47,327 bases of DNA from Clostridiales bacterium (GTDB lineage: Bacteria; Bacillota; Clostridia; Caldicoprobacterales; UBA3941). The position numbers and the translations under genes were made by a program. The stretch spans positions 1 to 47,327 of the forward strand of contig JAAYSJ010000168.1 in NCBI GenBank assembly GCA_012518395.1, given 5' to 3'. Positions 1 to 47,327 of this stretch are shown in pieces. The notes beneath the pieces are model-generated. The model was given only the letters and a program-made list of their open reading frames with translations, had not been told where the DNA came from and searched no databases. How positions within the stretch are numbered: position 1 is the first letter of the stretch; each line of letters starts with the position of its first letter.

Positions 1-66
1 AAGATAATCCTTTATGACCTCCAGGAGGTTGACCTCATCGTCTACGACCAATATTTTTCTGCACAT
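1..66 (-). CDS. Response regulator receiver-domain protein, N-terminus only (runs off left edge)
   Basis: Reverse complement reads MCRKILVVDDEVNLLEVIKDYL..., the typical receiver-domain start with the acidic DD pair. Confidence 0.8.
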   Translation of the reverse strand, partial: MCRKILVVDDEVNLLEVIKDYL

Positions 67-189
67 TTTCAGCCCGCCTCACCCTCATCTTAATCCATAT
101 ACACTTATTTTATCATATACTCTTGTTATATCATCTCAAGATGAAAATTCTATGAACATTATTGGTGTATATGTTTCATACTAAAGGGG

Positions 190-930
190 TTATTGGTGAA
201 GTTCCAGTGGCAAACCATGCCCCTTGAATATTGCCCTGGACTCCCCCATCATTTTGGCATCAGGCACAGGGACTCCCTTTAAGGGGTATTCGTAGCCCAT
301 CTCCTCCCATTTGTAGGCTCCCATATCGTGGTAAGGGAGGATCTCCACCAGCTTAACATTATCATAATCCTTTAGCATTATTGCCAGTCGTTCCAGGTCG
401 GCTGGGTCGTCGGTATACCCCGGAATTATTACATACCTAATCCACACCGGCTTTCCTATATCTCTCAGATGGTTGAGAAAAGATATTATCTTTTTAGTTC
501 CCACCCCCGTTATCTTACGGTGGTTTTCTTCCACAGCGTGTTTTATACTCAGGAGGATCAGATCTGTAACCTCTAAAAGTTCCTCGGCCTTATCTGCGTC
601 GGTAAACCCGGAGGTATCCATAACGGTATTAAGCCCTAACTCCCGCACCCTAGTGAACAATTCCCTGGTAAATTCAGCTTGGAGAACAGGCTCTCCACCT
701 GTAGCTGTGACCCCTCCCCCAGAACTTTTTAGAAAATACATATATTTATTTATATCCTCCATCAATTCATCTACGGTGACTTCCCTGCCCGCCTTAGGAT
801 CCCATGCATCCCTATTATGACAAAAGATACACCTTAGGGGGCAGCCCTGCATAAAGACCACATACCTTATGCCAGGGCCGTCCACTGTCCCCATGGTTTC
901 AACGGAGTGTATTCTACCTTTTATGCTCAT
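190..930 (-). CDS. pflA: Pyruvate formate-lyase activating enzyme (radical SAM)
   Basis: GPGIRYVVFMQGCPLRCIFCHNRD with CxxxCxxC; directly downstream of pflB. The ORF track starts at a TTG (951); ATG at 930 preceded by AAGGGG is more likely. Confidence 0.95.
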   Translation of the reverse strand: MSIKGRIHSVETMGTVDGPGIRYVVFMQGCPLRCIFCHNRDAWDPKAGREVTVDELMEDINKYMYFLKSSGGGVTATGGEPVLQAEFTRELFTRVRELGLNTVMDTSGFTDADKAEELLEVTDLILLSIKHAVEENHRKITGVGTKKIISFLNHLRDIGKPVWIRYVIIPGYTDDPADLERLAIMLKDYDNVKLVEILPYHDMGAYKWEEMGYEYPLKGVPVPDAKMMGESRAIFKGHGLPLELHQ

Positions 931-937
931 CTTTATA

Positions 938-3166
938 TCAAACCCCTTCAAAGAAGGTGCGCTTAATTACGTCCTCCTGTTGCTCTCTGGTGAGCTTAAT
1001 AAAGTTTACGGCGTATCCCGAGACCCTTATTGTAAGCTGGGGATATTTTTCCGGGTGTTCCATGGCGTCCAGCAAGGTCTCCCGTTCAAAAACGTTGACG
1101 TTCATATGATGCCCGCCCTTAAAGAAGAACCCATCCATTATAGTTACCAGATTTTCCTCCCTGGTTTTTAAATCCCTGCCCAAAGCCTTGGGCACTATAG
1201 AGAAGGTATAGGATATACCGTCCTCAGCATACCTGTAAGGAAGCTTGGCCACCGAGCTTAAAGAGGCGACAGCGCCTTTTTTATCCCTGCCATGCATTGG
1301 GTTGGCGCCCGGCGCAAAGGGCTCTCCCGCTTTTCTGCCATCAGGGGTATTCCCCGTCACTTTTCCATATACTACATTGGAAGTAATGGTTAATATGGAT
1401 AGTGTTGCCATACTGTCCCTATAGGTTCTTTGTTTTCTAAGCTTTCTCATAAAACTTTCCACAAGAGATACAGCCAGATCATCAGCCCTGTCATCGTTGT
1501 TGCCATACATGGGGTATTCTCCCTCGATCTCAAAATCCACTGCCAGCCCCTCGTCATTTCTGATGGGCTTTACCCTGGCATATTTTATGGCACTCAAGGA
1601 ATCCACTACCACTGATAAACCGGCTATGCCGCAGGCCATAGTACGTAATATATCCTTATCATGAAGAGCCATTTCCAAGGCTTCATAGCTATATTTATCG
1701 TGCATATAATGAATTATGTTGAGGGCTTTTATATACGTTCCTGCTAACCACTCCATCACTTCATCGAACCTTGTCATTACGTCGTCATAATCCAAATATT
1801 CTGTAGTGATGGGGGCAAATTTGGGCGTAACCTGAAGCCCCAGCTTTTCGTCTTTACCGCCATTGATAGCATATAACAAAGCCTTGCCCAGGTTGGATCT
1901 GGCCCCAAAAAACTGCATCTGTTTGCCTGTTCTCATAGCCGAAACACAGCAGGCAATGGAATAATCGTCCCCCCATAAAGGTCTCATTATGTCGTCGCTC
2001 TCATATTGGATGGAGCTGGTTTCAATAGACATCCTGGCGCAAAACACTTTGAAATTCTCAGGCATTGCCGTTGACCATAATACCGTCATATTCGGTTCCG
2101 GTGCAGGCCCAAGATTGCTCAGGGTATGAAGAAACCTAAAAGATGTTTTAGTAACCAAGGTTCTTCCATCCAAGGCCATGCCGCCAATGGCTTCCGTAAC
2201 CCAGGTGGGATCTCCGCTGAATAATTCATTATATTCTGGCGTTCTTAAAAACCTTACCAATCTCAGTTTTATAACCAATTGATCTATAAGTTCCTGGGCT
2301 TCCTCTTCCGTCAGGACTCCCTCAGCCATATCCCGTTCAATATATATATCCAGGAATGTGGATACCCTGCCCAGGCTCATAGCAGCCCCATTTTGTTCCT
2401 TAACGGCACCTAAGAATGCGAAATAGAGCCACTGTACCGCCTCATGGGCATCTTTGGCAGGTCGGGATATATCAAACCCATAGCTTTGCGCCATAGTCTT
2501 TAGAGCTTCCAACGCCCTAATCTGATCCGTGGTCTCCTCCCTTTGGCGAATGATCTCATCCTCCATCCAAGCGGTTTCCAATAGGGCCATCTGCTTTTCC
2601 TTCTCTTCGATCAATCGATCTACCCCATACAAAGGAACCCTGCGATAATCGCCTATTATCCTTCCCCTGCCATAGGCATCCGGCAGCCCGGTGATAATAC
2701 CCGCCTTTCTCGCCCTTCTGATCTCCGGGGTATAGGCATCAAAGACTCCCTGATTATGGGTTTTGCGGTATTCTGTGAATATCTTTTCCACCTTAGGATC
2801 CAGTTTATACCCATAGGCATCGCAAGCGTTTTTTACCATACGAATGCCGCCAAAAGGCATAATTGCCCTTTTTAAGGGCTCATCTGTTTGAAAGCCAACA
2901 ATTATTTCTAATTCTTTGTCTATATAACCCGGCTCATGGGAAGTGATAGTCGAAACTGTCTTAGTATCTATATCTAATGTACCGTCTTTCCTATTCTCTT
3001 CCCTCAACAGGGCAGTAGTCCTTTCCCATAGTTTTTCGGTCTTCACGGAAGGGGCGGCTAAAAAGGAATCGTCCCCCTCGTAAGGCTTGTAATTGGACTG
3101 TATAAACTCCCTGACATCAACCTCGTGTCTCCAATAACCCTCGTTAAAATTTCTCCATGCATCCAT
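938..3166 (-). CDS. pflB: Formate C-acetyltransferase (pyruvate formate-lyase)
   Basis: Active-site Cys-Cys (SIACCVSAM) and C-terminal glycyl-radical motif [12 protein letters not shown]; 742 aa. Confidence 0.97.
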
Positions 3167-3366
3167 TTTATATCAGCTCCTAAACCATATATTATACTTA
3201 ATCAAAAATTTTATTAGTTTGGGACAATGATCCCCATTTTTGATTATTCTTCCTAAATAGGGGTGTCTTAGTCCTATATATAGATAATACCCGGCATGGG
3301 ATTTCAATCATGTTTATTTAATTCTAACTGACACGATGCAATAAAAATATTTTAAGGAGGGCTAAT

Positions 3367-3507
3367 ATGAAATTAAATTATCAGGTAAGGGCTTCCAAAA
3401 GTTTGGATAAGGCTCTAATAGGAACCGTGGTCAATCATCAGATATTCACCGTGGCAGCAGAAGTTGAGAGAGTTTTAGCGGCCGCAATAAATAAAGCCGC
3501 CAACTGA
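3367..3507 (+). CDS. Small uncharacterised protein, 46 aa (MKLNYQVRASKSLDKALIGTVVNHQIFTVAAEVERVLAAAINKAAN)
   Basis: Open frame with strong RBS (AAGGAGGGCTAATATG) followed by a terminator at 3557-3585; absent from the ORF track, where every listed ORF is at least 60 aa. Confidence 0.6.
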   Translation: MKLNYQVRASKSLDKALIGTVVNHQIFTVAAEVERVLAAAINKAAN

Positions 3508-3556
3508 TCCTGTCCATAGAAAAGTCCTAAGTGGGAATATAATCTTCTGTAGAGTT

Positions 3557-3585
3557 AAAAAGAAGCAGTTATCCTGCTTCTTTTT
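3557..3585. terminator. Bidirectional intrinsic terminator between convergent genes
   Basis: AAAAAGAAGCAG-TTATC-CTGCTTCTTTTT, 12-bp stem with A/T flanks usable on both strands. Confidence 0.8.
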
Positions 3586-3994
3586 CTGTCTCTACATTGT
3601 ATTGCCCGGGATTTTGCCACATTCTAACTCTTCTGTTTCTGCCCATTCCACAATGACCGTTTCTGCCCATTCCATGATAACCATTTCTGCCCACTCCGTT
3701 GTTATCATTTCTACCTATGCCATAGCGACCATTTCCGCCCATTATACCGGGATCGAAACCATTTTCCTCATGGAACTTCTCCATATAATCAAAGTGCTCT
3801 TTCCACCTATCGGCCTCTTCTTGGGTGATCTTTCCTTCATCCAGAGCCTGTTCAACCCTTTCCCTACGGGCTGAAAACATGGATCTGAAAAAACTAATGG
3901 GGTCATCACCGTCTTCAGCCGCTGCCAAAATCGGGGGTATTGCTAAAAGACTTATGATGGCAAGAACTGCCGCAAACAATATGAACTTCTTCAT
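3569..3994 (-). CDS. Secreted DUF2680-like protein with Gly/Arg/Asn-rich repeat tail
   Basis: Signal peptide MKKFILFAAVLAIISLLAIPPILAAA, EQALDEGKITQEEADRWKEH helix typical of DUF2680/YckD-like proteins, then GxGRN repeats. Start moved to ATG at 3994 (GAGGAG RBS). Confidence 0.65.
   Translation of the reverse strand: MKKFILFAAVLAIISLLAIPPILAAAEDGDDPISFFRSMFSARRERVEQALDEGKITQEEADRWKEHFDYMEKFHEENGFDPGIMGGNGRYGIGRNDNNGVGRNGYHGMGRNGHCGMGRNRRVRMWQNPGQYNVETEKEAG
3636..3750 (-). repeat. 24-bp in-frame tandem repeat, about 4.5 degenerate units
   Basis: TTTCTGCCCATTCC-like units begin at 3636, 3660, 3684, 3708 and 3732 (exact 24-bp period), encoding xGxGRNxx on the minus strand. Confidence 0.85.
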
Positions 3995-4063
3995 GGACTC
4001 TATCTCCTCTCCCATTAATGTTATCCGATTATAAATCAATTATAACGAAACAATGTGAAGATA

Positions 4064-4708
4064 TTATGAAGATATCGAGTTTTTGAAATATGGGCAATAA
4101 GAAGAAAGAAAACAGCTTTCGCACTTAGGCCTTCTGGCATTACAAATCTGCCTGCCGTGGTAAATAAGCCACCTGTGGGCATCAGACCATTTATTCTTGG
4201 GTATATTCTCCATCAGCTGTTTTTCTGTATCCAGTACATTCTTAGCATCAGCCAGCCCCAGCCTGTTAGATACTCTAAAGACATGGGTATCTACTGCTAT
4301 GGCATCAATACCAAAAGCGTTGCTTGCCACTACATTGGCAGTTTTTCTGCCTACGCCAGGCAAGGTCTGCAAGACATCTATATCCGCGGGAACCTGACCG
4401 TTGAACTTATCAATTAAGATCCCACACGAAGCAATTATATTTCTGCTCTTAGTTTTATAAAACCCGCAACTTTTTACATACCCTTCTACTTCAGTTAAAT
4501 CGGCAGCAGCCAAGTCCTCAGGGCCTGGGTATCTTTCAAAAAGAGCAGGGGTGATCTTATTTACCTGCCTATCGGTGCATTGGGCGGAAAGGATCGTCGC
4601 AACCAATAGCTGGTAGGGGTTTTTATGGTCAAGACCAGGTTTTGTATCATGATACTTTTCCCCTAAAAGTTTCAGTATCTTATCTATGTTTTCTTTGCTG
4701 TTATTCAT
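4064..4708 (-). CDS. nth: Endonuclease III
   Basis: HhH-GPD core LPGVGRKTANVV, VDTHVFRVSNRLGL and C-terminal 4Fe-4S cysteines CNARRPKCESCFLSSYC. Confidence 0.96.
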   Translation of the reverse strand: MNNSKENIDKILKLLGEKYHDTKPGLDHKNPYQLLVATILSAQCTDRQVNKITPALFERYPGPEDLAAADLTEVEGYVKSCGFYKTKSRNIIASCGILIDKFNGQVPADIDVLQTLPGVGRKTANVVASNAFGIDAIAVDTHVFRVSNRLGLADAKNVLDTEKQLMENIPKNKWSDAHRWLIYHGRQICNARRPKCESCFLSSYCPYFKNSISS

Positions 4709-4817
4709 AATGCCTTCCTTTCCTTAGGTTCAGAGCCTAATGAGGCGTTCAGTATCGTTAGCTGAGTTTCATATATGATATAACAGAACATACTTTCATT
4801 GCAAGGATACGATATCC

Positions 4818-5093
4818 TCAATAAATGGGTATTCTGGAAAGCTGATTGGAGTTCCCAACCCTTCTTATTGAATAGAATCCCATAACAGGAACATTGCTTT
4901 TCTTGTAGATATCTATTATATATGGAGTTATAATCGACGGAAAACTAAGGGATAGGCCACATCCTAAGGATACCCCTTTAGGTGTAGATATGACCTTGGT
5001 TTTATAACCGTTACTTTCCAAGATTTGGTGAAAAAATAAAGCATGCTGCCTGGAATTAAAGGATACAAAATCGAATTCCATAACTGTTGACAT
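4818..5093 (-). CDS. DUF3343 (putative Se/S carrier-like) protein
   Basis: 91 aa, FNSRQHALFFHQILESNGYKTKVISTPKGVSLGCGLSLSF; matches DUF3343 pattern; divergent from a cysteine desulfurase-family gene. Confidence 0.75.
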   Translation of the reverse strand: MSTVMEFDFVSFNSRQHALFFHQILESNGYKTKVISTPKGVSLGCGLSLSFPSIITPYIIDIYKKSNVPVMGFYSIRRVGNSNQLSRIPIY

Positions 5094-5219
5094 TCTCAGC
5101 CCCCCTGTTTATTTACTATTTCAGCTTAAAAGGCGAAATTTATATTTGCTGTACTAATAGTATATTTTTAGAGTTCATTTTTGCTATAAAACATATACAT
5201 AAAGAGAGGGGGAATAAGA

Positions 5220-6377
5220 ATGATTTATATGGATAATGCTGCAACATCATGGCCAAAACCCAATATTGTTTATGATACTGTTTCGCAAGCTATGAAAGAA
5301 TATGGTGCAAATCCAGGGCGATCCAGCCACAAAATGGCTGTTAAAGCAGCCCAGGCTCTTATTACTACCAGGGAATCCCTTTGCAGGCTCTTCAATACAC
5401 CGAACCCTTTTAGCATGGTTTTTACCTTTAACACCACAGACAGCCTGAATCTTGCCATCAAAGGCCTCCTGAAGAAGAGGGATCATGTTATAACTACCTC
5501 CATGGAACATAATTCTGTCGTTAGACCCTTGATGCATTTAGCCCGTGCCGGTATTGATGTCACCATTGTTCCCACTGATTCTACTGGGATCATTGACCCT
5601 GTTGAGATTGAAAAAGCTATTAAGGGTAATACCAAGCTGATAGTGACTACCCATGCCTCTAACGTAACAGGCACCGTCATGCCAATTGAAAAAGTCGGGA
5701 AAATAGCAAAACAATATGGAGTTTTGTATCTGGTGGACGCTGCACAAACAGCCGGGCTTATACCCCTGGATCTTTCCAAGCTGGAAATCGATTTGTTAGC
5801 AATGCCTGGTCACAAAGGTCTTTTAGGACCCCAGGGCACAGGTGTATTATTTATTAGGGAGGGTACTTCCCTTAATCAAATCCGGGAAGGGGGCACCGGC
5901 AGCCAATCGGAAAGCATCTATCAGCCAGGTTTTTTACCTGACCGCTATGAATCGGGTACCATGAATACTCCCGGTATCGCGGGGATGGGAGCAGGTATTG
6001 AATATATTCTGTCCCGGGATCAAGAAAAGTCTTTCTCCCGGATCCAAGGCATGGAGGAAATGTTTATTGATGCTTTAAATTCAATAAAAGGGGTTAAGGT
6101 GTACGGTCCTAAAAGCATTCAACATAGGGCCGGGATCATCTCCATCAATATAGGGGATAAAGATTCCAGAGAAATAGTAAATATATTAAATAATGAATAT
6201 GATATAGCTGCCAGGGGCAGCTTGCACTGCGCCCCTTTAGCCCATGAAACTATAGGCACTAAGGATCAGGGAACAGTAAGGTTCAGCCCTGGGGTATTCT
6301 CCACCCGGGAAGAGATCCGAATATGTGTAAAAGCTATCGAAGATATAATCCACAGGATCAAAACCCGCAGTATTTGA
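5220..6377 (+). CDS. Cysteine desulfurase family protein (class V aminotransferase fold)
   Basis: YMDNAATSWPKP start, PGHKGLLGPQGTG PLP-lysine region, ARGSLHCAPLAHETIGT with catalytic Cys. Confidence 0.92.
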   Translation: MIYMDNAATSWPKPNIVYDTVSQAMKEYGANPGRSSHKMAVKAAQALITTRESLCRLFNTPNPFSMVFTFNTTDSLNLAIKGLLKKRDHVITTSMEHNSVVRPLMHLARAGIDVTIVPTDSTGIIDPVEIEKAIKGNTKLIVTTHASNVTGTVMPIEKVGKIAKQYGVLYLVDAAQTAGLIPLDLSKLEIDLLAMPGHKGLLGPQGTGVLFIREGTSLNQIREGGTGSQSESIYQPGFLPDRYESGTMNTPGIAGMGAGIEYILSRDQEKSFSRIQGMEEMFIDALNSIKGVKVYGPKSIQHRAGIISINIGDKDSREIVNILNNEYDIAARGSLHCAPLAHETIGTKDQGTVRFSPGVFSTREEIRICVKAIEDIIHRIKTRSI

Positions 6378-6396
6378 ATCGGGACCCGAAAAGACC

Positions 6397-6435
6397 ACCA
6401 AAGCCGATTGATCCTTAATCAATCGGCTTTGGTTT
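6397..6435. terminator. Intrinsic terminator after the desulfurase-family gene
   Basis: Perfect 16-bp stem ACCAAAGCCGATTGAT-CCTTA-ATCAATCGGCTTTGGT followed by TTT. Confidence 0.8.
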
Positions 6436-6488
6436 ACAATAGATATTTATTGCCAATATAGCAACAATAATTCAAATCTTATACAACA

Positions 6489-7031
6489 TTACTCTTTAGG
6501 GCCATCTAAAGCCTTATCTAGAACAGGCACTACCAATAAGGCAAGAATACCGCCAATGAGAGCCGTTACTAATTGGATCCAGCTATAATTTACTGAAAGA
6601 ACCGCCTTTATCTGATCGGGTATGTTGGGGTATATTACAGGCAATACCAAGCGTATTATGGATAGATAAAGAACAATAAATTTCACAAGAGCGCCCGCCC
6701 CAATGGCTAAGAATTTATTTTTCTTATAAAGGAGGTAAACCGTTACTACGATGGAAATATTCCCTATGGCGATGGCAACTGCTAAAAAGGGCATGTCTCC
6801 TCTAATATGTCCCTGCAAAAAGGCTATTAGAGGCGCTATGATGGAAATGATCGTTCCGCCCTCCCAGCCCGCAAATATTGCCGCAATTATCAGGGATAGA
6901 TTTACCAAAGAGCCCACAATATAGATAGCTATAGACGGAGGCATGGGAACAATTTGTCTGAGTGACTGAAACAATACAGTCAGCCCAAGAAGTACTGCTG
7001 TTCTGGCTAAAAACTTAGTTGTAAATTTCAC
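6489..7031 (-). CDS. ECF-transporter S-component-like membrane protein, substrate unknown
   Basis: 180 aa with about 5-6 hydrophobic segments; size and layout resemble ECF S components. Confidence 0.5.
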   Translation of the reverse strand: MKFTTKFLARTAVLLGLTVLFQSLRQIVPMPPSIAIYIVGSLVNLSLIIAAIFAGWEGGTIISIIAPLIAFLQGHIRGDMPFLAVAIAIGNISIVVTVYLLYKKNKFLAIGAGALVKFIVLYLSIIRLVLPVIYPNIPDQIKAVLSVNYSWIQLVTALIGGILALLVVPVLDKALDGPKE

Positions 7032-7210
7032 AAACTTTCACCCCGAGTCACATTATTTTTTAATAACATTCTTGTTTAATCCTTCCTTTATTGATACAAC
7101 TCCGACATCCGAAATTGTAAAAACTAATTAAACCCCATAAAACCATAGTTAAACCTGGTTTCCCCAGGTTATAACCCTGACTGCTTTACGGGTGTTAAAT
7201 ATAATATATA

Positions 7211-8944
7211 TTATACACCATTAGTTATATTTTTGACAACTAGTATAGTGACATCGTCCATCATTACATTACCTGCCAGCAGGGTGTAATATGCATCTGT
7301 TAATTCTTCACATATTTCTTGAGCCGAATAATCCTCCATGCCCTTTAAATACTCCATAATTTTATCTGAGGAAAATAAATCGGGTCTCTTTCTGTCGATT
7401 TCACCTAAACCGTCGCTATAAAGCACCAGGGTGTCTCCCTGAGCAATGCTTATGGTTTTTGTTTCATAGCTAGGCTTAAATACAGAGCCGAGCCTGCATA
7501 TTGGAAAACCTTCCAATTCAATAGGAACTGTTTCCCCGCTCTGTTTGATTATTATAGGGCGGGTGTTCATACCTGCAGAAGCGTAGGAAAGTTCGCCTGT
7601 TTTATAATCATATATGCCATAAAACAGTACTGCATACATTTCCTCAGGAAAAGACATATTGTTATAGACATGGTATAGATTTGACAAAACTCCTCTGGGA
7701 GTTAATATCCGGTGCCTGCTGTCATCGTAGTCTACTCTAAACCTCATACTCTGGTTTATAAAGACATTTACCATGGCCGCGGATACCCCATGGCCCGCAA
7801 CATCTCCTATTACTATTCCGACCTTATCCTCATCCAATCGAAAAATATTATAGAAGTCACCGCCTACCTGTTCGCAGGGAAGATATTTTGCAGCAAATTC
7901 CATACCCTGTATCTTGGGAAATTCCGTTGTCATCAGGGCATTTTGAATATGTTTGGCATCCCTAAGGTTTTTCATGATCTTTTCGTTGGCCTCAGTTATC
8001 TCCTTCGTCCTCAACCTAACTGATTTTTCAAGGTCTTCTACATAATTACTGAGCTGTTTCTCGGCCGCAAACAGATCCTTGTAAGGTTTACTTACGTTGA
8101 TATTAATCAGGCCTCTAAAAAGCAGAAAATACCCCAATAGTTTATAGAAATGCCCTATTAAGTTGTAGATATCATACACGTTATTATACATAGTAAAGGC
8201 CATCTCCCCAAACCCATTGATAAAGAGACCCATTACCATAAGGGAATATTCCTTTTTCCCCCTGTCTATAACGAAATATTTTTGGTAGATAATCGCTGTA
8301 ACTACCAGTAAAACAGTTATAAGATATTCAATCCATATCTTTAAAGGTGTTATCCCCGTTTCCTCCAAATAAAATATTGTAAAGAAGTCTGTAAATCGGG
8401 AAATAATAGCTATGGACAAAACCGCCAGCCCTGCCGCTGCGCTTACGATAAAGGCTTGGTTTTTGATAATCTTTTTCTGCTCTGGTATCAAAACCGCTAC
8501 CAATATCCCGATAACCATGGTTACTCTGGAAACCAACCATAAGACCGTTGCGGTGATAGGGGAAGGCGAAATCATAAACGTTGGCATCCCTTTGTAGGAA
8601 AATGTGTGCGCGCTATCGAAGAAAGCCACCGCCAAGAAGGTGCTCGCCATTATTATCATGCCTGCCGAATTGGTCTGTCCCGAGGTAAAGTAAGTAACAG
8701 AAAATATACTGAAAGACATAAGTACGGATAAAAGTTCCAGAAGGACATGAATGGTTAGAAAAGTATCCGAAGAAAGGACAAAAAAGGCCCTATCTTCATA
8801 AAATTTTATAGAATAGAATATTAAGATAGTGACAATGAAAATCACAAAAACCTTTGACCACCCTCTAAGCTGGTGTGATCCCTGCCTTGTCCCTTTCAAA
8901 GTTTCCCTTAATTCCCCCATAAAACACCCTTTACAATCTTTCAT
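7211..8944 (-). CDS. Membrane sensor (MASE3-like) fused to PP2C/SpoIIE-family Ser/Thr phosphatase
   Basis: N-terminal multi-TM region, coiled-coil linker, then CEQVGGDFYNIF...GIVIGDVAGHGVSAAM...LVLYSDGLGE...DDVTILVVK. Confidence 0.88.
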   Translation of the reverse strand: MKDCKGCFMGELRETLKGTRQGSHQLRGWSKVFVIFIVTILIFYSIKFYEDRAFFVLSSDTFLTIHVLLELLSVLMSFSIFSVTYFTSGQTNSAGMIIMASTFLAVAFFDSAHTFSYKGMPTFMISPSPITATVLWLVSRVTMVIGILVAVLIPEQKKIIKNQAFIVSAAAGLAVLSIAIISRFTDFFTIFYLEETGITPLKIWIEYLITVLLVVTAIIYQKYFVIDRGKKEYSLMVMGLFINGFGEMAFTMYNNVYDIYNLIGHFYKLLGYFLLFRGLININVSKPYKDLFAAEKQLSNYVEDLEKSVRLRTKEITEANEKIMKNLRDAKHIQNALMTTEFPKIQGMEFAAKYLPCEQVGGDFYNIFRLDEDKVGIVIGDVAGHGVSAAMVNVFINQSMRFRVDYDDSRHRILTPRGVLSNLYHVYNNMSFPEEMYAVLFYGIYDYKTGELSYASAGMNTRPIIIKQSGETVPIELEGFPICRLGSVFKPSYETKTISIAQGDTLVLYSDGLGEIDRKRPDLFSSDKIMEYLKGMEDYSAQEICEELTDAYYTLLAGNVMMDDVTILVVKNITNGV

Positions 8945-9138
8945 TCAATATATTATATGCTTGCTCCCCTATCATACCATAATATATCCGTTCTATCGAC
9001 AGCATTGAGATGGTTATAATGTCATAAATAGACACTTTCTATCTAAAAATTATATATGTTGAAAAAAGATTTATCATTCTAAAGCTAGCATAGCCTACTG
9101 TATTCAACAAAAGTAATGTATTTTATGCAAAATATTAA

Positions 9139-10188
9139 TCAAATAAAGGAAATCTGAACTGGCTCACCAGGATAAACCAGATTGGAGACCTGAAGTCCAA
9201 TAAGCCTTATTGGCTTTAACAAAGGAACTCGATCTTTCAAGATCTCCGATGATCTTTCATAGATCAACAGGGACGAATCAATGGGATTTGGTAGAGTTAC
9301 GCTCCTTGTTATATATTTAAAGTCGTTATACCTGATTTTAAGAGTAATAGTGCGGCATTTAAGAGCCTGCTTGGTCATACGTCTGCCAATAGCAAGGGAA
9401 AATTCTCTAAGACAATTTCGTAATACGCCTAAATCATCTGTATCCGATTCCAAAGTCGTCTCTTCGCTTATGCTCTTTGTTTCCTGTTCTGTTTGAACGG
9501 GGCTGTAATCTATTCCCCGACATAATTGTATAAGCTCATGGGCTCTCCGCCCCCAGTTGCTCAAGAGAAATTCACGATCATACTCTAAAAGATCTTTGAC
9601 TGTAAAAATACCTATATTATTTAAATCCCTTTCCGTCTTCTCCCCAACCCCCCATACTTTACGAATAGACATTCTGGGCAGAATATCCCTGGCTTTCTCT
9701 GGTGTTATTACTGTAAAACCGTCGGGCTTTCTCATATCTGAGGCCATCTTTGCTATAAACTTATTATAGGACACACCTACTGACGAAGTTAGACCTGTTC
9801 TTAACAGGATATCCTTTTTTATATTCTTTGCGGTCTCTATAGGGTTCCCATCTGATATCTCAAGAAAGGCTTCGTCTATTGATACAGGTTCTATTATAGG
9901 CGTATATTCTCTAAAGATAGAATGAATTTGTCTGGATACTTTCTTGTATTTTTCCATATTCACAGGCAAAAATACAATATTAGGGCATAGTCTGGCAGCC
10001 TGACTACATGGCATGGCCGAATGGATGCCGAATTTCCTTGCCTCATAGGAAGCAGCGCTTACAACACCCCTGCCTTTAGGATCACCGCCTACCACTACCG
10101 GCTTATTCCTATATTGAGGTCGATCCCTTTGCTCTACAGAGGCGTAAAAAGCATCCATGTCGACATGAATTACAACAAGCTCTGTCAT
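9139..10188 (-). CDS. dinB: DNA polymerase IV (Y family)
   Basis: VVIHVDMDAFYASVEQRDRPQYRNKPVVVGG, SIDEAFLEIS; start moved to ATG at 10188 downstream of a G-rich RBS. Confidence 0.95.
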   Translation of the reverse strand: MTELVVIHVDMDAFYASVEQRDRPQYRNKPVVVGGDPKGRGVVSAASYEARKFGIHSAMPCSQAARLCPNIVFLPVNMEKYKKVSRQIHSIFREYTPIIEPVSIDEAFLEISDGNPIETAKNIKKDILLRTGLTSSVGVSYNKFIAKMASDMRKPDGFTVITPEKARDILPRMSIRKVWGVGEKTERDLNNIGIFTVKDLLEYDREFLLSNWGRRAHELIQLCRGIDYSPVQTEQETKSISEETTLESDTDDLGVLRNCLREFSLAIGRRMTKQALKCRTITLKIRYNDFKYITRSVTLPNPIDSSLLIYERSSEILKDRVPLLKPIRLIGLQVSNLVYPGEPVQISFI

Positions 10189-10219
10189 AATTACCCCCCG
10201 TAAAAGTGTTTTCCCGGAT

Positions 10220-10486
10220 CTAGCTTTTCTGCAAGCCCTCCTCCAATAACAGGGTAAGATTGTACATAGCCTCTGTCTCATCAGAGCCGACAATTTTCAC
10301 GGTAAATTTGGTACCCCCAAAGATACCCAGGGCGAGGATTGATAAAAGGCTCTTGCCATTACCCGTTTTATTTCCCTTAATTATGCGAATCTCTGAACTA
10401 TATGAATTAGCTATCTTTGTAAATCGGGCAGCTGCTTGGGCATGTAAGCCTATACCTTCTTCTATTATAAATTCCTTTTCTATCAT
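10220..10486 (-). CDS. HPr-family phosphocarrier-like protein, atypical active-site motif
   Basis: MIEKEFIIEEGIGLHAQAAARFTKIANSY...GNGKSLLSILALGIFGGTKFTVKIVGSDE; HPr fold pattern, with HAQA where HARP is canonical. Confidence 0.85.
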   Translation of the reverse strand: MIEKEFIIEEGIGLHAQAAARFTKIANSYSSEIRIIKGNKTGNGKSLLSILALGIFGGTKFTVKIVGSDETEAMYNLTLLLEEGLQKS

Positions 10487-10703
10487 CTGGTTCCTTCCCC
10501 CAATTATCGATGTCAGTAGGCACAAAAAGCAAATATGGGAAGCGGCTGCCTTTGTACCCTTGGTAATTATAATATATCAAAAAATGTTACTTGTCCACTA
10601 CCCAAAAATAAGCCCCATGGCTTCCATCCTATGGACTTGCCTGCTTCTATCTTAAATTTTAGTCTGTCCCATAAACTGATTATTCTTTCTGCTGGTGGAG
10701 AAG

Positions 10704-10804
10704 CAAATGTTTTTTGCATTCTACCGATCCCAATAAAAAATAATGATTACACTGTAAAGCCCCAAATCAATCCAGGGTTAAGCAGCATAATCATTATTAT
10801 AATG
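10704..10804 (+). repeat. Dispersed palindromic repeat, copy C (diverged)
   Basis: Shares the 19-mer AAGCAGCATAATCATTATT with copy B (10780-10798) and a related left end AAATGTTTTTTGCATT; internal inverted repeat AATAATGATTA (10739) / TAATCATTATT (10788). Confidence 0.65.
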
Positions 10805-10835
10805 TCATTATATAAGCACCATAGGTACTATCGGT

Positions 10836-12233
10836 CTAGAAATGGATAGCATTTCCTTCTACGGTTCTGGCAGCCTCTAATACGCCTTCTGATAAGGTCG
10901 GATGGGCATGTATCATCGATACTATATCCACCGGCAAAAGTTCCGCTGTTTTAGCCAAAAGCAATTCATGGATGAGTTCCGTTGCCTCAGCACCAACAAT
11001 GTGGCCGCCCAGGATCTCATTAGTTGATGGATCATATACAATTTTGACCATCCCGTCCGCGTTTTCAATAGCCACGGCCTTCCCTACGCCTCTGTATGGG
11101 AATGTAGCTGCTTTATAATCTACCCCTGTTTCCTTGGCCTTTTCTTCCGTTAAGCCAAAGCTTGCTATCTGGGGTTCGCAATATACGGCACTGGGAATAG
11201 CACTGGAATCAACTTTTGGTTCCGGATTTAACCCGGCCATATGTTCAACGGCTATTTCGCCTTCCTTTGAAGCAACATGGGCTAAGAGCGGAGAATTTAC
11301 AATGTCACCTATAGCAAATATATTTGGTGTCTTCGTCTTATAGTAATCCCCTACGGGAACAAAACCCCTGTCTGTTTCTATTCCCACATTTTCCAAACCT
11401 ATTCCCCGGGTATTAGGAGCCCGACCTACAGCAACTAATACCTTTTCCACCTCTTGAGTAAATTGTTTGCCTTTTGCATCTTCCATTGTAACCAAAATTC
11501 TTTCGTTCCCCTGCTCAGCCATAGATAAGGCCTTTGTGCCGGTATATAGTTTGACGCCCTGCTTTTTAAAGGCTTTATTCACTACGTCCGACATCTCTTT
11601 ATCCTCAAGGGGCAATATAGAGTCCATCATCTCGACTACATGGACTTCCACTCCAAAGGCGTTTAGAACATAGGCAAATTCCATCCCAATGGCCCCTGCA
11701 CCTAAAATAAGTATGTCTTTTGGCAATTTATCTAACATCAAAGCCCCTGTAGAGGACAATACCTTATCCTCGTCTATGGTAAAGCCCGGAATCTCCCGAG
11801 GGCTGGAACCTGTAGCTACCATAATGTATTTGGCGGTGTATTCTTTATCGTTCCCTACCTTTACACGGTTAGCGGACATTATTGTTCCATTGCCCATAAT
11901 CAATTCTACATTATTCTTTTTTAATAGGAACTGTACTCCCCTGCCTAACATATCGGCAGCCTTCCTGGATTTTTTGAATACAGTACTATAATCAAAGCCG
12001 CTCTCATCAATCTTTATCCCCATATCCATCAAAGATTTTCTATCGCTATATATTCCTGCCTGATGGATTAACGCCTTGGAGGGTATGCAACCGATGTTCA
12101 AGCAAACGCCACCCGGTTTGTCCTTCTCGATCACAGCGGTTTTAAGGCCTAGCTGGGAAGCGCGGATAGCGGCTACATAGCCACCCGGTCCCGACCCAAT
12201 CACCAATAAATCGTAGTCATAATTTCTGTCCAT
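10836..12233 (-). CDS. lpdA: Dihydrolipoyl dehydrogenase (E3)
   Basis: GSGPGGYVAAIRASQLG, redox-active GGVCLNIGCIPSKAL, HAHPTLSE; start moved to ATG at 12233. Confidence 0.96.
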   Translation of the reverse strand: MDRNYDYDLLVIGSGPGGYVAAIRASQLGLKTAVIEKDKPGGVCLNIGCIPSKALIHQAGIYSDRKSLMDMGIKIDESGFDYSTVFKKSRKAADMLGRGVQFLLKKNNVELIMGNGTIMSANRVKVGNDKEYTAKYIMVATGSSPREIPGFTIDEDKVLSSTGALMLDKLPKDILILGAGAIGMEFAYVLNAFGVEVHVVEMMDSILPLEDKEMSDVVNKAFKKQGVKLYTGTKALSMAEQGNERILVTMEDAKGKQFTQEVEKVLVAVGRAPNTRGIGLENVGIETDRGFVPVGDYYKTKTPNIFAIGDIVNSPLLAHVASKEGEIAVEHMAGLNPEPKVDSSAIPSAVYCEPQIASFGLTEEKAKETGVDYKAATFPYRGVGKAVAIENADGMVKIVYDPSTNEILGGHIVGAEATELIHELLLAKTAELLPVDIVSMIHAHPTLSEGVLEAARTVEGNAIHF

Positions 12234-12268
12234 GCAATATTGCCTCCTTGTGCAATTTGTTATATTTA

Positions 12269-13507
12269 TCAATACAGTACCCTAATGGGGTCCTCAATGA
12301 TATCCTTTAGATTTTTTAGAAAGGCTGCCCCTACGGCCCCATCAATTACTCTGTGATCACAAGATAGCGTCATAGCCATCCTTGAATGGATCTCTATTCC
12401 GTCATCTTCCCCTACTACAGGCTCACGCACCATACTGCCTACCGCTAGTATGGCAGAACCCGGCGGGTTTATTATAGCAGTAAATTCTTCAATACCAAAA
12501 GAACCTAAGTTGCTTATGGTAAAAGTAGCCCCAGCATATTCTTCCGGAGTAAGCTGGTTGTTTAAAGCTTTATCGATGAGCCCTTTCAGCTCCCTGTCTA
12601 TTTCAACGATCCCCTTATTCCCACAATTTCTAACTACAGGGGTAATAAGCCCATCATCCTGTGCTACAGCCAAGCCTATGTCAATACTGCCATGTCTTAG
12701 TATAGTCTCGCCCTGCCAAGTCGCATTTATCGCCGGATATCCTTTCAAGGCCTGGGCAACAAACTTTATTATAAAGGCATTAAAGGAAACCTTCTCTTTC
12801 AAGGTGGCATTAAGAGCCTTACGGGCCTTCATCAATCCGTCGACCCCTGCCTTCACCCTCAAATAGTAATGAGGAGCGCTGTATTTGGATTCGGCCAGCC
12901 TCTGGGCGATGATCTTGCGCTTTTGTGAAACGAGGATAGTTTCATCCTCTAGCGGTGATGTCATTATTGCAGGCCTGGAAACTGGCTGTTGAGAAACGCC
13001 CCGTACCTTATGCCCCGCTTCTATTATATCATGCTTTACGATCCTTCCGCCAGGTCCTGTTCCCCTTATAAGAGATAAATCCAGGCCTTGGATTCCTGCC
13101 ATCTTCCTGGCCAAGGGCGAAGCCAATATCCGGTTTCCATGGGTAGCACCCGGGGCTATCTCCTTAGCCATAAGATCAAGGGCATCGTCAATGGATACTC
13201 CTTCCCCATTTTCTTTATCCTGGGGCATAGGGGTTGTATCTACTGACATCAGGTCGGCTATATCCTCTCCGGTTTCACCTATAATCCCTATAGGGGAGCC
13301 TATAGCTGCCTCTTCTCCCGGTTTAACTAATATCTTTAACAGGGTTCCTTCCTGTGCAGATTCATAGTCCATGGTAGCTTTATCAGTTTCCACCTGGCAT
13401 AATAAGTCTCCTGACTCTACCTTGTCTCCTTCTTCCTTTTCCCAACTAGATATGATCCCTGTCTCCATAGTAGGGGACAAGGCCACCATCAATATATGTT
13501 CAGCCAT
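12269..13507 (-). CDS. pdhC: Dihydrolipoamide acyltransferase (E2) of pyruvate dehydrogenase
   Basis: Single lipoyl domain (VETDKATMDYES), peripheral-subunit binding region (ASPLARKMAGIQGLDLSLIRGTGPGGRIVKHDI), catalytic SCDHRVIDGAVGAAFL. Confidence 0.93.
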   Translation of the reverse strand: MAEHILMVALSPTMETGIISSWEKEEGDKVESGDLLCQVETDKATMDYESAQEGTLLKILVKPGEEAAIGSPIGIIGETGEDIADLMSVDTTPMPQDKENGEGVSIDDALDLMAKEIAPGATHGNRILASPLARKMAGIQGLDLSLIRGTGPGGRIVKHDIIEAGHKVRGVSQQPVSRPAIMTSPLEDETILVSQKRKIIAQRLAESKYSAPHYYLRVKAGVDGLMKARKALNATLKEKVSFNAFIIKFVAQALKGYPAINATWQGETILRHGSIDIGLAVAQDDGLITPVVRNCGNKGIVEIDRELKGLIDKALNNQLTPEEYAGATFTISNLGSFGIEEFTAIINPPGSAILAVGSMVREPVVGEDDGIEIHSRMAMTLSCDHRVIDGAVGAAFLKNLKDIIEDPIRVLY

Positions 13508-13529
13508 ACTATCCCTCCTATTCCTAAAG

Positions 13530-14507
13530 CTAAATATATAGAACCTTCTTTACTGCATTGACAACTTTTTTCACCGATGGCTGCGCTGCCAGCTCCAGTC
13601 TATGGTTGTAAGGCATGGGGACATCTTCCCCCGTCACCAATTCCACCGGCGCATCCAGATAATCAAAGCAATTTCTGGATACCAGCCAACCTACATGAGA
13701 GGCTACGCTGGCCATGGGCCATGCTTCGTCCACTATGACGCATCTATTAGTCTTTCTTACAGATTCATATATGGTCTTTTCGTCCAAGGGTCTTAAGGAT
13801 CTAAGATCCACTATTTCTGCTTCGATCCCTATCCGTTCCAATTCGGCAGCAGCCTCTTGACACACCTTTAGGGGTTTTGAATAGGTAATTATGGTCACAT
13901 CGCTGCCCTCTCTTTTTATATCTGCTTTCCCAAAAGGTATCAGGTATTCTTCTTGGGGCACCTCTCCCTTCCAGGAATACATTAGCTCCCCCTCTAAAAA
14001 TACTATAGGATTATCATCCCTGATGGCAGTCTTTAACAGACCTTTAGCATCATAAGGGGTAGCAGGGGCAACTACTTTTAATCCAGGGATGTGGACAAAA
14101 AGAGATTGCAGTGCCTGGGAATGCTGTGCAGCTAAGTATTCAGCAGGTCCATTGGGACCCCTAAAAACAATAGGTATTTTAAACTGTCCCCCGGACATAT
14201 ATAACATTTTAGCTGCGTTATTTATCACCTGATCTAAAGCCATCAAAGAAAAATTAAAGGTCATCCATTCAACCACAGGCCTTAAGCCTGCCATGGCTGC
14301 ACCTATCCCTACCCCGGTAAAACCTTCCTCAGTAATAGGCGTATCAATAACCCTCTTGGAACCATATTTATCCCATAAACCTTGGCTTACCTTATAAGCC
14401 CCGTCATATTCTGCTACCTCTTCACCCATTAAAAATACATTATCATCCCGGGCCATTTCTTCGTCTATTGCGTCCCTTACAGCCTCACGATAAGTTATGA
14501 TAGGCAT
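13530..14507 (-). CDS. pdhB: Pyruvate dehydrogenase E1 beta
   Basis: ITYREAVRDAIDEEMARDDNVFLMGEEVAEYDGAYKVSQGL...RVIDTPITEEGFTGVGIGAAMAGLRPVVEWMTFNF. Confidence 0.95.
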   Translation of the reverse strand: MPIITYREAVRDAIDEEMARDDNVFLMGEEVAEYDGAYKVSQGLWDKYGSKRVIDTPITEEGFTGVGIGAAMAGLRPVVEWMTFNFSLMALDQVINNAAKMLYMSGGQFKIPIVFRGPNGPAEYLAAQHSQALQSLFVHIPGLKVVAPATPYDAKGLLKTAIRDDNPIVFLEGELMYSWKGEVPQEEYLIPFGKADIKREGSDVTIITYSKPLKVCQEAAAELERIGIEAEIVDLRSLRPLDEKTIYESVRKTNRCVIVDEAWPMASVASHVGWLVSRNCFDYLDAPVELVTGEDVPMPYNHRLELAAQPSVKKVVNAVKKVLYI

Positions 14508-14551
14508 TCAACAGCCCTCCTTAAATTTATATCAATTCTCCAAAACGAAAT

Positions 14552-15535
14552 CTAGACTAAAATATCCTCATATAGTGCCGCCAAGTCAGGTTCTTCACTA
14601 TTCTCAGCAAATTCGACAGCCCGGTTCGATTCGATTTTAGCTTGCTGGTCAATGGCCTTATATTCATCTTCAGTTATCAAATTATGCTCTACCATAGCAT
14701 CCCTAAGCAAGGTTATAGGGTCTTGATTCCTGTACTCATCCAATTCCTCCCGGGTTCTGTATCTGCCGGGATCGCTCATGGAATGCCCTTTATATCTATA
14801 GGTTTTAACCTCTAAAAAGCTGGGGATTCCTTTATCCCTGGCCCGTTTTGCTGCCTCCAGGGTCTCCTCATAAACCTCCAATACATTCATACCATCTACT
14901 TGTTTTCCGGGAATGCCATAGCTATCTCCCATTATGTAAAAGTCGTGGACTGATGAAACCCTTTCAAAATTGGTGCCCATACCATATTGGTTGTTTTCAC
15001 ATATAAACACAACGGGCAGATTCCATACCTTAGCCATATTAAGGCTTTCATGAAATGCCCCTTGATGGATAGCTCCATCGCCAAAGTAGCATAGGACTAC
15101 TCCGTCTTCTTCCTTGTATTTTATCTTTAAAGCTATACCCACAGCTAAGGGGATGTGGGAGCCTACGATCCCATGCCCACCGTACATGTGTTTTTCTTTA
15201 TCAAAAAGATGCATAGAGCCGCCCTTCCCTTTGGAACAGCCCGTCACCTTTCCATATAACTCAGCCATTAAAACTCCTGGATCCATACCGCAGGATAGCG
15301 CATGGCCATGATCTCTGTATGTTGTGAGAACATAATCTTTAGTCAAGTCAACAGCAGCAATAGATCCTGTGGCTACAGCCTCCTGCCCTATATATAGGTG
15401 GCAGAATCCGCCTATTTTCTGCAGGCCGTACATCTGCCCGGCTTTCTCCTCAAACCTGCGCATCAGCACCATTTCTTCAAGGAGCCCCAGCAGGAATTCT
15501 TTATTATACTTTTCCAGTTGGAAGATTCTGCTCAT
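14552..15535 (-). CDS. pdhA: Pyruvate dehydrogenase E1 alpha
   Basis: MVLMRRFEEKAGQMYG, KGKGGSMHLFDKEK, TPP motif GDGAIHQGAFHESLNMA, YRYKGHSMSDPGRYRTREE. Confidence 0.95.
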   Translation of the reverse strand: MSRIFQLEKYNKEFLLGLLEEMVLMRRFEEKAGQMYGLQKIGGFCHLYIGQEAVATGSIAAVDLTKDYVLTTYRDHGHALSCGMDPGVLMAELYGKVTGCSKGKGGSMHLFDKEKHMYGGHGIVGSHIPLAVGIALKIKYKEEDGVVLCYFGDGAIHQGAFHESLNMAKVWNLPVVFICENNQYGMGTNFERVSSVHDFYIMGDSYGIPGKQVDGMNVLEVYEETLEAAKRARDKGIPSFLEVKTYRYKGHSMSDPGRYRTREELDEYRNQDPITLLRDAMVEHNLITEDEYKAIDQQAKIESNRAVEFAENSEEPDLAALYEDILV

Positions 15536-15984
15536 TAATCTCCCCCCTTAAAACTTATATTTTCACTTTTCCCCTTTAAAGGCTCAAAACATACAGCCTC
15601 TTCTATTACCGTTTCCATAACAACGAATTCAGGATCCGGGGTGGATACCTTCCAAAATATATTTAGTCTTTTACCTATGGTCTGTAGTATTTCAGTCTTT
15701 ATTGAGGGGTTGTCGAGTATGCTTACCACACCTCTAACATTGATGATCCTATCCAGTGATTTGCTCTGTATCATCCACTCAACTTTGGGGTTTTTCTCCA
15801 CTTCCCGTGTCTTTCTTGAACCTTTTTCTGCTACGGAATAGATATACCCAGGCCTCCCTTTTAGAGTAGTGGGTGTCAGCCACCGCATTCTTGGGATGCC
15901 ATTCTCATCAATTGTGGCAAAGACCGCGGTTTGGGCATCGGATATCACACTTTCCAGCCTTCTGAAAAATTCATAGCTTTGCAA
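15535..15984 (-). CDS. Pyridoxamine 5'-phosphate oxidase-fold protein (general stress protein 26-like)
   Basis: AVFATIDENGIPRMRWLTPTTLKGRPGYIYSVAEKGSRKTREVEKNPKVEWMIQ; its last base overlaps the first base of pdhA. Confidence 0.75.
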   Translation of the reverse strand: MQSYEFFRRLESVISDAQTAVFATIDENGIPRMRWLTPTTLKGRPGYIYSVAEKGSRKTREVEKNPKVEWMIQSKSLDRIINVRGVVSILDNPSIKTEILQTIGKRLNIFWKVSTPDPEFVVMETVIEEAVCFEPLKGKSENISFKGGD

Positions 15985-16074
15985 TATATCTCCCTCCCAT
16001 TACAATGTATTCAGGTTGTTATTAACTACCTTTCTATCATTATACACTCTTCCAAAGGGGATTAAACCCAAAAT

Positions 16075-16098
16075 AAAAAAGGCCGCAACCGGCCTTTT
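16075..16098 (-). terminator. Intrinsic terminator after alaA
   Basis: AAAAAAGGCCG-CAAC-CGGCCTTTT; minus-strand read ends in a T-rich tract. Confidence 0.75.
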
Positions 16099-16172
16099 CT
16101 TATCAAAGATAATACTTATTGAAACAGTTTAAATATCGGAGGCTTTCTCCGTAAAACCACTACAAGGGTTGG

Positions 16173-17399
16173 TTATGCCCCTTGCATATAATCAGCCAAG
16201 AAACTTTCCAGCCGATCAAGGGCGACTTTCAGGTCTGTTAGATTTGGTAAAAAGACTATCCTGAAATGATCCGGCTCGGGCCAGTTAAACCCGGTGCCCT
16301 GGACTAATAACACCTTTTCCTGCAAAAGAAAGTCCTTGACGAACTTTTCATCGCTTTCTATACCAAACCGTTTTATATCCAATTTTGGAAACAGATAGAA
16401 GGCCCCCTTAGGTTTTGTACAAGATATTCCCGGTATATTATTTAATCTTTCCCAGGCATAATCCCTTTGCTCTTTAAGCCTGCCTCCGGGCAAAATCAAT
16501 TCTTGTAAGCTTTGGTATCCCCCAAGGGCAGTTTGAATACTATATTGGGCCGGGACATTGCTGCACAGCCTCATAGAAGACAGCATATCTAGACCTTCGA
16601 TATAGCTCTCAGCCCCCGTTTTATCGCCGCTTACTACCATCCACCCTACACGAAAACCTGCAACCCTGTGGGATTTAGACAGACCGCTGAGGGTTATAAA
16701 TAGCAGGTCATCAGCCATGGCAGCTAATGAAGTATGCGTAGTTTCATCATACAAAATCCTGTCGTATATCTCGTCAGCGAAAATAATAAGATTATTTTCC
16801 CTGGCAATTTCAAGAATCCCTTCCAGAATCTCAATAGGGTATACAGACCCGGTAGGATTATTTGGATTTATAACTACTATTCCTTTGGTGTTTGGGGTGA
16901 TTTTTCCCTTGATATCCTCTAAATCAGGGTACCAATCGGATTCTTCATCACAGATATAATGTACCGGCCTCCCCCCAGCCAGATTCACCGCTGCTGTCCA
17001 TAGGGGATAATCCGGGGCTGGAATAAGGATTTCATCCCCCGAATCCAATAATCCCTGCATAGACATCATTATAAGTTCACTTACCCCATTGCCTATATAT
17101 ATATCCTCCATGCCCACGCCTTCGATACCCTTGTCTTGACAATACTGCATTATTGCCTTACGGGCAGGAAATATCCCTTTAGAATCGCTATAGCCCTGGG
17201 CATTGTTAAGGTTCATTATAACGTCTACAATGATTTCATCTGGTGCTTTAAGACCAAAGGGAGCAGGATTTCCGATATTCAGTTTGATTATATTGTATCC
17301 TTCTTCCTCCAACCTTGCTGCCTCATCCATTATAGGCCCTCTTATATCGTAGCATACATTATCAAGTTTCCTTGATTTTTTAATTGTTTTCAATTTCAA
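16173..17399 (-). CDS. alaA: AlaA-type class I aminotransferase (glutamate-pyruvate)
   Basis: LDNVCYDIRGPIMDEAARLEEEGYNIIKLNIGNPAPFGLKAPDEIIVDVI and other long segments closely resemble E. coli AlaA as I remember it. Confidence 0.85.
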   Translation of the reverse strand: MKLKTIKKSRKLDNVCYDIRGPIMDEAARLEEEGYNIIKLNIGNPAPFGLKAPDEIIVDVIMNLNNAQGYSDSKGIFPARKAIMQYCQDKGIEGVGMEDIYIGNGVSELIMMSMQGLLDSGDEILIPAPDYPLWTAAVNLAGGRPVHYICDEESDWYPDLEDIKGKITPNTKGIVVINPNNPTGSVYPIEILEGILEIARENNLIIFADEIYDRILYDETTHTSLAAMADDLLFITLSGLSKSHRVAGFRVGWMVVSGDKTGAESYIEGLDMLSSMRLCSNVPAQYSIQTALGGYQSLQELILPGGRLKEQRDYAWERLNNIPGISCTKPKGAFYLFPKLDIKRFGIESDEKFVKDFLLQEKVLLVQGTGFNWPEPDHFRIVFLPNLTDLKVALDRLESFLADYMQGA

Positions 17400-17499
17400 T
17401 TAGTCCTCCCTGCTTTACTAACTATCTAACTATTCCACTGATTATACTGTAACAAGGCTATCCAGATTCTTCAAGTGCCACTTAACATGAAAAATATAA

Positions 17500-17521
17500 G
17501 GAGGCGGTTCCCCCGCCCCCA
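17500..17521 (-). terminator. Probable terminator after rng
   Basis: Minus strand GGGGCGG-GGGAA-CCGCCTC followed by TTATATTTTT. Confidence 0.55.
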
Positions 17522-17561
17522 TCTTTAGAAGTCATTTGTTTAAGCCTCAGAGAATTTCCCT

Positions 17562-18857
17562 TTATTTTTCTGTTTTAATAGCTGACATCACTTCGGAATG
17601 AACCCTGCCGGTACCATGACAATGGGGACAATCCTTTAGGAGTTTTGTCGATAGCCTTCCTCTTATCTTTTTCCGGGTCATCTCCACCAGACCCAGGCCT
17701 GTAAAACCCAAGATACTGGTCTTGACCCTATCCTTTTTCAGAGAATGGTTCAAAACTTCCAATACCCTTTCCCTGTTTTTTGCTACATCCATATCTATAA
17801 AATCTATTAGAATTATGCCCCCTATATCCCTAAGCCTTATTTGATGGGCTATTTCCCGAGCAGCCTCTAAATTGGTCTTAAGCACTGTATCCTCCAGATT
17901 CCTGGAGCCCACAAACTTTCCCGTATTAACATCGATCACAGTCAAAGCCTCGGTCGGGTCTATGATAATATAGCCACCGCTCTTTAGCCAGACCTTTCTC
18001 TGAAGTGCCTTTTCTATTTTAGGCTCAATATTATAATACTGGAAGATCCCCTCCTCATGATCAAAGAGTTCCATCTTATCAGCTAACCCGGGGAATAAGA
18101 CATCAGCCAGCTCCATTAATTTATCGTATTCTTCTTTGTCATTAATTATTATCCTGCCCATATCAGGGGAATAGAAATCACGGATTATACGATATATTAT
18201 ACCCTCATCCTGATATAGTGCCCTTGGAACCTTGCCTTTTTGTTCACGAGTTTGGATTTTTCCCCATAGTCGGGATAGAAAATCGATCTCCCATAGGAAA
18301 TCCTCCTCTTTTCTTCCCTTGGCTGCAGTCCGCACTATAAGCCCCATGCCCACTGGTCTTATCTCTTCTGCAATACCCTTTAACCGCTGTCTTTCACCCT
18401 CGTCCTCTATTCTCCTGGATACCCCTATATAATCCACCAAGGGCATCAACACCATATACCTCCCGGGCAAAGTAATCTGAGTAGTCACCCTGGCACCTTT
18501 TGTACCTATTGGTTCCTTGAGAATCTGAACCGTCAGTTCCTGCCCCTTGCTTATCATTCCTCCTATTGATTGGGTTAAGGCATTGTTCTTTGAAATCCCC
18601 TGTTCATCGGAGAACTCAAAAACCCCCCCATCCAGAATGATATCATCTACATATAAAAAGGCGTTCTTTTCAAGACCAATATCAACAAAAGCAGCCTGCA
18701 TCCCGGGAAGCACATTTTCCACCTTACCCCTGTAGACGTTGCCTGTTATCTCCCACTTGCCTTCACCTTCCATGAACAGCTCCACCAGTTCACCATCCTC
18801 TAAAATGGCTACACGGGTCTGGCCATCCCTTACATCTGCTATTATGTCTCTAATCAA
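17562..18857 (-). CDS. rng: Ribonuclease G/E family protein
   Basis: S1-like N-terminus (GNVYRGKVENVLPGMQAAFVDIGLEKNAFLYVDD), VIDVNTGKFVGSRNLEDTVLKTNLEAAREIAHQIRLRDIGGIILIDFIDM, CPHCHGTG. Confidence 0.95.
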   Translation of the reverse strand: MIRDIIADVRDGQTRVAILEDGELVELFMEGEGKWEITGNVYRGKVENVLPGMQAAFVDIGLEKNAFLYVDDIILDGGVFEFSDEQGISKNNALTQSIGGMISKGQELTVQILKEPIGTKGARVTTQITLPGRYMVLMPLVDYIGVSRRIEDEGERQRLKGIAEEIRPVGMGLIVRTAAKGRKEEDFLWEIDFLSRLWGKIQTREQKGKVPRALYQDEGIIYRIIRDFYSPDMGRIIINDKEEYDKLMELADVLFPGLADKMELFDHEEGIFQYYNIEPKIEKALQRKVWLKSGGYIIIDPTEALTVIDVNTGKFVGSRNLEDTVLKTNLEAAREIAHQIRLRDIGGIILIDFIDMDVAKNRERVLEVLNHSLKKDRVKTSILGFTGLGLVEMTRKKIRGRLSTKLLKDCPHCHGTGRVHSEVMSAIKTEK

Positions 18858-19566
18858 TTTCCTGGCCTCCTCCTAACCCTTTAGGGGATATCCATGCACC
18901 ATTTTTATTAAGATACAGATCTCGGCGATGGATACCCAGATTTAATTCAGGATTTGGCTCTACATTGATAAAATCAAACAAAGCCTCTATTAGGTGCTCT
19001 GGTCTTAAGTTTGCTCTGCTGCCTGTGCTTAAAACAACATCCAAAACGATTTTCTCCTCACTTTGCTCCGTCAATCTTATATTATGAATCATCTTTCTAA
19101 TATCTACCTGATTCCTGCCCCTTTTATTCACTCTGGTAAAGAGTATTTCTCCACGGGACATAAACTTTTGAATCAATTCTACTATATTACGACCCCAAAA
19201 GGGTTTATGAGATAGGCTGATCCGGTATTCTGCCCTTTCAATAAGGCTCATAAGTGATGGAATCTTGGCCTGAAGGGTGACTGCCTCCATAAACCGGATA
19301 CCCAAGGGCAGTTTTTCGTTCATCCTGGTTAAAAATAGCTTGGGATCCATTTCCTTATCCAGATATATATCCATATATTCACCTTCGCTGGTTACGCCTA
19401 CGGCCAGAGCCGAAGCAAAAGACAGCTTTGGATGCGGGCTAAAGCCCTGGCTATAAGCTACAGGAATATCTGCCCTTCTCAAGGTTCGTTGCAATAACCT
19501 CATAAAATCCAAATGAGAAATATATTTTACCCTTTCATCTTTTGTATATCTGGCTATCAATCTCAT
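18850..19566 (-). CDS. DUF2344 / TIGR03936-type radical-SAM-linked protein
   Basis: MRLIARYTKDERVKYISHLDFMRLLQRTLRRADIPVAYSQGFSPHPKLSFA; 4-nt overlap with upstream radical SAM gene. Confidence 0.88.
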   Translation of the reverse strand: MRLIARYTKDERVKYISHLDFMRLLQRTLRRADIPVAYSQGFSPHPKLSFASALAVGVTSEGEYMDIYLDKEMDPKLFLTRMNEKLPLGIRFMEAVTLQAKIPSLMSLIERAEYRISLSHKPFWGRNIVELIQKFMSRGEILFTRVNKRGRNQVDIRKMIHNIRLTEQSEEKIVLDVVLSTGSRANLRPEHLIEALFDFINVEPNPELNLGIHRRDLYLNKNGAWISPKGLGGGQEID

Positions 19567-21404
19567 GGGCATAACCCCTCTCCCAACAAACCAGGGCTGC
19601 ATCCTGTGCATCCCAGCCTGCAATCTTGGGTCAACTCCGCCCTTACGGCTTTTTGATATTCTGCCCAAAGATATTTCTTTGTTACCTTTACATCGATATG
19701 ATCCCATGGGAATATCTCGTCTTTGTCTCTCACTCTGTTGGCATAAAAATGGGGATCCAACCCTTCCTTTTCAAAGGCTGCCATCCAGGCATCAAACTTA
19801 AAATGCTCCGCCCAGCCATCGAATATACAGCCTGATTGCCATGCTCTTATCAATACTTTACCCAACCTTCTGTCGCCCCTGGCAAATACTGCCTCCAACA
19901 GACTGGCACCAGGATCGTTCCATGTATAGGTCACATGCCTGATCCTCAAAACATCCTGTAAAAGTTTTTGCTTATCTGCCAATTCCTCCATGGAGCTTTG
20001 GGCAACCCATTGGAAAGGGGTGAAGGGTTTTGGTACAAAAGAAGAAGTGCTAATACTGATCCTGGGCATGGGTCCCCCTTTGGTTTTTCGGGTATCAAAA
20101 TAGCAATCCTTTATCTTTCGGGCTAAAGTACCGATTTCTTTTAAATCTTCTTCTCTCTCCTCTGGAAGCCCTATCATAAAATAGAATTTTAGCCTTGTCC
20201 ATCCGGACTTAAAAGCATCCTCGGCACTCCTTATGAGATCCCCTTCAGTTATGCCTTTGTTTATCACATCCCGAAGCCTTTGGCTCCCGGCCTCCGGTGC
20301 AAAGGTGAGGCCAGTCTTACGTACCCCCTGAACCTCATGGGTCAAATCCTTAACAAAGGAATCCAGTCTTAGGGAAGGCAGTGACAGGGCAACTCTCTTT
20401 TCTTTGAACCTTATCATCAGTTCTTTTACCAATTCTTCCAGCTGGGAATAATCTCCGGTACTTAAAGAAGATAAAGATATCTCTTCATAGCCGGTATTCT
20501 CTACCAGTTTTTCGGCTAACTCCAAAAGCCTTTGGGGACTTTTCTCGCGCACCGGTCTGTATATCATCCCTGCCTGACAAAAACGGCAGCCCTTTGTACA
20601 GCCCCTGAAAATCTCCAGCATTATCCGGTCGTGTACTATATCCATATATGGCACAATCATGGTTTCAGGGTAAAAAACCTTGTCCAAGTTTTTGACAACC
20701 CTCTTAGAGATTACAGGAGGCACCCCTTTATCTACAGGAAGTACTTCCAATACCCTGCCATCATCGGCATATCTTGCTTCGTAAAACCTGGGCACATAGA
20801 TACCTTTTATATCTGTAGCTTTATATAAAAACTCTGTCCTCTTAAGCCCCTGTTTTTTTCCCTCTGAATATAGATCCAAAAGTTCATGGATCACTTCCTC
20901 GCCTTCTCCCATAACGACCAAATCAAAGAAGTCTGCCATTGGCTCAATATTATATGCACAAGGACCACCGCCTATTATAAGGGGGTGATCCTCATTCCGC
21001 TGTGCCCATGTTAAGGGAATCTGCCCTAGATCCAGCATATTCAGGATATTGGTATAACTCATCTCGTACTGTAGGGTAAAGCCAATTATATCAAAATCCT
21101 TGATAGGATCCTTAGTTTCCAAGGCGAATAGAGGTATATCATATTGGCGCATCAGCTCTTCCATATCAGTCCAGGGAGCAAACACTCTTTCACAATATGA
21201 ATCTTCTCTTTCATTTATAAGGTGATACATGATCTTCATGCCCAAATGGGACATCCCTATCTCATAAATATCGGGAAAAGCAAAGGCGAACCTTATATCT
21301 ACACTATCTATGTTCTTAATAACCATATTTAATTCATTGCCCATATACCGAACAGGTTTTTCCGCCTGTCCCATAAGCCTGTCCAAAAGCTGTTTATCCA
21401 ACAC
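19563..21404 (-). CDS. TIGR03960-type radical SAM protein
   Basis: FAFPDIYEIGMSHLGMKIMYHLIN, EIFRGCTKGCRFCQAGMIYRPVREKSP; standard partner of DUF2344 and rng. Confidence 0.92.
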   Translation of the reverse strand: MLDKQLLDRLMGQAEKPVRYMGNELNMVIKNIDSVDIRFAFAFPDIYEIGMSHLGMKIMYHLINEREDSYCERVFAPWTDMEELMRQYDIPLFALETKDPIKDFDIIGFTLQYEMSYTNILNMLDLGQIPLTWAQRNEDHPLIIGGGPCAYNIEPMADFFDLVVMGEGEEVIHELLDLYSEGKKQGLKRTEFLYKATDIKGIYVPRFYEARYADDGRVLEVLPVDKGVPPVISKRVVKNLDKVFYPETMIVPYMDIVHDRIMLEIFRGCTKGCRFCQAGMIYRPVREKSPQRLLELAEKLVENTGYEEISLSSLSTGDYSQLEELVKELMIRFKEKRVALSLPSLRLDSFVKDLTHEVQGVRKTGLTFAPEAGSQRLRDVINKGITEGDLIRSAEDAFKSGWTRLKFYFMIGLPEEREEDLKEIGTLARKIKDCYFDTRKTKGGPMPRISISTSSFVPKPFTPFQWVAQSSMEELADKQKLLQDVLRIRHVTYTWNDPGASLLEAVFARGDRRLGKVLIRAWQSGCIFDGWAEHFKFDAWMAAFEKEGLDPHFYANRVRDKDEIFPWDHIDVKVTKKYLWAEYQKAVRAELTQDCRLGCTGCSPGLLGEGLCP

Positions 21405-21478
21405 ACAGCCTCCTTTATCTTCAGTAAGAATAAAATTGTCCAGTGACTGACCCCGATATTACACCAAAACGGTGATTT

Positions 21479-22348
21479 CTACAGCAGTCTCCCCACCTTA
21501 AAGTCCGCCCCGTAATCCACCATACCGTTTAGAATTTCTGTTTCGTCTAAATAACCCCATACCCTGAGGCTATGATCTACTACCTTTATAAAATGGTATC
21601 TGTGGGGTGCGAATCTTTTCATCACCTCTTTTAAGGGGATATCATAGAGGACAATAAGCTCTCTGGTATAGAGCAACCCCTCCTTTGACAAGATATCCTT
21701 TTTAAAGGTGACGCCCCGTATAGAGGTGTAGGGGGCAGTGCGATTTTCTTTAACAGCAGAATATGCGATAAAGCCTGCCAAAACAAAAAAGCTGGGGTTA
21801 TAGACTCTTAAATAAAAGGCATACAGACCCGTCATAATAAGGAACAGAGCCAATATAAAACCACCGTAAGCGGCCACTTTGGTAGCCTTTCTCAGACCAA
21901 TCTCCCTTGCAAGGATTGCCCTTAAGACCCGCCCGCCGTCCAAAGGCAATGCAGGTAGCAAATTAAAACCCGCCAATCCCAGGTTCACCCTGGTAAAAAT
22001 AACGTTTCCCCTAGAAGCTATAAGCCCCATATTCTGAAGAGCCGAGGAACCAAGGAGCAATAAGATATTAGCCGCCGGCCCTGCAAGGGCAATATATATT
22101 TCGTTAATTGGGTTTAATTCAAATACATTCTCTATCCTGACAGCCCCGCCAAAAGGCAAGAGTTCGATCTCGCCCACCTTCATCTTTAGAGCCTTTGCCA
22201 CAAGAACATGAGCCGTTTCATGAGCCATAAATACAAAAAAGATCATGGCGACCTCGGCTCCCCTGCCTAATATAACGGCAAGAACAACGAGAACTACCAG
22301 GATTATACTAACATTGATATCTACCCCAAACAGAGTCCCGATCTTCAT
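21479..22348 (-). CDS. M50 site-2 protease, SpoIVFB-like
   Basis: Intramembrane HETAH motif (FMAHETAHVLVAKAL) and LPALPLDGGRVLRAIL. Confidence 0.88.
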   Translation of the reverse strand: MKIGTLFGVDINVSIILVVLVVLAVILGRGAEVAMIFFVFMAHETAHVLVAKALKMKVGEIELLPFGGAVRIENVFELNPINEIYIALAGPAANILLLLGSSALQNMGLIASRGNVIFTRVNLGLAGFNLLPALPLDGGRVLRAILAREIGLRKATKVAAYGGFILALFLIMTGLYAFYLRVYNPSFFVLAGFIAYSAVKENRTAPYTSIRGVTFKKDILSKEGLLYTRELIVLYDIPLKEVMKRFAPHRYHFIKVVDHSLRVWGYLDETEILNGMVDYGADFKVGRLL

Positions 22349-22372
22349 AATTCTTTTTCAGTAATACTCATT

Positions 22373-23092
22373 TTATTTACCTGTTTCTATGAAGTCAAGG
22401 GGATCGGCAGCTGTACCCTTCACCAATGATTGAAAATGAAGAATATAGTCTCCCTCCCGATTTCTGCCCATTGTGCCTATTTTATCCCCGCCAGCCACAT
22501 TGTCACCGACATTCACAGCTAATTGGGAACAACCCTCATAGGCAGTGACTACATCGCCCTCATGACTAATTCTAATATACTTTCCCCTATCCTTATCATC
22601 ACCGGAGGCTACCACTATACCCCCGGCAACAGCGTAGATATTCCCATTATCAGTTCCTTTTATATCAATACCGGGATTATTTTTACTAAATCGACGGATT
22701 ACTCTACCTTCAGCAGGAATCATAAAGGTAAGCCTAAAATCCTTATCCTCCACTGGGAACTCCTCGTGTTGCTGCCCAAATGCAGTTATAGATTCAGGCA
22801 GGTAATCCTTCACAAACTTCAGTTTTCCCAGGGTCTCGTCCATATTTATATCATTTTCTATGGTATTCTTTATATAACCTATTGCATTCTGGGTAAAATC
22901 AGTATCAATAGCCCTCAATATGAGTACAATCACTGCTATAATAACTGAAATAATTATCTTTCGTAAAAGGGATGTGGTTTTTTGGGTTTCGTCCTTCTTT
23001 TGACCGAATCCTTCCCTGTATACATTGCTCCTGGGTCTGACAATAGGAACAGGCAGATCAAGGGGAAGCCTATCCGGGTTTGCTTTTTTCAT
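22373..23092 (-). CDS. M23-domain protein, SpoIVFA-like
   Basis: Single TM then a LytM-like fold (AEGRVIRRF...GIDIKG...AGGIVVASGDD...YIRISHEGDVVTAYEG...GDNVAGGDKIG); immediately upstream of the M50 protease. Confidence 0.75.
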   Translation of the reverse strand: MKKANPDRLPLDLPVPIVRPRSNVYREGFGQKKDETQKTTSLLRKIIISVIIAVIVLILRAIDTDFTQNAIGYIKNTIENDINMDETLGKLKFVKDYLPESITAFGQQHEEFPVEDKDFRLTFMIPAEGRVIRRFSKNNPGIDIKGTDNGNIYAVAGGIVVASGDDKDRGKYIRISHEGDVVTAYEGCSQLAVNVGDNVAGGDKIGTMGRNREGDYILHFQSLVKGTAADPLDFIETGK

Positions 23093-23163
23093 CTCGCCTT
23101 ATCCCCCTTTACATACATATATACTAACTATATTGTAAAGGGAAAGATATTATTACCTATATA

Positions 23164-23574
23164 TTATACTTCCTCGTCTGGATTGACGATCAGCCGCCAA
23201 TCCAGATCCCCCCTTTCCAAGGCTTTAATCATAACCTCTGCTGTGGCCATATTGGTAGCCAAAGGAATATTGTGTACATCACATAAACGCAAAAGTGCAT
23301 TTATATCCGGCTCATGGGGCTGAGCTGTCAATGGATCTCTCATAAAGATGACTAGATCCATCCGATTATAGGCTACGATTGAACCTATTTGCTGATCCCC
23401 ACCCATAGGCCCGGATAAAAACCTATGTATATTCATACCGGTTGCTTCAGCTATGAGCCTTCCGGTAGTACCCGTAGCATATAACTTATGCTTTTCCAGA
23501 ATCGATTGATAGGCTATGGAAAAGTTTACTATATCGTCCTTTTTCTTATCATGAGCTATTAAAGCTATATTCAT
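23164..23574 (-). CDS. mgsA: Methylglyoxal synthase
   Basis: [67 protein letters not shown]. Confidence 0.96.
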
Positions 23575-23582
23575 ATTTTCTC

Positions 23583-24731
23583 CTAAAACTGTATTTTTTG
23601 TCGTCTCATACCGACATTCAGCACTAGCCCCAAAGCTATCATATTAGTCCACATGAAACTTCCCCCATAGCTTAAAAAGGGAAGAGGTATACCAGACACG
23701 GGCATAATACCCATAGTCATCCCCATATTCTCAAAAATATGGGCCACTTGCATACATACTACGCCTATAACCAGTAATTGACCAAAAACATCCTTGGCTC
23801 TTCTTGCTATTTGAATAGAACGTATAATAACGACAGCATATAGCATTATTATAGTGAATCCACCAATAAAGCCCAAGGATTCAACAATAACGGAGTAGAT
23901 AAAATCTGTATGGGGCTCGGGCAGATAGTCCAGCTGACTCAGAGTGTTTCCGATCAAGAGGCTCTTCCCTTTTAACCTGCCAGACCCAATAGTCATAATT
24001 GATTGGATAACATTGTATCCCTTCCCCATAGGGTCAAGCCCAGGATTGAGAAATACCAACACACGGTGCTTTTGCTCCTCGGTAAAAACTTTAAGCCACA
24101 TTATTGGGGCTATAATGCCACCGACCCCTACAAAACTAAATATCCATTTATAATTTATTCCGGCAGCAAATAACATACCGAACATTATAACCATAAGAAC
24201 CGCAGCGGTCCCAAAGTCGTTCAAAATCACAAATACAAAGGGAAGGGTAAAGGCTCCAATAGCCAGGGCATATTCCCTAAAGCCTTTTTCGCCCTTTTTC
24301 TCCTCGTCTTCCCCTTTGGATAAAATTTTTGCACCTGTCAATATAACTGCCAGCTTGGCAAATTCCGGGGGTTGTAAAGTAAAGGGGCCGATAGCTATCC
24401 ACCTTTGAGCCTGCCCCCTGGCCTTCCCTGCTACTTCTACAACAATAAGAAGCCCTATAACCACCCAATAAAAAAAGTAGGAATAATCCCCCAGGGTATT
24501 ATAATCAAAGCTAATCACCGCCATCAATAATGCTAAACCCAAAGCCAACCATATTAGCTGGAGCTTTACATGCCTTAGGTTAAAGCTTTTTATAGCGTCT
24601 ATTATACTATTGCCACCCTCGGTAGGTAATCGCTTTGCTGCCCCTATTCCAAATACACCTATAGCCACCAACAGCAAGACAGCCAGTAAAAGTATATAAT
24701 CAAAATTCTTAATCAGCCTTTTATCAAACAT
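23583..24731 (-). CDS. rodA: RodA/FtsW/SpoVE family glycosyltransferase
   Basis: Polytopic SEDS pattern, [55 protein letters not shown]; within mre/min cluster. Confidence 0.93.
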
Positions 24732-24902
24732 CTTTCCTCCAGTATAAAATATACCTGTTTATATATAAAGGAATGCCTCTGTACCAAGTATTTATTATAC
24801 CATACCATATAGATCATTAGAAGTGGAAGGAAATGAAAAAGAAGCAAATCCCCCATATTTTAAGGCTTGCCTCTTTATGCTTGAAATTATGATACATCAA
24901 GT

Positions 24903-25193
24903 TCAACGATCATTTTTGCCAATCTTTTTCATCCTCTTAATGGGGATATTAGCAACCAATGTAGAGGTATAATCATTTTCCCCGTCTTGGACTTTTGTTA
25001 TACGAACATCCATTTCGTCAGCATCAAATTCAATATAACTGGATATGACCTTAATCATATCTTCCTTTATCGTATCTAAAAACATGGGAGAGACATTAGC
25101 CCTGTCATGTATCAATACCAGCTTTAGCCGCTCTTTAGCAATGTTTTTACTTTTACTTTCTTCTTTTCCAAAAAATCTGAAAAAATCAAACAT
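24903..25193 (-). CDS. minE: Cell division topological specificity factor MinE
   Basis: AKERLKLVLIHDRANVSPMFLDTIKEDMIKVISSYIEFD; follows minD. Confidence 0.93.
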   Translation of the reverse strand: MFDFFRFFGKEESKSKNIAKERLKLVLIHDRANVSPMFLDTIKEDMIKVISSYIEFDADEMDVRITKVQDGENDYTSTLVANIPIKRMKKIGKNDR

Positions 25194-25219
25194 ATTTTCT
25201 CCCCCCCCCAGTCTATATG

Positions 25220-26020
25220 TTAGTTTCCTGCTATCCCGAATAGCCTCTTGAGCCGACCCACAAATGTATTTCCGGCACCTAAATCCAACAAGGGTACCTC
25301 TTCGCCCATTACTCTCTTGGCTACGTTTCTATATGCCTTTCCTGCCAAGGAATTGCTGTTTGCTACAGCGGGTTCTCCTCTATTTGTGGATACAACGATA
25401 TTTTCATCATCAGGTACGACCCCTATCAGGTCTATCCCTAAAATATCAATTGTATCTTCTACATTCATCATATCCCCCCGCTTTACCATATCGATACGCA
25501 AACGGTTGATTAACAGATCGGGATAGGGCATCCCATGAGAAGCCAGCAATCCGATTATCCTGTCAGCATCCCTGACAGCCGAGACTTCGGGAATAGTAAC
25601 TATTATTGCCTTATTGGCTCCCACTATTGCATTTTTAAACCCCTGTTCAATGCCGGCAGGGCAATCTATAAGTATGTAGTCATAAAGTTCTTTTAGTTCT
25701 TTGCACAGATCCTGCATCTGCTTAGGCGAAATGGCATCCTTATCTCTGGTCTGGGCTGCAGGCAGTAGATAGAGCCCCTCAAATCTTTTATCCCTCACCA
25801 AAGCCTGTTTTAATCTGCAAGTACCTTCCACCACATCTACTATATCATAAACAATGCGATTTTCCAGACCTAATACTACATCAAGATTGCGGAGGCCAAT
25901 ATCCGCATCCATAAGTACAACCTTTTTGCCTTCCATAGCTAAGGCAGCCCCGATGTTAGCAGTGGTTGTAGTCTTGCCTACACCCCCCTTGCCGGATGTT
26001 ATTACATATACCTCTCCCAT
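25220..26020 (-). CDS. minD: Septum site-determining ATPase MinD
   Basis: VITSGKGGVGKTTTTANIGAALA, LMDADIGLRNLDVVLGLENRIVYDIVDV; C-terminal amphipathic GRLKRLFG. Confidence 0.97.
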   Translation of the reverse strand: MGEVYVITSGKGGVGKTTTTANIGAALAMEGKKVVLMDADIGLRNLDVVLGLENRIVYDIVDVVEGTCRLKQALVRDKRFEGLYLLPAAQTRDKDAISPKQMQDLCKELKELYDYILIDCPAGIEQGFKNAIVGANKAIIVTIPEVSAVRDADRIIGLLASHGMPYPDLLINRLRIDMVKRGDMMNVEDTIDILGIDLIGVVPDDENIVVSTNRGEPAVANSNSLAGKAYRNVAKRVMGEEVPLLDLGAGNTFVGRLKRLFGIAGN

Positions 26021-26057
26021 ATCAAATCCCCCTCCTGTTGCCGATTATAAGCAAGAA

Positions 26058-26795
26058 TCAATATTTTATCTTTCCCGGCGTATAAGGCTCAATGAGCATA
26101 CCGCCGTCTTTTATATAAGCGATCTCCGGGTATTGGGGTCTCTCAGTTTCATCCTCCGGTGAACGGGTGATAATACTACCGATGCGAAGCTGAGTAGGCT
26201 GTAGAAACAAGGCTATTACCACAGCGTCCATATCACCGGCGGCGCCAGCATGAGCCATTCCCCTCAAATTGCCAAGAACTATAATGTTGCCCCCGGCCAC
26301 TACTTCAGCCCCCGGGTTAACATCACCCATTACGATGATGTTGCCTTTATAATCTACCCTTTGGCCGTTTCTGAGGGTTCCCCTGAAAAATCTGGCCATA
26401 CCCTCTTCTGTACCGTAACTGGCGATGTTTTTGATCTGAGCCTCTTCCTTAATGGACTGCTCGGTAAACTCTACTTTACCCAATCTTATATGCTCGGCAA
26501 TATAGTTTAAAAGATCCCTTTTTTCATTACCACTGAACTCCCTGCCGCTAAAAGCTAAATTGACTTCCGTGTCCCTATAAAACCCTTTGCCTGAGTCCAG
26601 TTTTTTTTTGATCTCATCTTTCAAAATATCTATATCCAGCCCGGGCTCAATATAGATCCCCAGACCACCTAATATACCCTTAAATGAAACCCTATTTCCT
26701 TTCACCTGACTAGCCCCTTTGAGAAAAGTCTTTATAAACGATTTTACTAAGACTATATTCGTCAAATTACCTGAAAATCCTTTAATATTCTTCAA
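26058..26795 (-). CDS. minC: Septum site-determining protein MinC
   Basis: C-terminal beta-helix: RGTLRNGQRVDYKGNIIVMGDVNPGAEVVAGGNIIVLGNLRGMAHAGA. Confidence 0.93.
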   Translation of the reverse strand: MKNIKGFSGNLTNIVLVKSFIKTFLKGASQVKGNRVSFKGILGGLGIYIEPGLDIDILKDEIKKKLDSGKGFYRDTEVNLAFSGREFSGNEKRDLLNYIAEHIRLGKVEFTEQSIKEEAQIKNIASYGTEEGMARFFRGTLRNGQRVDYKGNIIVMGDVNPGAEVVAGGNIIVLGNLRGMAHAGAAGDMDAVVIALFLQPTQLRIGSIITRSPEDETERPQYPEIAYIKDGGMLIEPYTPGKIKY

Positions 26796-26807
26796 TAATT
26801 ATAATTC

Positions 26808-29186
26808 CTATGGTTGTAGTTGCCCTTCCTGGGGAAGCAAGCTAAGGCGCCTTTCGTCTTTGAGCCTGTAATATTCCTCAATAATCCTGCGAGCCACAGG
26901 GGCAGCATTACCGGAAGTCCTGCCGTTAGGGATAACGACCACCACAGCTATTTCAGATTCCTCGTAAGGGGTAACTGCCACAAACCAAGCATTATTTTTT
27001 GTCTCGTCTTTAGGTACTGTTTGGGCAGTACCAGTTTTGCCCGCTACAGTTATATTAGGATCCAGGTCTTGAAAATATGGGGCTGCTGTCCCGCCACCAT
27101 CATTCTCGCCCTTAGTAGGGTGGGGGTCGTTTACTACCCGCCACATGCCTTCTAAGGTAGCGTCTAAATATTCCTGTTTTATATCTAAATGCCTTAAGAC
27201 CTTTGGTTCTGTCTCCTTTATTACCCTGCCTTCAGAATCCACTACCTTTTTTATCAAATGGGTTTCCAGGACCTTCCCCCCATTTGCGATTGCAGCTACA
27301 TACCTTGCTACTGATAATGGACTAAGGTCTGTATACCCCTGCCCTATACCAGCCTGTATGGTATCGGAGGGTCTCCACCTCTTATAAAAGGCCAATACAT
27401 CCCTTCTGATTTCGTCAGCAGCCTGCAGGGCTCTATTCTCGTACCCCATGGATTCCAGCAGCTCTGCAATCTTACGGGTGTCCTCAAGACCGGCCTCCCT
27501 GGATCTGTCCTCGGATAAAGGAAAGTCCACTATGGTCTCTACCTGCTCCATTTGTTCCTCTGTAAGCTGGGGACCAAAATAACCGTATTCATTTTTTTTC
27601 ATTATCCTTGTAACAAGGGTTTTCATATTCGTCCTTTGGGATTTTATCTTTATTTCCTCATCAGGAATAATGTTTTTATCCCTTTCAGGTGATAGGATTT
27701 CTATACCTGTGCCACCGTCCAGGCCAAATAGTTTTGCCCATTTACTTATAGCCTCCACACCTAGGCGATCAGCCACTTCAAAGAAAAAATAGTTACAGGA
27801 ATGTTTCAGAGCGTCTATATAGTTTTCCCAGCCATGACCAGATTTTCTGGAACACTGAGGCCCATTTTTACTATCGTACTTTGTAAACTTTACGGCATCA
27901 TATATCCTTGTGTTTAAATCAATAACCCCTTCTTCCAGTCCCGCAATGCCAATGAGCATCTTGAAAACAGAGCCGGGCATATACCTGCCCTGAAAGGCCA
28001 GGGCAAACTGGTTTCCATCTTTCCCCGGACTATTGGGATCAAAGGAAGGGTAACTTACCAGGGACAGTATCTCACCTGTATTTACATCCAATATGACAGC
28101 GGCACCTTCTTCGGCCAGGGGGGCTATATTATCCTCATTATATGGGGGAATGCCTTTGCTCATTTTTTCTATCTCTTCTTTTAAAATATTGCTTACAGAC
28201 CTTTGTAGCTGGCTATCTATAGTTAGGATCACTTCATCGCCGTTTTGTGGTGGGTCTTCTCCTAAAACCCTGATAACCTTACCCAGAGAATCCTTCTCGG
28301 CTACGAGCCTGCCCTGTCTTTCTGCCTTATTGCCTGTCAGCCATTCTTCTGCATATGCTTCAATGCCTGTTTTGCCTACCTTATCGTCAGATATATCATA
28401 GCCCTGTTTTCGGTATTCCTCTGTTTCTTCTTTGCCTATGCTGCCAAGGTACCCTAGAATCTGCGAAAAATCGTCTCCCATAGGATAATAGCGACCACTC
28501 CCTACCAAGGTCTGTACCCCGGGGATTTCAGGAGCAAAGGTCTCTATTTGAACAACGGTATCCGGGCTGATCCCTTCGGCTACAAGAATAGGCTCGTATT
28601 GGGTAAATCTTTTCATATAGATATTAAGGCGTATTGATATAATGGCTAAAGCTATCTCATCATCAATTTCGGCATCTATCTCGTAACGTTCTTCCCTGAG
28701 ATAGTCAAGCATTTCCTCCGCATCTAATTCGTCTTTTACACCGATATCCTTACACCAGGCCTTGTATCTTTTATCCTGAACCTCCTCTTCTTCATCCCTC
28801 CAGGTATAATAGGGCAAGCCTGTTTTTGGATCATATCTGATAGGTAGAAGGTTTACTAAGGTATCCTGATCACCGTTTTTGTATATGATCTCCAGCATGC
28901 GAAGAAGAATTTCGTTGACTTCCTCATGGTCAGAGGGGATTTGTTGTCTGTTCATCTGCAGCTTATAGATCTGGTTGTTATTGGTCATTGCAATACCATA
29001 CCTATCCGTTATGCTCCCCCTGGTTCCTTTAAGCTTAAGTTCTACCCTCTGTTTGGATAAAGAGGCAGCATAAAGCTCGTCCCCTTTTTCCACTGTCAAA
29101 TAGGCTAATTGGCCAGCTAGGACTGCCAGACAAATTATACAGATTATTCCTAATTGAATATTCCTTTCTTTTAATGCTTTAAGCAT
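26808..29186 (-). CDS. mrdA: Penicillin-binding protein 2 (class B PBP)
   Basis: GSVFKMLIGIAGLEEG, KHSCNYFFFEVADRLG, AGKTGTAQT; flanked by mreD and minC. Confidence 0.93.
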   Translation of the reverse strand: MLKALKERNIQLGIICIICLAVLAGQLAYLTVEKGDELYAASLSKQRVELKLKGTRGSITDRYGIAMTNNNQIYKLQMNRQQIPSDHEEVNEILLRMLEIIYKNGDQDTLVNLLPIRYDPKTGLPYYTWRDEEEEVQDKRYKAWCKDIGVKDELDAEEMLDYLREERYEIDAEIDDEIALAIISIRLNIYMKRFTQYEPILVAEGISPDTVVQIETFAPEIPGVQTLVGSGRYYPMGDDFSQILGYLGSIGKEETEEYRKQGYDISDDKVGKTGIEAYAEEWLTGNKAERQGRLVAEKDSLGKVIRVLGEDPPQNGDEVILTIDSQLQRSVSNILKEEIEKMSKGIPPYNEDNIAPLAEEGAAVILDVNTGEILSLVSYPSFDPNSPGKDGNQFALAFQGRYMPGSVFKMLIGIAGLEEGVIDLNTRIYDAVKFTKYDSKNGPQCSRKSGHGWENYIDALKHSCNYFFFEVADRLGVEAISKWAKLFGLDGGTGIEILSPERDKNIIPDEEIKIKSQRTNMKTLVTRIMKKNEYGYFGPQLTEEQMEQVETIVDFPLSEDRSREAGLEDTRKIAELLESMGYENRALQAADEIRRDVLAFYKRWRPSDTIQAGIGQGYTDLSPLSVARYVAAIANGGKVLETHLIKKVVDSEGRVIKETEPKVLRHLDIKQEYLDATLEGMWRVVNDPHPTKGENDGGGTAAPYFQDLDPNITVAGKTGTAQTVPKDETKNNAWFVAVTPYEESEIAVVVVIPNGRTSGNAAPVARRIIEEYYRLKDERRLSLLPQEGQLQP

Positions 29187-29204
29187 GGTTTACCCCCGAC
29201 CTAT

Positions 29205-29234
29205 ATGTTTTGCATTAAATAACGATTATGCTGC
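29205..29234 (-). repeat. Dispersed palindromic repeat, copy A (half element)
   Basis: Minus strand GCAGCATAATCGTTATTTAATGCAAAACAT matches 34832-34861 in 29 of 30 positions. Confidence 0.8.
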
Positions 29235-29462
29235 CCTAATTTAAAACTTAGGGCAAGGGTGAAAACGTCCTGTCAAATAGTATTCTATCATTAATACGAT
29301 TACCAAGCGATTAGCTACTTCCTTCTGTGCGTAAAATATACAAGGTACAAAGTATATCAATTATCCGTGAAACCGCGGGACACACGGGGTTAGCTCGCTT
29401 ATGCTTATACCATTAGGTATATCGAACGAGAAGCACTCACTTCTAAATTAGTTTAACTTACT

Positions 29463-29981
29463 TTATGGGTGATAACCATCAGAATACCATTTTCTTTTCA
29501 TAAATTTATTCCTATAAAGCCTGTCGATCAAGAAAAATATTAAAGGAGTAAGGATCAAGGTATAAACAACCTCGGGTAAGATTATGCGATAAAGGGCCCA
29601 TTTGAGAGGAATATCTGTCCTTGCAAAAAAATTATATGCAACAATAATCAATTGTTTAAGAATGCCAGCAACTGCAGTACTGAAAAGGGGGACAAAATAA
29701 TTATCCCCATAAACTCTGTCATACATTGTTCCTGCTATATATCCTACTACCATATACTGGAGGGCACTTAGCCCAACATTGTGCCCTGATAAAATATCTT
29801 GAAACAGCCCTCCTAAAAAGCCGACTACTGCACCCGTGGGGTTGCCTCCCAATAATGCAAAAGAAACGGTCAGTGCAAGGAGGGAATCGGGCTTAACACC
29901 CATAATCTCTATAAAAGGGAATAAAGACGTTTGAATTGCCAGATTTATAAGCAATACTCCCAATATTACAATTTCCCGCAC
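29463..29981 (-). CDS. mreD: Rod shape-determining protein MreD
   Basis: Small polytopic protein directly after mreC; LGGLFQDILSGHNVGLSALQYMVVGYIAG. Confidence 0.9.
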   Translation of the reverse strand: MREIVILGVLLINLAIQTSLFPFIEIMGVKPDSLLALTVSFALLGGNPTGAVVGFLGGLFQDILSGHNVGLSALQYMVVGYIAGTMYDRVYGDNYFVPLFSTAVAGILKQLIIVAYNFFARTDIPLKWALYRIILPEVVYTLILTPLIFFLIDRLYRNKFMKRKWYSDGYHP

Positions 29982-30021
29982 CTAAGCCACCCCTATTATC
30001 ATAAATATCCCCATAAAAGGC

Positions 30022-30855
30022 CTATCTTTGATCCGCCACCACCAAAACTTCCTCCAGTCGCTGAAAGTCTACACCAGGCCGTACTATTGCAGTGATATAC
30101 AGACCCTCAGGATCCTTGAAAGTCCTTTCTACCTCACCTATATATATACCCTTAGGCAATATCTCCCCAAGACCCGAGGTCAGAACTTTATCTCCCGGGG
30201 TTATATTGGAATCCTCAGGGAGGTAAATCATCCTGCAGGTTCCATCCTCCGATTCTATACTATTACCGCCTTTTAAAAGCCCATTATCCCTGTTTCTTTG
30301 TATAATACCGCTCACTGCACTTTTTGCATCAACAATAGTACGCACCTTTGACCAGTTTTCTCCGGTCTCAATAACCCTTCCTACCAGCCCTTTATCGGTT
30401 ACTACGGCCATATTCACAGCCACCCCATGCTTATTTCCCTTGTCGATAGTAATGTTATTAAACCAGTTACCGGGATTCTTTGCAATAACATTAGCCCCTG
30501 TTACTATGGTTTCTTTATTACCCTTTGTGAACAAATTAAGGTCTTTTAGGCGTTGGTTCTCTTTTTCAAGCTCTTCCATCCTTATAAGATCTTTTTCCAG
30601 TTCCCCAACCCGGGCTTTCAGCTCTTCATAATCCTTGTACATGTTTCGGCGTGTACCAATATCATGGAATATATTAGCAACAAAAGAACCGGCAGAATAA
30701 AAACCTTTTTGGATTGGAGCCAGAACCTGACCCAGAGTATTACCCAAAGCTGATGCTCTTGCCCTACCGGCCTCCGTGTATATCATTAGTGCTATCAAAC
30801 CTATTATTGCCAATATAATTATTATATTGGACATATTCTTAAACAGCCGAGGCAC
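30022..30855 (-). CDS. mreC: Rod shape-determining protein MreC
   Basis: N-terminal TM, coiled coil, NPGNWFNNITIDKGNKHGVAVNMAVVTDKGLVGRVIETGENWSKVRTIVD. Confidence 0.95.
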   Translation of the reverse strand: MPRLFKNMSNIIIILAIIGLIALMIYTEAGRARASALGNTLGQVLAPIQKGFYSAGSFVANIFHDIGTRRNMYKDYEELKARVGELEKDLIRMEELEKENQRLKDLNLFTKGNKETIVTGANVIAKNPGNWFNNITIDKGNKHGVAVNMAVVTDKGLVGRVIETGENWSKVRTIVDAKSAVSGIIQRNRDNGLLKGGNSIESEDGTCRMIYLPEDSNITPGDKVLTSGLGEILPKGIYIGEVERTFKDPEGLYITAIVRPGVDFQRLEEVLVVADQR

Positions 30856-30867
30856 CCAAAGCCCCTC

Positions 30868-31899
30868 CTATCTTACATTTTTTGTGGATAAGGCTATTTT
30901 CTTAAGGGTCTCTATCTCCTCAACTACCCTTCCGGCACCAAGGGCAACACAATCTAAGGCATCCTCTGCCAACTGGACAGGCATTCCCGTTTCCTGAGCC
31001 ACTAATCTGTCTAGTCCATCCAGCAGGGCTCCGCCGCCTGTGAGCATAATACCCTTGTCCATAATGTCTGCAGCAAGCTCCGGTGGTGTCTTCTCCAAGG
31101 TTAATTTTATGGCCTCTATAATACCGTTCACCGGCTCCCTTAAGGCATCCATAATCTCAGCTGAAGTGATTTTTAAAGTCTTGGGTAAGCCTGTAACCAT
31201 ATCCCTGCCGCGAACATCCATAGTCTTATCCCCTTCACCCGAATGAGCAGAACCTATAGTAATTTTTATTCCTTCAGCAGTACGTTCACCTATCATAAGA
31301 TTATACTCTTTCCTGATATAGGATATGATTGCCTCATCCATTCTATTTCCGCCAATTCTAAGGGATCTGCTGGTGACAATGCCTCCAAGAGAAATAATCG
31401 CTACCTCTGAGGTCCCGCCGCCTATATCCACCACCATGCTACCTGTAGGCTCCTGTACCGGAAGCCCTGCACCGATGGCCGCCGCCATGGGTTCCTCTAC
31501 CAAGTATGCTTCCCGGGCTCCTGCCTGTCTAGCTGCTTCTTCAACAGCACGTTTTTCCACCTCAGTCACCCCCGAGGGTACGCATACAACCACCCTGGGG
31601 TGCAAAGGGAAAGCCCTGCGGACAGCTCTTCTGATAAAGTATCTGAGCATCTCCTGGGTCGTGTCAAAATCAGCTATGACACCCTCTTTCATGGGGCGGA
31701 TCGCTACAATATTACCGGGGGTTCTGCCTATCATATTCTTGGCCTCTTCACCCACCGCAAGAACCCTTTTAGTATCACTTCTTATCGCAACTACCGAAGG
31801 TTCTCTGATGACTACACCCTTCCCGCGAATATGAACCAGCGTATTTGCTGTCCCTAAATCTATACCCATGTCCCTGGTAAATATATTCCAAAATCCCAT
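30868..31899 (-). CDS. mreB: Rod shape-determining protein MreB
   Basis: [65 protein letters not shown]. Confidence 0.97.
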
Positions 31900-32029
31900 A
31901 TCCTTATTTACTCCTTCCTATCTTTACGTCTCCCCGACGTAAACACCCAAAGGCCAACCTTTGAAGTCACAATATAAGAAAAATAGCTGTTATCCTAATT
32001 ATGACCAACTTTCAGTCTTTGATAACAAA

Positions 32030-32617
32030 TCATTGCATTAAATTGTCAAATATGTCTACACCAAATTCCCCAAGCATCTTCCACAGGCGGTGTATGGGTA
32101 AACCCATAACGTTAAAATAGCAGCCTTCGATTTTAGATATAAAAACGCCGGCTAACCCCTGAATTCCATACCCGCCAGCCTTGTCCATGGGTTCTCCGGT
32201 TGCCACATAATATTCTATATCTTTCAGCGTCATAGGCGCCATCTCCACCAATGTTTTTTCATAGCCTTTTTGAACCTTTCCAGACCATGGGTCTATCAAT
32301 GCCAGCCCGGTAATCACCTGATGGGTATTGCTTTGGAGTCTTAAAAGCATTTCAATGGCCTCTTTCTGACTCTTTGGTTTACCTAAGATCCCACCCTTGA
32401 CTACAATAGTGTCTGCACCTATTATTATAGTTTGTGCAGTAATACCCGAAGCGACTTCCAAAGCCTTATTATAGGCTAATTCCTGCGCCATTTCTTCCGG
32501 ATCCAGGCTATACAATAATTCCTCATGCCCCCCTGCAGGGATTATATCAAATTGCAAACCCATTTGCTCTAATAGCTGTTTTCGCCTGGGGGATGAAGAA
32601 GCCAGAATAATCTTCAT
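32030..32617 (-). CDS. maf: Maf-family nucleotide pyrophosphatase
   Basis: IILASSSPRRKQLLEQMGL, GADTIVVKGGILGKP, DKAGGYGIQGLAGVFI. Confidence 0.95.
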   Translation of the reverse strand: MKIILASSSPRRKQLLEQMGLQFDIIPAGGHEELLYSLDPEEMAQELAYNKALEVASGITAQTIIIGADTIVVKGGILGKPKSQKEAIEMLLRLQSNTHQVITGLALIDPWSGKVQKGYEKTLVEMAPMTLKDIEYYVATGEPMDKAGGYGIQGLAGVFISKIEGCYFNVMGLPIHRLWKMLGEFGVDIFDNLMQ

Positions 32618-32621
32618 AGTA

Positions 32622-32885
32622 TCAATACCTAAAATAGATAATCAGCCCTATTATCAAGCCCAATACCGTTCCAAAGTTTATCGTTACGGATAGCCCAAAA
32701 GCCAGCTTTATAATTGATAGATCCAATACCTGAGGCATACCTTGAGTACCTATGGTGAAACTCTCGTGAAATAGCTTGGCATCGGTATATCTTCCTACTA
32801 CGTTGCCCAGCATACTCCCTATTATAACCCCTGCTAATAATAAAAGAAACAAGATCCAAGGTCCTTTAGTTTTGACTTTTCTCAA
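32622..32885 (-). CDS. DUF4321 membrane protein
   Basis: Two hydrophobic segments with GSMLGNVVGRY...; located next to maf. TTG start at 32885 behind AAAGGAGAG is preferred over 32903. Confidence 0.7.
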   Translation of the reverse strand: MRKVKTKGPWILFLLLLAGVIIGSMLGNVVGRYTDAKLFHESFTIGTQGMPQVLDLSIIKLAFGLSVTINFGTVLGLIIGLIIYFRY

Positions 32886-32974
32886 GGGGCTCTCTCCTTT
32901 CAAATCCCAACCATAACTCTAATTAAAGTATAGCATTTTTTAGTCGGATTACAAGTGATTTTGATTTACCATTA

Positions 32975-34603
32975 TTACCCGATATGCTTTCCCCCGTTCA
33001 ATACTGATTGTGCTATATTATAGGCGTGGTCGGCGATTCTTTCTAAGTTTGTAACTATATCAAGAAATATAACGCCAGATGCTGCGGTGCATCTTTGGGT
33101 GTTCAGTCTGTCTATATGGCTGGCTCTGAGCTCGTCCTTAAGATTATCGACTTCATCCTCCAGCCCAATTACCTTCCATGCCAGATCCCTATTACGCTCT
33201 TTTAAGGCACCTACAGTAGTATTCAGCATCTTCATAACCTTTTCTTCCATTCTCGTCAACTCTTCTTTGGCTATATCAGAATAAACAAGCCTGTTTCCCA
33301 TACTGTATTCAGCATATTCTACTAAGTTTTCCGCATGATCCCCTATCCTTTCAATATCATTTACTACATGATACAAACCGCTGATAAGTTGATAATCGCT
33401 TTGTGGCAATCCCAAACCATTACACATTGTAAGGAAATGGGTGATTTCCTGGTTAAGGTAGTTTATAATCTCTTCTTTTCTATAAACTTCGTCTATAGCC
33501 TTTTGTGATTTAGTAAAGAAGGCTTCTAAAGCGAGTTTGACATTTGATACCGCAACATCCGCCATCCTGCCTACCTCTTTCATTATCTGTATAACCACAA
33601 CGGGAGGGGTTTCTAAGATACGCTTGTCCAAATACTTAAGACTCATCTCATCGACCTCGTCTTTTTTTCCATGTACCAGCTTTTGCGACAATTTAACCAA
33701 TGATTTGCTAAAAGGAATTAATATTATTGCATTGATAATATTGAAGGCAATATGGGCATTAGCAACCTGACTCAGACCCCCTGAAGGTGAAATTTTAATT
33801 ATAAATTCAACAAAAGGAACCCCCAAGGCCATTGCGATCATGAAAACGACGGTACCGATCCCTTTTATAATAAGGTGAAGGAAAGCAGCCCGCTTAGCAT
33901 TGGTATTGGTGCCTATACTGGCAAGCATTGCGGTTATGGTAGTGCCGATATTCATACCGAAGAGAATATATATCCCACCCTCTAGCCCAATCAAACCCTG
34001 GGCAGCCAAAGCCTGAAGTATTCCAACGGAAGCACTTGAGCTTTGTAACAGAACGGTCATAACAGCCCCTACCAAAACTCCAAGGATGGGGTTGGTCATA
34101 GTAACCAATAAACGTTGAAACCCTTCATGATCCCTAAGCGGTATCATAGCCTCAGACATGGTATGCATGCCTATGAACAAGATACCAAAGCCCACCAGGA
34201 CCTCTCCTATACTTTTCATTAATTTGTTTTTTGAAAAGAAAGCAAAACCGGCTCCAATAAAAACAATAACCGGAGCTATATCAGATAAATTAAGAGAAAT
34301 CAAAAATGCGGTCATGGTAGTACCGATATTGGCGCCCATTATAACGCCAATGGCCTGATTCAATGTCATAAATCCTGCGTTTACAAAGCCTACTACCATA
34401 ACTATTGTGGCTGCGGAACTCTGAATCATGGCAGTTACTACTGTCCCTACCAACAACCCCATATACTTGTTTGCCGTGAGGATCTCCAATAGCCTTTTTA
34501 GTCTATTACCTGCGGCTTTTTCCAGGCCATCCCCCATCATCTTCATGCCGTAAAGGAAAAGACCTATTCCCCCCGCCAGCATTATAAGCATGTTAAGTCC
34601 CAT
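32975..34603 (-). CDS. Na/Pi cotransporter family protein with C-terminal PhoU-like domain
   Basis: GGIGLFLYGMKMMGDGLE, two QSSAATIVMVVG / QSSSASVGILQALA repeats, C-terminal helices with IERIGDHAENLVEYA and LERIADHAYNIAQSV. Confidence 0.93.
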   Translation of the reverse strand: MGLNMLIMLAGGIGLFLYGMKMMGDGLEKAAGNRLKRLLEILTANKYMGLLVGTVVTAMIQSSAATIVMVVGFVNAGFMTLNQAIGVIMGANIGTTMTAFLISLNLSDIAPVIVFIGAGFAFFSKNKLMKSIGEVLVGFGILFIGMHTMSEAMIPLRDHEGFQRLLVTMTNPILGVLVGAVMTVLLQSSSASVGILQALAAQGLIGLEGGIYILFGMNIGTTITAMLASIGTNTNAKRAAFLHLIIKGIGTVVFMIAMALGVPFVEFIIKISPSGGLSQVANAHIAFNIINAIILIPFSKSLVKLSQKLVHGKKDEVDEMSLKYLDKRILETPPVVVIQIMKEVGRMADVAVSNVKLALEAFFTKSQKAIDEVYRKEEIINYLNQEITHFLTMCNGLGLPQSDYQLISGLYHVVNDIERIGDHAENLVEYAEYSMGNRLVYSDIAKEELTRMEEKVMKMLNTTVGALKERNRDLAWKVIGLEDEVDNLKDELRASHIDRLNTQRCTAASGVIFLDIVTNLERIADHAYNIAQSVLNGGKHIG

Positions 34604-34760
34604 AATACCTCCATAATCTAAACTATATGCTTTGCGACAAATAACAATTATAGTGAAAATAAAAAGTCTCTGTCCCGTTACCCTTTGCTATTATACTAGA
34701 TATTTACCTAAAATCAAACATTAAATCCTAAAGACTCGCCCTATTTATGAATCCAGGAAA

Positions 34761-34861
34761 ATGTTTTGCATTATAGTGTCCAAATGTAAAATGACAATTA
34801 TGCAGCTGATAAGAATTCTATTTTCTTGAAAGCAGCATAATCATTATTTAATGCAAAACAT
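34761..34861 (+). repeat. Dispersed palindromic repeat, copy B (full-length, MITE/REP-like)
   Basis: 13-bp perfect terminal inverted repeats ATGTTTTGCATTA (34761-34773) / TAATGCAAAACAT (34849-34861) and an inner near-perfect pair ATTATGCAGCT / AGCAGCATAAT. Confidence 0.75.
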
Positions 34862-34898
34862 GCATTAAAGTTTGTAGCCAAATCCAGAATATTCCTTC

Positions 34899-34931
34899 AA
34901 AAAAATAGATGAGTCATTTTCCTACCCATCT
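34899..34931 (-). terminator. Intrinsic terminator after nfeD
   Basis: Minus strand AGATGGGT-loop-ACTCATCT then ATTTTTTTG. Confidence 0.75.
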
Positions 34932-34945
34932 ACAAGAATACAAGC

Positions 34946-35458
34946 TTACAATGCGTTTTCATCAATCTGTTCAACCAGGATTCTAAAACCCTCGACTCTG
35001 TCGATCCTTATTTTCACACCTTTGGGGATGAATTGACCATCGGTGACTACGTCTAATTTAATGCCATCAAATTCACCCGTGCCCGCTGGCCTTAAAGCTG
35101 TTAGGGATATACCCTCTTTCCCCTTCATATCCTTTAAGTCCTTACTACTGGTGTAACCCTCTTCCTTATTGGCCTTTAAATTCAAGAACAAGAACTTGGA
35201 GACCCTGCCATTTCGTGTAGCTGACCTGTATAGTAGTACCAACATTACTATGGAGATAGCAAGTACCAGAAATATAACGATTAAAAGCTGCACTGTGGTC
35301 AAAAATGTTGATCCGACTACAAGCCCCCCAACTAAAGCAATGATTCCCATAACACCGGCTATTCCAAACCCCGGTATAACCAGTTCTAAAATCATCAAAA
35401 GGCCGCCTATCACAAACAATATTACCATTGACCAAATATTATTAGGCAATGTTTCCAC
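34946..35458 (-). CDS. NfeD-family membrane protein
   Basis: Multi-TM with LELVIPGFGIAGVMGIIALVGG and C-terminal OB-like G...TALRPAGTGEFDGIKLDVVTDGQFIPKGVKIRIDRVEG. Confidence 0.9.
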   Translation of the reverse strand: METLPNNIWSMVILFVIGGLLMILELVIPGFGIAGVMGIIALVGGLVVGSTFLTTVQLLIVIFLVLAISIVMLVLLYRSATRNGRVSKFLFLNLKANKEEGYTSSKDLKDMKGKEGISLTALRPAGTGEFDGIKLDVVTDGQFIPKGVKIRIDRVEGFRILVEQIDENAL

Positions 35459-35485
35459 ACCCCCTCCAGGTATATGTTATGATAA

Positions 35486-36484
35486 TTAGAAATTTATTTC
35501 CCCTTCCAATATTTTAACAAGCAATTTTACACCATTTTTTAGATCATTAGCATCAATAGTTTCACTGTCACTATGGACATAACGACAGGGTATTGACAAT
35601 ACCCCAGACGGTACCCCGCCTCGGGATAAATGAATAGCCCCTGAATCTGTGCCTCCAAACTCTAAAATTTCAAGCTGGTAGGGGATTCCATGCTTTTTGG
35701 CTGTACCCACCATCAATTCTTTAACCTTGGGATGAGCCAAAATTGATGCGTCTTTTATCTTAATAGCAGGTCCTTCGCCCAGGGATACGGCCATGGGCTT
35801 AGCTTTTGGGGTATCCCCCGTTATAGTTACATCTACTGATATTCCAAGATCAGGTTCCAGGGCATAGGCCGAAGTCTTGGCACCCCTTAGGCCTACCTCC
35901 TCCTGGGTTGTAAATACAAAGTACAGATCATTAGGGGTAGATTCCAGGCTCTTGATGGTTTCTACCAAAAGGGCACAGCCGGCCCTGTCATCCATAGCAC
36001 CACCCATGTATTTATCGTTATTAGCACTAAAGGGAGAGTGATATACCGCTACGTCCCCTATTTTGATCTGGCTTTCTGCTTCCTCTTTTCCCGATGCGCC
36101 GATATCTATATACATTTTTGCAAGGGTTATGTCCTTCCAGCTTTCGACCTCTGTTTCATAACCTATAACACCGGTTATTCCATTTCTAAATATAACCCTT
36201 CGGCATATGGAATTGGCAACAGAGATCCCGCCCAGTGCAGCAAACCTTAAAAAACCCTTATCGTCAATATGGGTTACCATTAACCCTATCTGATCCATAT
36301 GGGCAGCTAATAATACCCTTTTGCCCCCACCCTTTCCTTTTTTAACTGCGATCAGGTTCCCCATGACATCCGTGTAAAATTCGTCTACATGATCCTCTAT
36401 TTCTTTTTGAATGGCATCTCTGATAGGCTCCTCGTTCCCTGATGGGCCATAAACACCTGCCAGCTTTTGCAATAATTCTCTCAT
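35486..36484 (-). CDS. M42-family metallo-aminopeptidase (copy 1 of 3)
   Basis: LLAAHMDQIGLM, MDDRAGCALLVE, FTTQEEVGLRGA, ISVDVT, IPCRYVHSDSE. Confidence 0.93.
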   Translation of the reverse strand: MRELLQKLAGVYGPSGNEEPIRDAIQKEIEDHVDEFYTDVMGNLIAVKKGKGGGKRVLLAAHMDQIGLMVTHIDDKGFLRFAALGGISVANSICRRVIFRNGITGVIGYETEVESWKDITLAKMYIDIGASGKEEAESQIKIGDVAVYHSPFSANNDKYMGGAMDDRAGCALLVETIKSLESTPNDLYFVFTTQEEVGLRGAKTSAYALEPDLGISVDVTITGDTPKAKPMAVSLGEGPAIKIKDASILAHPKVKELMVGTAKKHGIPYQLEILEFGGTDSGAIHLSRGGVPSGVLSIPCRYVHSDSETIDANDLKNGVKLLVKILEGEINF

Positions 36485-37509
36485 AAAGCTTCACATCCTT
36501 TTAAGAATTCCTGAACCAATCGGATCGTATTGTTAAAGTCCTCCAAATCCATCACCGATGAAGGTGAATGTATGTAGCGACAGGGTATCGATACAACCGA
36601 GGTCATTACCCCACCCCTCGATCTTTGGATCTCACCTGCGTCATTTCCACCTGTTAAGCTCTCCTTGATCTGATAAGGTATAGATGCCTTCTCTGCACGC
36701 TCGATTAGGTAAGCAACCATTTTCTTGTTGCTGTAGGAGGAAAGGTCAGCAATAGATATAGCGGGTCCCATACCCATCCGGGTAGAAAAATTCTGAGGTT
36801 CTATTCCGGGAACATCGGAACAGGTAGTTCCTTCAATTATCAGAGCCATATCCGGCTTAATATTGTATGCTGCCACCTTGGCACCCCGGATGCCAACCTC
36901 CTCTTGGACTGTGAAACAAGCGTAAAGGTCAAAGGGACAATCCGCCTTCAAGGCTTCTATTAGAGCAGCACAGCCCGCCCTGTCATCTAAAGCCCTGCTC
37001 TTCACTTTGCCTTCACCGAAATATACCATTTCACTATCGAAGACGGCATAATCCCCCGGCTTTACCTTTCTTTCAGCCTCTTCCCTGGTCTTTGCTCCGA
37101 TATCTATGTATAGCTGCTTTGCTTTAACAGCTGTTTCCCGCTCTGCAGGCTCCTGAAGGTGTATGGCCTTAATACCAAATACCCCCGGTATACCCTCATT
37201 CCCTATCCTGATCCTCTTTGATGGTAAAATCCTGGCATCTATTGAGCCTATAGTTCCAAACTTTAGCATACCGTTTTCTTCTATCCTGGTTATAATAAAC
37301 CCCACTTCATCCATATGGGCGCAGAGCATCACCTTTTTGCCAGGCACACTTCCCCTTTTATATCCGATTACATTACCCATCCTGTCTACTGTTACCTGAT
37401 GGGTGAGTGGAGTTATCTCCTCGATTATCAGTTGCCTTACTTCATCTTCGTTGCCCGAGGCTCCCTTTGCCGAAACCAGCCTTTTTAATAAGTCAGACAT
37501 TCTTCCCAC
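36481..37509 (-). CDS. M42-family metallo-aminopeptidase (copy 2 of 3)
   Basis: LCAHMDEVGFI, LDDRAGCAALIE, FTVQEEVGIRGA, LIIEGTTCSDVPG, IPCRYIHSP. Confidence 0.93.
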   Translation of the reverse strand: MGRMSDLLKRLVSAKGASGNEDEVRQLIIEEITPLTHQVTVDRMGNVIGYKRGSVPGKKVMLCAHMDEVGFIITRIEENGMLKFGTIGSIDARILPSKRIRIGNEGIPGVFGIKAIHLQEPAERETAVKAKQLYIDIGAKTREEAERKVKPGDYAVFDSEMVYFGEGKVKSRALDDRAGCAALIEALKADCPFDLYACFTVQEEVGIRGAKVAAYNIKPDMALIIEGTTCSDVPGIEPQNFSTRMGMGPAISIADLSSYSNKKMVAYLIERAEKASIPYQIKESLTGGNDAGEIQRSRGGVMTSVVSIPCRYIHSPSSVMDLEDFNNTIRLVQEFLKGCEAL

Positions 37510-38537
37510 CCCTCTCCCATGGATGCTATAAAGAGGGCAGTAAGCCTGGCTGCCTTTTTAATAGTGTCCATGTTAAGTACTTCCACAGTCGTATGCATAT
37601 ATCTAAGGGGAAACTCTATTAATACTGTGGGCACGCCCTGTCTTGATACCTGTATGGATCTGGCATCAGTCCCTGTCAATCCGGGCTCCACCTCTATTAA
37701 ATAATCTATGCCGTTATCTTTAGCCACATTCATTAGCCTATCGGTCAGCTTTGGATGCATATTAGGTCCTACAGCAATCACCGGGCCTGTATCCATGTTG
37801 TGGGTTTCCTCTTTGGAAGCATCCGGCGTATCCCCATGGGTAACGTCAATGGCTATTCCGATATCGGGTTCCACACTATATGTACTTATAATAGCCCCTC
37901 GGGTTCCTACCTCTTCCTGAGCGGTAGCTACAAAATAGACTTCGCCGGCAAAAACCAGCTTGTCCAGCTCTTTCATCGTCTCATACATCATAACGACACC
38001 AGCCCTATCGTCGATAGATTTACCGCAGACATAGGGCTCGTTAAGATCTATTAGGGGGGACTTAAAGGTTATTAAATCGCCTATGGATACCAATTCCTTT
38101 AACCTTTTGGGATCCAACCCCGCATCTATGACCATCTCTTTCACTGGCACTGCTTTTTTTGCCTCTTCCTTCCCCTGAAGATGAGGAGGTTTGGCACCTA
38201 TAACCCCAAAGAGTTTCTCCTTTCCATGAATATAGACTTCCTGAGACAGCAGAATCCTTTGATCCACCCCGCCTATATTAGTAAAACTAATAAAGCCCTT
38301 TTCATCTATATCCTTTACCATCAGGCCGATCTCATCAAGGTGTGCTGCCAACATAACTTTTGGGCCCAACCCTTGTTTGGTGCCTGCCTTTTTCCCGTAA
38401 ACGTTATAAAAGGCATCCTGATGCACTTCTTGGCAATAAGGCCTGAAAGTATCTCTTACCATATCGGAAATCTGATCCTCATATCCCGAAACTCCCGGGA
38501 TCTCAATCAAACGGCTTAATAATTCTTTACCATCCAT
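37485..38537 (-). CDS. M42-family metallo-aminopeptidase (copy 3 of 3)
   Basis: LAAHLDEIGLM, IDDRAGVVMMYE, ATAQEEVGTRGA, IAIDVTHGDTPD, FPLRYMHTTVE. Confidence 0.93.
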   Translation of the reverse strand: MDGKELLSRLIEIPGVSGYEDQISDMVRDTFRPYCQEVHQDAFYNVYGKKAGTKQGLGPKVMLAAHLDEIGLMVKDIDEKGFISFTNIGGVDQRILLSQEVYIHGKEKLFGVIGAKPPHLQGKEEAKKAVPVKEMVIDAGLDPKRLKELVSIGDLITFKSPLIDLNEPYVCGKSIDDRAGVVMMYETMKELDKLVFAGEVYFVATAQEEVGTRGAIISTYSVEPDIGIAIDVTHGDTPDASKEETHNMDTGPVIAVGPNMHPKLTDRLMNVAKDNGIDYLIEVEPGLTGTDARSIQVSRQGVPTVLIEFPLRYMHTTVEVLNMDTIKKAARLTALFIASMGEGWEECLTY

Positions 38538-38597
38538 TCCATCACTCCTTTACTATGGATATGAAAAATCACTGTATTAATCGCGTGTCCTTTTATT

Positions 38598-39959
38598 CTA
38601 ACCCTTTACCAGCAGTATATGACCCCCCTCAGGCAGGGAAGCTACAGCTTTTTGTATAGCCTTGTAATAATCTGTCTGGCATTGAATTGCTTCCTCATTT
38701 ATGCTCTTTAAACCTGCTGGCTCTATTACTGATAAATCCAAATCGGGGAAATAACCCCTAATTAAAATACAATGATCCTTTTCCTGTCTGTTTTTATCCT
38801 CCAGCCTTTTATATCTGACATCATCTTCCGGATCCTCCGTACATAAAATCGTTACTATATCTTCATTTTCTGCATAATCTAATTCTTGGAAAGCATCTTT
38901 CAGCTTCCTAAATTTGCCTCGGTGTATTTCCTTTATTTCTATGCTGCCTGTCATTTCTTCAGGCTCTTTAGAGCCTGGTATTTCCGGCAATGATTCTATT
39001 CCCCTGACCACATCATCCAGTTTCAATCCCTCGGCCAAGCTCCAGCCCACAGCTGCCAATGCATTGTAAACGTTGTGGATGCCCGGAATATTCAATCCCA
39101 TCTGCCTTTGACCTTTGGGGGTGACAAGTAAAAACTCGCTTGACCCGGGATGCAGTTTTAGCCCCCTGGCCGTAATGTCGGAAGGATGGAAAAGCCCATA
39201 TCGCACGCTCCCTTCACGTTGGAGATGAAATGCGTAATAATCGTCTACATTAACAACTACAGGACCAACTGTGGTTTTTAAATGGTCAATAAGGGTCTTT
39301 CGCATTTCAAAATAGTGATAATCTGCCTTTTGATTCTGAAAGTATGTAAAAAGGTCAGTATAAATAATACTATTAAACCATACATGACTGAATTGATCCT
39401 CTACGATACCTGTATAACCACACTCGATTATGCCCCAACGAACCCTTTCTTTAACAGCTTTGTTTAGAAAGCGGTTCATATTCAAAGGATTCATCCCGCC
39501 AGGATAGGCTTTCATAGAATGATCCCCTACCTGATAATGATCAGATCCCAGCATCAACCCCGCAGTTCCTGCCTCATCAAGGATGGATTTTATCATCCAC
39601 CCTACTGTGGTTTTACCGTGAGACCCCGTTATTCCAACTAAGTTCATATTCTGAGACGGATTTCTATAAAAGTTTCTGGATATTGCGGAAATAAAACGCT
39701 GGTAGTGATAGGTCCTTACAAAGGTTACTGAATCGTCCAGCACCTTATGTTCCCTTCCCACCACAACCGCAGACGCCCCGTTAGCAACAACCTCTTCTAT
39801 AGTTTGCTCATAATCTATATCATGCCTGTCCTGAGGGTAAATATAAAGATACTCTTTTTTCACCTCTTCAGGTTCCAGAGCAATACCCTTTATCTCTATC
39901 CTCCTGCGCCCAATTATTTCATAAACAGGAGTGCTGGCTAGCAGTTCCCTTAATATCAT
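38598..39959 (-). CDS. Mur ligase family protein (MurE-like, atypical C-terminus)
   Basis: GITGSHGKTTVGWMIKSIL P-loop, NIPGIHNVYNALAAVG; MurE-like N-terminal region. Confidence 0.82.
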   Translation of the reverse strand: MILRELLASTPVYEIIGRRRIEIKGIALEPEEVKKEYLYIYPQDRHDIDYEQTIEEVVANGASAVVVGREHKVLDDSVTFVRTYHYQRFISAISRNFYRNPSQNMNLVGITGSHGKTTVGWMIKSILDEAGTAGLMLGSDHYQVGDHSMKAYPGGMNPLNMNRFLNKAVKERVRWGIIECGYTGIVEDQFSHVWFNSIIYTDLFTYFQNQKADYHYFEMRKTLIDHLKTTVGPVVVNVDDYYAFHLQREGSVRYGLFHPSDITARGLKLHPGSSEFLLVTPKGQRQMGLNIPGIHNVYNALAAVGWSLAEGLKLDDVVRGIESLPEIPGSKEPEEMTGSIEIKEIHRGKFRKLKDAFQELDYAENEDIVTILCTEDPEDDVRYKRLEDKNRQEKDHCILIRGYFPDLDLSVIEPAGLKSINEEAIQCQTDYYKAIQKAVASLPEGGHILLVKG

Positions 39960-40080
39960 CTATTTCATCCTCCCGATCCATTATGGAAATTTTTCTTCAT
40001 AATGAAACACAGTATATTGTTTCCCCAATTTACCCAACGATAGCGGACAATCTATCAATAAATATTTTTTAAGTCGTCTC

Positions 40081-40620
40081 TTAGGGGTTGACTGATTGGG
40101 TACCCCTTTTTAGTGCCTCCCTGTTTAAGGGGATTAGATGCTCCTTTGAGGATCCCAGAACGCCTTTTAGAGATTCAATGATTGAATCTTCCGATACTGC
40201 CCTGGTTTTTTGTAAAAAGGCGCCCAAAATAACCATATTGGCTACCCTTGTATTGCCCAACTCGTCGGCTATTTCATTAGCAGGCACATAACAAACATCT
40301 ATATCAGTCCTGTCGGCTTTTTTGTTGACAAGGGAGCTGTTGACTATGAGCAGTCCCCCGGGGTTCACCGTTCTTTCGAATCTTTCCATGGAAGGCAGGT
40401 TCATAGCTATAACAGCTGTAGCCTCGTTCACAATAGGGGAGCCCACCATTTCTTCGGTTATGATAACGCTGCAGTATGCTGTTCCGCCTCGCATTTCAGG
40501 CCCATAAGAAGGCAACCATGAAACATTCTTGCCCTCCAACATCCCCGCATAGGTTAGCAGCTGACCCATGGACATAACTCCCTGGCCGCCAAAACCGGAT
40601 ATAATCAGTTCCTGAGCCAT
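40081..40620 (-). CDS. 2-oxoacid:ferredoxin oxidoreductase, gamma subunit
   Basis: [52 protein letters not shown]. Confidence 0.93.
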
Positions 40621-40621
40621 C

Positions 40622-41359
40622 TCAGACTACCTCCTTCTTTACACCTAGGGGATAATAGGGAATCATATTATCTTTTACCCATTTTAGCGCCTCTGCAGGA
40701 GCCATACCCCAATTAGTAGGACAGGTGGACAGGATTTCTACCATAGCAAAACCCTTTCCCGCTATTTGCACCTCAAAAGCCTTTTTAATTGCCTTTTTTG
40801 CCTTTAGTATATTCTTGATATCATGAAGGGATACCCGCTCAACATAGGCTGTGCCCTCTATAGTAGCCAGCATCTCGCTCATTCTTATAGGATGGCCTTC
40901 TGTTTCTGCGCTTCTGCCATAAGGTGAAGTAGCAGTAACCTGACCTAGAAGACTAGTAGGAGCCATCTGACCGCCAGTCATTCCGTAAATAGCATTATTT
41001 ATAAAGATAGTAGTTAGTTTCTCACCCCGGTTGGCTGCATGGACTATCTCCGCAGTACCTATAGATGCCAGGTCTCCATCACCTTGGTAGGTAAAAACTA
41101 CATTGTCGGGGAGAACCCTTTTAATGCCTGTGGCCACTGCAGGAGCTCGGCCATGAGCGGCTTCATGCATATCAACATTAAAATATTCGTAGGCTAATAC
41201 TGCACAACCCACCGGAGCTACGCCAACGGTATTTTCCCTAATTCCCAAATCATCAATGGCCTCTGCCACCAGTCGGTGTACTATACCATGGGTGCAACCG
41301 GGACAATAATGATTGGGTTTACCCGTTAAAGCCTTTGGTTTTTCAAATACCTTTGCCAT
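40622..41359 (-). CDS. 2-oxoacid:ferredoxin oxidoreductase, beta (TPP-binding) subunit
   Basis: [66 protein letters not shown]. Confidence 0.94.
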
Positions 41360-41361
41360 AT

Positions 41362-42423
41362 CTACTTTTCCCCCCTTATCTTTATGATCTCCTTTAAGAG
41401 ATCCCCGGGTAGCGGTACCATCCCGCCTGTTCTCCCATAAAAATGTACCGGTTTTGTATCCTTTATGCTAAGGCGGACATCCTCTATCATTTGTCCCATG
41501 CTCATCTCAACAGTAAGAAATGATTTAACATGATCAGCCTCTGCCCATTTTTTAAAGACATCCGTCGGGAAGGGCCATAAAGTTATTGGGCGGATGAGCC
41601 CTACCTTTATACCCTGGGCACCGGCCTTTTGTATTACATTTTTTGCGATTCTGGCGGTAGTGCCATAGGCTGCAATTATTATTTCTGCATCCTCGCAATT
41701 ATAACACTCTACCCTTACCTCATTCTTTTCTATCTCTTTATATTTTTCAAATAATTTCAATACATGGTTCTCCATATCTTGGGTGTCCAAAAACAAAGAA
41801 TTTATGATATTTCTGGGCTTGCCTTCCTTATTACCGATAGTAGCCCATGGCTTTTCCGAGATTGTTACCTCTTTTTTTGCAAACTCAACAGGCTCCATCA
41901 TTTGCCCTAACATACCATCCCCCATTATCATAACAGGGTTTCTATACCTGTCTGCTATATCAAAGGCATCGATGACCAGATCTGCCATCTCCTGTATACC
42001 CGCAGGCGCAAGAACCACGACACGGTAATCCCCATGGCCGCCACCCTTCACCGCCTGGAAGTAATCGGACTGGGCAGGTTGAATGCCTCCTAGCCCCGGC
42101 CCCCCTCTGACGATATTTACAATAAGGCACGGCAGCTCCGCCCCGGCTATATAGGATATTCCCTCTTGTTTTAAGCTGATGCCCGGGCTGGAAGAGGAGG
42201 TCATAACCCTGCCCCCTGCTCCTGCTGCTCCATAAACCATATTTATAGCGGAGACTTCACTTTCCGCCTGAATAAAGCTTCCCCCTACCTTGGGAAGCAT
42301 CTTAGCCATATAAGCCGGTATTTCATTTTGAGGTGTGATGGGGTATCCAAAAAAATACCTGCACCCCGCCTGAATAGCGGCTTCGGCGATAGCCTCGTTA
42401 CCTTTCATCAAAACCTTTGCCAT
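41362..42423 (-). CDS. 2-oxoacid:ferredoxin oxidoreductase, alpha subunit (VorB-like)
   Basis: [81 protein letters not shown]. Confidence 0.93.
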
Positions 42424-42454
42424 ATATTGACCCCTCCAATTTCCTGTCTTAAAC

Positions 42455-42661
42455 CTATTTTTCTACCTCAATAACCACATCGGGACAAATTATCGCACAA
42501 AAAGCACATCCTATACATTTATCCATTTCCTCAATGGTTGCCGGATGATATCCTTTAGAATTAATGCGTTCCCTATCCATTATAATAATCTTTTTAGGAC
42601 AAACGGTGGTGCATAGTTCGCAACCTTTGCATAGTTCTTCATTAAAAGTTACCTTTGCCAT
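42455..42661 (-). CDS. 2x[4Fe-4S] ferredoxin-type subunit of the 2-oxoacid oxidoreductase
   Basis: CKGCELCTTVCP and CIGCAFCAIICP; first structural gene of the cluster. Confidence 0.95.
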   Translation of the reverse strand: MAKVTFNEELCKGCELCTTVCPKKIIIMDRERINSKGYHPATIEEMDKCIGCAFCAIICPDVVIEVEK

Positions 42662-42721
42662 ATATAAACCCCCAAATCTTTATACGAGTTATTCTCTATT
42701 TCTGTGATAATGTAAGAAAAT

Positions 42722-43447
42722 TTATTGATCCCATATCGGGTGCAAAAATATATTGATTGGAAAAGCCTTTGCCTTAAGATCAGGTGGTAAATTACCAATA
42801 ACCTCGGGCATTCCGGATATATAAGCTATGGGAATATTACATTCTTTCGACACTTCTTCCACCATGGGCTGCCCCTTTATTATATCATAAAAGGTAGTTT
42901 CATAGGACAGATTAGAATTATTAATAAGGTGGGTAACCCCCAATCTGGAATGGTTTTCAATGGATCTTAGCATTTCTATAATATCCTTTTTGTTTCCAGA
43001 CAGTGGCCTATGTACATTTATAACATAATACATTCTATAGTCTTCCTGTTTAAAATAAGGGTTAAAGCTGCCCAAGGCGACAGCCCCGATGTCGTCACCC
43101 CCTACATCAAAAACAACTCTATATTCCTTGTTCTGGAACACGGAGTATATTCGGGCAGGAAGGGAGGGCACGTCTAGTCCTGTTCCTGCAAAATTAGGCG
43201 ATATCACCTCTATACCTGCATTATTCAAAACATCCTTTTTATCGGTAGATCTAAAATATGGGTTAACTATGTCCAGATCAACAATAATAGTTTTTTTACC
43301 CGCCCTTGCAGAGGCAATACTATAGTTTATGGCTGTCTCTGTCTTCCCGCTGCCAAAGTGGCCGGTAAAAATAGCTATTCTTTCAGGCCCTATTTCCAAT
43401 TCTTCACTACCCTTCTTTGTATGTCTTATACTAGGGTTATTACCCAT
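42722..43447 (-). CDS. P-loop ATPase (MinD/ParA/CobQ-like) associated with the 2-oxoacid oxidoreductase operon
   Basis: IFTGHFGSGKTETAINYSIASARAGKKTIIVDLDIVNPYFRS (Walker A, hydrophobic strand ending in DLD). Confidence 0.8.
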   Translation of the reverse strand: MGNNPSIRHTKKGSEELEIGPERIAIFTGHFGSGKTETAINYSIASARAGKKTIIVDLDIVNPYFRSTDKKDVLNNAGIEVISPNFAGTGLDVPSLPARIYSVFQNKEYRVVFDVGGDDIGAVALGSFNPYFKQEDYRMYYVINVHRPLSGNKKDIIEMLRSIENHSRLGVTHLINNSNLSYETTFYDIIKGQPMVEEVSKECNIPIAYISGMPEVIGNLPPDLKAKAFPINIFLHPIWDQ

Positions 43448-43449
43448 GG

Positions 43450-43521
43450 TGTCATCCTGAAGCCTATGTGGCTGAAGGCTCTTTCTTTATATAACGACTC
43501 CCCACCGCTCTTAGAATGACA
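43450..43521. repeat. Short palindromic interspersed repeat with TGTCATYCT termini
   Basis: 72 bp beginning TGTCATCCTGAAGCC and ending AGAATGACA (terminal 9-mers inverted with 1 mismatch); resembles the widespread TGTCATTCTGAGCGAAGCGAAG-type dispersed elements. Confidence 0.65.
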
Positions 43522-43541
43522 GTTATTAAAAGTCCATATGC

Positions 43542-44171
43542 CTATTCAATCCGGGGATAGTATTCCTGTCCGGAAAACTCACAAAGTCCCGTCCCGTTAG
43601 TCAGTTTTGCTATCATATCTGTGAAGTTTCCCCACTCAAGCCATGTCATAACCTTTACAGTAACATTTTCCTTGTACTCTATATCCCGAATGTGAACCCC
43701 CTGCTGTCTTAAAAAATACTCCATCTCACCCCAGAATTCATATCCTATTGTAAAAGACCCCAGGTTGCCCAAAGCCATTTCAACTTTACCGGCCTCTTTC
43801 AGAACTTGGGCAGCAGATCTGGAATAAGCCCTAACCAAACCGGGGGCTCCTAGTTTAACACCGCCGAAATACCTTGTTACCACTACTAAAGCATCCTCTA
43901 TCTCCCGGCTCAATATCACCTTGAGGATAGGCATACCCGCAGTGCCCCCTGGTTCCCCATCGTCATTAAACCTTTGAACACTATTACCCCTGCCTAGAAC
44001 ATAGGCGTAGCAGTGATGGCTGGCATCTGGAAACTTACCCCGGATATCCTCCAGGTGAAGGGAAACTTCCACCTCATCCTTAATCGGGAATGCCCGGCCA
44101 ATAAACCTGGAACGATTTATTATTATCTCAATTTCCGCTCCGTTTCCGATTGTCCAAAATGTATCCGCCAT
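43542..44171 (-). CDS. YigZ/IMPACT-family protein
   Basis: IINRSRFIGRAFPIKDEVEV, DASHHCYAYVLG, RFNDDGEPGGTAGMPIL, VVTRYFGGVKLGAPGLVRAYS. Confidence 0.94.
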   Translation of the reverse strand: MADTFWTIGNGAEIEIIINRSRFIGRAFPIKDEVEVSLHLEDIRGKFPDASHHCYAYVLGRGNSVQRFNDDGEPGGTAGMPILKVILSREIEDALVVVTRYFGGVKLGAPGLVRAYSRSAAQVLKEAGKVEMALGNLGSFTIGYEFWGEMEYFLRQQGVHIRDIEYKENVTVKVMTWLEWGNFTDMIAKLTNGTGLCEFSGQEYYPRIE

Positions 44172-44377
44172 CTTTCCTCACTCACTTCAAATTTGCCAAA
44201 TATCATGATTGTCTCGCCGGCTTATAACACATACTTCGATATAGTATAACGTTTTTCCAGCTTTAATAAAACCCATGGAGTTTTTCAGTAATTGTTTATT
44301 CCCAATTGGTGTTATATAATGATAAAGGCCTGACAAGCCTATATATTTGAACTAAATATAAAGACGGAGGGATATAA

Positions 44378-45574
44378 TTGAACCGATCTGAGATGATTGA
44401 AAGAGCCCAAAACCACTTGGGTGGCTTAATTGAAAGCCAATTAGAACGCATTGAGAGAATGAAGGCCTCAAAGGATTTTATCCAATATGATAGTTTGGAT
44501 ACTATCGTTATAGGAGTTGTTGGCGGAGACGGGATAGGCCCGTTTATAACAGCCCAGGCCCAAAGGATACTGGAATTTCTTCTAAAGGATCAGGTTTCTG
44601 CAGGTAAGGTTGCATTTAAAATTATTGATGGTCTGACAATTGAAAACAGAGCCAAGCAGAATAAAGCCATACCGGAAGATATATTAGAAGAACTAAAACA
44701 ATGTCATGTTATATTAAAAGGTCCTACCACTACCCCCAGGGCAGGCGATCCATGGCCAAACATTGAGAGTGCCAACGTTGCTATGAGAAAAGAGCTGGAT
44801 CTATTCGCCAATGTGCGTCCCGTTAAGGTACCCGAGGAAGGTATCGATTGGGTATTCTATCGAGAAAATACAGAGGGGGCTTATGCTCTTGGCAGCGACG
44901 GCTTAGAAGTTAACGAGGACCTGTTTATGGATTTTACCGTCGCCACCTATGAGGGTTCCAGGCGCATAATAAAGGCGGCCTTTGACTATGCAGATAAATC
45001 CGGCGCTAATAAGGTGACCGTGGTAACTAAAGCCAATGTCATTAAGACCACTGACGGCAAGTTTCTGAAGATTGCAGCGGAGGTCGCAAAAGAATATCCC
45101 GATGTGGAATGGGATGATTGGTACATAGACATTATGACAGCCAAGCTGGTGGATACCAAGAGGAGATCCCAGTTTAAGGTAATGGTGCTTCCCAACCTGT
45201 ATGGGGATATCCTCACTGACGAGGCCGCAGAGTTTCAGGGCGGCGTCGGTACAGCCGGGAGTGCCAATATAGGTACGAGATACGCGATGTTTGAGGCTAT
45301 CCATGGCTCGGCCCCCAGGATGGTGGATGAAGGCCGGGGCGGATATGCAGACCCCAGCAGTATAATACGAGGTGCTGCCATGCTACTGGAGCATATCGGA
45401 TATCATAAAGAGGCCAAAAAGTTATCTATGGCCCTTGATATATGCGGCCAATTTGAAAAAGAGTTGATCATAACCGGCAGGGATACAGGCGCTACCAGTG
45501 AGGAATTCTCTGATTATATTATGAGAACTTTGGAAAGAGATGATCTGGAGGATAAGTGGAATTCCTATCTGTGA
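44378..45574 (+). CDS. icd: Isocitrate/isopropylmalate-family dehydrogenase, probably isocitrate dehydrogenase
   Basis: VVGGDGIGPFI, FYRENTEGAYALG, VLPNLYGDILTDEAAEFQGGVGTAGSANIG; TTG start with GACGGAGGG RBS. Confidence 0.85.
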   Translation: MNRSEMIERAQNHLGGLIESQLERIERMKASKDFIQYDSLDTIVIGVVGGDGIGPFITAQAQRILEFLLKDQVSAGKVAFKIIDGLTIENRAKQNKAIPEDILEELKQCHVILKGPTTTPRAGDPWPNIESANVAMRKELDLFANVRPVKVPEEGIDWVFYRENTEGAYALGSDGLEVNEDLFMDFTVATYEGSRRIIKAAFDYADKSGANKVTVVTKANVIKTTDGKFLKIAAEVAKEYPDVEWDDWYIDIMTAKLVDTKRRSQFKVMVLPNLYGDILTDEAAEFQGGVGTAGSANIGTRYAMFEAIHGSAPRMVDEGRGGYADPSSIIRGAAMLLEHIGYHKEAKKLSMALDICGQFEKELIITGRDTGATSEEFSDYIMRTLERDDLEDKWNSYL

Positions 45575-45696
45575 TCCATGGTTTAGAATCCTGCATATAT
45601 TTTAATATATTAAATCCTATATGCTTGGATATATATGAACCAAGCTAATGATACCCACATATAATATATCAAGTTATTGTATGGGGTGATGATATT

Positions 45697-47327
45697 ATGA
45701 GTATACAAGATTTAATAGATGCTGCACCCCCCGGGGGTGCAGTTGTTGTATCCGCTGGCGTTTACAATGAACAATTGATAATTAACAAGTCTTTAACATT
45801 GCAGGGGCCCACTGCCGGTGAAGCGATAATAGACGCATCGGGGCTTTTGGATATACCTACCATTCAAATATTAAGTGATAACGTAACCATTAAAGACCTT
45901 ATTATTCAAAATGGCCCCCTTCATGGAATTCAAGCAGGCGATGTTTCATATCCGGATCTAACCAAGATCACTATCGCAAATAACTCTATTCTAGGACATG
46001 GCAACGCAGGAATACTAACCAATCATGGAGCATCCATGACTATAAAAAATAATAATGTTAGAAATAATGGTATCGGTTCTGGGTTCAACCGTGGAGGAAT
46101 AATTCTCTATCCTCATGGTGCCACTGATATAATTGATAATTTGATAATCAATAATAATATTGATGGGATTTTTGCAAGGGCCAGTGATACAGGGCTAGTC
46201 ATCACGAACAATGTGATAGAAGATCATTTAGAAGCTGGTATTCTCCTTACATGGGACGAAAGAAATGTTAGCATTTCAAACAACACTATCAAAAATTGCG
46301 GTGATGGCAACTTTGATGAGCAGGGCGGTATTGTAATAGTACAATCAATGGCTGAAATAATCCAGGATAATACCATTGAAGCCTGTGCACCGTCTGCAAT
46401 CTTTTGGGGCTGGGTTCCTACTACAGGTAGCCCGCCAAGCGAGATACTAATAAGCGGTAATGAAATCAAAAATAATGCCAGGGACGGAATATATTTGTTC
46501 TCTCAGGGTTCCGGTGGCTGGATACCACCAGATATATTTCCCCTTGAACCTCTAATAACAGGCAATATAATAGAAAATAATATAAGGGCAGGAATATATG
46601 TAAGCAATCTTTATTATTACAGCCCGGGTAGTGCCAATCCAACAATTCATGATAATAATATTACAGGTAACGACTGGGGGGTCCTTAATGCTACTGCACA
46701 AATTGTGAATGCCACCGAAAACTGGTGGGGAAATAATAGCGGGCCTTACCAACCTGACCTTAATCCTGACGGGGCAGGAGATCCGGTAAGTGATAGGGTA
46801 GATTTCATACCATGGCAGACCAGGCAGCCAATCATTAAAATATCTGGGTGTACGGTTCAAGATGTGAGCCTGGAAGGATATGATATATCACCCTTAGGGG
46901 ATGGGACTGCCAAAGTGAAATTGATAATAAAAGTTAAGGGACGGGTCTTTGCTACTTCAGATGGTGTGGGCACTATGTTTGATTTTGAGAAATGGTTTGT
47001 CAAACGCCTTATCATGAAAGTCCCTGAACTAAAAAAGATAAGCCCTGTAATCACTCCCACCTCCACCTGCTGGGCCTTCGCACTTGGAAACATGATCCAG
47101 ATCAGCATTGAACTCTGTATAGCCGTGGATATGCAAGGTAGACATAATGTTTTAATACCAGTACGCAGATTCTGTTCACCGCGTACAAATCTAATCGAAT
47201 GCAATGCAAAAGGTGGTATCGATATACCTGAGGCTATTCAGGATAAAGGGGGTTCCAAATCTCAAGAATGCATAAATGCCGAGGTAATCTTTAGTTCATG
47301 CTGGTTTGAGGAGAACCTAAATTGCAG
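45697..47327 (+). CDS. Right-handed parallel beta-helix repeat protein with Cys-containing C-terminal region (runs off right edge)
   Basis: My translation from ATG at 45697 is open to the window end: MSIQDLIDAAPPGGAVVVSAGVYNEQLIINKSLTLQGPTAGEAIIDASG..., many ITxNxIxxN rungs, NWWGNNSGPY; not in the ORF track, apparently because no stop lies in the window. Confidence 0.9.
   Translation, partial: MSIQDLIDAAPPGGAVVVSAGVYNEQLIINKSLTLQGPTAGEAIIDASGLLDIPTIQILSDNVTIKDLIIQNGPLHGIQAGDVSYPDLTKITIANNSILGHGNAGILTNHGASMTIKNNNVRNNGIGSGFNRGGIILYPHGATDIIDNLIINNNIDGIFARASDTGLVITNNVIEDHLEAGILLTWDERNVSISNNTIKNCGDGNFDEQGGIVIVQSMAEIIQDNTIEACAPSAIFWGWVPTTGSPPSEILISGNEIKNNARDGIYLFSQGSGGWIPPDIFPLEPLITGNIIENNIRAGIYVSNLYYYSPGSANPTIHDNNITGNDWGVLNATAQIVNATENWWGNNSGPYQPDLNPDGAGDPVSDRVDFIPWQTRQPIIKISGCTVQDVSLEGYDISPLGDGTAKVKLIIKVKGRVFATSDGVGTMFDFEKWFVKRLIMKVPELKKISPVITPTSTCWAFALGNMIQISIELCIAVDMQGRHNVLIPVRRFCSPRTNLIECNAKGGIDIPEAIQDKGGSKSQECINAEVIFSSCWFEENLNC

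Follow-up and report, generated by a model that had tools for sequence, protein, structure and literature searches.

Is the 101-bp palindrome that lies between nfeD and a Na/Pi cotransporter gene in a Clostridiales bacterium of the UBA3941 lineage a complete mobile element, a piece of a larger one, or a structure retained by the host to regulate its neighbors? We addressed this question in the window (the whole stretch analyzed, 47,327 nt of contig JAAYSJ010000168.1) and in the host genome (G000), a 2.16-Mb draft in 195 contigs for which genome-wide counts derive from sequence searches and extracted stretches. The palindrome, hereafter copy B, is very probably a decayed copy, truncated on the left, of a mobile element that is non-autonomous, MITE-like, and built of hairpin modules.

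Structure of copy B and its family

An earlier note described the sequence at 34761-34861 as a full-length, noncoding palindromic element with terminal inverted repeats. The palindrome itself is plainly visible: its 13-bp arms are perfect, it encloses an inner inverted pair (34797-34807 and 34831-34841), and its 101 nt, which encode nothing, fold at -28.9 kcal/mol (z = -4.7), a value equaled by 0 of 200 shuffles. What did not survive comparison with other copies was the claim of completeness. Searching the host genome with the palindrome recovered this hairpin in about 14 near-complete copies along with many partial copies, and copies or fragments number more than 40. The homology of most copies extends some 95 nt further left, into a second, larger hairpin, and on the right continues to ACATATAG, the true end of full copies. 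Copy B matches the 204-nt consensus at positions 83-198 only (34746-34861, 93% identity) and is therefore a truncated copy, representing the 3' half of the element, while its supposedly terminal 13-bp repeats are the stem of the second hairpin. In this alignment, the break falls within the 3' arm of the 5' hairpin; copy B has lost the 5' hairpin and the right terminus, and at its right tip, ACATGCAT replaces ACATATAG.

Intact forms are either about 150 bp (short) or about 200 bp (long, with one extra hairpin). First among their modules comes a 5' hairpin, whose outer stem is TATATGTYGC.../...GCRACATAT and whose inner stem is CAAAATCAG/CTGATTTTG; a 12-nt linker follows, and then a 3' hairpin that terminates in ACATATAG and in some forms holds a third hairpin. 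Short-form copies (L015-L018 and L020-L023) have consensus position ~130 joined straight to ~184, omitting an internal module of about 53 nt. The consensus recovered full copies (up to 96% identity), short forms, and solo halves from the host genome. Full forms measure 148 to 204 nt, are AT-rich (GC about 0.22 to 0.34) and noncoding, and thus have the size and composition of MITEs as defined in PMC10969869.

Within the window, the earlier grouping of copies A, B, and C as a repeat family is upheld by repetition across the genome, with the amendment that A is just a solo right end and C a 25-nt fragment (Table 1). A possible, low-confidence relic upstream of the Na/Pi gene scored 33, whereas the highest score was 28 among 646 other tiles of the window and 32 among 1,000 shuffles; the spacing to the Na/Pi gene in relatives requires no insertion there. 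Elsewhere in the window, a 24-nt repeat forms a tandem pair inside an open reading frame (3635-3682). In the host assembly, the end of contig C141 (L018) and the start of C163 (L022) overlap and carry nearly the same element-bearing locus, which suggests that strains are mixed or that the assembly broke at the repeat.

Table 1. Features of the repeat family and of the nfeD-Na/Pi intergenic region in the window
Feature	Position	Strand	Remarks
Copy B, 3' part of long-form element	34746..34861	+	93% to 204-nt consensus; absent from orthologous gap in G003
Remnant of 5' hairpin in copy B (end of 3' arm and linker)	34746-34760	+	Rest of 5' hairpin missing
Outer stem of 3' hairpin, 5' arm ATGTTTTGCATTA	34761..34773	+	Inverted match to 34849-34861 is perfect; pairs of the stem covary between genomes
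Outer stem of 3' hairpin, 3' arm TAATGCAAAACAT	34849..34861	+	Tip ATATAG after arm in other copies, altered here
Inner hairpin ATTATGCAGCT / AGCAGCATAAT	34797..34841	+	With neighbors, the ~53-nt module separating long and short forms
Copy A, solo right end (34 nt, 100%)	29201..29234	-	Directly upstream of RBS of PBP-type transpeptidase gene (26808-29186)
Copy C, 25-nt fragment of 3' hairpin	10780..10804	+	Found in G000 search with palindrome
Degenerate 5' hairpin (77%)	9053..9142	+	Consensus match; missing from the earlier note's list
Possible further right-end relic, low confidence	34623..34651	-	24/29 identical; just upstream of Na/Pi RBS
Candidate promoter inside element, TTGTCA-16-TATAAT (11/12)	34770..34797	-	Prediction; faces Na/Pi cotransporter gene
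Likely native Na/Pi promoter, TTGATT-16-TATAAT	34690..34717	-	Outside element; matching sequence upstream of orthologue in G003 and G001

Distribution and insertion polymorphism

Of 291 genomes sampled from the class, 13, spread over five families, were matched significantly by a covariance model (R1) for which 20 copies from two genomes were used. Searches with a degenerate pattern of the 5' hairpin's inner stem located the family in UBA3941, in AS23ysBPME_90, and at two loci of Clostridiales bacterium GWB2_37_7. The latter genome has 12 copies that match a 151-nt query at 96 to 99% identity and stand beside older ones; in G260, five copies match the query at 92 to 97%, and the near-identical copies of both genomes sit at unrelated sites. 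GWB2_37_7 also harbors a second subfamily with other stem sequences and the same two-hairpin plan; at its loci (L120, L115, L126, and L129), some copies carry two additional hairpins in the middle, flanked by the 5' and 3' ones. No match to the element turned up in plasmids, phages, or viral contigs; a single viral match to the loop pattern was discarded, as the element ends are absent from it. Rfam returned no match at or above its gathering threshold in the window, and in eight loci with intact copies it returned only chance hits at E <= 5.

Mobility of the family is shown by empty orthologous sites in a congener: flank searches found that three insertions in G157 (L138, L147, and L146) correspond in G108 to gaps shorter by 151, 150, and 148 nt. 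Three further candidates (L094, L102, and L103) were rejected as clean empty sites, the G157 orthologues being too diverged or bearing a possible right-end remnant. By a hand reading, the joined flanks of the L100 copy in GWB2_37_7 spell a lipoprotein signal peptide (...KKLIILLLISILVIGMTGC...), which this copy apparently interrupts.

The copy B locus itself is occupied in the window and empty in G003, a relative of the same family. There nfeD and the Na/Pi gene retain their order, about 150 nt separate them versus 342 nt in the window, and both an apparent nfeD terminator and the Na/Pi promoter are recognizable; G003 belongs to a different genus, so this comparison establishes absence at the site and not the time of insertion. 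G001 keeps the Na/Pi promoter, and its contig stops short of the insertion point. Occupation of the same position in all relatives, the outcome that the earlier note had set against mobility, was not observed, and its proposal of a mobile repeat family is supported by the many copies, the recent amplification in GWB2_37_7, and the empty sites. The family is multicopy, resides at differing sites in each genome, has recently moved, and does not occur at the orthologous locus of a relative; the vacant sites in G108 and G003 constitute the insertion polymorphism expected of MITEs.

Termini and candidate parents

The termini are constant (ATATGT...ACATAT), and this is the sole sequence common to both true ends, the long palindromes being internal to each half. 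Flanks are mostly TA on both sides, almost always so on the left. Of 14 copies of the GA type (starting GATATGT), 11 have identical 4-nt flanks on the left and on the right; in copies starting TATATGT the flanking 4 nt do not match (left TATA versus right TAGN or TAAN).

In these draft genomes, neither the surroundings of single ends nor the Y1, DDE_1, and DDE_3 transposase loci examined yielded an autonomous element with these ends. Multicopy transposons are often lost in the assembly of drafts. Single-ended matches in GWB2_37_7 and G260 were considered as parents and proved to be ordinary genes or longer structured variants. The DDE transposase at L261 was likewise dismissed: its 16/16 left-end match is a solo end beside an insertion sequence with its own ends (1008-1052 and 2373-2417). 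That insertion sequence (L261:1008-2417, GWB2_37_7) encodes a DDE_1 transposase and has 45-nt inverted ends (73% identity) and a probable 10-bp target duplication, GAGTAATACC.

The association with a REP-associated tyrosine transposase (RAYT) that the earlier note had raised was not borne out, since the sole RAYT-like gene seen, a Y1 transposase gene on contig C19 of the host genome (L087:1432-2223), has no repeat copy in its locus and is not flanked by one. A short open reading frame preceding this gene suggests that it has GGGACGGTT-type repeats of its own, unrelated to the hairpin family. On contig C156 (L088:396-2460), an IS605-type tnpB and a tnpA fragment lie about 1 kb from a degenerate repeat copy and adjoin a small two-gene cassette resembling a toxin-antitoxin pair.

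Stem variation and gene context

In 52 full copies, 95% of cells in 35 stem positions pair, and 17 of the 35 stem pairs have changed on both sides, values that 0 of 500 shuffles reached. The inner stem of the 5' hairpin also covaries. RNA-type covariation tolerates G-U pairs, and here G-U cells (39) were not commoner than A-C cells (48), which suggests that source copies are constrained as palindromes or as single-stranded DNA and that the element is not an RNA regulator. We infer that palindromes are perfect in active source copies and decay neutrally once inserted, and we go no further because the alignment was fitted to the model, the copies share ancestry, and template-switch correction of quasi-palindromes could be a source of compensated changes.

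The following orientation and distance counts are approximate, because genes were called with a simple open-reading-frame script. Between codirectional genes of the host genome, 25 copies run along the direction of the genes and 8 against it; in 18 of 31 cases a start codon lies no more than 60 nt from the 3' end of the element, whereas for the 5' end the figure is 3 of 15. When all genomes are combined, 63 copies run with and 27 against the genes. The bias is present in G000 and G157 and fails as a general rule in G061 (5 versus 4) and G260 (8 versus 7). Copy B itself is oriented against its neighboring genes.

The idea that the element begins at transcription start sites was abandoned: the left flank is often TATAAT-like, yet forward and reverse counts are equal (18 each), and promoters are not enriched (32 versus 25 +/- 4 in shuffles). 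Inside the element, a TTGTCA-16-TATAAT box on the antisense strand of the long form reaches 11/12 in 9 of 13 long-form copies versus about 1% of shuffles; this candidate promoter is a prediction for the long form of the host genome only. Lying between the apparent nfeD terminator and the Na/Pi promoter, copy B probably does nothing essential, and, to judge from this box, it may add a weak extra promoter towards the Na/Pi gene.

Alternative explanations and relation to known repeats

A structured RNA leader, that is, a cis-regulatory 5' untranslated element that has spread to many genes and acts when transcribed, would account for the compensatory stem changes, the same-strand bias and the proximity of 3' ends to start codons in the host genome, and the placement of copies directly upstream of the ribosome-binding sites of genes that are dnaK-like and feoB-like by sequence. 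We consider this very unlikely, given that selection on RNA should have produced an excess of G-U over A-C cells, that the orientation bias is absent from two genomes, that promoters just upstream of the element are not in excess, that Rfam holds no match, and that copy B is truncated and lies outside the inferred transcripts of both neighbors. DNA-symmetric covariation and intergenic location would equally suit an operator, protein-binding site, or chromosome-organizing palindrome kept by the host, which is extremely improbable in light of the empty sites between congeners, the recent bursts of near-identical copies, their frequent truncation or degeneration, and the unrelatedness of the neighboring genes.

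Mobility could also take a narrower form, in which the element is a REP/RAYT member or an IS200/IS605-derived hairpin element moved as single-stranded DNA by a Y1 transposase. The two subterminal hairpins, their covariation at the DNA level, the lack of a clean target-site duplication in most copies, and the Y1 transposases in the host genome are in its favor; it is nonetheless unlikely, as element ends are absent from the loci of the RAYT-like gene and of an IS200-type gene (L086), and the IS605-type pair near a degenerate copy shares no ends with it. Rather unlikely, if somewhat less so, is a transposon family recognized by hairpin shape and not by end sequence, in which compensatory changes rewrite the stems from one genome to another (TTTTGCATTA, TTTCGCACTA, and TTTCGTGCTA) while the architecture and the loop motif AATGTAAAATG are kept, and which an as yet unnamed transposase would move as single-stranded DNA.

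The best reading, then, is that the family is new, modular, and non-autonomous and resembles MITEs. Movement of the element at TA-containing, AT-rich sites would depend on a transposase acting in trans; active source copies would have to retain both hairpins, so that their stems would change by compensatory mutation, and copies, once inserted, would be left to neutral decay. Points against this reading are that no autonomous parent or transposase with these ends emerged at the loci examined, that the target-site duplication is not clean, and that copies in the host genome show a same-strand bias and start-codon proximity, so that some of them could be used by the host. In agreement with the earlier note, the family could not be matched to a named REP, BIME, or MITE family; it is undescribed in the sense of being unmatched in Rfam and in a limited literature search, in which BOX, MITE, and stem-loop families were compared by description.

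By description, the closest parallels are modular or palindromic repeats of other bacteria. BOX elements of Streptococcus are likewise interspersed, MITE-like repeats with variable internal modules and predicted hairpins (PMC3049150), whereas here the modules are hairpins whose stems vary from genome to genome, and tandem arrays of the boxB kind were not seen. Correia elements, a MITE of Neisseria, resemble the family in being short noncoding repeats, often upstream of genes, that carry promoters (PMC10969869). Unlike them, the present family has two separate internal palindromes instead of one terminal-repeat pair and a promoter that is only predicted and limited to the long form of one genome, and the Correia host belongs to another phylum. 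Correia elements occur in internal-deletion size classes, and size variants are common to both families. The bcr1 and other Firmicutes stem-loop families, including Clop-1 and Clot-1 of Clostridium (PMC2267715), can be likened by description as intergenic repeats of about 70 to 170 bp in tens of copies. REP and BIME sequences with RAYTs are also extragenic palindromes, but the present family is larger and is unlinked to the RAYT-like gene present.

This study describes widespread, recently active small mobile repeats in poorly known Clostridia, together with a model that finds them. Confusion of transposition palindromes with RNA regulators is a common cause of misannotation, and stem turnover without G-U bias provides a simple sequence test to tell the two apart.
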